Source of the DNA: Rhodoblastus acidophilus
Lineage (GTDB): Bacteria > Pseudomonadota > Alphaproteobacteria > Rhizobiales > Beijerinckiaceae
Direction of reading: 5' to 3'
Assembly: GCF_900187365.1 (NCBI RefSeq)
Contig: NZ_FYDG01000003.1
Coordinates: 248,001-312,000 of the forward strand
Length of the DNA stretch: 64,000 bases
Part shown: positions 1 through 64,000 of the stretch, piece after piece
Layout of the letters: the number at the start of each line of letters is the position of its first letter
Position numbering within the stretch: position 1 is the first letter of the stretch
Notes under the pieces: model-generated
What the model saw: the letters and a program-made list of their open reading frames with translations, nothing else
What the model was told of the DNA's origin: nothing
The model's database searches: none
Translations under genes and position numbers: made by a program

Positions 1-625
1 CGACATAGGCCTCCTCGCGCTGCCAGTTCTGCACCAGTTCGAGCGTCATGCCGCCAAAGCCGGCGGCATAGCCGAGATAGGCCTGCGAGAACTGGTTCTT
101 CTTGTGCTCGCGGCGCTCCAGCACGCGCATGCCGAGCTGCTGCGTATAGAAGGCGATGGAGCGGTCGAGATCGGCGACGCGCAGCATGGCGTGCATCAGC
201 GCGAATTCGCCGGCGTCGAGTGTCGCATCCTCGGCGGCGGCTTTCTTGGCGGCGTAAAGCTCGGCCAGGGCTTCATCCACGCTCTTGCCGGCGTAGAAAT
301 TGGTGGCCTCGACGCCGATCTGCGCCAGCGCCTCCTGCGGCGCGGCGCCGACCTTGGCGACCAGCAGAACCTGGCAGTCGGCGATCATGCGATAGATGGT
401 CTGGCGCGGGTCCTCATCTTCGTTGAGGGCGTGCTCCGCGATGGCGCGCGCCGCGACGAGCCGCGCGCCCTGCGCATCCACGTCATAGACAGAGAAGACT
501 TCGGCATGGCCGAAATGCAGATCGACGCGCGCGCCTTCCTTGGTGGCGACGGCCACGCGCAACCGCAGGCCTGGCGCGGTCCCGGCTTTCGTTTCCGGTT
601 GGTGTTCGAGCACGGCGTCCAGCAT
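1..625 (-). CDS. NifX-type cofactor-binding domain fused to a glyoxalase/VOC domain (3' end beyond window)
   Basis: The reading frame starts at an ATG at 625 with a GAGG ribosome site 7 bases upstream and stays open to the window edge, so the C-terminus is missing. Residues ~20-120 resemble the NifX/NafY/NifB-C-terminal family that carries nitrogenase cofactor precursors (LRVAVATKEG, then DLHFGHAEVFSVYDV, then CQVLLVAKVG). After a linker of about 20 residues, residues ~140-208 read as a vicinal-oxygen-chelate (glyoxalase I) domain: HAMLRVADLDRSIAFY, LGMRVLERREH, GMTLELVQNW. A consensus sigma54 promoter lies just upstream and the gene diverges from vnfD, so co-expression with the V-nitrogenase is likely. 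A role in cofactor trafficking is inferred. The metal-binding VOC fold could chelate a metal or be an enzyme; the sequence does not decide. Confidence 0.8.
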   Translation of the reverse strand, partial: MLDAVLEHQPETKAGTAPGLRLRVAVATKEGARVDLHFGHAEVFSVYDVDAQGARLVAARAIAEHALNEDEDPRQTIYRMIADCQVLLVAKVGAAPQEALAQIGVEATNFYAGKSVDEALAELYAAKKAAAEDATLDAGEFALMHAMLRVADLDRSIAFYTQQLGMRVLERREHKKNQFSQAYLGYAAGFGGMTLELVQNWQREEAYV

Positions 626-658
626 GACTTACCTCGCTTGGGGATCGGTCACAGCAGT

Positions 659-675
659 TGCAACGACCGTGCCAA
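659..675 (-). promoter_or_regulatory. sigma54 (-24/-12) promoter of the NifX-VOC gene
   Basis: On the minus strand the sequence reads TTGGCAC-N5-TTGCA, an exact match to the sigma54 consensus, with GG and GC separated by 10 bases. The predicted transcription start is near 648, giving a leader of about 23 bases before the ATG at 625. Confidence 0.85.
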
Positions 676-727
676 GAATAATTTGCTGGGATTCGCTGTG
701 TTCTGGGGCGTGTATTCCGTTGTTGCG

Positions 728-751
728 TACAGAATGAAAGAAATTCGTACC
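728..751. promoter_or_regulatory. Paired GTAC half-sites, possible enhancer-binding site between divergent promoters
   Basis: GTAC occurs at 728-731 and again at 748-751, 20 bp apart (two helical turns), midway between the two divergent sigma54 promoters. VnfA of Azotobacter is reported to recognise paired GTAC half-sites, but with a 6-base spacer. The wider spacing here makes the assignment tentative. Confidence 0.3.
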
Positions 752-901
752 GATCTGTGCGCCAGCCGTTCCTGACGGAAATGTCGTCAGCCTCTGGATT
801 CTTACGCTCGCGAACGAACGCGCGGTCGGGGCTCAACTGGGCTGCTGGGGTGAAAACAATTTAAATAATTGAAAAACAAAACAAAAGATAGATAAGGCTC
901 T

Positions 902-923
902 GTCAAGCTATGTAACTTGACTA
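902..923. promoter_or_regulatory. Operator-like inverted repeat upstream of the vnfD promoter
   Basis: GTCAAG (902-907) and CTTGAC (916-921) form a perfect inverted repeat with an 8-base spacer. The overlapping stretch TATGTAACTTGACTA (909-923) recurs with 13 of 15 identities at 11838-11852, in the promoter region of the minus-strand metal operon. It ends about 15 bases before the -24 box of the vnfD promoter. A shared transcription factor site is inferred; no known factor is assigned. Confidence 0.45.
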
Positions 924-937
924 AAGCGCGAACGACT

Positions 938-952
938 TGGCACGCTTCCTGC
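938..952 (+). promoter_or_regulatory. sigma54 (-24/-12) promoter of vnfDGK
   Basis: TGGCAC-N5-CTGC, with GG (939-940) and GC (951-952) separated by exactly 10 bases. The predicted start of transcription is near 963, leaving a leader of about 90 bases before vnfD. sigma54 dependence is the rule for vnf operons, driven by the enhancer-binding protein VnfA. Confidence 0.75.
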
Positions 953-1051
953 GATCATAGGTTCCGACGGCGCCGGAGCCAGTCCGACCCAATCCGGGCG
1001 CCGCACCCAGGACAAGTGAATTTTCAAGCTCGCACCTCGTGAGGAGGATAG

Positions 1052-4311
<3,260 letters not shown>

Positions 4312-4393
4312 GAATGGTTCGCACAGGCGCGTGATGATCTTCCGAGCCTGTGCCCACATGGCGCGTCGCCGTTCCAACCGTCGCGCTGTGACT

Positions 4394-4457
4394 CCCTCTC
4401 CCCGCATAGCCCGTTGTAAGACGGGCGTCCTAACGGACGCCCTATGCGGGGAGAGGG
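4394..4457. repeat. Palindromic repeat, copy 1 (CCCTCTCCCCG family)
   Basis: CCCTCTCCCCGCATAG (4394-4409) pairs perfectly with 4442-4457. Inside it a GGCGTCC/GGACGCC hairpin with a TAAC loop is nested. A related element lies at 6000-6088, and a minimal one at 38018-38043. It follows vnfK, so it may also limit read-through into the next gene. Confidence 0.75.
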
Positions 4458-4489
4458 GAACAAGCGCCGCGCTTCATTGAGGTTCGATC

Positions 4490-5386
4490 ATGGGATTCAC
4501 GTCAAAACTCTTCGCCAACCCGGATTTCGGCTGGTCGAACAAGGTGCGCCCGCCCGAACACCGCCAGATCGAACTCTACACCAAGCCGCGCCTGCTCACG
4601 TTCGACGAGCCGCCCTTGCCGGAGGAGGCGCCGCTGGAGCGCATCGCGGCGGTCGCCCGCGCCGCCATCGTGTTCGAGGCGACGCTAGACGGTCTCTATC
4701 CGACGGATCTCTCCCTCACCTCCTGGGCGCGCGCGAAAGATCTGCCGAAAACCACACCGCTGGAAAAGGTCGTCGTTCAGCTGCATCGCGTCACGCGCCT
4801 GCTCCGGCTGATCGCCTTTCACCCGCACGGCCAGGTGGAGATGCGCAATGGCGTGATCTGCATGGGCGGCGTGATCGGCAAGGAAGTTTATTATTTCGAC
4901 ATCACCAGCGCCGGCCTCGACCTGATCGAGACCATGGTCGCCTACTGGTTCTTCGCCCGCGACAGCGTTTATCCCGAGGCCTATGTCGAATGGGTCTTCG
5001 CCGAAATGTTCTTCGATCTCGGCGGCGAAATCCGGCGCTATTCCGACGAGGGTCGCACCCTCTACCAGTTCCGGCGCCAGGGCGATTTCAACCGCCATTT
5101 CCGCTTCGACTGCGACAATCCGAAATCGACCTTCGAGGCCGATCACGTCCGCATCGACATCCCCGCGCCCTATCGCGACAGCGCGCGCTACGCCATCGAT
5201 TTCTACGCCGTGCTGCATGACGTGCTGCACATCATTCCGGTTGAGGCGCTGAAGGACGGCAAGATCGCCAACGCCGACCTGCCGAAATGGGAAGCGCGCG
5301 TGCGAAAAGATCCCATGTCGCTGCCGGCGGCGTTCCGGCAAAAATTCGGGCGACTGAAGCCCAGTATCAACCAGCCGATGACGTGA
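4490..5386 (+). CDS. Unrecognised 298-residue protein in the vnf operon
   Basis: I do not recognise this family. The protein appears soluble, with no signal peptide or membrane segment, and is rich in aromatic and acidic residues (KEVYYFDITSAGLDLIE, VEWVFAEMFFDLGGEI, YAVLHDVLHIIPVEAL). No cofactor motif stands out; there is only one cysteine in the long central stretch (FRFDCDNP). It lies 178 bases after vnfK on the same strand, beyond a palindromic repeat, and before a NifX-like gene. This is the position occupied by accessory genes such as anfO/anfR in Fe-only clusters. A role in VFe assembly is inferred from context alone. The ATG at 4490 is preceded by a weak GAGG. Confidence 0.75.
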   Translation: MGFTSKLFANPDFGWSNKVRPPEHRQIELYTKPRLLTFDEPPLPEEAPLERIAAVARAAIVFEATLDGLYPTDLSLTSWARAKDLPKTTPLEKVVVQLHRVTRLLRLIAFHPHGQVEMRNGVICMGGVIGKEVYYFDITSAGLDLIETMVAYWFFARDSVYPEAYVEWVFAEMFFDLGGEIRRYSDEGRTLYQFRRQGDFNRHFRFDCDNPKSTFEADHVRIDIPAPYRDSARYAIDFYAVLHDVLHIIPVEALKDGKIANADLPKWEARVRKDPMSLPAAFRQKFGRLKPSINQPMT

Positions 5387-5502
5387 GCGTGTTCGGTGAA
5401 CCCGCGTTCAACGAACAGGCTCACGTTTTTTGCTCGACGCGTTTTCTTCACGCGAACCGCAATCCGCTTCGCTTGAAAACGCTTTGACAAGGAGATCGAC
5501 AC

Positions 5503-5988
5503 ATGGACAGCCCGCATCTGCGCATCGCCATCACCACGGACAGCCTGACCAATCTCGACGCGCCATTCGTCGCGGCGAAAAATTTCGTCGTCTATGACGT
5601 CTCCGCCGACGAGTCCGAATTCATCGACGCGCTGCAATTCGTCCGCCGCGCCAAGGGCAAGGCGGCCGGCGGGGGCCGCGAGGCCAATGGCGGCCGCTGC
5701 GTGATGGAGGACATGGAGAACGACGACGGCACGGGCCACGATCCCTTGACCGAGCGCGTCGATGCGCTCGACGGCGTGTCGATCCTGTTCACCATGGGCC
5801 TGTCGGATCTCGCCGCCGTGCGCGTGCAGCAGTTAAAAGTTTTCCCGGTGAAGTCGGAGCGCCACCGCGCCATCGACGACGTCATCGCGCAGGTGCAAGC
5901 GATGCTGGCGGGCGTTCAGCCGCTGTGGATGCGCCGCGCCATCGCCCGCCGCACCGGCGCGGAACTGGCCGAGCAATACGCGTATTAA
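5503..5988 (+). CDS. NifX-family nitrogenase cofactor-binding protein (VnfX-like)
   Basis: 161 residues. The opening LRIAITTDSLTNLDAPFVAAKNFVVYDVSAD and the late PLWMRRAI match the NifX/NafY pattern (beta-strand entry, cofactor pocket, then a conserved PPWLR-like tail). NifX-type proteins hold FeMo-co/FeV-co precursors during transfer to the apo-enzyme. A central insert rich in Gly and Asp (GGGREANGGRC, DDGTGHDP) is unusual for the family. The ATG has an AAGGAG ribosome site. The second NifX-type domain in this island sits in the divergent gene at the left edge, so two carriers serve one enzyme here. Confidence 0.8.
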   Translation: MDSPHLRIAITTDSLTNLDAPFVAAKNFVVYDVSADESEFIDALQFVRRAKGKAAGGGREANGGRCVMEDMENDDGTGHDPLTERVDALDGVSILFTMGLSDLAAVRVQQLKVFPVKSERHRAIDDVIAQVQAMLAGVQPLWMRRAIARRTGAELAEQYAY

Positions 5989-5999
5989 GGGGCCTAACT

Positions 6000-6088
6000 C
6001 CCTCTCCCCGAACGCAAATCGGGTGTTCCCGATTTGCGCATCCCAAGTGACGAAGTCGGCGACAGCCGACTTCGTTGCGGGGAGAGGG
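6000..6088. repeat. Palindromic repeat, copy 2 (CCCTCTCCCCG family, three-way junction)
   Basis: CCCTCTCCCCG (6000-6010) pairs with 6078-6088. Two perfect 11-bp hairpins sit inside: CGCAAATCGGG (6013-6023) with 6028-6038, and ACGAAGTCGGC (6050-6060) with 6065-6075. The result is a cloverleaf-like fold. It lies between two convergent genes, where it could also act as a transcription stop, although no T-run is present. Confidence 0.75.
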
Positions 6089-6106
6089 AACAGATTCGTC
6101 CCGACC

Positions 6107-6655
6107 TCACAGACGCCGGACAAATTCCGCAGGATCTGGGTTCGGCAGCGGCGGATAGGGCTTGGCGGCGGTTCCAACATAAAGGAACCCGACGATGCGG
6201 TCGCGCGGCCCCAGGCCGAGCAGACCCGGAAGATTGTCGTCATGCATCGGCCAGCCCGAGCGCCACACGCCCGCGAACCCTTGCGCGAACGCCGCCATCT
6301 GCATCGCCATCACGGCGCAGCCGGCGGCCAACTGCTGGTCGAACAGCGGCGCCAGCTTGCTCTCCCGCGCCCGCGCCGCCACCACGATCACCAGCGGCGC
6401 GCGTAGCGGCATTTTCGGCGCCCGCTCGATGTCTTCCTGCGGGCGCCCGGAGGCCTGCGCCGCCTGCCGCATCAGCGCGCCCAGCCGTTCGCGGCCCTCG
6501 CCTTCGGCGATCAGAAACGCGAACGGCTTCAGATTGAGAAAATCCGGGACGCGAAGCGCCGCGCGCAAGATCACGTCCAATTGCTCGGCGTCGGGTCCAG
6601 GCTCCTGCAAGGCGTGCATCGACTGGCGGGTCAGCAGAAGTTTTAAGGCGTCCAT
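6107..6655 (-). CDS. Nitroreductase-family flavoprotein (YdjA-like)
   Basis: 182 residues, close to YdjA (~183). FMN-dependent nitroreductase fold: TRQSMHALQEPGPD near the start (the S/R flavin-phosphate region), RVPDFLNLKPFAFLIAEG, and GLGPRDRIVGFLYVGT toward the end. The start at 6655 (MDALKLLL) was chosen because an earlier in-frame codon would overlap the upstream ABC ATPase gene. It is the last gene of the overlapping minus-strand operon, 1 base after the ATPase stop. It may supply reducing power for a metal or cofactor step; this is inferred from context. Confidence 0.85.
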   Translation of the reverse strand: MDALKLLLTRQSMHALQEPGPDAEQLDVILRAALRVPDFLNLKPFAFLIAEGEGRERLGALMRQAAQASGRPQEDIERAPKMPLRAPLVIVVAARARESKLAPLFDQQLAAGCAVMAMQMAAFAQGFAGVWRSGWPMHDDNLPGLLGLGPRDRIVGFLYVGTAAKPYPPLPNPDPAEFVRRL

Positions 6656-6656
6656 T

Positions 6657-7655
6657 TCAAATCCCGAAAGAGGGCAGGGCGTCCAGCCGCGCGCCATGGC
6701 GCAGCTGTTCGCGCAATTCGCTCATGAGACGGTCGTAACGCTCCAATGTGGCGAGATGCGCGCGCTCGGCCTCGGTCGTCTCGATCACCTCGGACACGGC
6801 GCCGGCGGCGATCACGATGCGCCGATGCGCGTAAAGCGCGAGAATCGGATCATGGGTCGATATCAGCACGATCTTGTCGCTGGCCACCAGCAGGTCAAGC
6901 GCCTGGCGCCGGTTAATGCCGGCGTTCTCGATCTCGTCGATCAGCACGATGGGCGAGGAGGAGAGCAGGGCGACGTCGGCGATCATCAGCGCGCGGCTCT
7001 GCCCGCCCGAAAGTTGCGTCAGCGAGGTCGTCGCCGAAAATTTTTCGCCCGCCAGCTCGTTGGCGCAGGCGATCACCTGCGCCGCCGCCTGTTCCGGGTC
7101 GTCGATGGCGCGACATTCCGCGTGCATTTCGACGAAATCGCCGACGGTGAGATCGACCACGAAATTCATGTTCTGCGACAGTTGCGCCACCAGCTTGCCG
7201 CTCGCCGCCCAGCGCCGCGCCGGCTCGGGAATTTCGCCGTCGATCAGGATGCGCCGCCCGGACGGCGTGTCGCCCTGCGCCAGACATTCGATGTCGCCGA
7301 GCAGACGGCTTTTGCCCGATCCGGTCGGCCCGACCACGCTGACGATCGCGCCGGGCCGCAGCTCCAGATCGAGCTGTTCCGCGCGGCCGTTCTTGTCGCG
7401 GCCGCCGAGAATGCGCAGCGAATGAACGCCGACGACTGGCGCGCGCAAAGAGTCCGCCTGCATCACCAGCGCGCGCAAATGCGCCTCCAATTCGACCCGC
7501 GAAAACTTCAGCCGGTCGAGATCGTCGGAGCCGAGGGTTGCAAGCCATTCGGCCAGCGACAGATCGGGTTTCGGCGTCGGGCCGATCAGCGCGGCGAAGG
7601 CGGGGTTGAGCCGCTGCGCCTCATCAAGCCGCAGCGACAGCGGATGCGCGCTCAT
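6657..7655 (-). CDS. Membrane-independent ABC-type ATPase
   Basis: 332 residues with one ABC nucleotide-binding domain: Walker A GPTGSGKS, signature LSGGQSRA, Walker B VLIDEIENAG, switch His in STHDP. A helical N-terminal extension of about 90 residues precedes the cassette, which is unusual for an importer subunit. No permease gene is in the operon. The ATG at 7655 overlaps the stop of the GTPase gene (ATGA), so the two are translationally coupled. The extra Glu after Walker B (DEIE) and the missing membrane partner suggest a soluble ATP-driven machine rather than a transporter, but use of a permease encoded elsewhere cannot be excluded. Confidence 0.85.
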   Translation of the reverse strand: MSAHPLSLRLDEAQRLNPAFAALIGPTPKPDLSLAEWLATLGSDDLDRLKFSRVELEAHLRALVMQADSLRAPVVGVHSLRILGGRDKNGRAEQLDLELRPGAIVSVVGPTGSGKSRLLGDIECLAQGDTPSGRRILIDGEIPEPARRWAASGKLVAQLSQNMNFVVDLTVGDFVEMHAECRAIDDPEQAAAQVIACANELAGEKFSATTSLTQLSGGQSRALMIADVALLSSSPIVLIDEIENAGINRRQALDLLVASDKIVLISTHDPILALYAHRRIVIAAGAVSEVIETTEAERAHLATLERYDRLMSELREQLRHGARLDALPSFGI

Positions 7656-8350
7656 GCCGCCGCCTCGGGAAAGCGCATCTTGCGCACATTGCCGCGCTGG
7701 TGGTTCTCGCCGATGCAGGTCTCGCCGATGCAATAGGAGCAGATCGCCGAGGGCATCGGAAACCGCAGCCGCCGCCCCTCCAAAGTGTCGAGATCGGGGG
7801 CGCCGCGCATGTGGAACGCCAGCTCGCCCGAACCTTGCCCGGTCAGCCCATTGAAGGCGACGATCTGCGCCTGCGGGTTGGCCCGCCAGACATTGTGGGC
7901 GAATACTTCGCGCTCGGCCTGCGAGACGATGTCGCCCTTGGTGATCGCCACCACATCGGCCATTTTCAGCATCGGCCCAATTTTCTTCGGCGTATGCACG
8001 CCCGACAGATTGTCCACCACGCACACCGCCAGCGCGCCCTGCACATGCGGCGAACAGCGGTTGCACAGGCCGGCGCTTTCCGCGATCAGCAGGTCGGCGC
8101 CCAAGCCCTCGGCCCATTGCAGGCAATCGTCGATGTTGGAGACGAAATAATGGTCGGGGCACACCGACCCCGCCAGCCCCGCCGCGACGGGCACGCCGGC
8201 GCGGCGATAGAGCAGGTCGTCGTCGGTGGAGAGGCAGTCGAACTTGACCACCGCCAGCTTCTGCCCCGCTTCGCGCAGGGTTTTGGCGGTCTTCACGATC
8301 AGCGAGGTTTTTCCGACCGAGGGCGGACCGGCGACGGTGATCACGCGCAT
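7652..8350 (-). CDS. HypB/UreG/CobW-like metallochaperone GTPase, cysteine-rich
   Basis: 232 residues. SIMIBI-class GTPase: P-loop GPPSVGKTS at 8-16, a switch region VVKFDCLSTDDD, and a base-specificity motif TKGD. Relatives deliver nickel to hydrogenase or urease, or cobalt/zinc elsewhere. Cysteines cluster in two likely metal sites: AGLCNRCSPH mid-protein and CSYCIGETC near the C-terminus. The ATG at 8350 overlaps the end of the preceding gene by 10 bases. In this operon, next to vnf, it is a candidate for loading a metal onto a protein or cofactor. The metal is unknown. Confidence 0.85.
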   Translation of the reverse strand: MRVITVAGPPSVGKTSLIVKTAKTLREAGQKLAVVKFDCLSTDDDLLYRRAGVPVAAGLAGSVCPDHYFVSNIDDCLQWAEGLGADLLIAESAGLCNRCSPHVQGALAVCVVDNLSGVHTPKKIGPMLKMADVVAITKGDIVSQAEREVFAHNVWRANPQAQIVAFNGLTGQGSGELAFHMRGAPDLDTLEGRRLRFPMPSAICSYCIGETCIGENHQRGNVRKMRFPEAAA

Positions 8351-9414
8351 GAAACCTCTCCCATGTCGAGGCGCTCGGTCGCGGCGTGGAACAGCGCGCA
8401 CAGGCGCTTGATCTCGGCGGCGGCGCTGCGGGCGCGCAAAAAGTCCCACCCCGGCCAGGCCAGCCGCGCCTGATCCGGCAGCCCGGCGGCGCCCGGCGCC
8501 AGCGAGGGGTAGCGGTTGTGATCGAGCCAGCGCGCGGTCGCGGGCGCGAAGAAATAATCGGCCAAAGGCGTGAGCCGTTCGCGGTGCGCGGCTTGCGCCG
8601 TCAGCCAGAGCGGGAAGGCCAGCGCGCCCTCGCGCGGCCACACCACTTCGGCGCGGTCGCGGCGCGGGCACAGGTCGGCCAGCGACCACGGCAGAACATA
8701 GATCGCGGCCAGCGAATTGGGCGTGCCCGCCAGCCGGGGCATTTGCGCCGAATGGGTCAGCCCCGCCAGATTGTCCAGCATGGCGCGCAACAGCCGGTCG
8801 CCGAGCAGGCGGGCGATGGCGACGAGAAAGAACTGGTTGAACGCCCGCCAATGCCGCGCGCCGTCGGGACGCCAGCCGGACAGAGCGATCTCGCCGCGAT
8901 AGACGGGATCGGCGAGATCAGCCCAGCTTTGCGGAATTTTTCGCGATCCCAACCGCGCCCGGTCCACCAGCAGCACGAAAGGCGCGACGGCGTAAACGCC
9001 CATCCAACCCTTGGGGTCGATCAGACCGGCCTGTTCAAACGCGTCGGCGAAGCCGGAAGGCTGCGGCGCCACAAAAGCCCCGGTCTCGACGTGGCGGGCG
9101 TGAAACGCGCGGTTGAACGCGTTGCCATGCTCGCTCGACGCCAGCAGTTTGGGAAAATCCTCGATGTCGCGGATGTAGCGCAGCCGCTCCATCGGCGTGC
9201 GCCCGCCATGGCCCATGGGCATGCAGCATTTCAGCCGCTCGGCGCCCTTGAACTGGCGTTCGCGCAGCAGATCGGCGAGTTCGTCGCGCATCCGCATCCG
9301 CAACGGCGCGGGGCAGGAGCCGAGAAAATCCCAGCCGCGCGCCACGGCGCGGGGCGCGGCGGCGTCGCCAAAGGCGCGCGGCGGCCGCGTCGTCGCCAGC
9401 GGGATCGAAATCAT
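8341..9414 (-). CDS. Binding-protein-fold protein without signal peptide (ABC solute-binding-like)
   Basis: 357 residues. Parts read like a type-2 periplasmic binding protein of the iron/polyamine class (PQSWADLADPVYRGEIALSG, VVWPREGALAFPLWLTAQAAH, PLADYFFAPATARWLDHNRYPS). The N-terminus (MISIPLATTRPPRAF) has no signal peptide or lipobox, so it should stay in the cytoplasm. A conserved-looking KCCMPMGHGG stretch at ~82-91 could bind metal. The start at 9414 overlaps the stop of the ATP-grasp gene (ATGA). No permease is encoded nearby. I infer a cytosolic metal- or ligand-holding role, paired with the soluble ATPase two genes downstream. Confidence 0.75.
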   Translation of the reverse strand: MISIPLATTRPPRAFGDAAAPRAVARGWDFLGSCPAPLRMRMRDELADLLRERQFKGAERLKCCMPMGHGGRTPMERLRYIRDIEDFPKLLASSEHGNAFNRAFHARHVETGAFVAPQPSGFADAFEQAGLIDPKGWMGVYAVAPFVLLVDRARLGSRKIPQSWADLADPVYRGEIALSGWRPDGARHWRAFNQFFLVAIARLLGDRLLRAMLDNLAGLTHSAQMPRLAGTPNSLAAIYVLPWSLADLCPRRDRAEVVWPREGALAFPLWLTAQAAHRERLTPLADYFFAPATARWLDHNRYPSLAPGAAGLPDQARLAWPGWDFLRARSAAAEIKRLCALFHAATERLDMGEVSCA

Positions 9415-10436
9415 CGCACCCATTTGCGCGTCTCCACGGCGCGCCAGTGCCGGCGCAGCGAATATTCGACGATATGGCCGAGCAGGTCGGCCTGGGTCAG
9501 GCCCTTGCGCGATGCGGCGAGGCAGATGGCCCCGCTGCGCCCGATGTGGCAGCAGATGTTGAATTCGAGGAACACCCGCCGTCCCGTTTTCTCGTCGAAA
9601 CGGTAATCGAGCCGCAGATAGTCGATCGGCCCCGCCGCCGCCCACAGTTTGCGCGCGTCCTCGGCGAAGGCGCCGTAATGCGCGCCGGCGTCGTAGAGCG
9701 CATAGCCGAGCGGGTCGTCGCGCTTCAAATCCTCGGTGATGATCTCGCCGGCGCGGTCGGAGCAGGGCCGCACAAGATCGAGGATCACGGGATCGTCGGC
9801 GCCGATCACCGGCAGGGTCACGTCCACGCCCGGCGCATAACGCTCCACCAGCACAGCCATGCCGCGTGCGAAAAGCTTTTCGGCGGCTTTTTTCGCGCCG
9901 GCCCAATCGTCCTGAATCGAATCCTCGGACACGCCCTCGGAGGCCGCGCCAAACCGGTTTTTCACAAAATAGGGTCCGGCGAAGGGCGGCGCCGCGAAAT
10001 CCTCGGCGCGCGAAAAAATCGCGCCCTCGCTGACCGGCAGCCCCAGCGAGCGGACGAAATGCTTGGTCATCCACTTGTCTTCGGCGAGGGCGCGAATGTT
10101 CGGCTTGGCGCCGATCATCGGCAGATGCAGAAATTCGCAGGTGGCGGCGACGAACACTTCGGGATTGTCGATGGCCATGCGGTTGTAGAGCGAAAAGACG
10201 AGATCGGCGTCCTGGGCCTCGGTCAGCAGCGCGCGGCATTGGTTGGAGGTGGTCACGCCATAGCCGAGATCGCGCAGGGCGTGAAAGATGCGGTGGTAAT
10301 AGGCGGGGTAGCCGCCGTCGCCGGGATAGCTGGCCACGGCGTAATCCGGCGCCATCGGCGCGGAGCGAGCCAGGAACAGGATGCGCGTCGCCTGGGGATT
10401 GGCGGGCCGCAGCAGTTTTTGCGTCAGGTCGGTCAT
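9411..10436 (-). CDS. ATP-grasp ligase, D-Ala-D-Ala ligase-like
   Basis: 341 residues. ATP-grasp fold: a Rossmann-like N-terminal part (ATRILFLARSAPMAPDYAV), lid and nucleotide-binding segments (GPYFVKNRFGAASEGVSEDS, AVLVERYAPGVDVTLPVIG), and a metal-binding VFLEFNICCHIG near the end, which corresponds to ExN of D-Ala-D-Ala ligases. Such enzymes form amide or peptide bonds through acyl-phosphates. The start at 10436 (MTDLTQ) is preceded by AAGGAAG; an in-frame ATG 15 bases earlier lacks this. It directly follows a possible 25-residue peptide gene. The substrate is unknown; a small metal ligand or a peptide is possible. Confidence 0.8.
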   Translation of the reverse strand: MTDLTQKLLRPANPQATRILFLARSAPMAPDYAVASYPGDGGYPAYYHRIFHALRDLGYGVTTSNQCRALLTEAQDADLVFSLYNRMAIDNPEVFVAATCEFLHLPMIGAKPNIRALAEDKWMTKHFVRSLGLPVSEGAIFSRAEDFAAPPFAGPYFVKNRFGAASEGVSEDSIQDDWAGAKKAAEKLFARGMAVLVERYAPGVDVTLPVIGADDPVILDLVRPCSDRAGEIITEDLKRDDPLGYALYDAGAHYGAFAEDARKLWAAAGPIDYLRLDYRFDEKTGRRVFLEFNICCHIGRSGAICLAASRKGLTQADLLGHIVEYSLRRHWRAVETRKWVR

Positions 10437-10447
10437 CGCGGCTTCCT

Positions 10448-10525
10448 TCACGCGCGGTCGCGGCGCGGCGCAGGCGTCGGGTTGGGCGGGACGATGCGGG
10501 CGTGGACGAGCGGATCTGAAGGCAT
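10448..10525 (-). CDS. Possible 25-residue peptide upstream of the ATP-grasp gene
   Basis: An ATG at 10525 has an AGAGGA ribosome site 7 bases upstream and reads 25 codons to a TGA at 10448, 11 bases before the ATP-grasp start. The peptide starts MPSDPLVHARIVPPNP and ends in an Arg-rich tail (PRRDRA). A peptide next to an ATP-grasp ligase could be a precursor, but it could equally be a leader that couples translation. No homology is known to me. Confidence 0.4.
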   Translation of the reverse strand: MPSDPLVHARIVPPNPTPAPRRDRA

Positions 10526-10538
10526 GACGGTATCCTCT

Positions 10539-10557
10539 CGCCGCAACGGGTGCGGCG
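10539..10557 (-). promoter_or_regulatory. Intercistronic hairpin before the peptide/ATP-grasp genes
   Basis: CGCCGCA (10539-10545) pairs with TGCGGCG (10551-10557) around a 5-base loop, directly upstream of the ribosome site of the possible peptide gene. It may process or attenuate the operon message after the DUF364 gene. Confidence 0.45.
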
Positions 10558-10612
10558 ATTGCCAGGGGAACGGCTCATGCCGTGTCGGACGCCGGGGCGT
10601 CGGGGCGAGCAG

Positions 10613-11824
10613 TCAGCGCTTTTCGGGCGCCGCCTCAGGCTCGCGAAGATGGATGTAGCGCCCGTAGCGGGCGAAATCTTTCGGCGTGGCGCCGCCGCGC
10701 ACCGCCTGCGCCAGCCCGTCGACGTCGCGGGCGACGAAGCCGCCGAGCACGGCGAGGCCGTAATCGTGCAGGCGCGGGGTCAGCGGCGTCGAGGGGCCGA
10801 TCAGCGCGACCGGGCGATGCCGCGCGAGGCGCAGGATACGGGTCAGGTTGCGGTTGATCAGCGCCGAGGAATTGACGATGGCGCCGCCGCAGCCGGGCAG
10901 CAGCGATTCCATCGCCGCCACCGGATATTCGCCGGGGCGCGGGTCGGTCTCGATGATGGCGCAGTGCGGCAGGATGGAATCGACGCCGGGAAACGCCCCG
11001 ACCACCACCACCGGCCCCGGCGCGCCGCGAAAGCCGCGCACGCCATTGCCGGAGGCGCCGTCGAGATCGGCGCGGTTGTAAAAGGCGTTCAGCGCGGCGA
11101 CGCCCAGCGCCGCTTCGAGCGGGTTCCACGACTGGCACAGCTGCGCCAGCGCGCGCAGCGAGAGTTTGGAAAGCTCCGGCAGGCGCGGCAGCAAGTCGCG
11201 CGGATGGCGCGGCAGATAGGCGAGGCCGGCGCCGTGCGGCCCCTCGACCAGAATCCAGCGCGGGCCGCAGACGATGCGGCGCGTCTCCACCTCCGCCACG
11301 CCAAGCGCGAGATCGTCATAAAGCCGGTCGGCGCCCCACCATTCCCACAAAGCGCGGCGGTTGGGGGCGATCATCGAGCCTTCGTGGCGCACGAACTGGT
11401 GCCAATGGTGGATGGCGCCGCCGGCGATGGTGGTCAGCAGCGGCAGGCCGCGCCCGGCGCCCGCGCCCACCGGCAGTTTCGAGGCGCGCGCCGCGTCGGT
11501 GCAGCCGGGGAAGCGGCCGACCGCGAACAGATCGGCGCCGTCGCGGATCGCCCGCGCCAGATGCGCCTCCGCCGCCAGCGGCGTTTCGACGAACGTCTTG
11601 CCGGTGGCGAGATCGACCGAGAGCGGCGCCTCGCCGATCACAACCGCCGCCTGCCGCGCGAAACCGCGCGTGACAAAACCGCGCGTGCGCAGTTCGGCGG
11701 CGAAATCGACGATGAGGCGGTCGACGATCACGGAGGGGTCGTGCACCACCACGCCGGGGCGCAGCCAGTTGGGCGCGGGGTTCGGCGCGGCGGTCTGTTG
11801 GGGGCGGCGAGATGTTTCGAGCAT
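10613..11824 (-). CDS. DUF4213/DUF364 putative heavy-metal chelation protein with extra N-terminal domain
   Basis: 403 residues. The C-terminal ~220 residues match DUF4213 (SWNPLEAALGVAALNAF) followed by DUF364 (VVVVGAFPGVDSIL, AAMESLLPGCGGAIVNSSAL, ALIGPSTPLTPRLHDYG). This family is annotated as putative heavy-metal chelation and is known mainly from anaerobes. About 150 residues in front (DLFAVGRFPGCTDAARASKL) look like an alpha/beta domain, tentatively similar to DUF2478; the family's usual length is near 250. The start at 11824 (MLETSRR) suits the short leader from the sigma54 promoter at 11854-11870. First gene of the minus-strand operon, so probably central to it. Confidence 0.8.
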   Translation of the reverse strand: MLETSRRPQQTAAPNPAPNWLRPGVVVHDPSVIVDRLIVDFAAELRTRGFVTRGFARQAAVVIGEAPLSVDLATGKTFVETPLAAEAHLARAIRDGADLFAVGRFPGCTDAARASKLPVGAGAGRGLPLLTTIAGGAIHHWHQFVRHEGSMIAPNRRALWEWWGADRLYDDLALGVAEVETRRIVCGPRWILVEGPHGAGLAYLPRHPRDLLPRLPELSKLSLRALAQLCQSWNPLEAALGVAALNAFYNRADLDGASGNGVRGFRGAPGPVVVVGAFPGVDSILPHCAIIETDPRPGEYPVAAMESLLPGCGGAIVNSSALINRNLTRILRLARHRPVALIGPSTPLTPRLHDYGLAVLGGFVARDVDGLAQAVRGGATPKDFARYGRYIHLREPEAAPEKR

Positions 11825-11837
11825 GGGCTGTCCAGAA

Positions 11838-11852
11838 TATGTAACTGAACTA
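11838..11852. promoter_or_regulatory. Operator-like motif shared with the vnfD promoter region
   Basis: TATGTAACTGAACTA matches 13 of 15 bases of 909-923 upstream of vnfD. A degenerate inverted repeat (GTCCAG at 11830-11835, CTGAAC at 11845-11850) frames it, as GTCAAG/CTTGAC does at vnfD. Here the site overlaps the predicted transcription start of the minus-strand operon, a position that would suit repression. Confidence 0.45.
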
Positions 11853-11853
11853 C

Positions 11854-11870
11854 AGCAAACCCCAGGCCAA
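11854..11870 (-). promoter_or_regulatory. sigma54 promoter of the minus-strand metal operon
   Basis: On the minus strand: TTGGCCT-N5-TTGCTG, with GG and GC exactly 10 bases apart. The predicted start is near 11844, 20 bases before the ATG of the DUF364 gene. Confidence 0.7.
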
Positions 11871-12021
11871 CGCCAGAACATGGGGCAAACGCCTGAAGAT
11901 CAGCGCTTTTGCCGCTTCGGCGCCTCGGCCAAGAGTTCGTACGCGAACGTCGTTCTTGCGAGATTGTACATTTTCGGAAGGGGCGGTCGCGGCGAGTCCC
12001 TGCTTTCGCTCGCGCGCCGTT

Positions 12022-12038
12022 TTGGCGCCGATCCTGCA
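12022..12038 (+). promoter_or_regulatory. sigma54 promoter candidate of the PhnCDE-like importer
   Basis: TTGGCGC-N5-CTGCA with GG (12024-12025) and GC (12036-12037) 10 bases apart. The predicted start is near 12049, which puts the hairpin at 12050-12069 at the very 5' end of the message. Confidence 0.6.
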
Positions 12039-12049
12039 AAGCTGAACAG

Positions 12050-12150
12050 GCCTGGCCGCTGGTCCAGGCGCCGTCGCCGGCCCCGCCGCGCGACCGATCC
12101 CGGCATGAGCCGTCCTCGAAGGATCGAATCCGCACGTCCTGGCGGATTCG
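12050..12150 (+). promoter_or_regulatory. Structured 5' leader of the importer operon (two hairpins)
   Basis: Hairpin 1: GCCTGG (12050-12055) pairs with CCAGGC (12064-12069), with loop CCGCTGGT, followed by GTCGCCGG. The same element with compensating bases occurs at 51612-51641. Hairpin 2: CGAATCCGC (12125-12133) pairs with GCGGATTCG (12142-12150), ending 13 bases before the ATG, where it could occlude the ribosome site. A metal- or ligand-sensing leader is possible but unproven. Confidence 0.5.
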
Positions 12151-12163
12151 GCGTGGAGACCTC

Positions 12164-12970
12164 ATGTCGATGCTGCATCTCGCCGCTCCCGTATCGTTCA
12201 TTCCTGTCGCGCCCGCGGCGCCCGCGCTGCGCGTGGACGGCCTGAGCGTGACGCGGGGCGGGCGGGCGATCCTGCGGCAGGTGTCCGCCGCTTTCGCCGC
12301 GGGGGCGGTGACGGCGGTGGTCGGCCCCTCCGGCGCCGGCAAGACGACGCTGCTCAATGTGCTCAACGGACTGGTCGAGCCGAGCTGCGGAATGGTGGCG
12401 TCGGAGCAGCTGGGGGCGTTGCGCAGCGCGGAGTCCTGGGCCGCGCTGCGCCAACGCGCCGCCACCATCTTTCAGGACCATGCCCTGATCGGGCGCCTGA
12501 GCGCGCTGGATAATGTCCTGCTCGCCTTCGCCGACACGCGCCACCCGCTGTCGCCCTGGCCCTGGCCGCGTTTCGCGCGCGAGGCGGCGGCCAGGGCGCT
12601 TGCGGATGTCGGCCTGCTCGACCGCGCCTTCGAGCGGGTGGACAATTTTTCCGGCGGCGAGCGCCAGCGCGTGGGCGTCGCCCGGGCGCTGGCGCGCGGG
12701 CCGCGCCTGCTGCTGGGCGACGAGCCGTTCTCCTCGCTCGACCCGCCGCTGGCGCGCCGCCTCTGCGACGATCTGCGCGCGCTGGCCGTGCGCGATGGCG
12801 TGACCGTCGTGCTGGTGCTGCACCAGATCGCGCTGGCCCGCGCGCTCGCCGACCGCATCGTCGGCCTCAACGACGGCCGCGTGCTGTTCGACGGGCCCGC
12901 CCACGCTTTTGACGCCGCCACGGAGGCGACGGTGTTCGCCGCCCATTCCCATCTCAATCAAGGAGTCTGA
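12164..12970 (+). CDS. ABC importer ATPase, PhnC-like (phosphonate/oxyanion type)
   Basis: 268 residues. Walker A VGPSGAGKTTLLN, signature FSGGERQRVGVARAL, Walker B LLGDEPFSSLD, switch VLVLHQ. The pattern is that of PhnC-type ATPases. Start at 12164 (MSMLHLAAP), after a GGAG. It begins a three-gene operon (ATPase, binding protein, permease) divergent from the metal operon. No phosphonate-degrading genes are near. Because vanadate mimics phosphate and the next cluster is vnf, import of vanadate for the FeV cofactor is a plausible substrate assignment; phosphonate or phosphite remain alternatives. Confidence 0.85.
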   Translation: MSMLHLAAPVSFIPVAPAAPALRVDGLSVTRGGRAILRQVSAAFAAGAVTAVVGPSGAGKTTLLNVLNGLVEPSCGMVASEQLGALRSAESWAALRQRAATIFQDHALIGRLSALDNVLLAFADTRHPLSPWPWPRFAREAAARALADVGLLDRAFERVDNFSGGERQRVGVARALARGPRLLLGDEPFSSLDPPLARRLCDDLRALAVRDGVTVVLVLHQIALARALADRIVGLNDGRVLFDGPAHAFDAATEATVFAAHSHLNQGV

Positions 12971-12971
12971 C

Positions 12972-13868
12972 ATGCTGAACTTCTCCCGCCGCCTCGCCTG
13001 CGCGGCGCTGGCGGCCGCGCTCGCCGGACCCGCGCTGGCGCAACCGGCGGCGCCGGACGCCGCGCGTCCGCAAAAACTGGTCATCGGCCTGCTGCCGACG
13101 GAATCCGCGCCCACGGTGATGCGGCTTAACGAACCGCTGCGCGCCTATCTGGAGGCGCGGCTCAAAATGCCGGTGGAGGTGGTGGTCGGCGCCAATTACG
13201 CAGCGACTTCCGAGGCGCTGCGCTTCGGCCGCCTCGACATCGCCTATCTCGGCCCGGTCACCTACATTCTGCAATCGCAGCACGCCGGCCTCGAACCGTT
13301 CGCGCGGCCGAGCCACGCCGGGGTCGGCCCGACCTTCCAGGCGACGATCATCGTTCCCGCCGCCAGCAAGGCGCAAAGCCTCGCCGATCTCAAGGGCGGC
13401 GAAATCGCCTTCGGCGATCCGGCCTCGACCTCCGGCACCTGGGCGCCGCGCTGGCAATTGCTGCACGAGGGCCTGATCTCCGGCCGCGACTATACGCTGC
13501 GCGTGCTCGGCGCGCATGACGCCGTCGCGCTGGCGGTGGCCAATGGCAAGGTCGCGGCGGGCGGCCTGTCCAAGCCGATCCTCAACCGGCTGATCAAGGA
13601 GGGCAAGATCGATCCGGCCAAGGTGCGGGTGCTTCAGGACTCCCCGCCCATCCCCGAATATATCTGGACGTTTCGCGCCGGGCTCGATCCCGCCTTCAAG
13701 GAGGACGTGCGCAAGGCGTTCCTTGAGATCAAGGATCCGGCGGCGCTCGGCGTGTTCCGCGCCGAAGCCTTCATTCCCGCCGTGGACGCCGATGTCGACC
13801 GCGTGCGAAACTGGATCGCGGCGATCCAGACGGTGAGCGCGCAGACCGCGTGGACGCCGGCGCCATGA
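12972..13868 (+). CDS. PhnD-like periplasmic oxyanion-binding protein
   Basis: 298 residues with a clear Sec signal peptide (MLNFSRRLACAALAAALAGPALAQ). PhnD family: QKLVIGLLPTESAPTVM, DIAYLGPVTYIL, and the binding loop FGDPASTSGTW, where the Ser/Thr/Gly cluster holds phosphonate-like tetrahedral anions. It starts 1 base after the ATPase gene. The preserved DPASTSGT loop supports an anion ligand. Vanadate is inferred only from the vnf neighbourhood and the shared sigma54-type promoters. Confidence 0.88.
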   Translation: MLNFSRRLACAALAAALAGPALAQPAAPDAARPQKLVIGLLPTESAPTVMRLNEPLRAYLEARLKMPVEVVVGANYAATSEALRFGRLDIAYLGPVTYILQSQHAGLEPFARPSHAGVGPTFQATIIVPAASKAQSLADLKGGEIAFGDPASTSGTWAPRWQLLHEGLISGRDYTLRVLGAHDAVALAVANGKVAAGGLSKPILNRLIKEGKIDPAKVRVLQDSPPIPEYIWTFRAGLDPAFKEDVRKAFLEIKDPAALGVFRAEAFIPAVDADVDRVRNWIAAIQTVSAQTAWTPAP

Positions 13869-14701
13869 TCTTGGGCGCCGCGCAGCCTTCTCCCTATGAC
13901 GCGCTCGCGGGCGACTGGCGCCGCCTGCAACGGCGGCGGCTCACGGCCGGCGCCCTCGCGGCGGCGGCGGCGTTCGCCGCCTTCGCCTATGCCGGCGCGC
14001 TGGAGTTTTCGCGTTACGCCGACGCCCTGCGCACGCTGGCGCAACTGGCGCAAGACTCGACGCCGCCCGATTTTTCGCGCTGGCGCGAATGGGGGCGGCC
14101 GCTGCTGGAGACGCTCGCCACCGGAATCGCCGGCACGGCGCTCGGCGCCGCGCTGGCGCTGCCGCTGTCCGCCCTGGCGGCGCGCAACGCCGGCGCGCCG
14201 GTCTGGCTCAACGAAATCGTGCGCTTCGCCCTCGGCGCGGTCCGGTCGTTGCCGGGCCTGATCTGGGGCGTGATCTTCGTGGCGGCGGTGGGGTTCGGCC
14301 CGTTGCCGGGCGTGCTGGCGCTGGGCGCCCATTCCACGGGCATGTTGGGCAAATTGTTCTTCGAGGCGCTGGAGCATGTCGAGCCAGGCCCCGGCGCCGC
14401 GCTGCGCGCGCAAGGCGCCTCGAAGCTCGCCGTATTCCGCTACGCGCAACTGCCGCAGGCGCTGCCGCGCCTCGCCGATGCGCTGATCTATCGCCTTGAG
14501 CACAATCTGCGCGCGGCGACCACGCTCGGCCTCGTCGGCGCCGGCGGGTTCGGCCTCGAAATCGTCACCGCCTTCCACCTGTTCGAATATCGCGAGGCGT
14601 CGGCGCTGATCCTGGTCCTGCTCGCTCTGGTCACCTCGGTGAACTTTTTCGGCGCGGCGTTGCGGCGAAGCCTGCTGCACGCGCGCCCGGAGCGGAAGTA
14701 G
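13865..14701 (+). CDS. PhnE-like ABC permease
   Basis: 278 residues. Inner-membrane permease with about six hydrophobic segments (AGALAAAAAFAAFAYAGAL, TLATGIAGTALGAALALPLS, the segment around SLPGLIWGVIFVAAVGF, the C-terminal stretch ASALILVLLALVTSV). The PhnE coupling region lies around EHVEPGPGAALRAQGAS. The ATG at 13865 overlaps the binding-protein stop (ATGA); an in-frame ATG 15 bases earlier is possible. It completes a self-sufficient importer, in contrast with the permease-less operon on the other strand. Confidence 0.88.
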   Translation: MILGAAQPSPYDALAGDWRRLQRRRLTAGALAAAAAFAAFAYAGALEFSRYADALRTLAQLAQDSTPPDFSRWREWGRPLLETLATGIAGTALGAALALPLSALAARNAGAPVWLNEIVRFALGAVRSLPGLIWGVIFVAAVGFGPLPGVLALGAHSTGMLGKLFFEALEHVEPGPGAALRAQGASKLAVFRYAQLPQALPRLADALIYRLEHNLRAATTLGLVGAGGFGLEIVTAFHLFEYREASALILVLLALVTSVNFFGAALRRSLLHARPERK

Positions 14702-14854
14702 AGGGGGTGTTTTTGCTTCGGCAAGCGTGAGCTTAACAGTAAAATTTACCCCATTGACCGGATTGAACCCGTCATAGTATCAAGTATATGCCGATATTAT
14801 TTCCACGCTCCGGCATAGAGCGGCCAATTTGTTTGAGTGGAAGGAGATAGGAGT

Positions 14855-15115
14855 ATGACGGCGGTGTTTGACCCGGAACAAAACAAGACCTTCGCCGCCG
14901 AGCTTAGCCTTTCCGAAGCCGTCGCGAACCCGGATGTGGATTCCCTGGCCGGACATTTGTTCAGAGCGGAAATCGAATTGAATTTCGCGCTGCTGGAGGC
15001 GCAGACGACCGGCGATCTCTCGAAAATCTCACTGGTGGAATTCGCCCTTGCGGCGGTGCAGTGCTGCCGCGAAAGCGACAGCCGGCCGAACGGCGCGCGG
15101 GCGCGCCCGATCTGA
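14855..15115 (+). CDS. Hypothetical 86-residue protein
   Basis: Not recognised. Acidic, Leu/Ala-rich and probably helical (LSLSEAVANPDVDSLAGHLF, AEIELNFALLEAQTTGDLS), with two cysteines (VQCCRES) and no signal peptide. The ATG has a good GGAGATAGGAG ribosome site. It lies 153 bases after the importer operon, in an interval where I see no further promoter or terminator, and converges with the polysaccharide gene on the other strand. Confidence 0.6.
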   Translation: MTAVFDPEQNKTFAAELSLSEAVANPDVDSLAGHLFRAEIELNFALLEAQTTGDLSKISLVEFALAAVQCCRESDSRPNGARARPI

Positions 15116-15143
15116 TCTGGCGCCGGGCCGCAGGGGCCCGAAC

Positions 15144-17243
15144 TCAGGCGGCGGCAGGGATCGCCCGTTGCGCGCGCCGCACCCGCGCGGCGCCGTCGCG
15201 GTCGATTTCGATGAATCCCGTCAGCGCCGGTCGCAGCGCGGCGGGCGGGCGGGCGTCCGCGCCGCAATCGAGCAGGATCAGGTCGAGCCGCGCGCCGGGG
15301 CCGGCCTGAAGCGGCAAGCGGTCGCCGGCGTTGAACCGGCCCAGCAGAACGCGCCCCTCGCCGTCCTCGCCGTCACAGGCGGCGAACATGCTCAGGCAGC
15401 GGCCGTCCTCCGGTCCGACCGGCCGCAAATAGGGCAGCAGGGCCGACAGCGTCGGGCGTCGCGCATTGCCGTCGATCACCAGAACGCGCTCGCCGTTTTC
15501 ACAGCCGAGCAACGCGAGACACAGCGCCAGCGTGGTGGCGCCGGCGCCTTCCTCCTCGGCGGTCACGGCGAACAGCGGCGGCGGCGCGTCGGCCGCGCGC
15601 GGGGCGCGCAACGTCTGGCGCAGCCGCGCCACCGCCTGATAATAGCCCGAGTCCGGCGCATCCGCGGCGCGCAGGGCGCGTTGAAAGATTCCGGCGTCGC
15701 CCTCCGGGTCCGGCTCCGCGTCGCGCGCGGCGTCGAACGGGGGCAGGGCGACGGCCTCCGTCGCCAAATTCGTCACAACGCCCGCCGCCGTCGCGCGCGG
15801 CGCGGGCGCGGGCGCCGACGAGGAGCGGGCCTTGCGCCTCGCCCCGCGCCGCGCCAGAAATTCGAGGCCCAAGGCGCCGCCGACCCACAAATTGAGCGCG
15901 CCGACGATGGCGATGATCAAAGCGGGCAGGGCCTTGGGACTGACCGGCGCGGCCTGGGCCAGCGGCTGGCTGATCAGCACGGGATTGGGCGAGAACACCG
16001 CTTCGGCCTGATTGTTCTCGCGCGCGGCCAGGGCCTTTTCGTAATTGTCGCGCAGCACGACGGTCTGCCGGTCCAGATCGCTCAGCTCCTGGCGCGTCGC
16101 CCCGCCGTCGGCGATGGTTTTGGACAGAGCGGCGACATTGGCTTCGGCCGCCTGTTCCGCCTTGCGCGCCGCCAGCACATTGCCGCGCTGCACGTCGCGG
16201 ATGTGGCGGATTTCCCGGTCGATCTGGGCGCGTTGCGCGGTGAGTTGCGACTGGTTGGCGACAATCGCGGGGTGGCGCGGCCCCAGCGTGGCCTGCATGG
16301 CGACGGTTGCGCTGGCCAGCGCGGCGTGATCGGCCAGTAATTTGTCGAGCAGGGGCGAGCGCAGCGCCTCGCGCGACGTTTCCGGGGCGCCGGCCTCGGT
16401 CCCGGCCTTGGCGGCGGCGTCGATCTGTGCCAGCCGGGCTTCCGCCTCCATGCGCTTGCCGCGCGCTTCGATCAGCGAAGCGTTGGCGGTCTTCATCTGC
16501 TGTTCGGAGGGCGTCATCCCGTCGGCCAGCGCCAGCGACTTGCTCTCGCGATAGGCCTGCAGCCGCGCCTCCGCCTGTTTGAGGCGTTGGCGCAGATCGT
16601 CGAGCCGCCCGTCGATCCATTTGCGCTCGGTGTTCGCCACATTGGCGCTGAACTGCGCCTGTGTCGCCAGAAAGGCCGAGGCCAGCCCTTCGGCGATGCG
16701 CTCGGCCTTGGCGGGGCTGGAGGCCCGCGTCTCCACGTCGATGACATAGCTCTTGTCGGCGCGCTTGACGGTGATCGCGCGCCCCAGCAGGTCGGTCGCC
16801 TGGTTGATCGACGGCTCGGCGGGTTTTGAAGCGCCGAAGATCAGCGCCTTCAGCCCGGCGCGCGGCGCCCCGCTGAATTCGGGGTCGTCCTGGAGGTTCA
16901 TGTCCTCATAGGCGCGCTGCAGCACGCGCTTGGACGTCAGCAGCCGCATCTGGTTCTCGACCAGCGGCGAATCCGGGCCGTTGGCCGGAACGGAGGGGGT
17001 CAGGGCGCTGGTCAGATGCTCGCGCGTGTCGAGCAGAAACGACATGGTCGCCGCATAGCGCGAGGGCGTCGCCAGGATGTACAGGCCGGCGAGCGCGAGG
17101 GTGAAGGCGAGCGCGAACGGGAACAGCCGCCAGCGCGCGGCGACGGCGCCGAACAGGTCGCCGACGTCAAGCTCCATCCCGGACTCGGGCGCGCCGAGGC
17201 CGCCAGCGTGAGGCGAACCGAAACCCACTTCTGCTCTGCTCAT
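15144..17243 (-). CDS. Wzz/GumC-type polysaccharide chain-length protein with degenerate tyrosine-kinase domain
   Basis: About 699 residues. An N-terminal Wzz domain has a first membrane helix (FPFALAFTLALAGLYILAT), a long periplasmic coiled coil (RQRLKQAEARLQAYRES, EAEARLAQIDAAAKAG) and a second helix (LPALIIAIVGALNLWVGG). The cytoplasmic C-terminus resembles a Wzc/BY-kinase, but its P-loop reads EEEGAGATTLAL without the Walker A lysine, and no C-terminal tyrosine cluster is seen. It probably regulates polymer length or export without kinase activity. The start at 17243 (MSRAEVG) was picked for a GGAA upstream; 17303 is an alternative. Confidence 0.82.
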   Translation of the reverse strand: MSRAEVGFGSPHAGGLGAPESGMELDVGDLFGAVAARWRLFPFALAFTLALAGLYILATPSRYAATMSFLLDTREHLTSALTPSVPANGPDSPLVENQMRLLTSKRVLQRAYEDMNLQDDPEFSGAPRAGLKALIFGASKPAEPSINQATDLLGRAITVKRADKSYVIDVETRASSPAKAERIAEGLASAFLATQAQFSANVANTERKWIDGRLDDLRQRLKQAEARLQAYRESKSLALADGMTPSEQQMKTANASLIEARGKRMEAEARLAQIDAAAKAGTEAGAPETSREALRSPLLDKLLADHAALASATVAMQATLGPRHPAIVANQSQLTAQRAQIDREIRHIRDVQRGNVLAARKAEQAAEANVAALSKTIADGGATRQELSDLDRQTVVLRDNYEKALAARENNQAEAVFSPNPVLISQPLAQAAPVSPKALPALIIAIVGALNLWVGGALGLEFLARRGARRKARSSSAPAPAPRATAAGVVTNLATEAVALPPFDAARDAEPDPEGDAGIFQRALRAADAPDSGYYQAVARLRQTLRAPRAADAPPPLFAVTAEEEGAGATTLALCLALLGCENGERVLVIDGNARRPTLSALLPYLRPVGPEDGRCLSMFAACDGEDGEGRVLLGRFNAGDRLPLQAGPGARLDLILLDCGADARPPAALRPALTGFIEIDRDGAARVRRAQRAIPAAA

Positions 17244-17421
17244 GCGAAACTGTTCCAACGCCACTGACACTCGCCGCATTGAGCGACGCTCCACCATGGC
17301 CAAACATGGTTACCATCAGGTTAGGCCCGTCGCGTCGTGACGTTTGGTGACGGAGGGCGAGGATTTCCTTAGGTCTTATCCGCCATGATCCCGCCGGACG
17401 AGACGCGAGGGATGGAAGCCG

Positions 17422-18909
17422 ATGAGTTCGGTGCTGTTGCTATTGCCGGAAAACGGCTTGCTGCGCTGGCACAAACATTTGGTCGAGACCTTGAGGCGCG
17501 ACGGCCTCGACGCCGGCGCCGCGCTGCGTCCCGGCCCGGTCGCGCCGCCCGCCGTGGCGCTGCTCGACCAATTGGAGCGCGTGCTTTTCGCGCCGTGCGG
17601 CGACCGGCTGACGCCGGAGGCCCCAGGCCCCTGGCTGCGCCCGCCCGCCGCCGCCGCCGATTTCGTGTTCGACCTCACCGGGCGCGCCGCGCCGGAGCCG
17701 GACGCGTTCTTCCCGATCTTCGGCGGCGCGCCGGGCGACGACGCCCGCGACCTGCTGCTGCTGTCGCGCGCCGCGCCGCGCCTCGGCCTCGCCCGACGCT
17801 GTGGCGAGACGATCCGCGTTCACGCCGACGCGCTGATCGCGCTGGAAAACCCGCACCGTTTCGGCGCCGGCCGCGAAGCTTTCGCCGCGCGACTGACCAC
17901 GCTGATCCGGCGATTGGCCCGGCGCGGACCGGGCGAGGGCGCCGCGACGCCATTGCCGCCAACGGCGACGCCGGGCTTCGCCGCCGCCGCATCGTTCCTG
18001 CGCGCGTCGCTGGCGGCGCGGGCGCGGCGGCGCCTGACCCGACTTGTGGCGCATGACGGCCACTGGCGCATCGCCTGGCGCCGGCTGACCGCGCCGGACG
18101 ACGGCGTGCAAAGCCGGCTCGACTGGCCCGACGGCGGCTGGACCTTTCTGGAGGACGACCGCCGCCGCTATTTCGCCGATCCGTTTTTCTTCGAACATGA
18201 CGGCGGCGTCCATGTGTTTTGCGAGGAATATCCCTACGCCACCGGCAAGGGCGTGATTTCCTGGTTTCCGCTCGACGCGGCGGGGCGGCCGGCGGCGCCG
18301 CCGCGCGTCGTGCTGGAGCGGCCGTGGCACCTGTCCTATCCGCTGGTGTTCGCCCATGACGGCGCGATCTGGATGGCGCCGGAAGGCTCGGGGGGCGGCG
18401 GCTTCGAACTTTTCCGCGCCGATCCCTTCCCGAGCCGCTGGACGCTGGACCGGATCGCGCTCGACAAGCCGCTGGCCGACGCCACGCTCTTCCCGCGCGA
18501 CGCCCGTTTCTGGTTGACCGCGACGATGGCGGAGGACAGCGGATCGAGCTGGGATTGCCTGTCGCTGTTCACCTCCGCCTCGCCGCTCGGGCCATGGACG
18601 CCGTGCGGCGACGGGCCGACGCTGATCGACGCCGGCGCGGCGCGGCCCGCCGGCCATGTGTTCGAACGCGACGGCGCGCTGTGGCGCCCGGCGCAGGATT
18701 GCACGGGCGGCTATGGCGCCGGACTCGCGCTGTGCCGCATCGACGGGCTCGACGAACGCGGCCTGCGCCAGACGGTGATGCGCCGCCTCGGGCCGCCGCC
18801 CGGCCTGCGCGCCGAAGGCGTCCACACGCTCAATGCGGCGGCGGGCTTCGAGATCATCGACGTGGTGGGCGCGCGGTCGAAACGCGCAGCGAAGGAGGAT
18901 ACGCCATGA
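17422..18909 (+). CDS. Five-bladed beta-propeller (GH43-like) protein, glucosamine inositolphosphorylceramide transferase-like
   Basis: 495 residues. The C-terminal ~300 residues have the acidic Asp-rich repeats of a GH43/GH32-type propeller: RRRYFADPFFFEHDGGVHVFCEEY, YPLVFAHDGAIWMAPEGSG, DATLFPRDARFWLTAT, RPAGHVFERDGALWRPAQD. Such domains occur in sugar transferases of polysaccharide clusters, often behind a formyltransferase-like N-terminus. The first ~170 residues here are Ala/Arg-rich and poorly defined. It overlaps the GH10 gene by 4 bases. A role in modifying or building the exopolysaccharide is inferred. Confidence 0.72.
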   Translation: MSSVLLLLPENGLLRWHKHLVETLRRDGLDAGAALRPGPVAPPAVALLDQLERVLFAPCGDRLTPEAPGPWLRPPAAAADFVFDLTGRAAPEPDAFFPIFGGAPGDDARDLLLLSRAAPRLGLARRCGETIRVHADALIALENPHRFGAGREAFAARLTTLIRRLARRGPGEGAATPLPPTATPGFAAAASFLRASLAARARRRLTRLVAHDGHWRIAWRRLTAPDDGVQSRLDWPDGGWTFLEDDRRRYFADPFFFEHDGGVHVFCEEYPYATGKGVISWFPLDAAGRPAAPPRVVLERPWHLSYPLVFAHDGAIWMAPEGSGGGGFELFRADPFPSRWTLDRIALDKPLADATLFPRDARFWLTATMAEDSGSSWDCLSLFTSASPLGPWTPCGDGPTLIDAGAARPAGHVFERDGALWRPAQDCTGGYGAGLALCRIDGLDERGLRQTVMRRLGPPPGLRAEGVHTLNAAAGFEIIDVVGARSKRAAKEDTP

Positions 18910-20144
18910 CTTTGTCCCGACGGCGTTTTGGCGCCTGCGCGCTTGGCGGCCTCGCCGCCGCAGGCGCGTCCTCAACTCGAGCGGACGACCGGTGCCGCGA
19001 TTCCGAAACGGCGCCGCCCTACCATTCGAGCGTCGGCTGGCCGCTGGGCGAAAACGGCGTGCTGTGGGGCGCGCATCTGGAAGGCGAGACGGTTTACGAT
19101 TCCGCCGTCATCGCGGCGCTGGCCAAGGAAAAGCCGAAGACGCTGGTGATCGGCAGCGGCCTGAAATTCGACAATCTGCATCCGCTGTCGATCGCCTGCC
19201 GCCGCGAATATGACGGCAAGTTCTATTCGACCTGGGCCGAGCCGGACGATATGGCCGCGCTCGCCGACCGGCTCGGCGCCGATCTGCGCGGCGACGCGCT
19301 GATCTGGAACGACTGGCTGCCGTCTTGGATCACCGATCTGGCGCGCGACCGCCCGCGCAACTGGCGCGAACAGCTGCAGGGCGCGTTCGAGCAGCATTTG
19401 CGCGACGTGTTCGGGCATTTCAAAGGCCGCGAGGGGGCGAAGCTGCGCTGGTGCGGCCTTGTCAACGAGCCGTTCGAGGCCTGGAGCCTTGAGGCCGGAA
19501 ACGCGCCCTGGCGCCAGGGCGCGTGGTTCGACGCCTTCGACCCCGGCCCGAAGGGCACGCCGGGCTATATCCACAAGGCGTTCGAGATCGCCGCGTCCTG
19601 CGCCGGCGAGACGGCGCTGTTCCTCAACGAGGCTAATTGCGAGAACGACCGGTTCGGCCCAAAACTGCGCCCCGCGCTGCTGGCGCTGGTGGCCGAGTTG
19701 AAACAGGCGGGACGCCGCATCGACGCGGTGGGGCTGGAATCGCATCTGATGCCGCAATGGATGGCCAATCCGCTGCGCCCGGACTGGCGCCCGTTCCGCA
19801 AATTCCTCGACGACCTCGCCGCGCTCGACGTGAAAATCTACATCACCGAACTCGATGTGCTCGATTGCGCCGCCAGCGGCGTCGCCGCGCGCGACCAGTT
19901 GGTCGCCGACTATTTCCGTTCCTTCGTCGCGGCGGCGCTGGAGCAGCCGGCGACGGTGATGGTCACCAATTGGGATTTCTCGGACAATTATTCCTGGCTG
20001 CGCGAAGACCTCGCCAATCTCGCCGAATGGACGCAATGCGGGCGCAAGCTCGCCTGTCCGCGCCCCACGCCCTACGATCAGGCGCTTGCGCCCAAGCTCG
20101 CCCGCGACGCCCTCGGGCGCTCGCTCGCCGTGCGACGAAACTGA
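18906..20144 (+). CDS. GH10-family glycosidase (endo-1,4-beta-xylanase-like), Tat-exported
   Basis: 412 residues. A twin-arginine signal (MTLSRRRFGACALGGLAAAG) points to Tat export. GH10 landmarks: ALIWNDWLPSWI (equivalent of WHSQLPSWV), the acid/base Glu in CGLVNEPFEAW, and the nucleophile Glu in IYITELDVLD, about 126 residues further on. It sits among glycosyltransferase genes rather than with xylan-use genes, so it may trim or process the cell's own polysaccharide. The start overlaps the stop of the propeller gene (ATGA). Confidence 0.88.
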   Translation: MTLSRRRFGACALGGLAAAGASSTRADDRCRDSETAPPYHSSVGWPLGENGVLWGAHLEGETVYDSAVIAALAKEKPKTLVIGSGLKFDNLHPLSIACRREYDGKFYSTWAEPDDMAALADRLGADLRGDALIWNDWLPSWITDLARDRPRNWREQLQGAFEQHLRDVFGHFKGREGAKLRWCGLVNEPFEAWSLEAGNAPWRQGAWFDAFDPGPKGTPGYIHKAFEIAASCAGETALFLNEANCENDRFGPKLRPALLALVAELKQAGRRIDAVGLESHLMPQWMANPLRPDWRPFRKFLDDLAALDVKIYITELDVLDCAASGVAARDQLVADYFRSFVAAALEQPATVMVTNWDFSDNYSWLREDLANLAEWTQCGRKLACPRPTPYDQALAPKLARDALGRSLAVRRN

Positions 20145-20160
20145 GACGGCCCGCCGCGCG

Positions 20161-21129
20161 TCACAGCATGAAGCGTTGCGCGAGGCGGCGGCGCAGGGCC
20201 AGCGGCGCCGGCAGCAGCGCCAGCAGAAAGGCGATGTTCTTCAGCCGCCGCAGCGCGTCCATGCCCGGCTGGAACAAAAAGCCCCTGATTGCGACAAGCG
20301 TGGTCAGCAGCCGGCCCTGCGCGGGCAGGGGCAGCCGGTCATAGCCGCCGTCTCTGGCCACCAGCATCCACAGCGACGGATAGGCGCCGACGAGATAGGA
20401 CCGGACGGGAAGATCGACGCCCTTCTCGCGGGCGAAACGCTGGGCGTTCTGCTGCGCCCAATATTGATAATAGGCGTGGTCGCCGAGATTGCGCACGCTC
20501 TTGCGGCCCGAGGTCATCGAGACATTGCCGCCATGGGTGCGATAGACGCCCAGCGCCTTGTCCACATAGGCCATCGCGCCGAAAAACGGCGCGGAATAGA
20601 GCAGATAGGCGTCGACGCCGTCGCCGTCGAGATGGTCGGCCCGCGCCAGCAGTTCGCGGGCGTAATCGCGCGCGAACGCGTTGCCGCTCATCGGCGGCGA
20701 GGGATAATAGCCGTTGGCCGCGAGGAAGTCCGCGTGGCCGCTGTCGAGGAAGGGTTCGGACGGCCAGAGCAGGGCGGGGTCGCCGTTCAGGCTCAGGCGA
20801 TAGTGGACGCAGGACACGCCGGGCCGCCACACCGCCGCCACTTCGGCGCAGGCCTCGGGATAAAGATAATCGTCGGAGTCGAGGCTGATGACGATCTCGC
20901 CCCGCGCGGCCTCGACGCCGGTTTTCAACGCCTGCGCCTGTCCGCCGTTCCGCCTGAAAATGGCCTGGACTTGCGGCCGCGCCGCGATCACCTCGCGCGA
21001 ATTGTCGGTCGAGCCGTCATCGACGACGAGACATTCGAGATCGCCATGGGTTTGCGCCAGAACGGAATCGATGGCGTCGCCAAGAAAGCGGCCATAATTG
21101 TAGTTGGTGATGATCACCGAAACGAGCAC
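20161..21129 (-). CDS. Family 2 glycosyltransferase
   Basis: 322 residues, GTG start. GT-A fold: VSVIITNYNYGRFLGDAID, then LVVDDGSTDNS, and the metal-binding DSDD in ISLDSDDYLYP. The C-terminal part has two hydrophobic stretches (NIAFLLALLPAPLAL) that may touch the membrane. It overlaps the upstream glycosyltransferase gene by 16 bases, the last of four overlapping minus-strand genes that likely build and flip the repeat unit of the exopolysaccharide. Confidence 0.88.
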   Translation of the reverse strand: MLVSVIITNYNYGRFLGDAIDSVLAQTHGDLECLVVDDGSTDNSREVIAARPQVQAIFRRNGGQAQALKTGVEAARGEIVISLDSDDYLYPEACAEVAAVWRPGVSCVHYRLSLNGDPALLWPSEPFLDSGHADFLAANGYYPSPPMSGNAFARDYARELLARADHLDGDGVDAYLLYSAPFFGAMAYVDKALGVYRTHGGNVSMTSGRKSVRNLGDHAYYQYWAQQNAQRFAREKGVDLPVRSYLVGAYPSLWMLVARDGGYDRLPLPAQGRLLTTLVAIRGFLFQPGMDALRRLKNIAFLLALLPAPLALRRRLAQRFML

Positions 21130-22220
21130 GAGGCGTCTCCCGAAAGGCCGATCGCGTCGCGGCCCGAATATGCGCCGGCGCCCAGCAGCTCCAGCAGCCG
21201 CGCCGCGATTTGATCCCAGCCGTAAAGCCGCCGATAGGCCGCGACCGCCTCAGCCGATGGCGCCGCCGCCGCCGCCGCGCCCAGGGCGCGCCACAACAGG
21301 TCGGGGCCGTCCGACGCCGCCGCGAAGCGCGCCCAGGGCGGCGCCACCGCGCGATGGATGGCGATGTCGCTGCACAGCACGGGCCGCCCGCTCATCGCGC
21401 TTTCGACCAGCGGCATGTTAAAACCCTCGGCCTGCGACAGCGACACGAAACAGGCGGCGCGGCGGTAGAGCCAGCGCAGGCCGTCGTCGCCCGCAAGATC
21501 GCGCAGCCAGACGAATTTTTCGGGGCGCGTCGCCGCGAGCCGCGCGATCTCGGGCAGGATGTCGCCCCAGCCGGGACGGCCGACCAGCACGATGGGCGGC
21601 GCATCCGCCGCCGCGCTTTCCACCAGTTGCAGCAGCCGTCCGTAATCCTTGCGCGGCTCGACCGTGCCGACCGCCAGAATGAAGTTTGCCGGCGCGCCGG
21701 GCGGCGCGCATTCGGGGCCATCGGGATCGACGCCCGGCGCATTGCCGCAGGCGGAAATGTCGTCGCGCCCGATCTGCGCGCGCAGGTCGGCGGCCACCGG
21801 CTCGGTGGTGCCGAGCAGCAGATCATAGCGCCGCGCCATCAGGGTCTCGACGTCGCGGTACAACAGGCGGCCTTTCCAGGGCATCGCCCGGTCGCGCCGC
21901 CACGGAAACACGTCATGCACGATCCGGCACAGCGGCGTTTTGTCGGCGCGAAACAGCGGGCTGGCCGGCGCGGTCGGACAGATGACCGCCTCCGGCGCGA
22001 GACCGCGGCGGCGGATCAGCAGCGGCAGGCCGAGCCAGCCGCCATAGAGGCTGGAAACCTCCACCAGCCCGCGCCGGTCAGTGAAGCCCGAGGCGTCGCG
22101 CACAAACGCCATCGTTTCCGGCCGCAGCTTGCGCATCGCCTCGAACAGGTTCACGCCGTAACGCTCGACGCCGGTCATGGCCGGACGGCGCGTCGCCAAA
22201 ATCAGATCGAAGATCAGCAC
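21114..22220 (-). CDS. Family 4 glycosyltransferase
   Basis: 368 residues from a GTG at 22220, chosen because the usual GT4 N-terminal strand (VLIFDLILATRRPAMTGVERYGV) would be lost with the later ATG. GT-B landmarks: FILAVGTVEPRKDYGRLL, LVGRPGWGD, and the nucleotide-sugar site FVSLSQAEGFNMPLVESAMSG. The start overlaps the previous stop by 7 bases. The donor sugar cannot be told from sequence. Confidence 0.85.
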   Translation of the reverse strand: MLIFDLILATRRPAMTGVERYGVNLFEAMRKLRPETMAFVRDASGFTDRRGLVEVSSLYGGWLGLPLLIRRRGLAPEAVICPTAPASPLFRADKTPLCRIVHDVFPWRRDRAMPWKGRLLYRDVETLMARRYDLLLGTTEPVAADLRAQIGRDDISACGNAPGVDPDGPECAPPGAPANFILAVGTVEPRKDYGRLLQLVESAAADAPPIVLVGRPGWGDILPEIARLAATRPEKFVWLRDLAGDDGLRWLYRRAACFVSLSQAEGFNMPLVESAMSGRPVLCSDIAIHRAVAPPWARFAAASDGPDLLWRALGAAAAAAPSAEAVAAYRRLYGWDQIAARLLELLGAGAYSGRDAIGLSGDASCSFR

Positions 22221-23377
22221 GGACGGGGCGCCTCCAGACGCGACAGCGCGTCGAGCAAAGCGGGCACGGCGCGCGATTGCGCCTGCGCGCGCACCTGCGC
22301 CGCCACGGCGTCGGGATCGAGCGCGCCTTCGCGAATGGACCGGGCCAGATCGAGCATGGCCGCGACGAAATCCGCCGCCGCCTGCCGCGCCACGAAGCGC
22401 ACGCCGATCTTGCCCTCGTAAGCGGCTGTAAGCGTCGGCAGCGCCGACACGACGAACGGCCGCCCGCACGCCAGCGACTCGATCAGAATATAGGGCGAGC
22501 CTTCGCCATAGGCCGAGCACAGCAGGCCGAAATGGCAGGCGCCGATCGCCTCGGCCAGCGCCTGAGGCCCGAGAAAACCGTGGTCATGCACGGCGTCGCC
22601 CAGTCCCGCCTGCACGAACGCCGCATAATCCGAGCCGAAATAATGGAATTCGAACGCGCCCGGCGCAGTCCGCTCCGCCTCGCGCAGAATCTCGAACAGC
22701 AGTTCGGGATTCTTCTGCGCCGCCAACCGTCCCGCGTAAAACACTTTGAGCCCGCCGTCCGTCGCCGGCAGCGGGCGCGGCGCGAAACATTCGTCGTGCC
22801 AGGCGTCGATATGGACGAGACGCGATCCCAGCAGCGCGCGCACGGGCCTGGGCAGGCCGGAGGGATCGCGGCCGACCACCTGCACGCGGTCGGCCAGCAG
22901 CGGCAGCAGGAAGCAGCAGGCGTCATGCAGCAGGCGATGGGCGCGATGGCCCGGCCCCGGCCCGGTGCCGTGAATGGTGAAGACGCGCTTGCCCGGAAAC
23001 ATCCAGGCGAGCAGCGCATATTCGGGCCGGCTATAGTCCAAAACCCCAATCGCCTCAGCCTTCAGCCACGCCCCGAACGCCCGGCGGCGGACGAACAGGC
23101 CGAGCAGAAAGCGCAGCCATTGCGGCGCGGCTTCGGGGCCGCGGACAGGCGCGGCGAAGTGCGGCGCGCCGCCACGCGAAGCCGGCGGACTCGCCAGCGC
23201 GGCGCGGCCGCCGGCGAAGGACAGGATGGTCGAGACATAGCGCTCGATGCCGCCCTGCATGCCAAAAACGTCGTTCTGATGCACGAAGCCGATGCGCCCG
23301 GCCGTTTTGGTCTCCGCGCGCGCCTGCGCGTCTGGCGCCGAAGGGGTGAACGGGGCGGCGGTCAGGGAGGACGTCAT
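22214..23377 (-). CDS. Family 4 glycosyltransferase
   Basis: 387 residues. GT-B fold: IGFVHQNDVFGMQGGIERYV (acceptor side), VFYAGRLAAQKNPELLFEIL, and the C-terminal donor site LLCSAYGEGSPYILIESLACG. A disordered leader of ~28 residues precedes the fold. It is second in the overlapping minus-strand polysaccharide operon; its ATG overlaps the flippase stop (ATGA). Confidence 0.87.
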   Translation of the reverse strand: MTSSLTAAPFTPSAPDAQARAETKTAGRIGFVHQNDVFGMQGGIERYVSTILSFAGGRAALASPPASRGGAPHFAAPVRGPEAAPQWLRFLLGLFVRRRAFGAWLKAEAIGVLDYSRPEYALLAWMFPGKRVFTIHGTGPGPGHRAHRLLHDACCFLLPLLADRVQVVGRDPSGLPRPVRALLGSRLVHIDAWHDECFAPRPLPATDGGLKVFYAGRLAAQKNPELLFEILREAERTAPGAFEFHYFGSDYAAFVQAGLGDAVHDHGFLGPQALAEAIGACHFGLLCSAYGEGSPYILIESLACGRPFVVSALPTLTAAYEGKIGVRFVARQAAADFVAAMLDLARSIREGALDPDAVAAQVRAQAQSRAVPALLDALSRLEAPRPC

Positions 23378-24837
23378 TGCGCGGGGGCTTCGGATTGTCG
23401 GTGGAGGCGGGCGATGAGCGAGGCCCGGATGTCAGGAAACAGCGCGACGATTGCAGTGGCGTAAATGAGCGCGCCGGCAAGCACCGCGACCGCAAGGAAA
23501 ATCGCGCCGCCGCCCTCGGGAAGCGCGCGCACCCCGACATGCATCGCGAGGCAGGCGATTGCGATGCGCAGCGCCGTCCACGGCGCCGGGGCTGGCAGAC
23601 CGAGCCGCGCGAAGCAATAGGCGAAGCCGGCGATGCAGGCGATCGTGGTGCCGAGCAACATGCCGAGGGCGCCGCCGAGCAGGCCGCCGACATAAAGCCC
23701 GGCCGCGCACAGCGCGACATTCATCGCCGTCTCCGCGATGGAGACGAACATGGACAGTTCGGGCCGCTCCAGCAGGATCATCGCCTGATCGCAGACGTGG
23801 ATGCGCAGATAGCGCAGGCTGGCGGCGCAGATCGCCACCGGCAGGATGGCTATGGTCGATTCACGGAAGTTTTCGGCGATCAGCAGGGTGACCATGGGTT
23901 GCGCCACGGCGGCGGCGCCCACGGTGGCGGGGGCGAGCACGCCGAACAGCAGCAGGCCGTTGAGCGAAATCTGCGCCAGCGCGCCCGCACGGTCGCCGCT
24001 CTCCATATGCTTGACGGCGAGCGGAAACGCCGCCGCCGTCAGCAGCATGGCCAGCACGCCGGCGATGCGCTGCCCGAGGCTCCAGCCCGCAGAAATCAGC
24101 CCGAGCGCGACCGGCCCGTCTATGGTCTGCACCAGCACGCGAATGATGTTGGCCGCGCCCCAGCCGACCACGCCGCCGATGATCGAGGGACCGCCGAACC
24201 GCGCGACGTCGCGGAACATGGCGCGGTCGAACCGCCCCAATCCGAAGCGCACCCCGGTCTGCAGCGCGACGACGGCCAGGGCCAGCGCCTGGCCCAGCGC
24301 CAGCGCCCCGAGCACTGCGGCGGGATTGGAGCCGAACTGGCGGATGGCCGCGACCGACAGGGCCGCCCCGACCAGCGCGCCGATCAACTGACCGGAGGTA
24401 TAGGCGCCGATGCTTTGGCCGGCGCGCGCCCAGTCGCCATAATGGGCCAGCAGCATCCGCGTGATCAGATAGGCGGCGGCGGCGCAAACGGTTGGGGCGT
24501 CGCAGGGCATGCCGAGCAGCAGCAGCATGGGCGGGGTCAGCGCCAGTTGCACCGCGCTGGCGGACACGGCCATGCGTTTGTCCATTTCGCGGAAGCGCGT
24601 TTCGTCGGCGCCGATAAAGCGCGGACGGAAGCGCAGCACGAACAGCGACCACACGCTCAGGCCGAGATAGGCGGCGAATTCCTGGGCGGCGATGACGAAA
24701 GTGACGGAGCCGAACGCGGCGGGGTCGAGCAAATGCGTCCAGAGCACCGTCAGCGCGAATTGAACGGCCGGCGGGATGAACTGGGCTGGAAGGTAGAGGA
24801 AGGTGCTGTGAAGCAACTTCCGAACATGATCGGACAT
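23374..24837 (-). CDS. Polysaccharide flippase (Wzx/MATE-like)
   Basis: 487 residues, polytopic with about 12-14 hydrophobic segments (FLYLPAQFIPPAVQFALTVL, ALALGQALALAVVALQTGV, LLLFGVLAPATVGAAAVAQP). Member of the polysaccharide-biosynthesis exporter superfamily that flips lipid-linked repeat units across the inner membrane. The ATG at 24837 starts MSDHVRKLL. First gene of the minus-strand group flippase-GT4-GT4-GT2. Confidence 0.87.
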   Translation of the reverse strand: MSDHVRKLLHSTFLYLPAQFIPPAVQFALTVLWTHLLDPAAFGSVTFVIAAQEFAAYLGLSVWSLFVLRFRPRFIGADETRFREMDKRMAVSASAVQLALTPPMLLLLGMPCDAPTVCAAAAYLITRMLLAHYGDWARAGQSIGAYTSGQLIGALVGAALSVAAIRQFGSNPAAVLGALALGQALALAVVALQTGVRFGLGRFDRAMFRDVARFGGPSIIGGVVGWGAANIIRVLVQTIDGPVALGLISAGWSLGQRIAGVLAMLLTAAAFPLAVKHMESGDRAGALAQISLNGLLLFGVLAPATVGAAAVAQPMVTLLIAENFRESTIAILPVAICAASLRYLRIHVCDQAMILLERPELSMFVSIAETAMNVALCAAGLYVGGLLGGALGMLLGTTIACIAGFAYCFARLGLPAPAPWTALRIAIACLAMHVGVRALPEGGGAIFLAVAVLAGALIYATAIVALFPDIRASLIARLHRQSEAPAQ

Positions 24838-25209
24838 CAAGGCGGCCTGGTTGTCGGCCTGTTCGCCGACGCGATCAGATCAACGGATCGAAAAGTCACG
24901 TTTACATCTTACGCGCGAGGCGGTCACGCGGCGAGGGCCCAAAAAGAGATAGCCTTAACCGCCTTTAATATCGGGAGTTTATTTGCGTATAAGCCGTCGG
25001 GCGCCACGCTATTGTTGGCGAGGCGCGCAGCGAAAACAAGCCGTGGTCCGCGAATCCGGGCCGGATGATTCGCCGCGGGGCGCTTCGCCTTGTCCGTCGG
25101 CGCCCGCACGCGCGCGCTCTTTTGTGATGGATCATTGCAGGTTCGAGGAATGCGCATTTTGGTTTGATCATTGAGATCAAATCCATCTTCGCGACAAAGG
25201 CGGCGCGTC
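24838..25209. promoter_or_regulatory. Intergenic promoter region with palindrome TTTGATC-N5-GATCAAA
   Basis: No gene is apparent in these 372 bases between the divergent flippase and phosphatase genes. A perfect 7-bp inverted repeat at 25163-25169/25175-25181 lies about 30 bases before the phosphatase ATG and may be an operator. The AT-rich stretch at 24940-25010 may hold the promoters. Confidence 0.4.
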
Positions 25210-26148
25210 ATGAAGCGGTTTGCCAAAGCGTTGCTTGATCGGCTGCGCCGCCCGTCCAACGTCCATGCGAACGGCGGCTCAAGCGGCGGGCCGGCCGGTC
25301 CTCGACAAAACTTCAGCGTGCAGGGGGCGATGCTGTCCGATGTCGGGCGCGTGCGCGACACCAACGAGGATTCCGTCGTCTATGTCGTGCCGGAGCCGGG
25401 TTCGCCGCAACAGCGCAAGGGCGCGCTGGCCATTGTCGCGGATGGCATGGGCGGCCATGCGGCGGGCGAAGTCGCGAGCGCCATGGCCGTGGAGCTGATG
25501 CGCAATCTGGTTTACGCGTCGGAGGACCCGCCGCCGCGCGCGCTTGAACACGCGATGCTTGCCGCCAATCGCGCCATTTTCGAGCATGGCCGCACCCATC
25601 CGGAGACGGAGGGCATGGGCACGACATGCACGGCGATCCTGATCCGCGACGACAGGCTTTATCTCGCCCATGTCGGCGACAGCCGCGCCTATCTGCTGCG
25701 CGAGGGGCGGCTGCATCAGATCAGCGACGACCAGACCCTGCACGCCAAGCTCATCCGCGACGGATTGATGACGGAGGACGAGGCCCTTCAAGCTCCGGGC
25801 GGCAATTTCATCCTGCAGGCGCTGGGCGCGCGCGAGGACATTTGTCCTTCGATCTTCGAGCAGGGCCTTCGCCTGGAATCCGGCGACCGCCTCATGCTGT
25901 GTTCGGACGGCTTGCACGGGTTGGTGGCGCATGCGGATTTGTGCGCGGCCGTCGCCGGCGCCTCTCCCGAGGACGCCTGCCGCATCCTGATCGACGCCGC
26001 CAACGCCGCCGGGGGGCATGACAATATTTCGGTCGGCGTTTTTCACATCGCCGCGCCGGACAAGACGGCCGAGAACCCGCAGGCCGCCACCAAGCCGTTC
26101 GCCGCGCCGGGATCGCGCGGCGAGCCGGATCGACAAGCTTTGGAGTGA
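25210..26148 (+). CDS. PP2C-family Ser/Thr protein phosphatase
   Basis: 312 residues. All PP2C metal-site motifs are present: VGRVRDTNEDS, VADGMGGHAAGE, GTTCTAILI, HVGDSRAYLLREGRL, LCSDGLHGLV and GGHDNISVGV. A basic N-terminal leader of ~40 residues and a Pro/Ala tail flank the domain; no membrane segment. It is 3 bases upstream of a Ser/Thr kinase gene, the usual phosphatase-kinase pair, so it presumably reverses that kinase. Start at 25210 (MKRFAK). Confidence 0.92.
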   Translation: MKRFAKALLDRLRRPSNVHANGGSSGGPAGPRQNFSVQGAMLSDVGRVRDTNEDSVVYVVPEPGSPQQRKGALAIVADGMGGHAAGEVASAMAVELMRNLVYASEDPPPRALEHAMLAANRAIFEHGRTHPETEGMGTTCTAILIRDDRLYLAHVGDSRAYLLREGRLHQISDDQTLHAKLIRDGLMTEDEALQAPGGNFILQALGAREDICPSIFEQGLRLESGDRLMLCSDGLHGLVAHADLCAAVAGASPEDACRILIDAANAAGGHDNISVGVFHIAAPDKTAENPQAATKPFAAPGSRGEPDRQALE

Positions 26149-26151
26149 TTC

Positions 26152-27763
26152 ATGACAGACGATCAGATGATCGGGCATTATCGGATTGTTGAATTGCTCG
26201 GCTCGGGCGCCATGGGGGCGGTCCATGTCGCCATCGACACCTATATCGACCGCACCGTGGCGATCAAATCGCTGCGGCCCGAACTGACCCGCGATCCCGA
26301 TTTCGTCTCGCGCTTTCGCGGCGAGGCGAAAAGCCTGGCGCTGCTCAATCATCCCAATATCGCCACGCTGTATTCGCCGGTCATCGACGGCGCCGACATG
26401 CACCTGGTGATGGAGCTGGTGCGCGGCAAGGCGCTCGACGACGTGCTGCGCGAGCGCGGCCGGCCCCTGGCCGTGCGCGAGGCGCTGGCCATCGTCGCAC
26501 AGGCCGCCGACGGCCTTGTCCTATGCGCATGAAATGGGCGTCATCCATCGCGACATCAAACCGGCCAACCTGATGATCTCCAATGACGGCCGGGTGAAGA
26601 TCATGGATTTCGGCATTGCGCGCGTGCGCGGCAGCGTGCGGCTGACGCGGTCCGGCACGGCCGTCGGAACGCCGCTCTACATGTCGCCCGAGCAATGCCG
26701 GGGCGGGGAGGGCGACGAACGCAGCGACGTCTATTCGCTGGCCATCGTGCTTTATGAAATGCTCGCGGGCAAGCCGCCGTTCTCCGCCGATACGGAATAT
26801 GACCTGATCCAGGCGCAGATCGCCGCGACGCCCGCGCCGCTGGTGCCGAGAATCGCCGGCGTGACCCCGTCGCTCGAAGCCGCGATCATGACCGGGCTCG
26901 CCAAGAAGCCGGAACAGCGTTTCGCCACCATGCGCGCCTTCAGCGACGCGCTGGGGGCGACGGTCCTGCGTCCCGACGCCACCGGCATCATCCGCAACGC
27001 GACCCACCTGATCGAAGCCCGCGCGGAAGACGCCGAGCCCGTGCGGAAGTCCGACGCGATCGACGTCGCCAAGAGCCGTTTCCTGCGCTTTTCGCGCGGC
27101 TGGAGCGCGCTTGGCGGCGTGGCCAAGGGCGCGGTGCTGGTGGGCGGCGCGGCATGTGTCGCCGCCGGCTTCTACTTCGCCAAAGGGTCCGATGTCGCCG
27201 ACGCGCCCAAGCCCGCCTCTCCCGCCGCCGCGCGCGCGCCTTCGGCCGAACTGAGTCAGTTGCGCCTCGCCATCAAGGGATCGACGGCCGGCGCCATTCA
27301 CGCGTCCGATTTCGAATATGTCACCAACGGCGTGAAGGCGCAGTTGCTGGGGCCGGCCAAGACGCTCGCCGCCGCCGGCGACGCGGAAGGACAATTCGTG
27401 CTCGGCATGTTGCTGCTGGATACGCCCGCCTTATTGGACGTCAACGCCGCCTTCGACGCCCTGAACCAGTCGGCGCGGCAGAATTATCCCGACGCCCAGG
27501 TCAATCTGGCGCTGTTGCACCAGCGCCGGAAGGAACTCGACAAGGCGAGCCTGTGGTTCGAGAAGGCCGCCGCGCAGGGCAACGCCAAAGCCTATTTCTG
27601 GCTGGGATGTTACGACCAGTTCGGCTGGGGCGGCCGCCCGAAGGACACCCAGAAGGCGGTGGAGCATTACGGCCGGGCGATCGCGGCGCATTACGTCCTC
27701 GCGACCGATGCGCTGCAATCGCTGTCCAGCGGGGCCGCCGCCGGGTCGCCCTGCCTGAAGTGA
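26152..27763 (+). pseudogene. Ser/Thr protein kinase with Sel1-like repeats, interrupted by a one-base frameshift
   Basis: The first frame (26152-26532) carries GSGAMGAVHVA, VAIKSLRPEL and the N-lobe. The second frame (from ~26519) continues with YAHEMGVIHRDIKPANL, IMDFGIARV, MSPEQ and the rest of the C-lobe. Removing one G at about 26518 restores ADGLSYAHEMG and a ~536-residue protein. After the kinase come one membrane helix (GAVLVGGAACVAAGFYFA) and a C-terminal domain of Sel1/TPR-like repeats (EGQFVLGMLLL, PDAQVNLALLHQ, AKAYFWLGCYDQFGWGG). Either a real recent frameshift or a sequencing error; the otherwise intact motifs favour a recent event or an error. Paired with the PP2C gene. Confidence 0.85.
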
Positions 27764-27793
27764 GGCCGGGCGCCGGGGCGGCTGGCGCCTTGA

Positions 27794-28183
27794 TCAGTGA
27801 AGGTCGCCCGCGCCGGGAGTCGGACCGGCAGGGGCGTTCGCCGGCGCCGGCGGCGCGGCGCCCGCAGCGGGTTCCGGCGACATTTTGACCGGGGTCGCCA
27901 CGGCGCCCGCAGGCGGCGCGCCCGCGTTCGACGGCGGCGCGGGGGGCGGGCTGACCAGATTTTCCCTGTTGACGAGCGTGTTCTCGGCCGGTCCCGATTT
28001 CGGCGTCATCTTGCCGGGATCGATCGGCGCGCCCGCCGTCTTGGGATTCTCGGGCTCGATCTCCTTCGTCCGCGACTTGCCCTTATGCGTCCGCGACGCT
28101 GTCGCCGGCGCGACATGGTGGCGTCGCGGCGCGGCGGCATGGCGGCGCGGCGCGTAATGGCGCGCATGTGCGCCCCGCGACAT
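27794..28183 (-). pseudogene. Pro/Ala-rich protein, 5' end cut off by an IS21 fragment
   Basis: 129 open codons: a His/Arg-rich start (HARHYAPRRHAAAPRRHHVAP), then a Lys/Glu patch and a long Pro/Ala/Gly tail. The ATG lies exactly where IstB-like sequence begins (28184-28189). No signal peptide remains, though the composition suggests an exported or envelope protein. I infer the real start was lost when the insertion sequence arrived. It could also be a spurious frame in high-GC DNA. Confidence 0.4.
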
Positions 28184-30342
28184 GGTGGCGCCTGCGCCAT
28201 CAGGCCAGCGTGGAGGACGTCAATTACCAGATCCCGCGCGGGCTGGATCGCTCCCTGTTCCTCAAGCTCGGCGCCTGCGACTGGATCGCCGAGCGGCGCC
28301 ATCTGCTCATCACCGGCGCCGCCGGCCTGGGCAAAAGTTGGCTGGCCTGTGCGCTCGGACACAAGGCCTGCCGGGAAAAGATCTCCGTTCTCTACACCCG
28401 CATGCCCAGGCTGTTCGCCGATCTGGCGATCGCGCATGGCGATGCGCGCTACTCACGGCTGTTGCGCTCGATCGCCCGCGCTAAGCTGCTCATTCTGGAC
28501 GACTGGGGGCCGGAAGCCCTCACGCCCGAACAGGCGCGCGATCTGCTCGAAATCGTCGAAGACCGCTACGACAAGGGCTCGCTCATCATCACCAGCCAGG
28601 TCCCCGTCGACCGATGGCACGACATGATCGGCATCCCGACGCTCCCGTATCTTGCCGAAATCATGGATTGCCTTTCGATTGCTTCGCCGGTTGAGCGCGT
28701 GGTTTTCATGAAGGGCGCGCAGACCGGCGGGACAGAGGCCGGCCTGAACGCCATCGGCTACTGGATCGCCCACGCGCCAGGCATCATCCTGACCGTCTGG
28801 CCCTCGCTGGACATGGTTCGCCGCAACTCCCGCACCCGCATAGAACCCTTGATCGAGGGGACGCCTGCGCTGCGATCGAAGATCGCGCCGGCCCGCGCCA
28901 AGGACCCCGGCAACACGCTTTCGCAAAAGGAATTCACCGGCGGAAGCCTGGTCATGACCGGGGCGAACAGCGCGACCGGCCTTCGTTCGCTTCCGGCCCG
29001 CTATCTGGTCATGGACGAAGTGGACGCCTTCCCGGCTGACGCGGACGGCGAAGGCGATCCCGTCGCCCTCGCCGTTCAGCGCACCGTGACCTTTCGCGGC
29101 CGGCGCAAAATCCTCATGATCTCGACGCCGACCGATTCGGGCGTTTCTCGGATCGAAAAGGCCTTCATCGAAAGCGACCAGCGCCGCTACTTCGTCCCCT
29201 GTCCGCATTGCCAGGCCTTCCAGACGCTGAAGTGGGCGGGCGTGAAATGGCCGGAGGGCGAGCCTCGGAAGGCGTTCTACGCCTGCGAAGTCTGCGGCGG
29301 CGTCATCGAGGAGGCCGACAAGCCGGCCATGTTGGCCGCTGGCGAATGGCGCGCGACGGCGCCGGAGAACAAGGACGCTGCTGGCTTTCACCTGTCGGCG
29401 TTGTATTCGCCGTTTGAGGCCTGGGGCGAAATCGCGGTCGAATTCCTCGCCGCCAGGCGCGATCCGCTGCGCCTGAAACCCTGGACCAACACCAAGCTCG
29501 GCGAACCCTTCGAGGACCGCGACGCTGAGGCTCTCGACGCGGCGTCGTTCATTTCCCGGCTTGAGGGTTGGGGCGAGACGTTGCCGGAAGGCGTCTTGAC
29601 CATCACCGCCGGCGTTGACGTCCAAAACGACCGTCTGGCTCTGGAAATCGTCGGATGGGGCGTCGGCGAGGAATCCTGGTCACTGCAATACGATGAAATT
29701 TGGGGCGACCCCTCGAAGCCAGACCTATGGGCGACGCTTGACGCCGAGCTGCTGCGCGCCTTCGAGCACCCCCGCGCCGGCCGAATGCACGTCCGCGCGG
29801 CTTGCATCGATTCCGGCGGCCACCACACGCAAACGGTTTACAGATACGCTCAAGAGCGCGCAGGGCGCTCTGTATGGGCCATCAAGGGGCGGGGAGGTAG
29901 GGGCATACCAGTTTGGCCGCGTCGGCCGCCCAGAGTCCGCGAAAAAGCGTTCACGCCCTATATCATCGGCGTCGATGCGGCGAAGGAAATCATCGTCGCT
30001 CGATTGCGTGGCATCGATCCCGGCCCGGGCTATTGCCATTTCCCGCTTGCGCGTGATCTGGACTACTTCCGCCAGCTTGGCGCGGAACGGCAAATTCGGA
30101 CCTATCGCAAGGGCGTGGCGCTGATGGAGTGGCGCAAGGACCCCGCCGTTCGCAACGAGGCCCTTGACTGCCGCGTTTACGCCTTTGCCGCACTGCAAAG
30201 CCTGGTCGCCAAAGGGTTGCGGCTCGGGGACGAAGCGAAGCGATTCGCCGACATGCCGAAGCGAGAGCCGGGCGAGACGACCGCGCCAGGTGCGGTTCCG
30301 GCAAAGCCGCGCGTCATAAAGTCGGCGTGGATGAGCCGATGA
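28168..30342 (+). pseudogene. In-frame chimera of IS21 IstB fragment and phage terminase large subunit (GpA) fragment
   Basis: One open frame of 724 codons. Residues 8-159 are an IstB helper ATPase lacking ~60 N-terminal and ~45 C-terminal residues (HQASVEDVNY, Walker A GAAGLGKSW, Walker B LLILDDWG). Residues ~160-724 are a GpA-type terminase without its first ~50 residues: EIMDCLS, KGAQTGGTEAGLNAIGYWI, MDEVDAFPAD, zinc-like CPHC and CEVCGG pairs, and nuclease region ITAGVDVQNDRLALEIVGWG. There is no credible start codon (GTG at 28168, in flanking DNA). It is likely a deletion scar left by insertion into a prophage and probably non-functional. Confidence 0.85.
28189..28645 (+). mobile_element. 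IS21-family istB remnant
   Basis: Encodes only the middle ~152 residues of IstB. istA and the terminal inverted repeats are not seen. The left edge coincides with the start of the truncated Pro/Ala-rich gene, and the right edge with the start of terminase homology, so both ends are junctions. Confidence 0.8.
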
Positions 30343-30600
30343 TCAACGCGCTTCCGGCGGAAGCGTCCAACCGTGCATTTCCTCGGCAAGCAAGAAGTTC
30401 AAGTCGTCGAATGAAAGCGACCGGGCCACGCTGGGCAACCAACCGTATTTGCAGACCAGATAGAAATGAACTGCATCAAGTCCCTTGTGTGATTTGTATT
30501 TTTCACGCTGCGCCAAATAGTCTCCGAATATTTCAATATTATAGAATAGCTTGCCGTTCAAAATATGAATATCTTTGCGGTTCTTATTGTACTCATCCAT
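30343..30600 (-). CDS. Hypothetical small protein in the phage remnant
   Basis: 85 residues from the ATG at 30600 (MDEYNKNRKDIHIL), which overlaps the end of the regulator gene by 8 bases. Rich in Lys, Tyr and Asp, with AT-rich codons unlike the surrounding 65-70% GC genes, a sign of transfer. No recognised domain. It ends immediately after the terminase remnant on the opposite strand. Confidence 0.55.
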   Translation of the reverse strand: MDEYNKNRKDIHILNGKLFYNIEIFGDYLAQREKYKSHKGLDAVHFYLVCKYGWLPSVARSLSFDDLNFLLAEEMHGWTLPPEAR

Positions 30601-30880
30601 CGTGATTTTCCTTTCGCAAGCGAACGCCAGCACCGCCGCCGTTCTCGGGGATGAACTCGACGCCAGCGGCTTCGAGGGCGGCGCGAATCGCGGCCATATT
30701 GTTCGGCAGCATGGAGGGAACCCCGTCGCCAGCCTCTGCCCGACGAATGGTCATCACCCCGACGCTTGCCCTCTTGGCCAATTCCTCAACCGACCAGCGG
30801 ACCAACGCCCGTGCTGCCCGAATCTGCGCGCCATGGATCATTTTTGCTCCATATGGTCTAAATTTGACCACACGTCCCAT
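30593..30880 (-). CDS. Helix-turn-helix (XRE-like) transcription regulator
   Basis: 95 residues. The HTH region IRAARALVRWSVEELAKRASVG followed by VMTIRRAEAGDGVPSM matches the Cro/CI-like fold, and the tail ALEAAGVEFIPENGGGAGVRL is common in small XRE regulators of Rhizobiales. The true start may be MIHGAQIRAAR at 30841. Likely a phage or mobile-element repressor; divergent from the small genes at 30933 onward. Confidence 0.8.
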   Translation of the reverse strand: MGRVVKFRPYGAKMIHGAQIRAARALVRWSVEELAKRASVGVMTIRRAEAGDGVPSMLPNNMAAIRAALEAAGVEFIPENGGGAGVRLRKENHDG

Positions 30881-30932
30881 CTGGGGTAGAAAACCTACCG
30901 TCTGAAATTTTCCTTACCACATGAGGCGCGCC

Positions 30933-31199
30933 ATGAACATCATGGATCGTGAACGGACTCTCTTTGTCGAAATCACCCCCACCATTCGCCGCCGGCTGGA
31001 AGCCACGGTCGAGAACATCATCGCTCTGCTCGACGAGCTGGACGGCGACGCTGACGGCGAAGACGGTGGCGACCAAGAGGGTTTGCCTGAAGAAATAGCC
31101 GGCGAATTCGACGAGGCTGATATGATCGACGATGACTTCTTTAGCTGCGCAGAAGCCTCGCTCCAGCCGGTGCATCTGCCGGGCGGCAATGGCGATTGA
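30933..31199 (+). CDS. Hypothetical acidic phage-type protein
   Basis: 88 residues, very acidic (DELDGDADGEDGGDQEGLPEE; FDEADMIDDDFF). Start at 30933 (MNIMDRERTLF) after GAGG. The N-terminal half is helical (TIRRRLEATVENIIALLDEL). No family recognised; its position after the divergent regulator suits an early phage gene. Confidence 0.55.
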   Translation: MNIMDRERTLFVEITPTIRRRLEATVENIIALLDELDGDADGEDGGDQEGLPEEIAGEFDEADMIDDDFFSCAEASLQPVHLPGGNGD

Positions 31200-31218
31200 C
31201 CGCCAAGAGGAGGCTGCA

Positions 31219-31590
31219 ATGTCACAGACAATCCACGTCTACAACCGTGCGGCCATCATGCGCCGCGCTTGGGCGATCGCCCGCAAGCGGCGCGAGGAAA
31301 TCGCACGCCGCACCTATGACCTCGACGTGCGAATCATCGGAAGTCGCGTCATTCACAATCGCCCGCTTTCGGCGTTCATCGCCGAAACGCCCCTCGACCT
31401 CGGCGCTGCGCAGAAGATTGCCTGGGCTGAGGCCAGGAAGGCTGATGATGCGTCCCACGGCGGCGCATTGGTCATCTTCCGACCCCGCGCGCTCGCGCCT
31501 GTCCGCCGTCGTCTTGGCCGCGTCTGGCCGTTGCTGATCGCCGCCGCCCGCTGGATCAATCGGCGGTTTATTCCTTCGCACGCCGCCTGA
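31219..31590 (+). CDS. Hypothetical basic phage-type protein
   Basis: 123 residues, Arg-rich (RRAWAIARKRREEIARRTYDL), with start at 31219 after GAGGAGG. A middle segment (LSAFIAETPLDLGAAQKIAWAEARKAD) looks helical. The N-terminal pattern resembles small proteins in Rhizobiales prophages, but I cannot name a family. 19 bases after the preceding gene, likely co-transcribed. Confidence 0.55.
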   Translation: MSQTIHVYNRAAIMRRAWAIARKRREEIARRTYDLDVRIIGSRVIHNRPLSAFIAETPLDLGAAQKIAWAEARKADDASHGGALVIFRPRALAPVRRRLGRVWPLLIAAARWINRRFIPSHAA

Positions 31591-31605
31591 CTAAAAACGA
31601 CGCGC

Positions 31606-31641
31606 TTGCATCACTTTTGGCAAAGTGATACGTTTGCATCA
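31606..31641. promoter_or_regulatory. Operator-like repeats upstream of the HTH gene at 31644
   Basis: A perfect inverted repeat ATCACTTT (31610-31617)/AAAGTGAT (31622-31629) is flanked by two direct copies of TTGCATCA (31606-31613, 31634-31641), ending 3 bases before the ATG. Position and symmetry suggest autoregulation by the HTH protein. Confidence 0.5.
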
Positions 31642-31643
31642 AT

Positions 31644-32102
31644 ATGGAAAAGACCCTCACCTCCGCCGAGATTTGCGCCGCCGCGTCGTGCCCAGCCAGC
31701 ACGCTACGCGCGTGGCGCAATCGTAACGGCCTGTTCCCGCATCATGCGGACAAGGAAGGCTGGTCGCGTTTTGATCTGGCGGACGCGATAGGCGCGAGAA
31801 TTGTTGTTCTGCTCACTCAGCGCGGCTTAGCGGCGCAATCCGCTGTCGATCTCGTCAACGAAATGCGCCACACGCTCGAACTGGCGGCCGAAGGATATGC
31901 GCCCTGGATCGGAATCGGCCGGAAGTCATTTTCGGATGTCCTCGAATTTCGCGAATTGAACGCGACGGGTTCGGTAATGGACAATCTGGGCTGGTTTGAT
32001 GATCCAGTTCCGACAGTCATCAACCTGAATGCCATTTCTTGGGAAATCGCTTTTGCGGTTCGCAAGATGCGTGGCCTGCACGATGAGGGCGACGGCAAAT
32101 GA
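31644..32102 (+). CDS. MerR-like helix-turn-helix phage protein
   Basis: 152 residues. The N-terminal LTSAEICAAASCPASTLRAWRNRNGLFP is a winged-helix DNA-binding motif of the MerR/excisionase type, followed by FDLADAIGARIVVLLTQRGL. The C-terminal half has no recognised domain. The ATGA overlap with the portal remnant ties it to the phage module. It probably binds the repeats just upstream. Confidence 0.7.
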   Translation: MEKTLTSAEICAAASCPASTLRAWRNRNGLFPHHADKEGWSRFDLADAIGARIVVLLTQRGLAAQSAVDLVNEMRHTLELAAEGYAPWIGIGRKSFSDVLEFRELNATGSVMDNLGWFDDPVPTVINLNAISWEIAFAVRKMRGLHDEGDGK

Positions 32103-32755
32103 CCGTTTCAGCCCCGAAACCCATTTCTTCACACCGCGCCACTCGCATCAAGACGCGCTCTTTCGGCTTCGACGGCGCTGCCGGCGGGCGCCGCCTGAAT
32201 GGCGCCGGCGAAATCCCCTTGCCCCTGCCGGCGCAGATCGCCGCCAACAAACCGCTGGGCCGCCGCGCCCGCTATCTCGCCAGCAACAACGGCCACGCCG
32301 CCGCTGGCGTTGAGGCGTGGGTTTCCGCGCTGGTGGGCTCCGGCTTCAAGGCGCAGTCGCAGCACCCGAACCGGGAGACGCGCCGCGCGCTGAACGCCGC
32401 CTTCACGCGCTGGTGTCGCTGCTGCGACGCGGACGGCCTGACGAATCTCGATGGCCTGCTCTCCATGATCGCCCGTCGCATGGTTGTGGACGGCGAAATT
32501 TTCATCGTGTTCATCCGATCATCTGATTTCGGGGGATCGAGCGAGGGCGCGGCGGCCCGTCCAACAACGGAAAGCTTCTCTCCCGCCCCCGAGGGAATTG
32601 ACCGGGTCAAGGGAAGCAAGGTCGCGCATTATTCTGGAATGGATGAGAAATGGCGAATTACCGGCCGCAAAACTCTTTCAGTCCCCGTCTGCTGCGGCGA
32701 GAGCGCGCGGCGACCTACCTCGATATTTCCGCCGCGACCTTCGACAAGCTGGTGA
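32099..32755 (+). pseudogene. Phage portal protein (lambda GpB-like), truncated
   Basis: Residues ~25-140 match lambda-type portals: RRARYLASNNGHAAAGVEAWVSALVGSGF, RWCRCCDADGLTNLDGLLSMIARRMVVDGEIFIVF. After about residue 140 the similarity ends and the frame runs through unrelated sequence. A normal portal has ~450-550 residues, so only the N-terminal fifth to quarter survives. Order terminase - regulator genes - portal shows the late-gene block is scrambled. Confidence 0.75.
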
Positions 32756-32886
32756 AAGACGGACTCTTGCCAGCGCCCAAGCGCCTGCATTCGATGAAGG
32801 TTTGGGACCGGCAAGACCTTGATCAGGCCGCCGATCATTTGCCCTACGAGGGCGAAAACCAAGCAGATAGCACCTGGGACGATTGA
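32650..32886 (+). CDS. Excisionase-like helix-turn-helix protein
   Basis: 78 residues: LLRRERAATYLDISAATFDKLVKDGLLPAPKRL and VWDRQDLDQAADHLP match the small winged-helix (AlpA/Xis-type) DNA-binding proteins that sit before integrases. It overlaps the tail of the portal remnant in another frame, placing the deletion junction before 32650, and precedes the integrase stub by 2 bases. Confidence 0.75.
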   Translation: MANYRPQNSFSPRLLRRERAATYLDISAATFDKLVKDGLLPAPKRLHSMKVWDRQDLDQAADHLPYEGENQADSTWDD

Positions 32887-32888
32887 TA

Positions 32889-33047
32889 ATGCCTCGCAAG
32901 CTGCCGCCCTATGTCGAACTCTGGCACGACCGGCACGGAAAGCGGCGTTCCTCAAACTCGAGGATCAATCCGCGAATAAGCCATCCCAAACCTCTCCATA
33001 AGAGTTTGGGGAAACTCAGAAAAAGGCAGGAAAAAACAGCATGTTAA
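32889..33047 (+). pseudogene. Tyrosine integrase, N-terminal stub
   Basis: The first ~20 residues (MPRKLPPYVELWHDRHGKRR) match the start of phage tyrosine recombinases; after that the frame is unrelated and stops at 33047, so the catalytic domain is lost. It ends 10 bases before the CCA end of tRNA-Glu, the classical attachment position. A hairpin (CCCAAA...TTTGGG, 32985-33010) lies within the stub. Confidence 0.7.
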
Positions 33048-33056
33048 AAACACGCT

Positions 33057-33132
33057 TGGCGCTCCCTAGGGGACTCGAACCCCTGTTTTCGCCGTGAGAG
33101 GGCGACGTCCTAGACCGCTAGACGAAGGGAGC
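33057..33132 (-). tRNA. tRNA-Glu (anticodon CTC)
   Basis: Minus-strand cloverleaf: acceptor GCTCCCT/AGGGAGC, discriminator G and encoded CCA (33057-33059). The anticodon stem TCGCC/GGCGA encloses loop CTCTCAC (anticodon CTC), and the T-arm contains GGTTCGAGTCC. 76 bases including CCA. A phage integrase stub adjoins its 3' end, so this is the likely integration site. Confidence 0.95.
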
Positions 33133-33236
33133 GGATGACCTCTCTATAACGAGATAAATTTCGGTCCGCAAGACGCCCGCGCACGCATTTCTTGCTGTTT
33201 TTTGACCCTGACGCTTCCGCCTGTTATCGACCGCCC

Positions 33237-34124
33237 ATGATTTTCCAGCCCACCGACAAGGCGAAAAGAATTCTCGTCGCCGACCGCGAATTCCTGGCGC
33301 GCGGCCTGAAGCCGACGCTGTTCGGCGACGCTTTCCATAATTCGATGCGGGCCTCCTGGCCCGCGTTTTTCGCGGGATTCGCGGTCTATTTCCTCGCGAT
33401 GAACCTGATATTCGCCACCCTGTTCCAGCTGGGCGGCGATTGCATCGCCAATGCGCGGCCGGGCTCCTTCACCGACAAATTTTTCTTTTCCGTCGAGACG
33501 CTCGCCACGGTGGGCTATGGCGACATGCACCCGGCGGATGTTTACGCCCATCTCATCGTCACGGTCGAAATCTTCACCGGCCTGTCGACGCTGGCCGTGT
33601 TCACCGGCCTGATCTTCGCCCGATTCGCGCGGCCGCGCGCCCGGGTGATCTTCGCCGACGCGCTGGCGCTCGGCCCGCATGACGGCCGCGCCATGCTGAT
33701 GGCCCGCCTCGCCAACGCCCGCCACAGCGCGGTGACGGAAGCCGAGGCGGAACTCTGGTTCATCCATGCCGAAGACACGCAGGAGGGGCGGCGCTACGTC
33801 CGGTTCCACCCGCTGAAGCTGACGCAGGAGCGCAACCCCATCTTCGCCCTGTCCTGGACCCTGTTTCACCCGATCGACGCCGAAAGCCCGCTGCAGGGCC
33901 TTTCTTCCGAGGATCTCGCGGCGATGGAGGCGCGCTTCCTGCTGGTGTTCAACGGTCACGACGAAGCTTCGGGCCAGCGGCTGATCGTGCGCCGGGCCTA
34001 TATGGCCGCCGACCTGCGATTCGGCCATGTGTTCTCGGACATCGTCACTCCGGCGCAGCAGGAGGGCGACCCGCCGGAGGTCGATTACCGCAAGATCCAT
34101 CTGACGGAGGCGGCGGCCCCCTGA
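33237..34124 (+). CDS. Inward-rectifier K+ channel (KirBac-type)
   Basis: 295 residues. Two membrane helices (WPAFFAGFAVYFLAMNLIF and LIVTVEIFTGLSTLAVFTGL) flank a pore loop with selectivity filter TVGYGDM. The ~180-residue C-terminus is the cytoplasmic immunoglobulin-like gating domain of Kir channels (FARPRARVIFADALAL, AEAELWFIH, NPIFALSWTLFHPIDAESPLQG). Start at 33237 (MIFQPTDKAK). It passes K+ across the inner membrane. Confidence 0.93.
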   Translation: MIFQPTDKAKRILVADREFLARGLKPTLFGDAFHNSMRASWPAFFAGFAVYFLAMNLIFATLFQLGGDCIANARPGSFTDKFFFSVETLATVGYGDMHPADVYAHLIVTVEIFTGLSTLAVFTGLIFARFARPRARVIFADALALGPHDGRAMLMARLANARHSAVTEAEAELWFIHAEDTQEGRRYVRFHPLKLTQERNPIFALSWTLFHPIDAESPLQGLSSEDLAAMEARFLLVFNGHDEASGQRLIVRRAYMAADLRFGHVFSDIVTPAQQEGDPPEVDYRKIHLTEAAAP

Positions 34125-34131
34125 AGCGGCG

Positions 34132-34875
34132 TCAATGCAGGATGCGCTGCAAAAAGGCCTTGGTCCGCTCGTGCCGGGGCGCGCCGAAAAACGCCTCGGG
34201 CGGAGCGATTTCCAGAATCTGCCCTTGGTCGAGAAACACAACGCGGTCGGCGACCTGCTTGGCGAATCCCATTTCATGGGTCACCGCCAGCATGGTCATG
34301 CCCTCGCGGGCCAGCTCCACCATGCAGTCCAGCACTTCCTGCACCATTTCCGGGTCGAGCGCGGAGGTCGGCTCGTCGAACAGCATGATCTTCGGCTTCA
34401 TGCACAGGGCGCGGGCGATGGCGACGCGCTGCTGCTGGCCGCCCGAAAGCTGGCCCGGATGCTTGTCCGCCTGCTCGACGATTCGCACCCGTTCGAGATA
34501 GCGCAGCGCGAGGTCGCGCGCCTCCGGCTTGGGCGTCTTGCGCACATGGATCGGCGCCAGCATGCAATTTTCCAGCACGGACAGGTGCGGGAACAGGTTG
34601 AACTGCTGGAACACCATGCCGACCTCGCGCCGCACGCCCTCGATGGACTTCACGTCATCGGTCAATTCCACGCCGTCCACGACGATGGTTCCCGCCTGAT
34701 GCCGCTCCAGCCGGTTGAGACAGCGGATCAGCGTGGACTTGCCAGATCCCGAGGGGCCGCACAGCACCAGCTTTTCGCCGGGCGCGACCTCAAGATGGAT
34801 GTCGCGCAGGACATGCGTGGCGCCATACCATTTGTTCACGCCCACCATGCGAATCGCTTTTTCGGATTGCGTCAT
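34132..34875 (-). CDS. Polar amino-acid ABC transporter ATPase (GlnQ/AapP-like), orphan
   Basis: 247 residues. Walker [18 protein letters not shown]-loop [17 protein letters not shown], signature [15 protein letters not shown], Walker [16 protein letters not shown], and switch VTHEMGF, all typical of GlnQ-type ATPases. Start at 34875 ([10 protein letters not shown]). No permease or binding-protein gene is adjacent, so its partners are encoded elsewhere. It converges with the K+ channel gene. Confidence 0.92.
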
Positions 34876-34938
34876 GCCGAACTCCCGTCTGCGCTCCAGC
34901 CTATTGCAAATCGAAGACCGCCGCCATCGGCGGGCGCC

Positions 34939-35799
34939 ATGACCGACGTCATCGAAATCGCCTGCGGCGACGCCCGCGCCCGCATCGCCCTGCGCGGCGC
35001 CGAGCTGAAAAGCTGGCGCGTCGGCGACGACGATCTGTTGTGGCCGGGCGATCCCGCCTCTTGGCCGGACTCTTCGCCGCTGCTGTTCCCGGTGGTGGGT
35101 TGGACCCGCGATGGGATCCGGGTGGACGGGCGGCGCTACCCTTTGGGCCTGCACGGCTTTGCGCGCGCCGCGGATTTTGACGTCGTCGCCGTCGCCGCGG
35201 ACAGGGCGAGACTCGCGCTGCGCGCCAGCGCGGAGAGTTTTTCGCTGTTTCCCTTCAAGTTTTGCTTAACCATAGATTATGGCATATCGGCCAATGGCTT
35301 GGAGATCATAGCTGAAGTTCAGAACGAGGATGAGCGTCCGATGCCTTACGCATTCGGCCTGCATCCCGGCTTCCGCTGGCCGCTGCCCGGCGCCTCCGGT
35401 CGGCATGAGATTGTGTTCGACGCCAATGAGGTCGCCGAGGTCCCGGTGATCGCGCCGGGCGGCCTGTTTTCCGCCGAGACGCGCGCCGTTCCGCTCCAGG
35501 GCCGACGCCTCGCGCTGGAGCCGGATCTGTTCAGCGAGGCGCTGTGCTTTCTCGACGCCCGCAGCCGCGCGCTGGACTTTCGCGCCGACGATAAAGTGTT
35601 GCGCATGGAGGTTGAGAATTTGCCACATTTCGCCCTGTGGACGCTGCCCGGGGCGAAATTTCTCTGCCTGGAAGCCTGGACCGGCCATGGCGACCCCGTC
35701 GGTTTTGAAGGCGACCTGTTCCAGAAGCCCGCGATGCGCGTGCTCGCGCCGGGCGAAAAGACGCGCCAGGCCGCGACATTTTGTTGGCGCGCCGGCTGA
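34939..35799 (+). CDS. Aldose 1-epimerase family protein (LacX-like)
   Basis: 286 residues. Galactose-mutarotase fold: [23 protein letters not shown] near the start, [14 protein letters not shown], the catalytic-region His in [12 protein letters not shown], and [13 protein letters not shown]. Closer to the LacX/YeaD group than to GalM. It presumably interconverts sugar anomers. The start is 63 bases from the divergent ABC ATPase gene, so the two share a promoter region. Confidence 0.85.
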
Positions 35800-35817
35800 T
35801 TCCCGATAGGAAACGCC

Positions 35818-37020
35818 ATGGTCACCTTTTCCGCCGGGCGCAACGTCGTCCTGTTCCTGCTGATGCGGGGGCTCGGCGCCTTCACCGCGCAAATGCTCGA
35901 TGTCGCCATCGGCTGGCACGTTTACGCCCGCACGGGCAGCGCGCTCAGTCTCGGCCTTGTCGGTCTGGCGCAATTCCTGCCGCTGGTGGTTCTGCTGCGC
36001 TGGAGCGGCCCCGCCGCCGACCGCTATGACCGCCGCAAGATCTCGGCCCTCGCCGCCCTCGGCCAGGGCGCGGCTTCGCTGGCGATCTTCCTGCTGGCTG
36101 TGTCCGACGCGCCCGTCGTGTGGATTTACCCGGCCTTGTTCGCGCTCGGCGCGTCGCGGGCCTTTTCCGGGCCGGCCAATTCCTCATTGCTGCCGCAGAT
36201 CGTGGATCGCGCCCATTTCTCCCGCGCGGTGGCGCTTTCGACCACCATGTTCCAGGCGGCCACCATCGCCGGGCCGGCGCTCGGCGGCCTGCTTTACGCT
36301 TGGGGCGCCGAAAAAATCTTCCTGGCCTGCGCGCTGCTCGCGGCCGCCGCCGCGCCGCTGGCCCTGCGCATAGCCCTGCCCAACGCGCCCGAGCCGACCG
36401 ATGCGTCCGAGGAGAAAAACGCGCTCGACGGGCTGCGTTACATCTGGTCGAACAAGGTGCTGCTCGGCTCGATCTCGCTCGACCTGTTCGCCGTGCTGTT
36501 CGGCGGGGTCACGGCGCTGCTGCCGATCTATTGCCGCGACATTCTCCATGTCGGCCCGGAGGGCTTGGGTTTTCTGCGCGCGGCGCCGGCGGCGGGGGCG
36601 ATCGGGGTCAGCCTACTGCTGTCGGTGTTTCCGTTGCGCCGCAAGGTCGGCGTCAAAATGTTCGCCGCCGTCGCCGCCTATGGCTTGGCGACCGTCGTCT
36701 TCGCGCTGTCGCGCGATGTCTGGCTGTCCGCGGCCGCGATGGCCTCGCTGGGCGCTTTCGACGTGGTGAGCATGGTGGTGCGCCAGACCCTGTCGCAGAT
36801 CGCCACGCCCGACGACATGCGCGGCCGGGTGTCGGCGGTGAATTTCCTGTTCATCGGCGCCTCCAATCAGCTCGGCGAATTCGAATCCGGGCTGGCGGCG
36901 GCGTTGCTCGGCCCGGTCGGCGCGGCTTTGTTCGGCGGGGTCGCCGCCATTGTCGTGGTCGGCGTCTGGGCGGCGCTGTTCCCGCAATTGCGCAAGGCCG
37001 ACACCTTTCATCCCACTTGA
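35818..37020 (+). CDS. MFS transporter (EntS/drug-exporter type)
   Basis: 400 residues, ~12 hydrophobic segments. MFS motif A-like RWSGPAADRYDRRKI follows helix 2, and ARAFSGPANSSLLPQIVDRAHFSRAVAL is typical of the EntS/MFS_3 group of exporters. It starts 18 bases after the epimerase gene, so probably co-transcribed. Substrate unknown. Confidence 0.87.
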   Translation: MVTFSAGRNVVLFLLMRGLGAFTAQMLDVAIGWHVYARTGSALSLGLVGLAQFLPLVVLLRWSGPAADRYDRRKISALAALGQGAASLAIFLLAVSDAPVVWIYPALFALGASRAFSGPANSSLLPQIVDRAHFSRAVALSTTMFQAATIAGPALGGLLYAWGAEKIFLACALLAAAAAPLALRIALPNAPEPTDASEEKNALDGLRYIWSNKVLLGSISLDLFAVLFGGVTALLPIYCRDILHVGPEGLGFLRAAPAAGAIGVSLLLSVFPLRRKVGVKMFAAVAAYGLATVVFALSRDVWLSAAAMASLGAFDVVSMVVRQTLSQIATPDDMRGRVSAVNFLFIGASNQLGEFESGLAAALLGPVGAALFGGVAAIVVVGVWAALFPQLRKADTFHPT

Positions 37021-37086
37021 CATTTGCGCAGGGTCTTGGCCGAAAACCGGCCATCCCTTGTCGGGACCATGTGCTGAGGAGAAGTC

Positions 37087-38004
37087 ATGAGCGAGATCAT
37101 CAAACCCTCCGGAAAAAAAGCCCTGCTCATCGACGGCAAGGCGGCCTCGGCGGCCGTGCTGGCGCGCGTCGCGGCGGAAACGGCCAATCTTGCGCACAAA
37201 CCCGGCCTCGCCGTGGTTCTGGTGGGCGAGGACCCGGCCAGCCAGGTCTATGTCAAATCCAAGGGCAAGGCGGCCAAGGAGTGCGGCTTCCATTCGGTGC
37301 AGCACGACCTGCCGGCGACCACGACGCAGGCGCAGTTGATTGCGCTGGTCGAAAGCCTCAACGCCGATCCGGCCATTCACGGCATTCTCGTGCAATTGCC
37401 GCTGCCCAAGGGCATTGATTCCAGCAAGGTTCTGGAAACCATCGCGCCGGAAAAGGATGTGGACGGCTTCCATCCCGTCAATGTCGGCCTGCTCTCGGCG
37501 GGTTTGACGGAGCGCGCGCTGGTTCCCTGCACGCCAGCCGGCGCCATGCTGCTGATCCAGCAAGCCGCCAAGGCGTTGGGCCGCGACATTTCCGGCGCCG
37601 AGGCGGTGATCGTCGGCCGCTCCAACATTGTCGGCAAGCCGATGGCGCAATTGCTGCTGGCGCAGAACGCCACGGTCACGGTCGCGCATTCGCGCACCAA
37701 AGATCTGCCCGCCGTGGCGCGGCGCGCCGACATTCTGGTGGCGGCGGTCGGCCGTCCCGAAATGATTCGCGGCGACTGGATCAAGCCGGGCGCGCTGGTG
37801 ATCGACGTCGGCATCAACCGCGTTCCCGGCGAGGGTTTGAACGCCCAGGGCCAGCCGAAGACGCGGCTGGTCGGCGACGTCGCCTTGCAGGAAGCGCTCG
37901 ACGTGGCCGGCGCCATCACCCCGGTTCCCGGCGGCGTCGGCCCGATGACCATCGCGCTGCTGATGTCCAACACGCTGCAGGCGGCCAAGCGGGCCGCGCT
38001 TTAA
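37087..38004 (+). CDS. folD: Methylenetetrahydrofolate dehydrogenase/cyclohydrolase FolD
   Basis: 305 residues. Bifunctional enzyme converting 5,10-methylene-THF to 10-formyl-THF with NADP+. Signatures: [18 protein letters not shown] (catalytic Lys), [41 protein letters not shown] (NADP binding) and [11 protein letters not shown]. An AGGAG ribosome site precedes the ATG. Full length. Confidence 0.97.
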
Positions 38005-38017
38005 ACGCGGGCGCGCG

Positions 38018-38043
38018 CCCTCTCCCGGCAAGCCGGGAGAGGG
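38018..38043. repeat. Perfect palindrome between convergent genes (CCCTCTCCC family)
   Basis: CCCTCTCCCGGC (38018-38029) pairs with GCCGGGAGAGGG (38032-38043) around a 2-base AA gap. It shares the CCCTCTCCC arm with the larger repeats at 4394 and 6000. It could end transcription from folD and from the hydrolase, although no T-run follows. Confidence 0.65.
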
Positions 38044-38050
38044 GCGGCTT

Positions 38051-38878
38051 TCAAACTTTTGCCGGCAGAAACGCCAGCAATTCCCCCAACACCTCCTGCT
38101 TGTGGCTGGCGAGCACGCCATGCGGCGCGCCGTCCAGCTCCACCAGCCGGGCGTTGGGCAGGGCCTTGGCCAGCGCGCGCCCCGTCGCGTCGATGGGAAC
38201 GGTCTGGTCGCCGGAGCCGTGGATCACCAGGGTGGGGACGGTGATCGCCTTGAGATCCGGACGAAAATCGGTGTGGCCGAACGCATCGACGCAATCGAGT
38301 GTGGCTTTCAGTCCGGCCTGCATGGCCATGGTCCACGACCAGTGCAGCACCCCGTCGGACACGGGCGAGGTGATGACGCCGACGCCATAGAAATCCTCGA
38401 AAAACCCGCTGAAGAATTCGGCCCGGTCGGCGCGAATCTCGTCCTTGATGTCCTCCAGAACCTCGGCGGGCGCGCCGTCCGGATTGTCCGGCGTTTGCAG
38501 CAGCAGCGGCGTCACCGCCGAGATGAACACGGCGCGGCTCGCCTTGCTCGCGCCATGGCGCGACAGATAGCGGGCGATCTCGCCGCCGCCCATGGAAAAG
38601 CCGACCAGCGCGACCTCTTTGAGATCCAGCGCGTCGATCACGCTGGCGAGGTCGTCGGCGAACACGTCGTAAGTGTAGCCGTCCGGGGTCTGCTCCGAGC
38701 GCCCGAAGCCGCGCCGGTCGTAGGAGACGGCGCGAAACCCGGCCTCCGCGAGGACGAGCGCATGGTCGTCGAAACTGTCGGCGTTGAGCGGCCAGCCGTG
38801 GATGAGAACCACCGCCGGCCCCTTGCCGACGGTTTTGTAGAAAATCTGCGCGCCGTCCTTGGCTGAAATGAATGGCAT
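38051..38878 (-). CDS. Alpha/beta hydrolase (non-heme chloroperoxidase/esterase family)
   Basis: 275 residues. Oxyanion segment LIHGWPLNADSF, nucleophile elbow GFSMGGG, acid in IHGSGDQTVP, and catalytic His in LDGAPHGVLA. The sequence is typical of cofactor-free haloperoxidase/arylesterase proteins. Cytoplasmic, no signal peptide. Start at 38878 (MPFISAKDG). The physiological substrate cannot be predicted. Confidence 0.92.
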   Translation of the reverse strand: MPFISAKDGAQIFYKTVGKGPAVVLIHGWPLNADSFDDHALVLAEAGFRAVSYDRRGFGRSEQTPDGYTYDVFADDLASVIDALDLKEVALVGFSMGGGEIARYLSRHGASKASRAVFISAVTPLLLQTPDNPDGAPAEVLEDIKDEIRADRAEFFSGFFEDFYGVGVITSPVSDGVLHWSWTMAMQAGLKATLDCVDAFGHTDFRPDLKAITVPTLVIHGSGDQTVPIDATGRALAKALPNARLVELDGAPHGVLASHKQEVLGELLAFLPAKV

Positions 38879-38961
38879 CAAGCTGACTCCCGTCGGATCA
38901 CCGGAAGAATCAGCCTCATGCCAAAAGGTTCCCGCCCCGGCGGGGCGAAATCCGGCGCGCC

Positions 38962-40077
38962 TCAGTCGGCGATCTGCTGATACGTCACCTTGCCGTCGGC
39001 GCCCTTGCGCCATTCGTAGATCGTGTAGTCGGCGCGGGTGACGTCGCCCTTGGCGTCGAACGACAATTCGCCCACCACGCTCGAATATGGCCCGGCCTCA
39101 CGCAACGCCTTGGCGACGGCGGTCGGATCGGTGGACTTGGCCTTCTCGATCGCCTGCTTCAGCACCTGCATCGTGGCGTAGGCGTAAAGCGTATAGGTTT
39201 CGGGATTGTAGCCCTTGGCCTCGAACGTCTTGACCACGGCGGCGGCTTCCGGGCGCTTGCGCGGGTCCGGCGGGAAGGTCATCAGCGCGCCCTCGACGCC
39301 CGGCCCCGCGATGGAGGCGAATTCCTGGCTGGCGATGCCGTCGCCGCCCATCAGAATGGCTTTGACCCCCTGGTCGCGCATCTGCCGCACCAGCAGACCG
39401 CCCTCGGTGAAATAGCCGCCGAAGAACACAATGTCCGCATCCACCGACTTGATCTTGGAGACCATGGCGGTGAAATCCTTCTCGCCCTTGTTCAGGCCCT
39501 CGTACATCACCTCCTTGATCCCGGCGGCGGCGAGCGCCTTGCGCGCCTCGTCGGCCAGCCCCTTGCCATAGGTGGACTTGTCGTGGACGATGGCGATCTT
39601 CTTGTCGCGGGCGTGCGCCACCAGATATTTGGCGGCGACCATCCCCTGCTGGTCGTCGCGGCCGCAGGTGCGGAACAGCAGCGGCATGGCGCGCTCGGTG
39701 ATCTGCGGATTGGTCGAGCCGGGCGAAATTTCCAGCACGCCGGCCTCGTTATAGACTTCGGAGGCGGGCATGGTGACCGCCGAATTGAAATGCCCGACCA
39801 CGAAGGTCACGCCCTCGCCGACGAATTTGTTGGCGACGGCGCGGCCTTGCTTGGAATCGCCGGCGTCGTCGCCAATCGACAGCACGATCTTCTGACCCAG
39901 CGCGCCGCCGGCCGCATTGATGTCGGCGGCCGCTTGTTCCGCGCCGTTCCTGATCTGCGCGCCGAAGGCGGCGTCCGACCCGGTGATGGGGCTGCCGACG
40001 CCCACCACGATCTGCGCGCCGGCGGGGCCGGCGAGCACCGCCAGCAGGCCGGCGACGGCGAAAACCTTGTTCTTCAT
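38962..40077 (-). CDS. Branched-chain amino-acid ABC transporter binding protein (LivK-like)
   Basis: 371 residues with signal peptide MKNKVFAVAGLLAVLAGPAGA. Type-1 periplasmic fold: IVVGVGSPITGSDAAFGAQIRNG, FVVGHFNSAVTMPASEVY, LEISPGSTNPQIT, KIAIVHDKSTYGKGLAD. It probably serves the LivHMGF transporter encoded upstream on the same strand, from which two small genes separate it. Confidence 0.92.
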   Translation of the reverse strand: MKNKVFAVAGLLAVLAGPAGAQIVVGVGSPITGSDAAFGAQIRNGAEQAAADINAAGGALGQKIVLSIGDDAGDSKQGRAVANKFVGEGVTFVVGHFNSAVTMPASEVYNEAGVLEISPGSTNPQITERAMPLLFRTCGRDDQQGMVAAKYLVAHARDKKIAIVHDKSTYGKGLADEARKALAAAGIKEVMYEGLNKGEKDFTAMVSKIKSVDADIVFFGGYFTEGGLLVRQMRDQGVKAILMGGDGIASQEFASIAGPGVEGALMTFPPDPRKRPEAAAVVKTFEAKGYNPETYTLYAYATMQVLKQAIEKAKSTDPTAVAKALREAGPYSSVVGELSFDAKGDVTRADYTIYEWRKGADGKVTYQQIAD

Positions 40078-40144
40078 GCGGGACCTCCGGCAGGACATTC
40101 AGGTGATTTTGACGCCTGTCCGGAGAATTGTCGATAGCTCGGCG

Positions 40145-40750
40145 TCAGCGATGGGCGCCGGCGAAGCCGCCGCCGCCATGGAAGCCTCCGCCGCCGCCGT
40201 GGAATCCGCCATGACCGCCGTGAAAACCGCCGCCGCCGAAGCCGCCGCCATGGAATCCGCCGTGATGGAAGCCGCCGCCGCCCACGCCGGCGAATCCGCC
40301 GCCACGAAAGCCGCCGTGATGGCCGCCATGCCATCCGCCGTAGCGCTGGCCGCCCCAGCCGCCGTAATGCCGGTGGCCATAATAGCCGCCGCCGTAATAG
40401 GGGCCGCCGCCGTAATAGCCGTTGTCGTAATAGCCGCAGCGGCCATAGAGGCAGGGATTGCTCAACACGCCGCCGACCACCGCGCCGAACAGCGCCGCGC
40501 CGGGATCATAGCCGTAGCGATGGTGGCGCCAATGCCGGTAATGCGGCCGATAATGATGCCGGTAATGCGGCCGGTAATGATGCCTGTAATAGGGCCGGTA
40601 ATGATGTCGGTAGTGGTGACGGTAGTCGATCGTCTGCGTCAACCCGCCGGCGTCGCCCCGCAAGACGGCGGGCGCGATGGGCGCGGCTTCGGCGGGGGAA
40701 AGGGGAATCAGCGGCAAAGCGGCCGCCATCAGCATTGTGACAATGCGCAT
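40145..40750 (-). CDS. Secreted Gly/His/Tyr-rich repeat protein
   Basis: 201 residues: a signal peptide (MRIVTMLMAAALPLIPLSPAEA), then repeats of YRHH/YRPH (~10 units around residues 42-75), a short hydrophobic segment with two cysteines (NPCLYGRCGYY), and a C-terminal GGGFHGG repeat tract. The composition suggests metal binding (Cu/Zn/Ni) or a structural envelope protein. Similar low-complexity proteins are common in Rhizobiales but uncharacterised. It sits between liv genes without an obvious link. Confidence 0.7.
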   Translation of the reverse strand: MRIVTMLMAAALPLIPLSPAEAAPIAPAVLRGDAGGLTQTIDYRHHYRHHYRPYYRHHYRPHYRHHYRPHYRHWRHHRYGYDPGAALFGAVVGGVLSNPCLYGRCGYYDNGYYGGGPYYGGGYYGHRHYGGWGGQRYGGWHGGHHGGFRGGGFAGVGGGGFHHGGFHGGGFGGGGFHGGHGGFHGGGGGFHGGGGFAGAHR

Positions 40751-40867
40751 GACGTGTCTCCTGCAATGATGTCGTCGCCCAAACAAGCGCGAGAGCGCGG
40801 CAAAGTTCCCGCCGCGCCCGCAAAATCGTGAACTTGGCCGAAAAGATCACGCCATCCAGGGAAATCG

Positions 40868-41169
40868 CTAGGGATATTGCCAGGGATATTGCCGCCGCAT
40901 CATGGCGCGCCGCGCCAGCAGCCAGGCGACGCCCTGCGCGGCGAGGCTCCAGCCATAGGCGGCGAGCGCGGGCAGGGGCGCCAGCGACTCCTGAAACAGC
41001 GCCCAATGCAGGAAACGCATCGCCAGCGCCAGCAGCAGGCCGTAAAGCGGCAGCAGCCAGAGCGGGCGCCAGGCGCGGGCCACCGCCCGTCCCGAGGCGA
41101 AACTGGCGAGCCCGCCGAGAACCAGCGTCACGCCGATGAAAACCCTGAGGTCGCCGGTCACCAACGCCG

Positions 41170-41173
<4 letters not shown>
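40868..41173 (-). CDS. Small membrane protein (DUF6867-like) at end of liv operon
   Basis: 101 residues from a TTG at 41173 that overlaps the livF stop (TTGA). Three hydrophobic segments: VFIGVTLVLGGLASFASG, PLWLLPLYGLLLALAMRF, LAAQGVAWLLA. A membrane protein of this size regularly follows livF in Rhizobiales; its function is unknown. The DUF number is from memory and tentative. Confidence 0.7.
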
Positions 41174-41888
<715 letters not shown>

Positions 41889-41892
<4 letters not shown>

Positions 41893-42800
41893 GTCGGCGC
41901 GTTCCCGGCCAGCACCGCTTCGACCGCCGGCTCGTCCGGGTCCTCGACGCCGAGATAGGCGGCGATCACCGCCGGGTCTTCGCGCACCTCGCGCGGCGCG
42001 CCGTCGGCGATCTTCTGGCCGTAGTCCAGCACCACCACATGATCTGAAATGCGCATCACCACGGACATGTCGTGCTCGATCAGCAGAATCGAGGTTTCGC
42101 CCTCGTCGCGGATCGCGCGCAGCAATTCGGCCAGCCCATGCGATTCCGCCGCGTTCAAACCCGCCGCCGGTTCGTCGAGGCAGAGCAGGGTGGGCCGCAG
42201 GCACATGGCGCGGGCGATTTCCAGCCGGCGCTGGTCGCCATAAGGCAGACTGCCGGCGGGATCGTTGGCGCGGTGACGCAGGCCGATGCGCTCCAGCCAG
42301 GCCGTCGCCTGGTCCACCGCCGCCTGTTCCGCCCGCCGCCATGCCGGCAGGCCCAGCAGCCCCGCGATGGAAAAGAACGCGGCGCGCGACAACTCGCGGC
42401 CCTGGGCGATCATCAGATTCTCCAGCGCGCTCATGCCCGGAAACAGCCGGATGTTCTGGAATGTGCGGGCGAGCCGAGCCTGACGCGCGATCTCATGATC
42501 GGCCATGCGCTCCAGCAGGAAAATCTCGCCGTCGTGCTTGCGGGCGGAGCGGGTGAGCTTTTCGATCCGGGCGTCGTCGAGCCGCCCGCTGGAAAAGGCG
42601 ATGCGGCCGCTGGTCGGCTTGTAGAAGCCGGTCAGGCAGTTGAACAAGGTGGTCTTGCCGGCGCCGTTGGGGCCGATCAGCGCGGTGACGTCGCCGCGCC
42701 CCGCCGAAAACGACACGTCATTGACGGCGGTCAGCCCGCCGAAGCGCATGGTGAGATGGTCAACACGCAGGATGGGATCGTCGATCCAGCGCGCGCTCAT
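41889..42800 (-). CDS. livG: Branched-chain amino-acid ABC transporter ATPase LivG
   Basis: 303 residues. Walker A IGPNGAGKTTLFNCLTGFYKPTSG, ARTFQNIRLFPGMSALENLM, Walker B LLCLDEPAAGLNAAES, switch LIEHDMSVVM, the LivG hallmarks. The C-terminus is longer than in the E. coli protein. The start overlaps the livM stop (ATGA). Confidence 0.95.
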
Positions 42801-44114
42801 GACGCGGTCTCCGCCGCGATCTTGCCCGCCGGCAGCTTGATGGTCGGCTCCCGCGTGGAGACGAGGCCGCGCGGCCGGAGATTCATCATCGCCACCATGG
42901 CGAGGCCGACCAGCAACATGCGGTATTGCGCGGGGTCGAAGCCCTCGCCGAACACGCTTTTCAAGAATGTGATCTCGCGCAAGGCTTCGGACGCGCCGAC
43001 CAGGAACACGGCGGCCACGGCCACGCCCAGCTGAGAGCCGCCGCCGCCGAGCACGACAATGGCCAGGATCAGCGCGCTTTCGGAAAAGGTGAAGGCCGAG
43101 GGCGACACGAATCCCTGCCGCAGCGCGAACAGGCAGCCGGCGACGCCCGCGAAAAAGGCGCCCAGCGCGAAGGCGGTCAGCTTGATGTTGGCGGTGTCGA
43201 GCCCGAGCGCCCGGCAGGCGATCTCGTCCTCGCGCAAAGCCTCCCAGGCGCGGCCGAGCGGCAGCCGGCGCAACCGCAGCGACACGAGATTCGCCGCCAG
43301 CGCCAGGATCAGCACGAGATAATACAGAAAAATCAGCTTATGCACGCCGGCGAAGGGCAGGCCGGCATGCGCCGCGAAGCCGCGCGGCCCCGGAATGAAC
43401 GGCAGGCCGAAAAAGTTGAGGCCGGGAAAGCCGAACAGGCCGGCCTCGCCATGGGTGACCACATCCCAGTTGGTCAGCACGATGCGCACGATTTCGGCGA
43501 AGGCCAGCGTGACGATCGCCAGATAGTCGCCGCGCAGCCGAAGGATCGGAAAGCCGATGCAGAATCCCCAAAACGCCGCGAGCAGGCCGCACACCGGCAG
43601 CAAGGCCCAGAACCCCAGGCCGGTGGCGGGGGCGAGCAGGGCATAGGCGTAGGCGCCCACCGCATAGAAGGCGGCGTAGCCGAGATCGAGCAGGCCGGCG
43701 AGGCCCACCGTAATGTTCAGCCCCCAGCCGAGCAGCACATAGATCAGAATCTGCACGCCATAGGTGTCCACCCATTTCAGCGCCGCCTGCGGCCCGAGCA
43801 GCCCGACCACCGCCAGCGGATAGACCACCAGCGCGATCAGCGCCGCTGGCCCGAGCCAGCGCGGCGACCGCCAGAGTCTCTCCCGGATGGGCGCTTTGGC
43901 CGCGCCGCCGCGCCAGAACGCCAGCGCGAAGCGCAGCGCAAAAGCGGCGAGGCAGAATTGGAAAAACAGCGGCCAGCGCCCCAGCAGCGCCAGCGCATTG
44001 TTGAAATCGGGTTCGGCCCGGTAGGCGATGATGGGAAAGCCGAGGCCCGCCACGATCAGAGTGGCGAGCGCGGCCTCGCGCAAGGCGCTCGATATTTTCT
44101 CCAGGCGCGCCACG

Positions 44115-44131
<17 letters not shown>
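42797..44131 (-). CDS. livM: Branched-chain amino-acid ABC transporter permease LivM
   Basis: 444 residues, ~10 membrane segments. LivM signatures LNITVGLAGLLDLGYAAFYAVGAYAYALL and GDYLAIVTLAFAEIVRI, plus the coupling region LGRAWEALREDEIACRALGL. It has an extended N-terminus like E. coli LivM. Overlaps livH by 17 bases. Confidence 0.95.
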
Positions 44132-45029
<898 letters not shown>

Positions 45030-45163
45030 GGCCCCGCCGGATTCGCCGCGCCGGAACGCTAGCAATCGCCGGGTCCTGCGGCAATAGCGCCTGTTGGAAG
45101 GATGGACTTTGTTCCCGCGCCCCAGCGATGCTAAATGCTTGGCCGGAACATCACGGAGCCCGT

Positions 45164-45649
45164 ATGATCGACGCTAAAGACTACCGCGACGCCATGAGCG
45201 CCATCGCCTCGCCGGTGCATATCATCGCCACCGATGGAAAAGCGGGGAAAGCGGGACTGACGGTCACGGCGCTGGCCTCGGTCACCGACACGCCGGCGAC
45301 CCTGCTGGTCTGCGTCAATCGCGCAACCCCCTCGGGACCGCGCTTTCTCGAAAACGGCCTGTTCTCGGTTAACAGCCTGGGGCCGGACGACCGCGAACTC
45401 TCCGATATTTTCGCCGGCCGCACCGATGAGCATTTCGAGAAAAAATTCGCTCATGGCCTGTGGAAGCCGGGAACGCACGGCCAGCCGGCGCTGATGACCG
45501 CGCTCGCCTGTTTCGAGTGCAAGCTGACCGACGTGAAGGACGTCGGCACGCATCATGTGTTCTTTGGCGAAGTGCTGGCGGTGGCGCGGCCGGCGCAGGG
45601 GCCGAGCCTGATCTACCATCGCCGCACCTATGGGCAGGCGGGCGCGTAG
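45164..45649 (+). CDS. Flavin reductase (RutF/HpaC-like)
   Basis: 161 residues. FMN-binding split-barrel: VHIIATDGKAGKAGLTVTALASVTDTPATLLVCVN, FSVNSLGPD, ECKLTDVKDVGTHHVFFGEVL. Such NAD(P)H:flavin reductases supply reduced FMN to a monooxygenase. No monooxygenase gene is adjacent. Start at 45164 after GGAG. Confidence 0.88.
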   Translation: MIDAKDYRDAMSAIASPVHIIATDGKAGKAGLTVTALASVTDTPATLLVCVNRATPSGPRFLENGLFSVNSLGPDDRELSDIFAGRTDEHFEKKFAHGLWKPGTHGQPALMTALACFECKLTDVKDVGTHHVFFGEVLAVARPAQGPSLIYHRRTYGQAGA

Positions 45650-45769
45650 CCGGCGCGCCTTTCGGCAAGGTTTAAGCAATCGGCGGGGCTTAGGCTGTCC
45701 CAACGTGTCGGGTTTTGGCGCGAGACTCGCCAGGACGGCCGCGACGCGCCCAAACGCCGGATCGCCCCC

Positions 45770-46129
45770 ATGAACGCGCAAGTCATCTTGAACGCGCAAG
45801 TCATCGCCTTTCCAACCGCCGCCGCTCCTGCGGCGGCGCGGATTTTCGCCTTCGACGCGCCGCCGACCGCCGAAACGCTGCTGGAGCGCTGGCGGCTCGC
45901 CGACAGCCTGTACAAGGGCGCGCTGGCCGAACAGGCGGGCCGGGCGGTCTGGGCCAATCCCCCCGCCGGATTCGACGTCCTGCGCCGCGCCCGCGATTTC
46001 TTTTGGGAACGCTGCGTCGAGCGCGTCGCCGCCCGCACCGTGTTCGAGGCGCTGCAGCGTAGCGGCGCCGACGAGGCCCGCAAGACCCGCGTGCGCGATC
46101 ATTTCAGCGCGTTCTGCCATACATTGTGA
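45770..46129 (+). CDS. Hypothetical 119-residue protein
   Basis: Not recognised. Helical, Arg/Ala-rich (AETLLERWRLADSLYKGALAEQAG, VLRRARDFFWERCVERVA). The N-terminus contains an 18-bp tandem duplication (AACGCGCAAGTCATC at 45773 and 45791) that encodes NAQVI twice, so the start region is likely recently altered; a start downstream is possible. No signal peptide. Confidence 0.55.
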   Translation: MNAQVILNAQVIAFPTAAAPAAARIFAFDAPPTAETLLERWRLADSLYKGALAEQAGRAVWANPPAGFDVLRRARDFFWERCVERVAARTVFEALQRSGADEARKTRVRDHFSAFCHTL

Positions 46130-46235
46130 CAATTCCACGGCAAAACTCGTTAACCTTTCCATCTATTCACCAAATTCCTTCAATATCGAGCAAGAACCCG
46201 GCGCTTAACTCAATGCGACTCTGGAGTTCTGGTTC

Positions 46236-46703
46236 ATGACGTTCGGCGCCTTGCCCAAACACACGCTTTACGGCTTCGAGCCCGCGAGCGACCGCCGTGG
46301 GCTGATCGCCTCTCTCGCCGAAAAGGCCGAGGCGATGACTCCCGCCAAAGTGCGCCAATTGCGCCGCGCCCTGTTCGAGGAGGACGCGTTGAACCGCGCC
46401 GAAGCCGAAGCCCTGTTCGCGCTGCATCGCGCGCAAAAGGGCCGCGCCGGCGTCGAATGGACGCGATTTTTCGTCGAGACCCTCGCCGATCATCTGGTGT
46501 GCCGCGGCAAACCGGAAAAAATCCTCGATCATGACAGCGCCCGCTGGCTGATCGCCGAAGCCGACCGCGACCTCTCGCCCGCCATTTACGCGCTGCTGGC
46601 CCATGTGCTGGCGGAAGCCGACAGCGTTCCCGCCTGGTTCGTCGAAGCCGTGCGCGAGCGGGGCGAGGCCGACCCGGTGCGGGCGGCGCTCGCCTGCGCC
46701 TGA
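46236..46703 (+). CDS. Hypothetical 155-residue protein (TerB-like helical?)
   Basis: Helical and acidic: MTPAKVRQLRRALFEEDALNRAEAEALFALHRAQ resembles a tellurite-resistance TerB-like or similar helical bundle, but the match is loose. No signal peptide or membrane helix. The ATG is weakly preceded by a Shine-Dalgarno-like stretch. Function unknown. Confidence 0.6.
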   Translation: MTFGALPKHTLYGFEPASDRRGLIASLAEKAEAMTPAKVRQLRRALFEEDALNRAEAEALFALHRAQKGRAGVEWTRFFVETLADHLVCRGKPEKILDHDSARWLIAEADRDLSPAIYALLAHVLAEADSVPAWFVEAVRERGEADPVRAALACA

Positions 46704-46752
46704 CGCCGATCAGGCCCGGCGATTCGCCGGGCGACGGCCGTACCGCGCCAGA

Positions 46753-46830
46753 TCAGGGCAGCCGGCGCGCCGAAGCCCCGAAAACCAGCCAGAACGTCCC
46801 GAAAAATTCGGCGGCGAGCTTGCGCGACAT
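46753..46830 (-). pseudogene. aqpZ: N-terminal remnant of aquaporin Z
   Basis: 25 codons: MSRKLAAEFFGTFWLVFGAS then ARRLP and a stop. The first 18 residues are the start of AqpZ (first membrane helix), and an AGAGGA ribosome site is retained. The remaining ~210 residues are absent, so the gene was deleted just after its first helix. The rest of the 46704-47046 gap holds no gene. Confidence 0.75.
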
Positions 46831-46914
46831 GGCGTCCTCTGAACGTCGTCGAAGCTGAAATCGGGCCGTCGCCGGTGTTTCGCTGCGGTTTTGCGCGGTT
46901 TCGGCGGGGACGTA

Positions 46915-46944
46915 CGTCATAAGACTAACCTTATTGCTATGACG
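46915..46944. promoter_or_regulatory. Inverted repeat upstream of the carboxylase gene
   Basis: CGTCATA (46915-46921) and TATGACG (46938-46944) are perfect inverted copies with a 16-base spacer, about 100 bases before the biotin carboxylase ATG, inside the only AT-rich stretch of this gap. A possible promoter/operator. Confidence 0.3.
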
Positions 46945-47046
46945 GCCAAGCTCGCCAAAGCTGGACGCGCGGTCCGGCTTCTCCTAAAAGGCCCCAATCC
47001 CAATGTCGCTTAGAGCGGTAACCCCTTCGTCCGCACCGGGGCAAGA

Positions 47047-49053
<2,007 letters not shown>

Positions 49054-49079
49054 GACCCCGGCGTTCGCGCAGGATTTGG

Positions 49080-49112
49080 GAGGCGTCCGGAAACGGGCGC
49101 CTCTTTTATTTT
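49080..49112 (+). terminator. Rho-independent terminator after pccA
   Basis: AGGCGTCC (49081-49088) pairs with GGGCGCCT (49095-49102), extended by G49080/C49103, with a GGAAAC loop, followed by TTTTATTTT. Confidence 0.85.
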
Positions 49113-49222
49113 GCGCGCCGCAACGGCGGGCCGGGGCCGCATCGCTCGCTGGCCTTTTCCCCTGCGTCGGCGCAAACTGTTGCGGTCACGCCGACGTCAT
49201 TTCGCCACGATAGGTTTTGTCC

Positions 49223-50128
49223 ATGGCCGGAAATTATTATTTCAAGGACCGCACGGGCGCGCAAAACGGCCCGGTTTCGTTCGAGGAATTGCTGGCGGTG
49301 GCCCGGTCGGGGCGCATCGCGCCCGATTGCCTGGTCTGGCCCGAAGGCGGCGATCCCGTGGCGGCGCGCGACATTCCCGAACTGGCCGCCGCGGCCAACG
49401 CGCCGTTTGGCGCGCTGGCTGCTGGCGCCGCGGCGCCCAACGCCGCCGCCTCGGCGCTGCAAGCCGATTTCCCGCCGCTCGGCCTGTTCTGGCGCAGCCT
49501 CGTCGCCGGTCTTGGCCTGATGTTCGTCATTCCCGCGCCCTGGCTCGCCACGTGGTTCTACACTTGGACGACGGAGCGGGTGCGGTTGCCGAACGGCGCG
49601 CGGCTGACGCTCGATCCCCCGGCGCTCGGCGTTTCGCTGCTGTTTGTCGGTTTCGCCCTGTCGATCATCGCGCCCGCGCTCTATGCCGGCATCGCCGCCG
49701 CCGACGATCCCGGCGCGGCGGACCGCGCCGATGTCGCGACATTGCGCATGATCGGCTCGGCGGCGGAAATGGTCTGTTCCTACCTCATCCTGCGCTGGTT
49801 CGTCGGCGCGGTGCGCAGCGCCGACGGCGCGCTGGCGATCAGCTTCGACGGCGGCTTCTGGGCGTTTCTGGGCTGGAATCTGCTGCTCGGCCTGTCGGTT
49901 TTGACGCTGATCGGCTGGGCCTGGGTCGCCCGTTTCATGGCGCGCTGGATTTGCCGTAACATTTCGGGCAGCCACGCCTTCGATTTTATTGGCGCGGGCA
50001 TCGAAATCCTGTGGCGCACGCTGCTGGTGGCGTTCGGCTGTCTCCTCATCCTGCCGGCGCCCTGGTTGATCGCCTGGTACTACAACTGGATGGTCTCGCA
50101 AATCGTGGCGACGCCGCGAAAAGCTTGA
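49223..50128 (+). CDS. GYF-domain membrane protein (GYF_2/DUF898-like)
   Basis: 301 residues. The N-terminal ~55 residues are a GYF_2 domain (NYYFKDRTGAQNGPVSFEELLAVARSGRIAPDCLVW). A membrane domain with ~6 hydrophobic segments follows, with DUF898-like repeats (LGLFWRSLVAGLGLMFVIPAPWLATWFYTWTTERV and HAFDFIGAGIEILWRTLLVAFGCLLILPAPWL). The ATG at 49223 is preferred over a TTG 6 bases earlier. Function unknown. Confidence 0.75.
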   Translation: MAGNYYFKDRTGAQNGPVSFEELLAVARSGRIAPDCLVWPEGGDPVAARDIPELAAAANAPFGALAAGAAAPNAAASALQADFPPLGLFWRSLVAGLGLMFVIPAPWLATWFYTWTTERVRLPNGARLTLDPPALGVSLLFVGFALSIIAPALYAGIAAADDPGAADRADVATLRMIGSAAEMVCSYLILRWFVGAVRSADGALAISFDGGFWAFLGWNLLLGLSVLTLIGWAWVARFMARWICRNISGSHAFDFIGAGIEILWRTLLVAFGCLLILPAPWLIAWYYNWMVSQIVATPRKA

Positions 50129-50179
50129 CGCGGCGGCCCGGCCGGCGCAAGGAAAAGCCTCCCCTTTCCGAACCGTCCC

Positions 50180-50662
50180 ATGCCGCTGACCTTCGCTTAT
50201 GGCTCGAATCTCTGCGTCGCCTCGATGGCGGCGCGCTGTCCGCGCGCGAAAAGGCTCGGGCTGGCGCGGCTGCCCAAATTCCGCTTCGCTTTGCTGCCCA
50301 ACGGCTTCGCCACGCTGGTCCGCGATCCCGCCGCGATGACGCCCGGCGTGTTGTGGGAGGTGAGCTTCGGCGACCTCGCCGCGCTCGACCGCTATGAGGG
50401 CGTTGCGGAAGGCGGCTATGAGAAGCTCGTCCTGCCGGTGATCCGCGACAAGGGCGGGGCCGTCCGCGTGCTGGTCTATCTGGGCCGCCCCAATGGCAGC
50501 CGCGAGCGCGCGCCGCCCGGTTATATGGAGAGCATCGTCGCCGCCGCCGCCGAACAGGGCCTGCCGCGCGACCACGTTGAATTTCTGCGCGCCTGCGGCG
50601 GCCTCGTGCCCGAAACGCCCCCGCCTAAATTCCGCGCCATCAAGAACGAGAAGATAATATGA
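50180..50662 (+). CDS. Gamma-glutamylcyclotransferase-like protein
   Basis: 160 residues. YGSN signature in FAYGSNLCVASMAARC, then GVLWEVSFGDLAALDRYEG with the conserved catalytic Glu region. The family cyclises gamma-glutamyl amines to 5-oxoproline. It overlaps panC by 4 bases, so probably co-transcribed. The biochemical substrate is uncertain. Confidence 0.87.
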   Translation: MPLTFAYGSNLCVASMAARCPRAKRLGLARLPKFRFALLPNGFATLVRDPAAMTPGVLWEVSFGDLAALDRYEGVAEGGYEKLVLPVIRDKGGAVRVLVYLGRPNGSRERAPPGYMESIVAAAAEQGLPRDHVEFLRACGGLVPETPPPKFRAIKNEKII

Positions 50663-51504
50663 CCCAGATTTTCCGCACCGTCGCCGAACTGCGCGCCAAT
50701 GGCGCGCGCTGGCGCGGGCAGGGCGAGCGCATCGCCCTGGTTCCCACCATGGGGGCGCTGCACGCCGGACATCTCTCGCTGGTGCAAGCCGCGCGCGAAC
50801 AGCGCTGCGCCCGCGTGGTCGTCAGCATTTTCGTCAACCCCACCCAATTCGCCGCCAATGAGGATTTCGGCGCCTATCCCCGCACCTTTGACGCGGATTT
50901 GGAGAAGCTCGCCAGCGTCGGCGTCGACGCCTGTTTCGCGCCCACGCCGGACGAGATGTACCCGTCGGGCTTCTGCACGAAAATCATTCCCGGCGGCCCG
51001 GCGCTGGCGGGGCTGGAGGACCGGTTCCGGCCCGAGCATTTCGCCGGCGTCGCGCAAGTGGTGACCAAGCTGCTCAACGCCGCCCAGGCCGATTGCGCCT
51101 GTTTTGGCGAGAAGGACTACCAGCAGCTCGCGGTCATCCGCCAGATGGCCGGGGATCTCGATATTCCCACCGAGATTCATGGCGTACCCATCCTGCGCGA
51201 AGCCGACGGCCTCGCCCTGTCGTCGCGCAACGTCTATCTGAGCGCGGACGAGCGCAAGCGCGCGGCGCTGCTGTCGCAAGTGCTGCGCGACACGGCGGAA
51301 CGGCTGCGGGCGGGCGGCGAGGTTGCGGCCGTTTGCGCCGAAGCGTCGCGCCGGATCGCAGAGGGCGGCTTCGCGGTCGATTATTTCGAGGCGCGCCACG
51401 CCGCCACGCTTGCGCCGCTTGCAACCCTGGCCGAGGGGCCGGCGCGTTTGCTGGTCGCCGCCCGGTTGGGCAAGACCCGGCTGATCGACAATTGCGCGAT
51501 CTGA
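50659..51504 (+). CDS. panC: Pantothenate synthetase PanC
   Basis: 281 residues. ATP-dependent condensation of pantoate with beta-alanine. HIGH-type motif PTMGALHAGHLSLVQAA, IFVNPTQF, the binding loop FGEKDYQQLAVIRQM, and ALSSRNVYLS. The start overlaps the previous stop. panB/panD are not adjacent. Confidence 0.96.
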   Translation: MTQIFRTVAELRANGARWRGQGERIALVPTMGALHAGHLSLVQAAREQRCARVVVSIFVNPTQFAANEDFGAYPRTFDADLEKLASVGVDACFAPTPDEMYPSGFCTKIIPGGPALAGLEDRFRPEHFAGVAQVVTKLLNAAQADCACFGEKDYQQLAVIRQMAGDLDIPTEIHGVPILREADGLALSSRNVYLSADERKRAALLSQVLRDTAERLRAGGEVAAVCAEASRRIAEGGFAVDYFEARHAATLAPLATLAEGPARLLVAARLGKTRLIDNCAI

Positions 51505-51611
51505 ACGCAAACTTTACCACGCGCGCCAATAAAAACGGCGAACTGACGCAACGTCATTGTTGTTAACCCGAAGCTCACGCCCGCCCCGCAGGCTTGTGCG
51601 CAAGTGCTCAG

Positions 51612-51641
51612 GCCCGGGCCGCTGGTCCGGGCGCGTCGCCG
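51612..51641 (+). promoter_or_regulatory. Leader hairpin element, second copy
   Basis: GCCCGG (51612-51617) pairs with CCGGGC (51627-51632) around GCCGCTGGT, followed by GTCGCCGG. The first copy at 12050-12080 has the same loop core and tail but a different stem pair (T-A replaced by C-G), i.e. compensated. It ends 12 bases before the DUF805 start codon. Confidence 0.45.
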
Positions 51642-51652
51642 GGAGTTGCGTC

Positions 51653-52342
51653 ATGAATCTTTCCGTGCCGGAGTTACTGTTCGCCTTCAAGGGCCGCATC
51701 GGGCGTGGCTCGTTTGCTGTCGTTTTCGTCGGTCAACTCATTTTCAATCTTGTCTATTCTGCGCTGTTCATGCCCAAGCTCACGGCGCTTGGCCTCGCCG
51801 CGCCGACGGGCGCGCCGCCCAGCCTGGACGCGCTGCGGACGTCCCTCTCCGCCAGTCTGCTGATGATGGCGATCGGCGTCGTCTCGCTGTGGATCAGCCT
51901 GGCGATCCAGGCCAAGCGGCTGCATGATTTCGGTTGGAGCGGCTGGTGGCAGGGCGCGCCGGCGGCTGTTGGCCTTGGCTGCGGCGTCGCCTGCGGACTG
52001 CTGACCGTCGCCGGCTTCAAGGCGGCGGGCGTCCTGTTGGCGCTGCTGGGCGTGGCGGCGGCTGGCCTGGGCGGTCTCGGCCTGCTCGGCATAATGCTGT
52101 TCCGCAAGGGCGATCCGGGCGAAAACGCGTTTGACGGCGAGGAACCGGACGAGCGCCCGCGTCCGCAGGAGGCCGCCGCCTCAGTCCGCGTCGAAGCGCG
52201 CGAAACCGCCGCGCCGGCCGCGCAAGCCGTCGCGCGCGCTGCCGCGCCGAAGCGCGTCGGCGTCGCCGACGAAATCCTGCTGATGACGTACCGGCCGCCG
52301 CAGGATCGGCGTGCGACGTTCGGCCGCCGCACGGCGGCCTGA
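51653..52342 (+). CDS. DUF805 membrane protein
   Basis: 229 residues. LFAFKGRIGRGSFAVVFVGQLIFN is the DUF805 signature, followed by four membrane segments (LLMMAIGVVSLWISLAIQAKRLHDFGWSGWW among them, with the conserved KRLHDFGxSGWW). The C-terminal ~65 residues are Ala/Arg/Pro-rich and disordered. Start at 51653 (MNLSVPELL). Function unknown. Confidence 0.88.
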   Translation: MNLSVPELLFAFKGRIGRGSFAVVFVGQLIFNLVYSALFMPKLTALGLAAPTGAPPSLDALRTSLSASLLMMAIGVVSLWISLAIQAKRLHDFGWSGWWQGAPAAVGLGCGVACGLLTVAGFKAAGVLLALLGVAAAGLGGLGLLGIMLFRKGDPGENAFDGEEPDERPRPQEAAASVRVEARETAAPAAQAVARAAAPKRVGVADEILLMTYRPPQDRRATFGRRTAA

Positions 52343-52430
52343 AGGCGCCGCTTTTTCCAGTGGGCTAGCGGCGCCTCTTTTTGTAGCGGGCTGGCGGCGC
52401 CGCCTTTTCCAATGGGCTGGCGGCGCCCCT
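52343..52430 (+). repeat. Tandem 25-26 bp repeats that form successive terminator hairpins
   Basis: Three imperfect copies of GCGGCGCC + T-rich + GGGCTGG (starting ~52343, 52368, 52394) and a partial fourth. Adjacent copies pair: GGCGCCGC (52344-52351) with GCGGCGCC (52368-52375), followed by TCTTTTT. The first unit is thus a Rho-independent terminator of the DUF805 gene that has been duplicated. Confidence 0.7.
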
Positions 52431-52491
52431 TGCCGGCCGCGCCGCGCCGCCGCATCCTGTCGACCGGATTCGTTTGAGCAAGGCTGGCGCG

Positions 52492-53109
52492 ATGCGCGTT
52501 CTCATCGTCGACGATCATCCTGTGGTGGTGTCCGGCTGCAAGGCTCTGCTGGCGGCGGAGCCGGGCGCGGAGATTTTCGCCGCGGGGGACGCCGAAACCG
52601 GCTTCGCGGCGTTTTGCGCGCATCAGCCCGATGTCTGCGTGCTCGACATCAACCTGCCGGGCCTGTCGGGCTTCGATCTGGCGCAACGCATTCTCAAACA
52701 CGACCCCGAAGCCAAGCTGGTCGTGTTCAGCATGAACGACGACCCCGCCTTCGCCGCCCGCGCCATTCAGGCTGGCGCGCGCGGCTATATCGCCAAGAAC
52801 GACGATCCCTTGCTGTTCCTGCCGGCGTTGAAGCGGGTCTGCGCCGGCGAAACCTGGCTGCCGGCCGAGCTGGCGCGGAAAATGGCCTTTGCCCGCGCGC
52901 AATCGCCGCTGTCCGGCCTTTCCGCGCGAGAGGTTGAGATCCTTCGTCTCCTGGCGGCGGGCGACGACATTGGCGGGATCGCCGACAAGCTCGGCGTGTC
53001 CGCGAAAACCATCGCCAACAATTGCACGGCGCTCAAGGCCAAACTCGGCGCGCGCAGCTCCATGGACCTGATGCGCGCCGCCATCGAGGCGCTGCGCAGC
53101 CCACATTGA
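52492..53109 (+). CDS. NarL/FixJ-type response regulator
   Basis: 205 residues. Receiver domain: VLIVDDHPVVV, phospho-acceptor Asp in VLDINLPGLSG, and Lys in YIAKNDDP. C-terminal LuxR HTH: LSAREVEILRLLAAGDDIGGIADKLGVSAKTIANN. No histidine kinase is adjacent, so it is an orphan. The ATG at 52492 begins the receiver fold; a TTG 18 bases earlier is the alternative. Confidence 0.92.
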   Translation: MRVLIVDDHPVVVSGCKALLAAEPGAEIFAAGDAETGFAAFCAHQPDVCVLDINLPGLSGFDLAQRILKHDPEAKLVVFSMNDDPAFAARAIQAGARGYIAKNDDPLLFLPALKRVCAGETWLPAELARKMAFARAQSPLSGLSAREVEILRLLAAGDDIGGIADKLGVSAKTIANNCTALKAKLGARSSMDLMRAAIEALRSPH

Positions 53110-53158
53110 TGTTGCGGCGCGCTCGGCCTAGATTGAGGCGTATTGGGTGGAGGAACTG

Positions 53159-53539
53159 ATGAAAATTCGCAGCTTTGTTTTCGCGGCGACCGTCGCGCTC
53201 GCCATGCCCGCCTACGCCGCCAAGATTCCGGCGGCGCTCGATCCTGACAAGGACGGAACCGTCGATCTCGCCGAGGCCAAGGCCGCCGCCGGCGCCCTGT
53301 TCGACAAGCTCGACAAGGATCACGAGGGCACGCTCGACATCAAGGAATTGCAGGGCCGCCTCAGCCGCGCCGATTTCGCCGGCGCCGACCCGGACAAGGA
53401 CAAAACCCTGACCAAGGACGAGTTTCTCGCGGTGGTCGAGCAGCGTTTCAACGCCGCCAATCCCGACGCCGACGGCACGCTCGACGCCAAGGAGCTGAAC
53501 GGCCCCGAGGGCAAGGCGCTCAAGAAGCTGTTGAAGTAA
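53159..53539 (+). CDS. Periplasmic EF-hand calcium-binding protein
   Basis: 126 residues with signal peptide (MKIRSFVFAATVALAMPAYAA) and four EF-hand-like loops: DPDKDGTVDLAEAK, DKDHEGTLDIKEL, DPDKDKTLTKDEF and NPDADGTLDAKEL. The first and fourth have the best DxDxDG. Presumably binds Ca2+ in the periplasm. GGAGG ribosome site. 50 bases after the response regulator. Confidence 0.88.
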   Translation: MKIRSFVFAATVALAMPAYAAKIPAALDPDKDGTVDLAEAKAAAGALFDKLDKDHEGTLDIKELQGRLSRADFAGADPDKDKTLTKDEFLAVVEQRFNAANPDADGTLDAKELNGPEGKALKKLLK

Positions 53540-53848
53540 ATAGGATTTCCAAAAGAACAGCGATCTTTTGGCCCATGATCCGAAAGATCGCCGGCTTGCG
53601 GAGGCCCGAAGCGAAAGGAAACGGCGGGCGCCAGACCTTGGGAGGTCGGCTTTACAAAACGCGGCGCCCGCCGCACTCCCATAGCTAGCATGAGGGCGGG
53701 CGCGGCGACATTGGAATGAATCCCGAAAGCGCGGGAAAAGCTCCCGCTTCGCCGACGAAGCTGCGGTCGGCCCGCGCAAAACCGATAAAACTCGCCTTCT
53801 CCAAGCCGCCGTGCTAATCGCGGAGTCCGCAAAAACGGGGAAGGGGCG
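53540..53848. ncRNA. Structured intergenic region, possible small RNA
   Basis: No convincing gene in 309 bases. Three perfect inverted repeats: GCGATCTTT/AAAGATCGC (53560-53568/53583-53591), CGGCGGGCGCC/GGCGCCCGCCG (53622-53632/53663-53673) enclosing ACC/GGT pairs, and GCGGGA/TCCCGC (53731-53736/53742-53747). It could be a terminator plus sRNA or a mosaic repeat; nothing matches a known RNA family that I can name. Confidence 0.3.
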
Positions 53849-54610
53849 ATGGCCGATATTTTCCGCGAAGTCGATGAAGACGTTCGCAGCGACAAACTGT
53901 CCAGGACCTGGGCGCGATATTCCATCTTCGTTTATGGCGCGGCGGCCGCGATTGTGATCGGCACGGCGGCGTTCGCCTATTTGCGTCATGAGCGGACCGT
54001 CGCCGCCGAAGCCGCGGGCGCCCGCTACGCCGCCGCGCAGGAATTAGCCGCCGCCGGCAAGTCCGCCGAGGCCGCCGCCGCCTTCGCCGCCCTGGCCAAG
54101 GACGCGCCCGAGGGCGTGCGCGCGCTCGGCCAGTTGCGCGCCGCCGAGGAGCAGGGGCTCGTCGACCGCGACGGCGCGGTGAAGGCGTTTGACGCGCTGG
54201 CCGCCGATTCCGCCGTTCCCGGCCTGTTGCAGGAGGTGGCGCGGCTGCGCGCCGGGCTGCTGCGCGCCGACGTGGCCGACAAGGCCGAACTCGAATCCCG
54301 ATTCGGCCCGTTGCTCAATGGCGCCTTCCGGTCTTCGGCGCGCGAAATCCTGGCGCTGGCGGCGCTCAGGCGCGGCGATTTCGAAGACGCCGGACGGCTG
54401 CTCGACCAGCTCATCGTCGATCCCAACACGCCCGCCTCGCTGCGGCAGCGCGCCGACGCCCTGGCTTCGCTGGCGCGCGGCGGCGGCAAGTTTACGCCGC
54501 CGGCCGCAAACCGGGACAGCGGCAAGTTTACGCCGCCGTCCGCAAACGGAGACAGCGGCAAGTTTACGCCGCCGGCCGCAACGCCCGCGCCCCAAAACGA
54601 AAAGAAGTAA
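53849..54610 (+). CDS. Membrane-anchored TPR-like protein (YfgM-type) with tandem-repeat tail
   Basis: 253 residues. A single N-terminal membrane helix (YSIFVYGAAAAIVIGTAAFAYL) after a short cytoplasmic start, then TPR-like helices in the periplasm (ARYAAAQELAAAGKSAEAAAAFAALAKDAP, REILALAALRRGDFEDAGRLLDQLI). It precedes der, as YfgM does in many proteobacteria. The tail carries three tandem 36-bp repeats encoding GKFTPPxAN-type units (54487-54594). Likely a role in outer-membrane protein assembly, inferred. Confidence 0.8.
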   Translation: MADIFREVDEDVRSDKLSRTWARYSIFVYGAAAAIVIGTAAFAYLRHERTVAAEAAGARYAAAQELAAAGKSAEAAAAFAALAKDAPEGVRALGQLRAAEEQGLVDRDGAVKAFDALAADSAVPGLLQEVARLRAGLLRADVADKAELESRFGPLLNGAFRSSAREILALAALRRGDFEDAGRLLDQLIVDPNTPASLRQRADALASLARGGGKFTPPAANRDSGKFTPPSANGDSGKFTPPAATPAPQNEKK

Positions 54611-54619
54611 CCGTTCCGG

Positions 54620-56029
54620 ATGAGTTTCACAGTCGCCATCATCGGCCGCCCCAATGTCGGCAAGTCCACTCTGTTCAACCGGCTGGTCGGGAAAAAGCTC
54701 GCGCTGGTCGATGACCAGCCCGGCGTGACCCGCGACCGCCGCGCCGGAGAGGCCAGGCTCGGCGACCTGAATTTCACCGTGATCGACACGGCCGGGTTGG
54801 AGGAGGGCGATTCCGCCTCGCTGACGGGCCGTATGCGCGCCCAGACCGAGGCCGCCATCGAGGAGGCCGACGCCATCTTCTTCGTGATGGACGCCCGCGC
54901 CGGCGCGACCCCGGAGGACCGCCATTTCGCCTCATTGGTGCGCCGCGCCGGCAAGCCGGTGATCCTGCTCGCCAACAAGGCGGAAGGGCGCGTGGGCGAA
55001 GCCGGCGCCTATGAAGGCTTCGATCTCGGCCTCGGCGACCCCGTCGCGCTCTCCGCCGAGCACGGCGACGGTTTTGCGGAGCTGTTCTCCTGCCTGCTCA
55101 CCGCCTTGCCGGAAGCGACGCAACTCGCCGACGACGATGACGAGCGCCGCGAAAGGCTGGTGCTGGCCGACGACGAGGAGGGCAGCGAACTCGACCCCAC
55201 CAAACCGCTGCGCATCGCCGTGGTGGGGCGCCCCAACGCCGGCAAGTCCACCCTGATCAACCGCCTGCTCGGCGAGGATCGGCTGCTGACCGGCCCGGAG
55301 GCCGGCATCACCCGCGATTCCATCAGCGTCGATTATCTCTGGCGCGGCAGGGACGCCGAGCGGCGCTTGAAGATTTTCGACACCGCCGGCCTGCGCAAGC
55401 GCGCCAAGGTCGAGGAAAAGCTCGAAAAGCTCGCCGCCGCCGACACTTTGCGCGCCATTCGTTTCGCCGAAGTGGTGGTGGTGCTGCTCGACGCCACAAT
55501 TCCCTTTGAAAAGCAGGATCTCACCATCGTCGATCTGGTGGCGCGCGAAGGGCGCGCCCTTGTGATCGGCCTTAACAAATGGGACCTGATCGAGGACAAG
55601 GCGCACATCGTCGCCCTGCGCGAGGAGGCGGCGCGACTGCTGCCGCAGGTGCGCGGCGCGCTGGTGATGCCGGTGTCAGGCGTGCATGGCGCCGGTCTCG
55701 ACGCGCTGATGGGCGCGGTGATTTCGGCGCATGAGGTCTGGAACAAGCGTCTCTCCACCTCGCGCCTCAACCGCTGGCTGGAAGGGGTGATCGACCAGAA
55801 TCCGCCCCCGGCGGTCGCGGGACGTCGCATCAAGATTCGCTACATCACCCAGCCCAAGGCCCGGCCGCCGCATTTCGTCATTTTCGGCAACCAGCTCGAC
55901 GAATTGCCGGACTCCTATCGCCGCTTCCTGACCAACGGCCTGCGCCAGACCTTCGCCCTGCCGGGAACGCCGATTCGCATGACGCTGAAACAGGGCGATA
56001 ATCCCTACGCCAAGAAAAAGCGGCGGTAA
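54620..56029 (+). CDS. der: Ribosome-assembly GTPase Der (EngA)
   Basis: 469 residues with two GTPase domains: P-loops GRPNVGKST (~8-16) and GRPNAGKST (~203-211), switch regions DTAGLEEGD and [24 protein letters not shown] and LNKWDL, and a C-terminal KH-like domain ([25 protein letters not shown]). Needed for 50S assembly. 9 bases after the TPR gene, so co-transcribed. Confidence 0.97.
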
Positions 56030-56040
56030 CGGCGCAGCCC

Positions 56041-56505
56041 ATGGAGCTGGAGCTTTTCGTCGACGCCGACGCCTGTCCGGTCAAGGACGAGTGTTACAAG
56101 GTCGCGGCGCGGCACGGCCTCAAAGTGTTCCTGGTCGCCAACCGCCTGTTTCAGGCGCCTCGCCACCCGATGATCGAGCGCGTGCTGGTTCCACAAGGGC
56201 CGGACGTCGCCGACGACTGGATCGCCGAGCGCGCCGACGCGCGCAAAATCGTCGTCACCGCCGACATTCCGCTGGCCGCCCGCTGCGTCAAGGCCGGCGC
56301 CTTCGTGCTGGCGCCGAACGGCAAGATTTTCGACGATTCGTCGATCGGCATGGCGCTGGCGATGCGCAATCTGATGGACGACTTGCGGTCCAGCGGCGAG
56401 GTTACGGGCGGCCCCAAGGGCTTTTCGCCGCGCGACCGCTCGGCCTTTCTGTCGGCGCTGGAGCGTTGCGTGCAGCAGGCGCGCAAGCGGATGGCGCCGG
56501 GCTGA
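56041..56505 (+). CDS. YaiI/YqxD family protein (DUF188)
   Basis: 154 residues. DUF188 hallmarks: LFVDADACPVKDECYKVAARHGL, DDWIAERADARKIVVTADIPLAARC, FDDSSIGMALAMRNLMDDLR and GGPKGFSPRDRSAFLSALE. PIN-like fold, function unknown. 11 bases after der. Confidence 0.95.
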   Translation: MELELFVDADACPVKDECYKVAARHGLKVFLVANRLFQAPRHPMIERVLVPQGPDVADDWIAERADARKIVVTADIPLAARCVKAGAFVLAPNGKIFDDSSIGMALAMRNLMDDLRSSGEVTGGPKGFSPRDRSAFLSALERCVQQARKRMAPG

Positions 56506-56525
56506 ACAGCGACCCGGTTGCGGCG

Positions 56526-57044
56526 TCAGCGCGGATTGAACACCGCCAGCGTCACCTTGCCAAAAGTTTTCAGCGCCATGATGCGCGCCAGCCGCCCCGC
56601 CGCCGGTACGTTGTAGCGCAGGAACGGCGCGTTCGGGTTTTCGTTGGCGGCGTAGCGCTGTGCGCTTTCGCCCAGGCAGGAGTCCAACGTCGCCTTGATG
56701 TCGGCGAGATCCAGCTTTTCCGCCTGACAGGCGTAGGACACTTCGGCGATCTTCTTCTTGTCGAGAATTTCGCAGCTTCCAAACAGCGGCGCCGGCACGG
56801 CGTAAGCCGTGAGCGCGTCCTCCTCGCGCGCGACGCCGCCGCGCAATGCGGCGAATCCGTCAGGGGCTGCGGCGATCACCGCCTTGAAGGCCGGGCAATC
56901 GAACGCGCGGTCGTCCACTTCGGCGGCGGGTGCGCGGCGGTCGAGCGCGCCGCTTTCCTCAATCGACTGCCCCTGGGCGAGAACGGGACCGCCCCCGGCC
57001 TGAAACAGGACGAGGGCGGCGAGAGCGGCGGCGCGGGTCTTCAT
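56526..57044 (-). CDS. Exported hypothetical protein
   Basis: 172 residues with signal peptide ([24 protein letters not shown]). Three cysteines in the mature part ([21 protein letters not shown]), possibly disulfide-bonded, plus a fourth (DSCLGES). No family recognised. The ATG at 57044 overlaps the citrate synthase stop (ATGA), so translation is coupled to gltA. Confidence 0.7.
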
Positions 57045-58330
57045 CCGCGCGAAGAGATCTTCACGTATTGGCGGCACGGTTCGCCGGTATAGAGCTGGCG
57101 CGGACGGCCGATCTTCTGGTGCGGATCCTCGATCATTTCCTTCCACTGCGCGATCCAGCCGACGGTGCGGGCCAGCGCGAACAGCACGGTGAACATCGAG
57201 ACCGGGAAGCCCATCGCCTTGAGCGTGATGCCCGAGTAGAAGTCGATATTCGGATAGAGCTTCTTCTCGATGAAATAGTCGTCGTGAAGCGCGATGCGCT
57301 CCAATTCCACGGCGACGTCGAGCAGGGGATCGTCCTTGATGCCGAGCTCGCCCAGAACCTCATGGCAAGTCTTGGCCATCAGTTTCGCGCGGGGATCGTA
57401 GTTCTTGTAAACGCGGTGGCCGAAACCCATCAGGCGGAACGGATCGTTCTTGTCCTTGGCCTTGGCGATGAACTTGGGAATATTGTCGACGTGGCCGATC
57501 TCGGTCAGCATCTTCAGCGCGGCTTCATTGGCGCCGCCATGGGCGGGACCCCACAGGCAGGCGATGCCGGCGGCGATGCAGGCGAAGGGATTCGCGCCCG
57601 AGGAGCCGGCCAGACGGACCGTGGAGGTCGAGGCGTTCTGCTCGTGATCGGCGTGCAGGATGAAGATGCGGTCGAGCGCGCGCGAGAGCACCGGATTGAC
57701 CTTGTATTCCTCGCACGGCACGCCGAAGCACATGCGCAGGAAGTTCGACGTATAGTCGAGGTCGTTCTTCGGGAACATGAAGGGCTGGCCGATATTGTAC
57801 TTGTAGGCCATGGCCGCGATGGTCGGGATCTTCGCGATGATGCGGACGGTCGCGACCTGACGCTGCACCGGATCGGTGATGTCGATCGAGTCGTGATAGA
57901 AGGCCGAAAGCGCGCCGATGCAGGCCACCATGACCGCCATCGGATGGGCGTCGCGGCGGAAGCCCTGGTAGAACCGGGCCATCTGCTCATGCACCATGGT
58001 GTGGCGCGAGATGCGGTAATCGAATTCCGCCTTCTGCGCCGGAGTCGGCAGTTCGCCGTTCAGCAGCAGGTAGCAGGTCTCCATGAAATCGCCGCCTTCG
58101 GCGAGCTGTTCGATCGGATAGCCGCGATAGAGCAGCACGCCTTCGTCGCCGTCGATATAGGTGATCTTCGATTCGCAAGAGGCGGTCGAGGTGAAGCCCG
58201 GATCGTAAGTAAACATTCCGGTCTGCGCATAGAGCTTGCCGATATCGGCAACGGCCGGACCAACCGATCCGTGCTTGATCGGCATGTCGACGACCTTACC
58301 GTCGACCGAGAATTGTGCTGTATCGCCCAT
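57041..58330 (-). CDS. gltA: Citrate synthase GltA
   Basis: 429 residues. Condenses acetyl-CoA and oxaloacetate. The type-II (hexameric) form has an extended N-terminal domain ([19 protein letters not shown]). Active-site signatures: [37 protein letters not shown] and the catalytic Asp region [20 protein letters not shown] ribosome site before the ATG at 58330. Confidence 0.97.
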
Positions 58331-58558
58331 GACATCGCCCCTTTGCAAGTTCCACGTCCGCGTCTGCCGTTCGGGGAGCGCCCCGGGCGAGCCTTATTCC
58401 CATTCGCGTTCGTCGGGAGGGCTTGGACGGTAGAGCCGCGTCATTCTGTGCGCTGCTCTGGTTAGCCCAGTTGCGCGCTTGGGGCAAGATGACGCACCCT
58501 AGACCAATGGGGCGCCGCAACGCGCGGCGCCGCCAGGTCATCCGCCCCGGCCAAAAGC

Positions 58559-59992
58559 TCAGGCGGCCGCGTCGCGGATCCGCCCCAGCGCCTCGTCGCG
58601 CCCAAGCGTCTCCAAAACGTCGAAAATACCTGGTGAAGTGCCCCGCCCGGTCAGCGCCGCGCGCAGCGGCTGGGCGATCTGGCCGAGCTTGGCGCCGGTC
58701 TCCGCGACATAGGCGCGCACCACCTCCTCGGCGGCGTGCGCGGTCCAGTCCGGCAGCGCCTCGAGCTTCGGCGCCAGCGCGGCGAGATGCGCCTTGGCTT
58801 CGGGCTTGAGGATTTCGCTCGCCTTGGCGTCATAGGCGAGCGGACGTTGCGCGAACAGGAAGCTGGCGCCATCCGCCAGTTCGATCAGGGTCTTGGCGCG
58901 CTCCTTGAGACCGGCCATGGCGCGCAGCAACTGCGCCTTCTTGGCGTCGTCGATCCGCGCGGCCATCGCTTCGCCATTCGGCAGATAGGGCAGGGTGTCG
59001 AGGAAAACGGCCAGCAATTTGTCGTCGGGAGTCCCGCGCATATATTGGCCGTTCATGTTTTCGAGCTTGGCGTAGTCGAATCGCGCCGGCGAGCGATGCA
59101 CCTGGTCGAGCGAAAAGGCTTCGATCAGTTCCTGCGTGGAGAAGAATTCGCGGTCGCCCTGGCTCCAGCCGAGCCGCGCCAGATAATTGCGCAGCGCCTC
59201 CGGCAGATAGCCCATGGCGCGGTAGGCGTCGACGCCGAGCGCGCCATGGCGCTTGGACAATTTGGCGCCGTCCGCCCCGTGAATCAGCGGAATATGGGCG
59301 AATGCCGGCACATCCCAGCCCATGGCCTGATAAATGTGGGTCTGGCGCGCGGCGTTGGTGAGATGGTCGTCGCCGCGAATGATCTGCGTGACGCCCATGT
59401 CGTGATCGTCGACCACAACCGCCAGCATATAGGTCGGCGTGCCGTCGGAGCGCAGAAGGATGAGATCGTCCAAATCCTTGTTGGGGAAGCGAACTTCGCC
59501 CTGCACCTTGTCCTGAATCACGGTCTCGCCCTCGCGGGGCGCCTTCAGCCGCACCACGGGTTTGCGCCCTTCGGCCAGCGCGTCGGCTTCGGCCTGCGTG
59601 CCGCCCAGGTCGCGCCAGCGCCCGTCATAGCGCGGCGGCCGGCCTTCCTTGCGGGCGAGTTCGCGCATCGCCTCCAGTTCCTGCTGCGAGGCGTAGCATT
59701 TGTAGGCGGCGCCCTTGGCGAGCATCTCCTCCGCAACCGCCCGGTGGCGGTCGGCGCGGGCGAACTGATAGATCGTCTCGCCGTCCCAATCGAGGCCGAG
59801 CCATTTCATGCCGTCGAGTATCGCGGCGATGGCGGGTTCGGTCGATCGTTCGCGGTCGGTGTCCTCAATGCGCAGCAGCATTTTTCCGCCGTTCTGGCGC
59901 GCCAGCAGCCAGTTGAACAAAGCGGTGCGCGCGCCGCCGATGTGCAGGTAGCCGGTGGGCGAGGGGGCGAAGCGCGTGATCATCTCGGACAT
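58559..59992 (-). CDS. gltX: Glutamyl-tRNA synthetase GltX
   Basis: 477 residues. Class I: HIGH-type motif [18 protein letters not shown] and KMSKS-type GAKLSKRHG. Charges tRNA-Glu, one copy of which is at 33057-33132. Discriminating enzyme vs. non-discriminating cannot be decided. Divergent from comEC, as in many Rhizobiales. Confidence 0.97.
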
Positions 59993-60101
59993 GAAAAAAC
60001 CTTCAATTTCGCGCGCCCGGTTGGTGTCGCGGCGCGCTTGTCCCTCCTAGCATGAGGCAAATGCGCAAAAAAAGGGGCCAAGTACGGTTGAAGCGGGAGA
60101 A

Positions 60102-62324
60102 TTGACGGTCGCCGCCCCCGCCGCCGGGGCGTCGCGTTCGCCGTCGCGATTTGCGGCGCGCGGCCTCTGGCGCGCGGCCCGCGCGCGAATCGCCGACGCC
60201 TTCGAGCAGGAGTGGAGCGAACGGCGCCTGTTTCTCTGGCTGCCGGTCTGCGCCGGCGCGGGCGTGATCGTCAACCTGCTCGCAGCGACCGACCCCGCCG
60301 TCTGGATCGTCGCCCCGCTGGCGGCTCTGTTCGGCCTCGCCGCCTTTTTGGTGCGCGACCGGCGCGCGTTGATGGCGGCTCTGGTCGCGCTCTCAGCCTT
60401 TTTCGCCGGGGAAATCCTGGCGAGCTGGCGCATCGCCCATGTGGACGCGCCGGTGTTGCCGCGCCTGTTCATCGGCATGGTCACCGGCTTCGTCGAGGAG
60501 GTGGATTACCGCCAGACCGGGGCGCGCTTCGTGCTGCGCGTGTCGGAAATGGAGAAGCTGGGCGCGCCGCCGTTTCGCCTGCGCCTCACGACGCGCGGCC
60601 CGCCGCCCTTCGCCGCCGGGGATTTCATCGCCGCCAAGGCGCGCGCGCTGCCGCCCGCCCGCGCCGCCTTGCCGGGCGGCTACGATTTCGCGCGCGACGC
60701 CTATTTCGCCCGCATCGGCGGCGTCGGCGGCGTTCTCGGCGCTGCGGAGAAAATCGACCCGCCCCAGCCGGCCTCCCTCAGCCTGCGGCTTTTCGCGGCC
60801 ATCGACCGGGCCCGCAACACGCTGGCGCTGCGCGTCAACCGGGCGATCGGCGGCGACAATGGCGCGATCGCCGCGGCCATGGTGACGGGCAAACGCGATT
60901 TTCTCTCCGACGAGGCGCGGGAGGTCATTCGCCGCGCCGGGATTTTTCATATCATCACCATATCCGGCGTGCAGATGACCCTGGTCGCCGGCATTTTCTT
61001 CGTCGGCTTTCGCGCGGCGCTGGCGCTCGTTCCCGCGCTGGCGCTGAACTATCCGATCAAGAAATGGGCGGCGGCGCTGGCCATGGCCGGCGCCTGCGGC
61101 TACGCCCTGTTCACGGGCTCGCGCGTCGGCTCGGAACGCGCGCTTTACATGACGCTGATTCTGCTTGGCGCCGTGCTGGCCGACCGTCCGGCCCTGACTA
61201 TGCGCAATCTCGCCTTGGCCGCGCTGGCGGTGATCGTCACCGAACCCGAAGCCTTGCTTGGCGCCAGTTTCCAACTGTCTTTCGCGGCGGTGGCGGCGCT
61301 GGTGGCGGTTTACGAAGGGCGGATGCGCGCGCGGATTGCGTCTGCGGCGGAAGCGGGCGCGCGCCGGGGCGGGCGCGGGCGGGCCGGCTCTGGCGCTGGT
61401 CAGACAGGCTTTGTTCATTCCGGGATTGGCGGCGCCCTGTTCGCCACCTTCTGCGCCACCTCCGCCACGGCCTCGTTCATGGCCTATGATTTCCACGAAC
61501 TCAGCCCCTACGTGCTGATCGGCAATCCATTGACGCTGGCGCTGATCGAGTTTTTCGCCGTGCCGGCGGCGCTGCTCGGAGCCGCGCTTTCGGCCATCGG
61601 CCTCGACGGGCCGGTCTGGGCCTGGCTCGGCCTGGGCATCGAGACGATCATGCGGCTGGCGCGCTGGATCGGCTCGGCGCCGGCGGCCAATGTCGCGCTG
61701 CCCGCCTTCGCGCCCTGGGCCATCGTCTTTCTCACGCTGGCGGTGCTGTCGGCGCTGCTTTGGCGCAGCCTGAGTCTGCGGCTCATGGCGATCCCGCTGC
61801 TGGCGCTGGGGCTGGCCGGCGCGGCAAGCGGCGAGCGGTTCGACCTCGTCGTGGGGCCCGGCGGCGACAGCGCCGCCCTGCGCGACGCATCCGGCGCGTT
61901 GGCCGTTCTGGGGCGCCACAGGAACGCTTTCGCCGCCGAGCAATGGCTGCGCGCGGACGCCGACAACCGCGACAAGCCGGAGGCGGCCGGCCGCTGCGAC
62001 GCGCTCGGCTGCACGGCCGTCGCGCAGACCGGCGCGCCGGTGGCGCTTGTGCTGGAGGCGGAGGCGTTTCACGAAGATTGCGCGCGCGCGAAAATCGTCA
62101 TTTCGCCGCTGCATGCGCCGGGATGGTGCGCCGCCCCGCTGGTGATCGACCGGGGCAAGCTCGCGGAAACCGGCGCGGTGGCGCTGCGCTTTGACGGCGA
62201 AAGCGTGACATGGCGGACGGCGCGCGCGCCGGGCGAGGATCGTCCCTGGTCGCGCGCGCCGGCGCCGCGCCGGGTCGCCGTCAGCAAGCCCAAGGCCGAG
62301 GACGACGACGTGTCCGGCGACTGA
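60102..62324 (+). CDS. ComEC/Rec2-family DNA-uptake channel protein
   Basis: 740 residues. TTG start at 60102 with a GGGAGA site; no ATG lies in frame upstream. Membrane segments at the N-terminus, a DUF4131 region (LPPARAALPGGYDFARDAYFARIGGVGGVLG), and the Competence domain: FHIITISGVQMTLVAGIFFVGF, SRVGSERALYMTLILLGAVLADRPALTMRNLAL, GASFQLSFAAVAALVA. The C-terminus lacks the His-rich metallo-beta-lactamase domain of the Bacillus protein, as is usual in alphaproteobacteria. A natural-transformation role is not proven. Confidence 0.92.
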   Translation: MTVAAPAAGASRSPSRFAARGLWRAARARIADAFEQEWSERRLFLWLPVCAGAGVIVNLLAATDPAVWIVAPLAALFGLAAFLVRDRRALMAALVALSAFFAGEILASWRIAHVDAPVLPRLFIGMVTGFVEEVDYRQTGARFVLRVSEMEKLGAPPFRLRLTTRGPPPFAAGDFIAAKARALPPARAALPGGYDFARDAYFARIGGVGGVLGAAEKIDPPQPASLSLRLFAAIDRARNTLALRVNRAIGGDNGAIAAAMVTGKRDFLSDEAREVIRRAGIFHIITISGVQMTLVAGIFFVGFRAALALVPALALNYPIKKWAAALAMAGACGYALFTGSRVGSERALYMTLILLGAVLADRPALTMRNLALAALAVIVTEPEALLGASFQLSFAAVAALVAVYEGRMRARIASAAEAGARRGGRGRAGSGAGQTGFVHSGIGGALFATFCATSATASFMAYDFHELSPYVLIGNPLTLALIEFFAVPAALLGAALSAIGLDGPVWAWLGLGIETIMRLARWIGSAPAANVALPAFAPWAIVFLTLAVLSALLWRSLSLRLMAIPLLALGLAGAASGERFDLVVGPGGDSAALRDASGALAVLGRHRNAFAAEQWLRADADNRDKPEAAGRCDALGCTAVAQTGAPVALVLEAEAFHEDCARAKIVISPLHAPGWCAAPLVIDRGKLAETGAVALRFDGESVTWRTARAPGEDRPWSRAPAPRRVAVSKPKAEDDDVSGD

Positions 62325-62332
62325 GGCGCGGC

Positions 62333-62698
62333 TCAGGCCTTCCGGGAGGCGCTCCATCGGCCGGAACAGGCGCGGTTGGGCCATGTCCAGGCCCCGCCGC
62401 CGGAAGCGCCGCGCAGCGCGCCGGTCGCCGACACCCGGTCGGCGCCGCTGAGAACCTGGAGACGCACCCGTCCGCGCGAATCGACCTGACCGGCGGCTTG
62501 GCCGAACAGGCCGTTTTCGGCGATGCGGCCCGACGCGACAGCGACATCCCAGGACAGGGACCGGTCGCAGTCGCCCTTCACCGTAACGAGTTGGACCGAC
62601 CATTGGCCGTCATAGGCGTCGCTCGCCCACGCGGAGGAATAAGCGGAGGAACAGGCGAACAGCAGCAAAGCGGCGGGCAGGACAGACTTCGACTTCAT
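62333..62698 (-). CDS. Exported hypothetical protein
   Basis: 121 residues with signal peptide (MKSKSVLPAALLLFACSSAYSSAWA). The mature part (YDGQWSVQLVTVKGDCDRSLSWDVAVASGRI) resembles small periplasmic proteins of Rhizobiales with a beta-barrel-like strand pattern; two cysteines (GDCDR and NRACSGRW) may pair. Start at 62698. Converges with comEC. Confidence 0.7.
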   Translation of the reverse strand: MKSKSVLPAALLLFACSSAYSSAWASDAYDGQWSVQLVTVKGDCDRSLSWDVAVASGRIAENGLFGQAAGQVDSRGRVRLQVLSGADRVSATGALRGASGGGAWTWPNRACSGRWSASRKA

Positions 62699-62876
62699 GC
62701 GCGAAAGGCCTCGTGCAAGCGTGAGGAGTGAGACTGGCGATGTATGGGAAGTGCGGCGCGTCCCTAGACCCCGATTGTGATGAAAAGAAGTCGCCGCCGA
62801 GCATGGACCATTGGTCAACTTGCCGCGCCGGGCGCATTTCTGTAAGGCCACGGCCAAGATTATTTAGAGGGCGAAA

Positions 62877-63290
62877 ATGCCGGGCCGAAGCGTAATCGTT
62901 TATCTCGCCGATTATATTCTTGACGATTTGCGGATGATCCCGCGCGCCTGCGACCTGCTCGACCGGATCAGCGCGAACGCCGACGCTTATTTCCAGGCGC
63001 GAAAAAACCTGCCGCCGGCGCTCGCCGGGGCCTGGGAGCCGTTGGTTCGCGCCGCCGTCGAATTCTGCGAGCGGCTGGCCGCCCGCTACAATGGCGTCGT
63101 GATCGAGCAGGATTTCGTCGGTCTCGACCTGCGCGACGTGATCTTCGACGAAGAGGAGATCGCAACGCTCAAAATGTTCGCGCGCGATCCCGCTTGCGCC
63201 GCCGTCGCGCCCGAGGCGCTCGACATCGTGCGGCAGTGTCGGCACATCCAGGTCCTGCTGCACGCCGAAGACAGCCGGGCCGCCGCCTGA
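62877..63290 (+). CDS. Hypothetical 137-residue protein
   Basis: Not recognised. Soluble, helical and acidic (DYILDDLRMIPRACDLLDRISANADAYFQARKN; DLRDVIFDEEEIATLKMF). No signal peptide. The ATG is preceded by GAGGGCG. It stands alone between divergent small genes, with a possible promoter in the AT-rich stretch before it (GATTATTTAGAG). Confidence 0.6.
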   Translation: MPGRSVIVYLADYILDDLRMIPRACDLLDRISANADAYFQARKNLPPALAGAWEPLVRAAVEFCERLAARYNGVVIEQDFVGLDLRDVIFDEEEIATLKMFARDPACAAVAPEALDIVRQCRHIQVLLHAEDSRAAA

Positions 63291-63427
63291 ACCACTAGAA
63301 CGACCGCTGTCCCCGCGCGTTGGTCACGGACGTTCGCATCCGAGTTCCATGCGTAAAAGTCGGGTAGGCGAAAAGGATTGACGGCGCGATCCCGCCGTGG
63401 CCTCATCTCACCTGCGGAGGCCTAGCT

Positions 63428-63721
63428 ATGAGACGTGAACAACAATTGCGGGAGCGCTTGCGCAAGGTTGACGCGCTGCGACGCGGCGCCGTCACCAACG
63501 GAGAGCGCGAAGCCGCCGAAGCGGCGCTGGCGCGCCTGAACGTCAAACTCCGCGAAACCGGCCGCGCCGAGGGCGCGGACGCCTTCCGGTTCGGATTTCC
63601 CGGCGGTCTGCCCTTCAGCGTTCCCGGCGCTTGGCCGTTTCAGCTGTTCATGTCTCTATGCGTCGTCGCCATGGCCTCGGGCCTCGCGGTCCTGCACGCC
63701 AGCGCGACGCGGCGGCCCTGA
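63428..63721 (+). CDS. Small protein with one C-terminal membrane helix
   Basis: 97 residues: a charged N-terminal helix (LRERLRKVDALRRGAVTNGEREAAEAALARL) that resembles DUF2786 loosely, a Gly/Phe linker, and one membrane helix (FQLFMSLCVVAMASGLAVL). The orientation (N-terminus inside) is inferred from charge. GGAGG ribosome site. Function unknown. Confidence 0.6.
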   Translation: MRREQQLRERLRKVDALRRGAVTNGEREAAEAALARLNVKLRETGRAEGADAFRFGFPGGLPFSVPGAWPFQLFMSLCVVAMASGLAVLHASATRRP

Positions 63722-63908
63722 GGCGAAACGCCGTTTCGCCGTTTGTTCACCCGAAGGGCGGGCGCAGTTCCGACGAAAGTCGTCGGGCTTCGCTCATCGT
63801 TCGGGCATCCCGGCGATGTTCTGGAGACTTTTGGCGCCCATGAGCGCCCCTTTGAGACAACCAGTCGCCGCATGAGCGCCGCAGCTTACCTCGCCCCCTC
63901 GGACGCGC

Positions 63909-64000
63909 TCAATATTTCCGCACCAGACTGACCAACCGGCCCTGGATGGCCACCCGGTCAGGCCCGAAGATGCGCGTCTCGTAAGCGGGATTGGCGGCTT
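63909..64000 (-). CDS. lexA: LexA repressor, C-terminal end (partial)
   Basis: The last 30 codons on the minus strand read ANPAYETRIFGPDRVAIQG then RLVSLVRKY and a TGA stop, the typical end of alphaproteobacterial LexA (strands after the catalytic Lys). The rest, with the HTH and the Ser-Lys cleavage site, lies beyond the window. Global SOS regulator. Confidence 0.85.
   Translation of the reverse strand, partial: AANPAYETRIFGPDRVAIQGRLVSLVRKY

Follow-up and report, generated by a model that had tools for sequence, protein, structure and literature searches.

The window, a 64-kb (64,000-nucleotide) stretch of Rhodoblastus acidophilus DNA, holds six minus-strand genes, A to F, that span 11824-6107 in its ORF list between vnfX and a vanadate-type transporter. 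Domains were assigned by Pfam gathering scores and NCBIfam curated cut-offs, and promoter features by motif scan.

1055..2470, plus strand: vnfD, TIGR01860 (VNFD) 977.3 bits, cut-off 823.1
2467..2808, plus strand: vnfG, by its position after vnfD and before vnfK; homologous in 10 loci
2923..4311, plus strand: vnfK, TIGR02932 856.4 bits, slightly below the cut-off of 873.95
5503..5988, plus strand: vnfX-like, PF02579 36.7 bits; nifX 87.5 bits, below the cut-off of 112
6655-6107, minus strand: gene F, YdjA-type minimal nitroreductase
7655-6657, minus strand: gene E, ABC ATPase with an N-terminal extension before Walker A
8350-7652, minus strand: gene D, HypB/UreG-like GTPase
9423 (or ATG 9414)-8341, minus strand: gene C, SBP_bac_6 binding protein
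10436-9411, minus strand: gene B, ATP-grasp ligase, D-Ala-D-Ala ligase-like
10525-10448, minus strand: 25-aa ORF between A and B, not conserved
11824-10613, minus strand: gene A, DUF2478(C-half)-DUF4213-DUF364 protein
11854..11869, minus strand: sigma-54 (-24/-12) promoter match, TGGCCTGGGGTTTGCT
11935..11948, palindromic: VnfA-like site, GTTC-N6-GAAC
12164..12970, plus strand: ATPase of a PhnCDE/VodABC-type (vanadate) transporter
12972..13868, plus strand: VodA-like binding protein with a signal-peptide-like start
13865..14701, plus strand: permease of the VodABC-type transporter, by position; homologous in 11 loci

Overlaps of 13 or 4 nucleotides join B and C, with 10 between C and D and 4 between D and E, and E and F lie 1 nucleotide apart; the remaining long minus-strand ORFs were judged by eye to be out-of-frame overlaps. 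An earlier sequence-only reading had described six long genes in a tight one-strand array next to a V-nitrogenase and assigned them DUF4213/DUF364, ATP-grasp, binding-fold, HypB/UreG-like GTPase, ABC and nitroreductase domains, all of which the ORF coordinates, the Pfam/NCBIfam matches, and the VNFD score confirm. The possible peptide in that reading did not hold up: even R. acidophilus DSM 142 (locus L008) does not conserve the 25-aa ORF, and the idea of a conserved A-B intergenic peptide was dropped. In L008, a similar upstream sequence with its ribosome-binding site precedes an 82-aa ORF, with which the 25-aa ORF does not align; the latter may be a remnant of that place.

A NifH-like gene (at 0.3-1.1 kb) and a VnfA-like activator (at 3.3-4.9 kb) lie upstream of the window. 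The VodA-like protein shares 79% identity with its counterpart in an R. palustris metagenome-assembled genome (MAG; locus L012), and RPA1385 of R. palustris, annotated as a phosphonate-binding protein, is reported to bind vanadate (PMC3223731); the vanadate-type label used here is putative.

The sigma-54 motif has two matches in 64 kb (0.28 expected), one of them at 11854..11869, and the VnfA-like site is the only match to GTWCN6GWAC in the window (1.13 expected). It is a relaxed match because the published VnfA1 motif, GT(T/A)C-N6-GTAC, ends in GTAC. Our locus comparison covered 83 loci, 27 V-type and 56 other. Upstream of the V-type loci, the VnfA-like site occurred in 19/27 (for a single random stretch, about 1.0 expected) and the sigma-54 motif in 11/27 (about 0.25 expected if one random 350-bp stretch is taken for each locus). 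By these sequence motifs, with the VnfA motif relaxed, the operon has a predicted VnfA/sigma-54-type promoter.

The encoded proteins

Protein A exceeds the gathering scores for DUF364 (PF04016; 94.8 bits, cut-off 23) and DUF4213 (55.8 bits, cut-off 23.5), the domain noted earlier as extra corresponds to DUF2478, C-terminal half (33.7 bits, cut-off 22.3), and its nearest solved structure is 3l5o. Protein B matches Dala_Dala_lig_C (PF07478) at 24.5 bits (cut-off 24). Protein F is a nitroreductase (PF00881; NF008088 at 184 bits versus a cut-off of 183), with YdjA and a putative NAD(P)H nitroreductase as nearest solved structures, and was found in 24/27 V-type loci versus 0/56 other loci.

Protein C belongs to SBP_bac_6 (PF13343, 195.5 bits); its AlphaFold model has a mean pLDDT of 89.8, and profile comparison placed it nearest to P5PA and to an iron-binding protein of the periplasm. 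Consistent with the earlier claim of a binding fold lacking a signal peptide, hydropathy revealed no signal-peptide-like hydrophobic stretch in the first 40 residues. There, the top 11-residue hydropathy ranged from -0.19 to 1.59 across 26 V-type C proteins and reached 2.41 in the adjacent VodA-like protein, but it does not separate the two kinds cleanly, as 3/25 PhnD/FecB-type binding-protein controls fall below 1.7. Protein C is probably cytosolic. An ordinary ABC importer has an exported binding protein, which C does not resemble by hydropathy, and a permease, which Pfam/NCBIfam searches did not find among the six operon genes. The nearby VodABC-type permease is on the opposite strand and has its own ATPase. 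V-type C proteins share class-specific residues (R185, R254, R255, N303, and Y305) and a WRP insertion, and these residues would suit an oxyanion.

Protein D matches the Pfam cobW/HypB/UreG family (44 bits) and can be aligned with UreG and HypB along its length, with C64-P falling on the CPH of UreG. Six cysteines (C64, C96, C99, C110, C204, and C207) are invariant in 83/83 loci, and H67 is conserved. The full-length alignment and invariant cysteines verify the Cys-rich HypB/UreG-like GTPase of the sequence-only reading. RecA and MMAA also match D, via the nucleotide-binding part. Protein E (ABC_tran, PF00005, 58 bits) is encoded within 3.5 kb of D in 81/83 loci, and the two are fused in two Bacillota loci. 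The idea that the E extension is a DUF1858/ScdA_N domain moved from C was not upheld: 4/10 proteins gave sub-threshold Pfam matches (E 0.035-0.22), and a profile comparison gave an E value of 0.003 but a probability of 10%.

Co-occurrence with VnfD and spread of C-D-E

VnfD scored above the cut-off in 24 of the 26 proteobacterial genomes with the D GTPase that were searched. The window genome itself combines VnfD with contiguous C-D-E-F, as in the Avin_02430-02400 type of Azotobacter vinelandii, and B-C-D-E-F is likewise present in G487, a VnfD genome from an independent draw. Two proteobacterial MAGs, G256 and G267, have the GTPase and no VnfD above the cut-off; MAGs may be incomplete, and a VnfK piece adjoins the GTPase in G256 (locus L015). 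At E<=1e-30, the GTPase was found in 0/6 Xanthobacteraceae genomes with only AnfD-level proteins, where the best distant matches were 1.6e-8 or weaker. Among Clostridiaceae, it occurred in 8/9 VnfD-positive versus 21/137 VnfD-negative genomes (Fisher, 7.9e-6; 3.6e-5 without the centre) and in 1/4 AnfD-level-only genomes. The GTPase therefore follows VnfD rather than AnfD. One VnfD-positive Clostridiaceae genome, G1264, yielded no GTPase even at E 0.001. A generic factor for alternative nitrogenases was considered and set aside, since the AnfD-level-only genomes mostly lack the GTPase. The archaeal genome draw contained no VnfD genome and the gammaproteobacterial draw none besides the centre.

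The C-D-E triad is also widespread in anaerobes: 20/23 non-proteobacterial triad genomes searched were without VnfD, and 16/23 had neither VnfD nor an AnfD-level protein. Half of the condition under which the sequence-only reading would fail, a gene set widespread in genomes without alternative nitrogenases, thus applies: the triad is spread in this way, but the nitroreductase-bearing proteobacterial lineage shows tight V linkage. Since the triad occurs in organisms without V-nitrogenase, vanadium cannot be its only cargo, and C-D-E may be a general metal-handling machine. In two Bacillota, vnf, FecBCD, and the triad share one contig. Genome G139 carries an additional GTPase that is divergent and falls outside the V branch.

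Candidate roles in vanadium supply and beyond

A NifQ counterpart for vanadium is not known to exist, nor is an established route by which vanadium reaches the FeV-cofactor scaffold. We see an even chance that the operon is a cytosolic metal-handling machine supporting V-nitrogenase, with vanadium passed toward FeV-cofactor assembly. This reading builds on the observed gene set, vnf linkage, promoter motifs, co-occurrence with VnfD and not AnfD, D-E fusion, and cysteine set; from these we infer the metal, transfer direction, reduction step, partner, and ligand. The adjacent VodABC-type transporter would import vanadate, cytosolic C would capture vanadium as an oxyanion or chelate, and the flavin nitroreductase F would reduce it or keep it reduced. 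D and the ABC ATPase E, acting as a single unit, would then hand vanadium to FeV-cofactor assembly (VnfEN/VnfX), which would make this hand-over the vanadium counterpart of the NifQ step. A small chelating ligand would be produced or processed by A together with B (or with the GCS2 ligase in gamma/beta-proteobacteria). The soluble, nucleotide-driven system tied to V-nitrogenase that was proposed from the sequence is supported as far as linkage, VnfA/sigma-54-type motifs, and a HypB/UreG-like GTPase reach. Points counted against this reading are the triad in organisms without V-nitrogenase, G1264 without the GTPase, G256 and G267 without VnfD, and the second GTPase of G139. The operon is a well-placed candidate set for vanadium delivery, with an orthologue in the tractable model A. 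vinelandii.

More tentatively, C-D-E may represent an undescribed class of nucleotide-driven metal-insertion machine, its three proteins working together as a unit across many anaerobic phyla. In V-nitrogenase bacteria it would be the so far missing supplier of vanadium to FeV-cofactor assembly; in other anaerobes it would load another metal, partnered by a HypA-like zinc ribbon. Its spread, mostly without V-nitrogenase, would turn a nitrogenase accessory into a candidate general metalloprotein-maturation module.

We consider a general module for iron or Fe-S-cluster handling or repair unlikely. In that case C-D-E would transport iron (or the precursor of a cluster) or save clusters damaged by redox or nitrosative stress, and V-nitrogenase bacteria would have recruited it for the additional Fe-S capacity that the FeV pathway requires. 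Class i triads do adjoin Rrf2 regulators (11 loci), Hcp (9 loci), and a zinc-ribbon protein of weak similarity to HypA (28 loci) and carry a DUF1858 domain on C, and iron-binding proteins are, weakly, among the nearest solved relatives of C. However, the proteobacterial GTPase goes with VnfD and is missing from AnfD-level-only genomes, which need the same Fe-S chemistry, and V-type C has charged residues of its own.

The ligases bear on a less probable alternative, in which ligase and DUF364 protein synthesize a chelator, the metal-chelate complex is handled by C and E, and F and D strip the metal from a chelate that is imported or home-made. Two unrelated ATP-dependent ligase types swap for one another near the triad, with ATP-grasp in 14, GCS2 in 9, both in 0, and neither in 4 of the 27 V-type loci. 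GCS2 takes the place of B in gamma/beta-proteobacteria, and the GCS2 protein of locus L021 had no match in the first 22 kb of the window, where ATP-grasp occurs instead. FecB/FecC genes adjoin the triad in Clostridia, Chlorobi, and G139, and a DUF364 role in chelator synthesis has been proposed (PMC2954201). Against this alternative, ATP-grasp and GCS2 were each found in 0/56 and DUF364 in 1/56 non-V loci among the matches, and the transporter beside the window operon is vanadate-type, not a siderophore transporter.

Delivery of nickel or another divalent metal to some enzyme merely coregulated with vnf appears very improbable: D is related to HypB and UreG and a "nickel binding GTPase" annotation exists in A. 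vinelandii, but D scores under the HypB (TIGR00073, 50.9 versus 121.2 bits) and UreG (TIGR00101, 26.9 versus 204.2 bits) cut-offs, its linkage is to vnf and vanadate transport, and inspection by eye recognized no nickel enzyme beside it. The slimmest prospect is that C is a cytosolic vanadium sensor setting VnfA-type activators via D and E, as proposed for VnfZ, a VodA paralogue without a signal peptide that is reported to work with VnfA3 in A. vinelandii (PMC9542535), since C does not belong to the family of the PhnD-type proteins VodA and VnfZ. A sensor would also have no need for as many as two nucleotide hydrolases plus a nitroreductase and a ligase, and the triad occurs in genomes without VnfD.

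Known systems

The sequence-only reading knew of no described system with this gene set, yet the core operon of binding protein, GTPase, ABC ATPase, and nitroreductase has been published for A. vinelandii, where Avin_02430-02400 is described as a VnfA1-dependent operon conserved with V-nitrogenase (PMC9542535). The gene set is therefore not new. New here are the GTPase-VnfD tracking, the triad spread in anaerobes, the D-E fusion, the six invariant cysteines, and the ligase swap; among the papers that our literature searches listed, none was recognized as treating the triad outside nitrogenase, and the terms sought in two HcpR papers led to no passage identifiable as concerning it. Avin_02430-02390 and the window share gene order, V-nitrogenase linkage, and sigma-54/VnfA control, by experiment in A. 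vinelandii and by motifs in the window. The A. vinelandii promoter is reported as VnfA1 class A, active in V and Fe-only conditions (PMC9542535), and its Fe-only activity also counts against the vanadium reading. The window differs in that upstream ATP-grasp and DUF364 genes replace the terminal glutamate-cysteine ligase, which is described as not conserved outside Azotobacter (PMC9542535). The VodABC/RPA1385 vanadate transporter, whose type adjoins the operon in the window and has the same proposed cargo, imports through the membrane and relies on a PhnD-type binding protein that is exported (PMC9542535, PMC3223731), whereas C is of another binding-protein family and shows no signal-peptide-like stretch.

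Like the nickel GTPases HypB and UreG, which act with HypA, D has a G-domain and a UreG-like CP(x)H site, and the weakly HypA-like zinc ribbon beside class i triads extends the likeness. D differs in falling far below both curated cut-offs and in its extra CxxC motifs at 96-99 and 204-207; it is also coupled to a binding protein and an ABC ATPase. Soluble ABC ATPases of the SufC type are permease-less and used in metal-cofactor work, as proposed for E, but the operon has no SufB/SufD-like gene, and E is partnered by a GTPase, with which it is in some cases fused. NifQ is the molybdenum donor to FeMo-cofactor assembly; the operon would share with it the role of heterometal donor to a NifEN-like scaffold, while differing in being built from other protein families, nucleotide-driven, and multi-protein.

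The operon beside vnfDGK and its neighborhood

The operon consists of six genes that ORF calls place leftward in the window from 11824 to 6107, with the following profile matches:

11824-10613, minus strand: A, the C-terminal half of DUF2478 followed by DUF4213 and DUF364
10436-9411, minus strand: B, ATP-grasp protein of the D-Ala-D-Ala-ligase type
9423-8341, minus strand: C, SBP_bac_6 binding protein
8350-7652, minus strand: D, cobW/HypB/UreG GTPase
7655-6657, minus strand: E, ABC ATPase
6655-6107, minus strand: F, YdjA-type nitroreductase

From B to F, consecutive genes overlap by 4 to 13 nt or are separated by a 1-nt gap. The left flank holds vnfD-vnfG-vnfK, a conserved 298-aa gene, and a vnfX-like gene, and the right flank a divergently oriented PhnCDE-type transporter. 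A NifH-like gene occupies 0.3 to 1.1 kb upstream of the window on the same contig, and the product of a gene 3.3 to 4.9 kb upstream shares 72% identity with the activator adjoining vnfEN in genome G139; our name for this gene, VnfA-like, comes from its position alone.

We also observed two smaller features. The 298-aa protein (4490-5386, plus strand), encoded between vnfK and vnfX, clustered in eight loci and had no match in Pfam and NCBIfam searches; it is possibly the Azotobacter “conserved uncharacterized protein” located 3' of vnfDGK in the consulted sections of PMC4465626. A 25-aa ORF (10448-10525, minus strand), which may be a remnant, has as its counterpart in R. acidophilus DSM 142 an unrelated-looking 82-aa ORF with an identical ribosome-binding sequence.

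Genomic contexts of the C-D-E triad

A scan of named genomes for D yielded at least 514 confirmed relatives, of which the best 80 were kept, so that the sample is tilted to close relatives. Adding the window, one Fusobacterium record, and two G139 stretches brought the comparison set to 84 sequences. D was present in 83 of these, the exception (L007) being the continuation of the other G139 stretch (L006), and at 50 bits or more E was near D in 81 and C in 80 of the 83. In this comparison set the triad occurred in contexts of three kinds, which we refer to as V-type, class i, and class ii.

The 27 V-type loci of the set were all from Pseudomonadota. F was found in 24 of them, a VodA-type binding protein in 11, and vnfD or vnfK (>400 bits) inside the fetched stretch in 11. 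As ligase, 14 carried ATP-grasp, 9 carried GCS2, none carried both, and 4 carried neither. In class i, found in Spirochaetes, Cloacimonadota, Fusobacteria, Clostridia, and others, C bears an N-terminal DUF1858 domain (tested in the Fusobacterium locus L005 and read from the alignment in the others). In the comparison set built on the best 80 relatives, 28 class i loci have an 80-aa zinc ribbon by the triad (for example, L083:4282-4524), and neighbors include an Rrf2 regulator (11 loci) and Hcp (9 loci). The zinc ribbon has CxxC..CxxC and TPCHAF motifs and gave only subthreshold family matches (HypA and rubredoxin-like), its likeness to HypA PF01155 being weak at 19.2 bits against a cutoff of 28.9. 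Class ii triads, from Clostridia, Chlorobi, Deferribacterota, and methanogens, neighbor FecB/FecC and ABC genes (representatives tested) and a methyltransferase, at times with nif and with genes identified by eye as Mod-type.

In quick GTPase trees, with SH-aLRT support only and midpoint rooting, the 27 V-type rows formed one side of a branch (support of 98 and 97 in two trees), and class i GTPases formed a separate group of 48 rows (support of 95). In one tree, the V-type rows neighbored Deferribacterota and a single class ii row from Oscillospiraceae.

G139 has a second, divergent triad (L006:8945-17247) among FecB/FecC/ABC genes and a TonB-dependent-receptor-like gene (by eye), about 9 kb from the first, which is accompanied by a nitroreductase and vnfEN; the GTPase of this second triad falls outside the V group, on a long branch. 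The Fusobacterium vincentii record L005 (NZ_CP084075.1, “plasmid pSB055A”) is 2.1 Mb long with dnaK- and dnaJ-like genes (by eye) and may be a chromosome labeled as a plasmid.

Regulatory motifs and co-occurrence with VnfD

The sigma-54 motif TGGCNNGNNNNTTGCW has two matches in the 64 kb versus 0.28 expected, one of them 29 nt upstream of the A start codon (ATG). The other perfect match (659-674, minus strand) lies just upstream of a NifX-like gene (L092:18477-19325, minus strand, extending to window position 625). Our VnfA-like pattern, GTWCN6GWAC, is relaxed to GWAC in its second half relative to the VnfA1 motif in print, GT(T/A)C-N6-GTAC (PMC9542535, consulted sections); its one match in the window (1.13 expected) is 65 nt further upstream than TGGCNNGNNNNTTGCW.

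At the GTPase loci of the comparison set (the best 80 of at least 514 relatives plus the added sequences), we surveyed the 350 bp that precede A, B, or C. The sigma-54 motif was present in 11/27 V-type loci, the VnfA-like motif in 19/27, both in 9/27, and at least one in 21/27. Random expectation for one stretch per V-type locus is 0.25, 1.01, and 0.08 loci for sigma-54, VnfA-like, and both, and since up to three stretches were examined per locus, a fair expectation is up to threefold higher. Neither motif occurred in the 56 other loci of this sample (54 with a C gene to look before), whose base composition differs (0.03 and 0.58 expected, respectively).

VnfD was sought with TIGR01860 in 49 GTPase-bearing genomes, out of 81 intended loci. 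In these genomes, picked by GTPase from the comparison set built on the best 80 of at least 514 relatives, VnfD exceeded the cutoff in 24/26 Pseudomonadota versus 3/23 others (Fisher 1.2e-8; this and the Fisher tests below ignore shared ancestry). Among the 23 others, 4 had AnfD-level proteins instead, meaning about 670 to 725 bits on the VnfD model rather than a score on the AnfD model itself, and 16 had neither. The genome that contains the window has an AnfD-level nitrogenase alpha subunit as well (G000:C39:75621-76991, 705.9 bits on the VnfD model).

Further genomes were drawn without regard to the GTPase. Among 385 Alphaproteobacteria, VnfD was found only in the genome of the window and in G487, the latter with B-C-D-E-F. 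In the Xanthobacteraceae-type family of G253 (149 genomes), VnfD and the GTPase each occurred once, in the GTPase-picked center, and six other genomes were AnfD-level; in the class of G262 (369 genomes), VnfD was found in the center only. Among 146 Clostridiaceae (family of G283), 9 had VnfD, 29 the GTPase, and 8 both (Fisher 7.9e-6; 3.6e-5 with the center removed). With classes taken from the GTPase tree, where the divergent G1199 and G1220 fall in neither, class ii GTPases occurred in 7/9 VnfD-positive versus 9/137 VnfD-negative genomes (1.5e-6) and class i GTPases in 1/9 versus 10/137 (0.52), so the VnfD signal in this family comes from class ii and not from class i. One of four AnfD-level-only Clostridiaceae had the GTPase, and G1264, with both VnfD and AnfD-level proteins, had none at E 0.001. 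The triad lies on a single contig with vnf and FecB/FecC genes in each of two Bacillota.

Protein features and relation to published systems

HypB and UreG are homologs of D, yet D scores far under both of their cutoffs, and RecA and MMAA also match. In the comparison set built on the best 80 relatives, C64, C96, C99, C110, C204, and C207 are Cys in 83/83 loci and H67 is kept in at least 97%, with C64-P aligned with CPH of UreG. In the AlphaFold model of D (mean pLDDT, 81.9), confidence is among the lowest at loops 62-66 and 201-203, which might fit an empty metal site, a weak argument. Two Bacillota encode natural D-E fusions (L048:4802-6331, 509 aa; L117:1480-3024, 514 aa), suggesting that the two proteins probably work together.

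C models well (AlphaFold pLDDT, 89.8), and the solved structures closest to it in sequence are those of PLP- and iron-binding proteins. In a low-identity cross-class alignment, V-type C is set apart by R185, R254, R255, N303, Y305, and a short insertion; we infer that these residues would suit an oxyanion. The exchange of ATP-grasp for GCS2 suggests that the V pathway includes an ATP-driven ligation step. F could reduce V(V).

In the consulted sections of published work, Avin_02430-02390 is a VnfA1-dependent operon that, minus its last gene, is conserved in V-nitrogenase Proteobacteria, and VodABC is named (PMC9542535); RPA1385, a protein encoded in the vnf region of R. palustris with the annotation phosphonate SBP, binds vanadate (PMC3223731); a role of DUF364 in chelator synthesis is proposed and its vanadium context remarked (PMC2954201); and a transporter adjoins vnfDGK-X (PMC4465626). 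Those sections assign no function to C-D-E-F, and in the open-licence literature we recognized no publication on the triad in nondiazotrophs. The core of the operon is part of a more widespread, putative metal-handling module, of which we found no description in that literature. The operon itself is a genuine accessory operon of V-nitrogenase, has regulatory motifs, and, by the sections consulted, is a variant of the published, uncharacterized operon.
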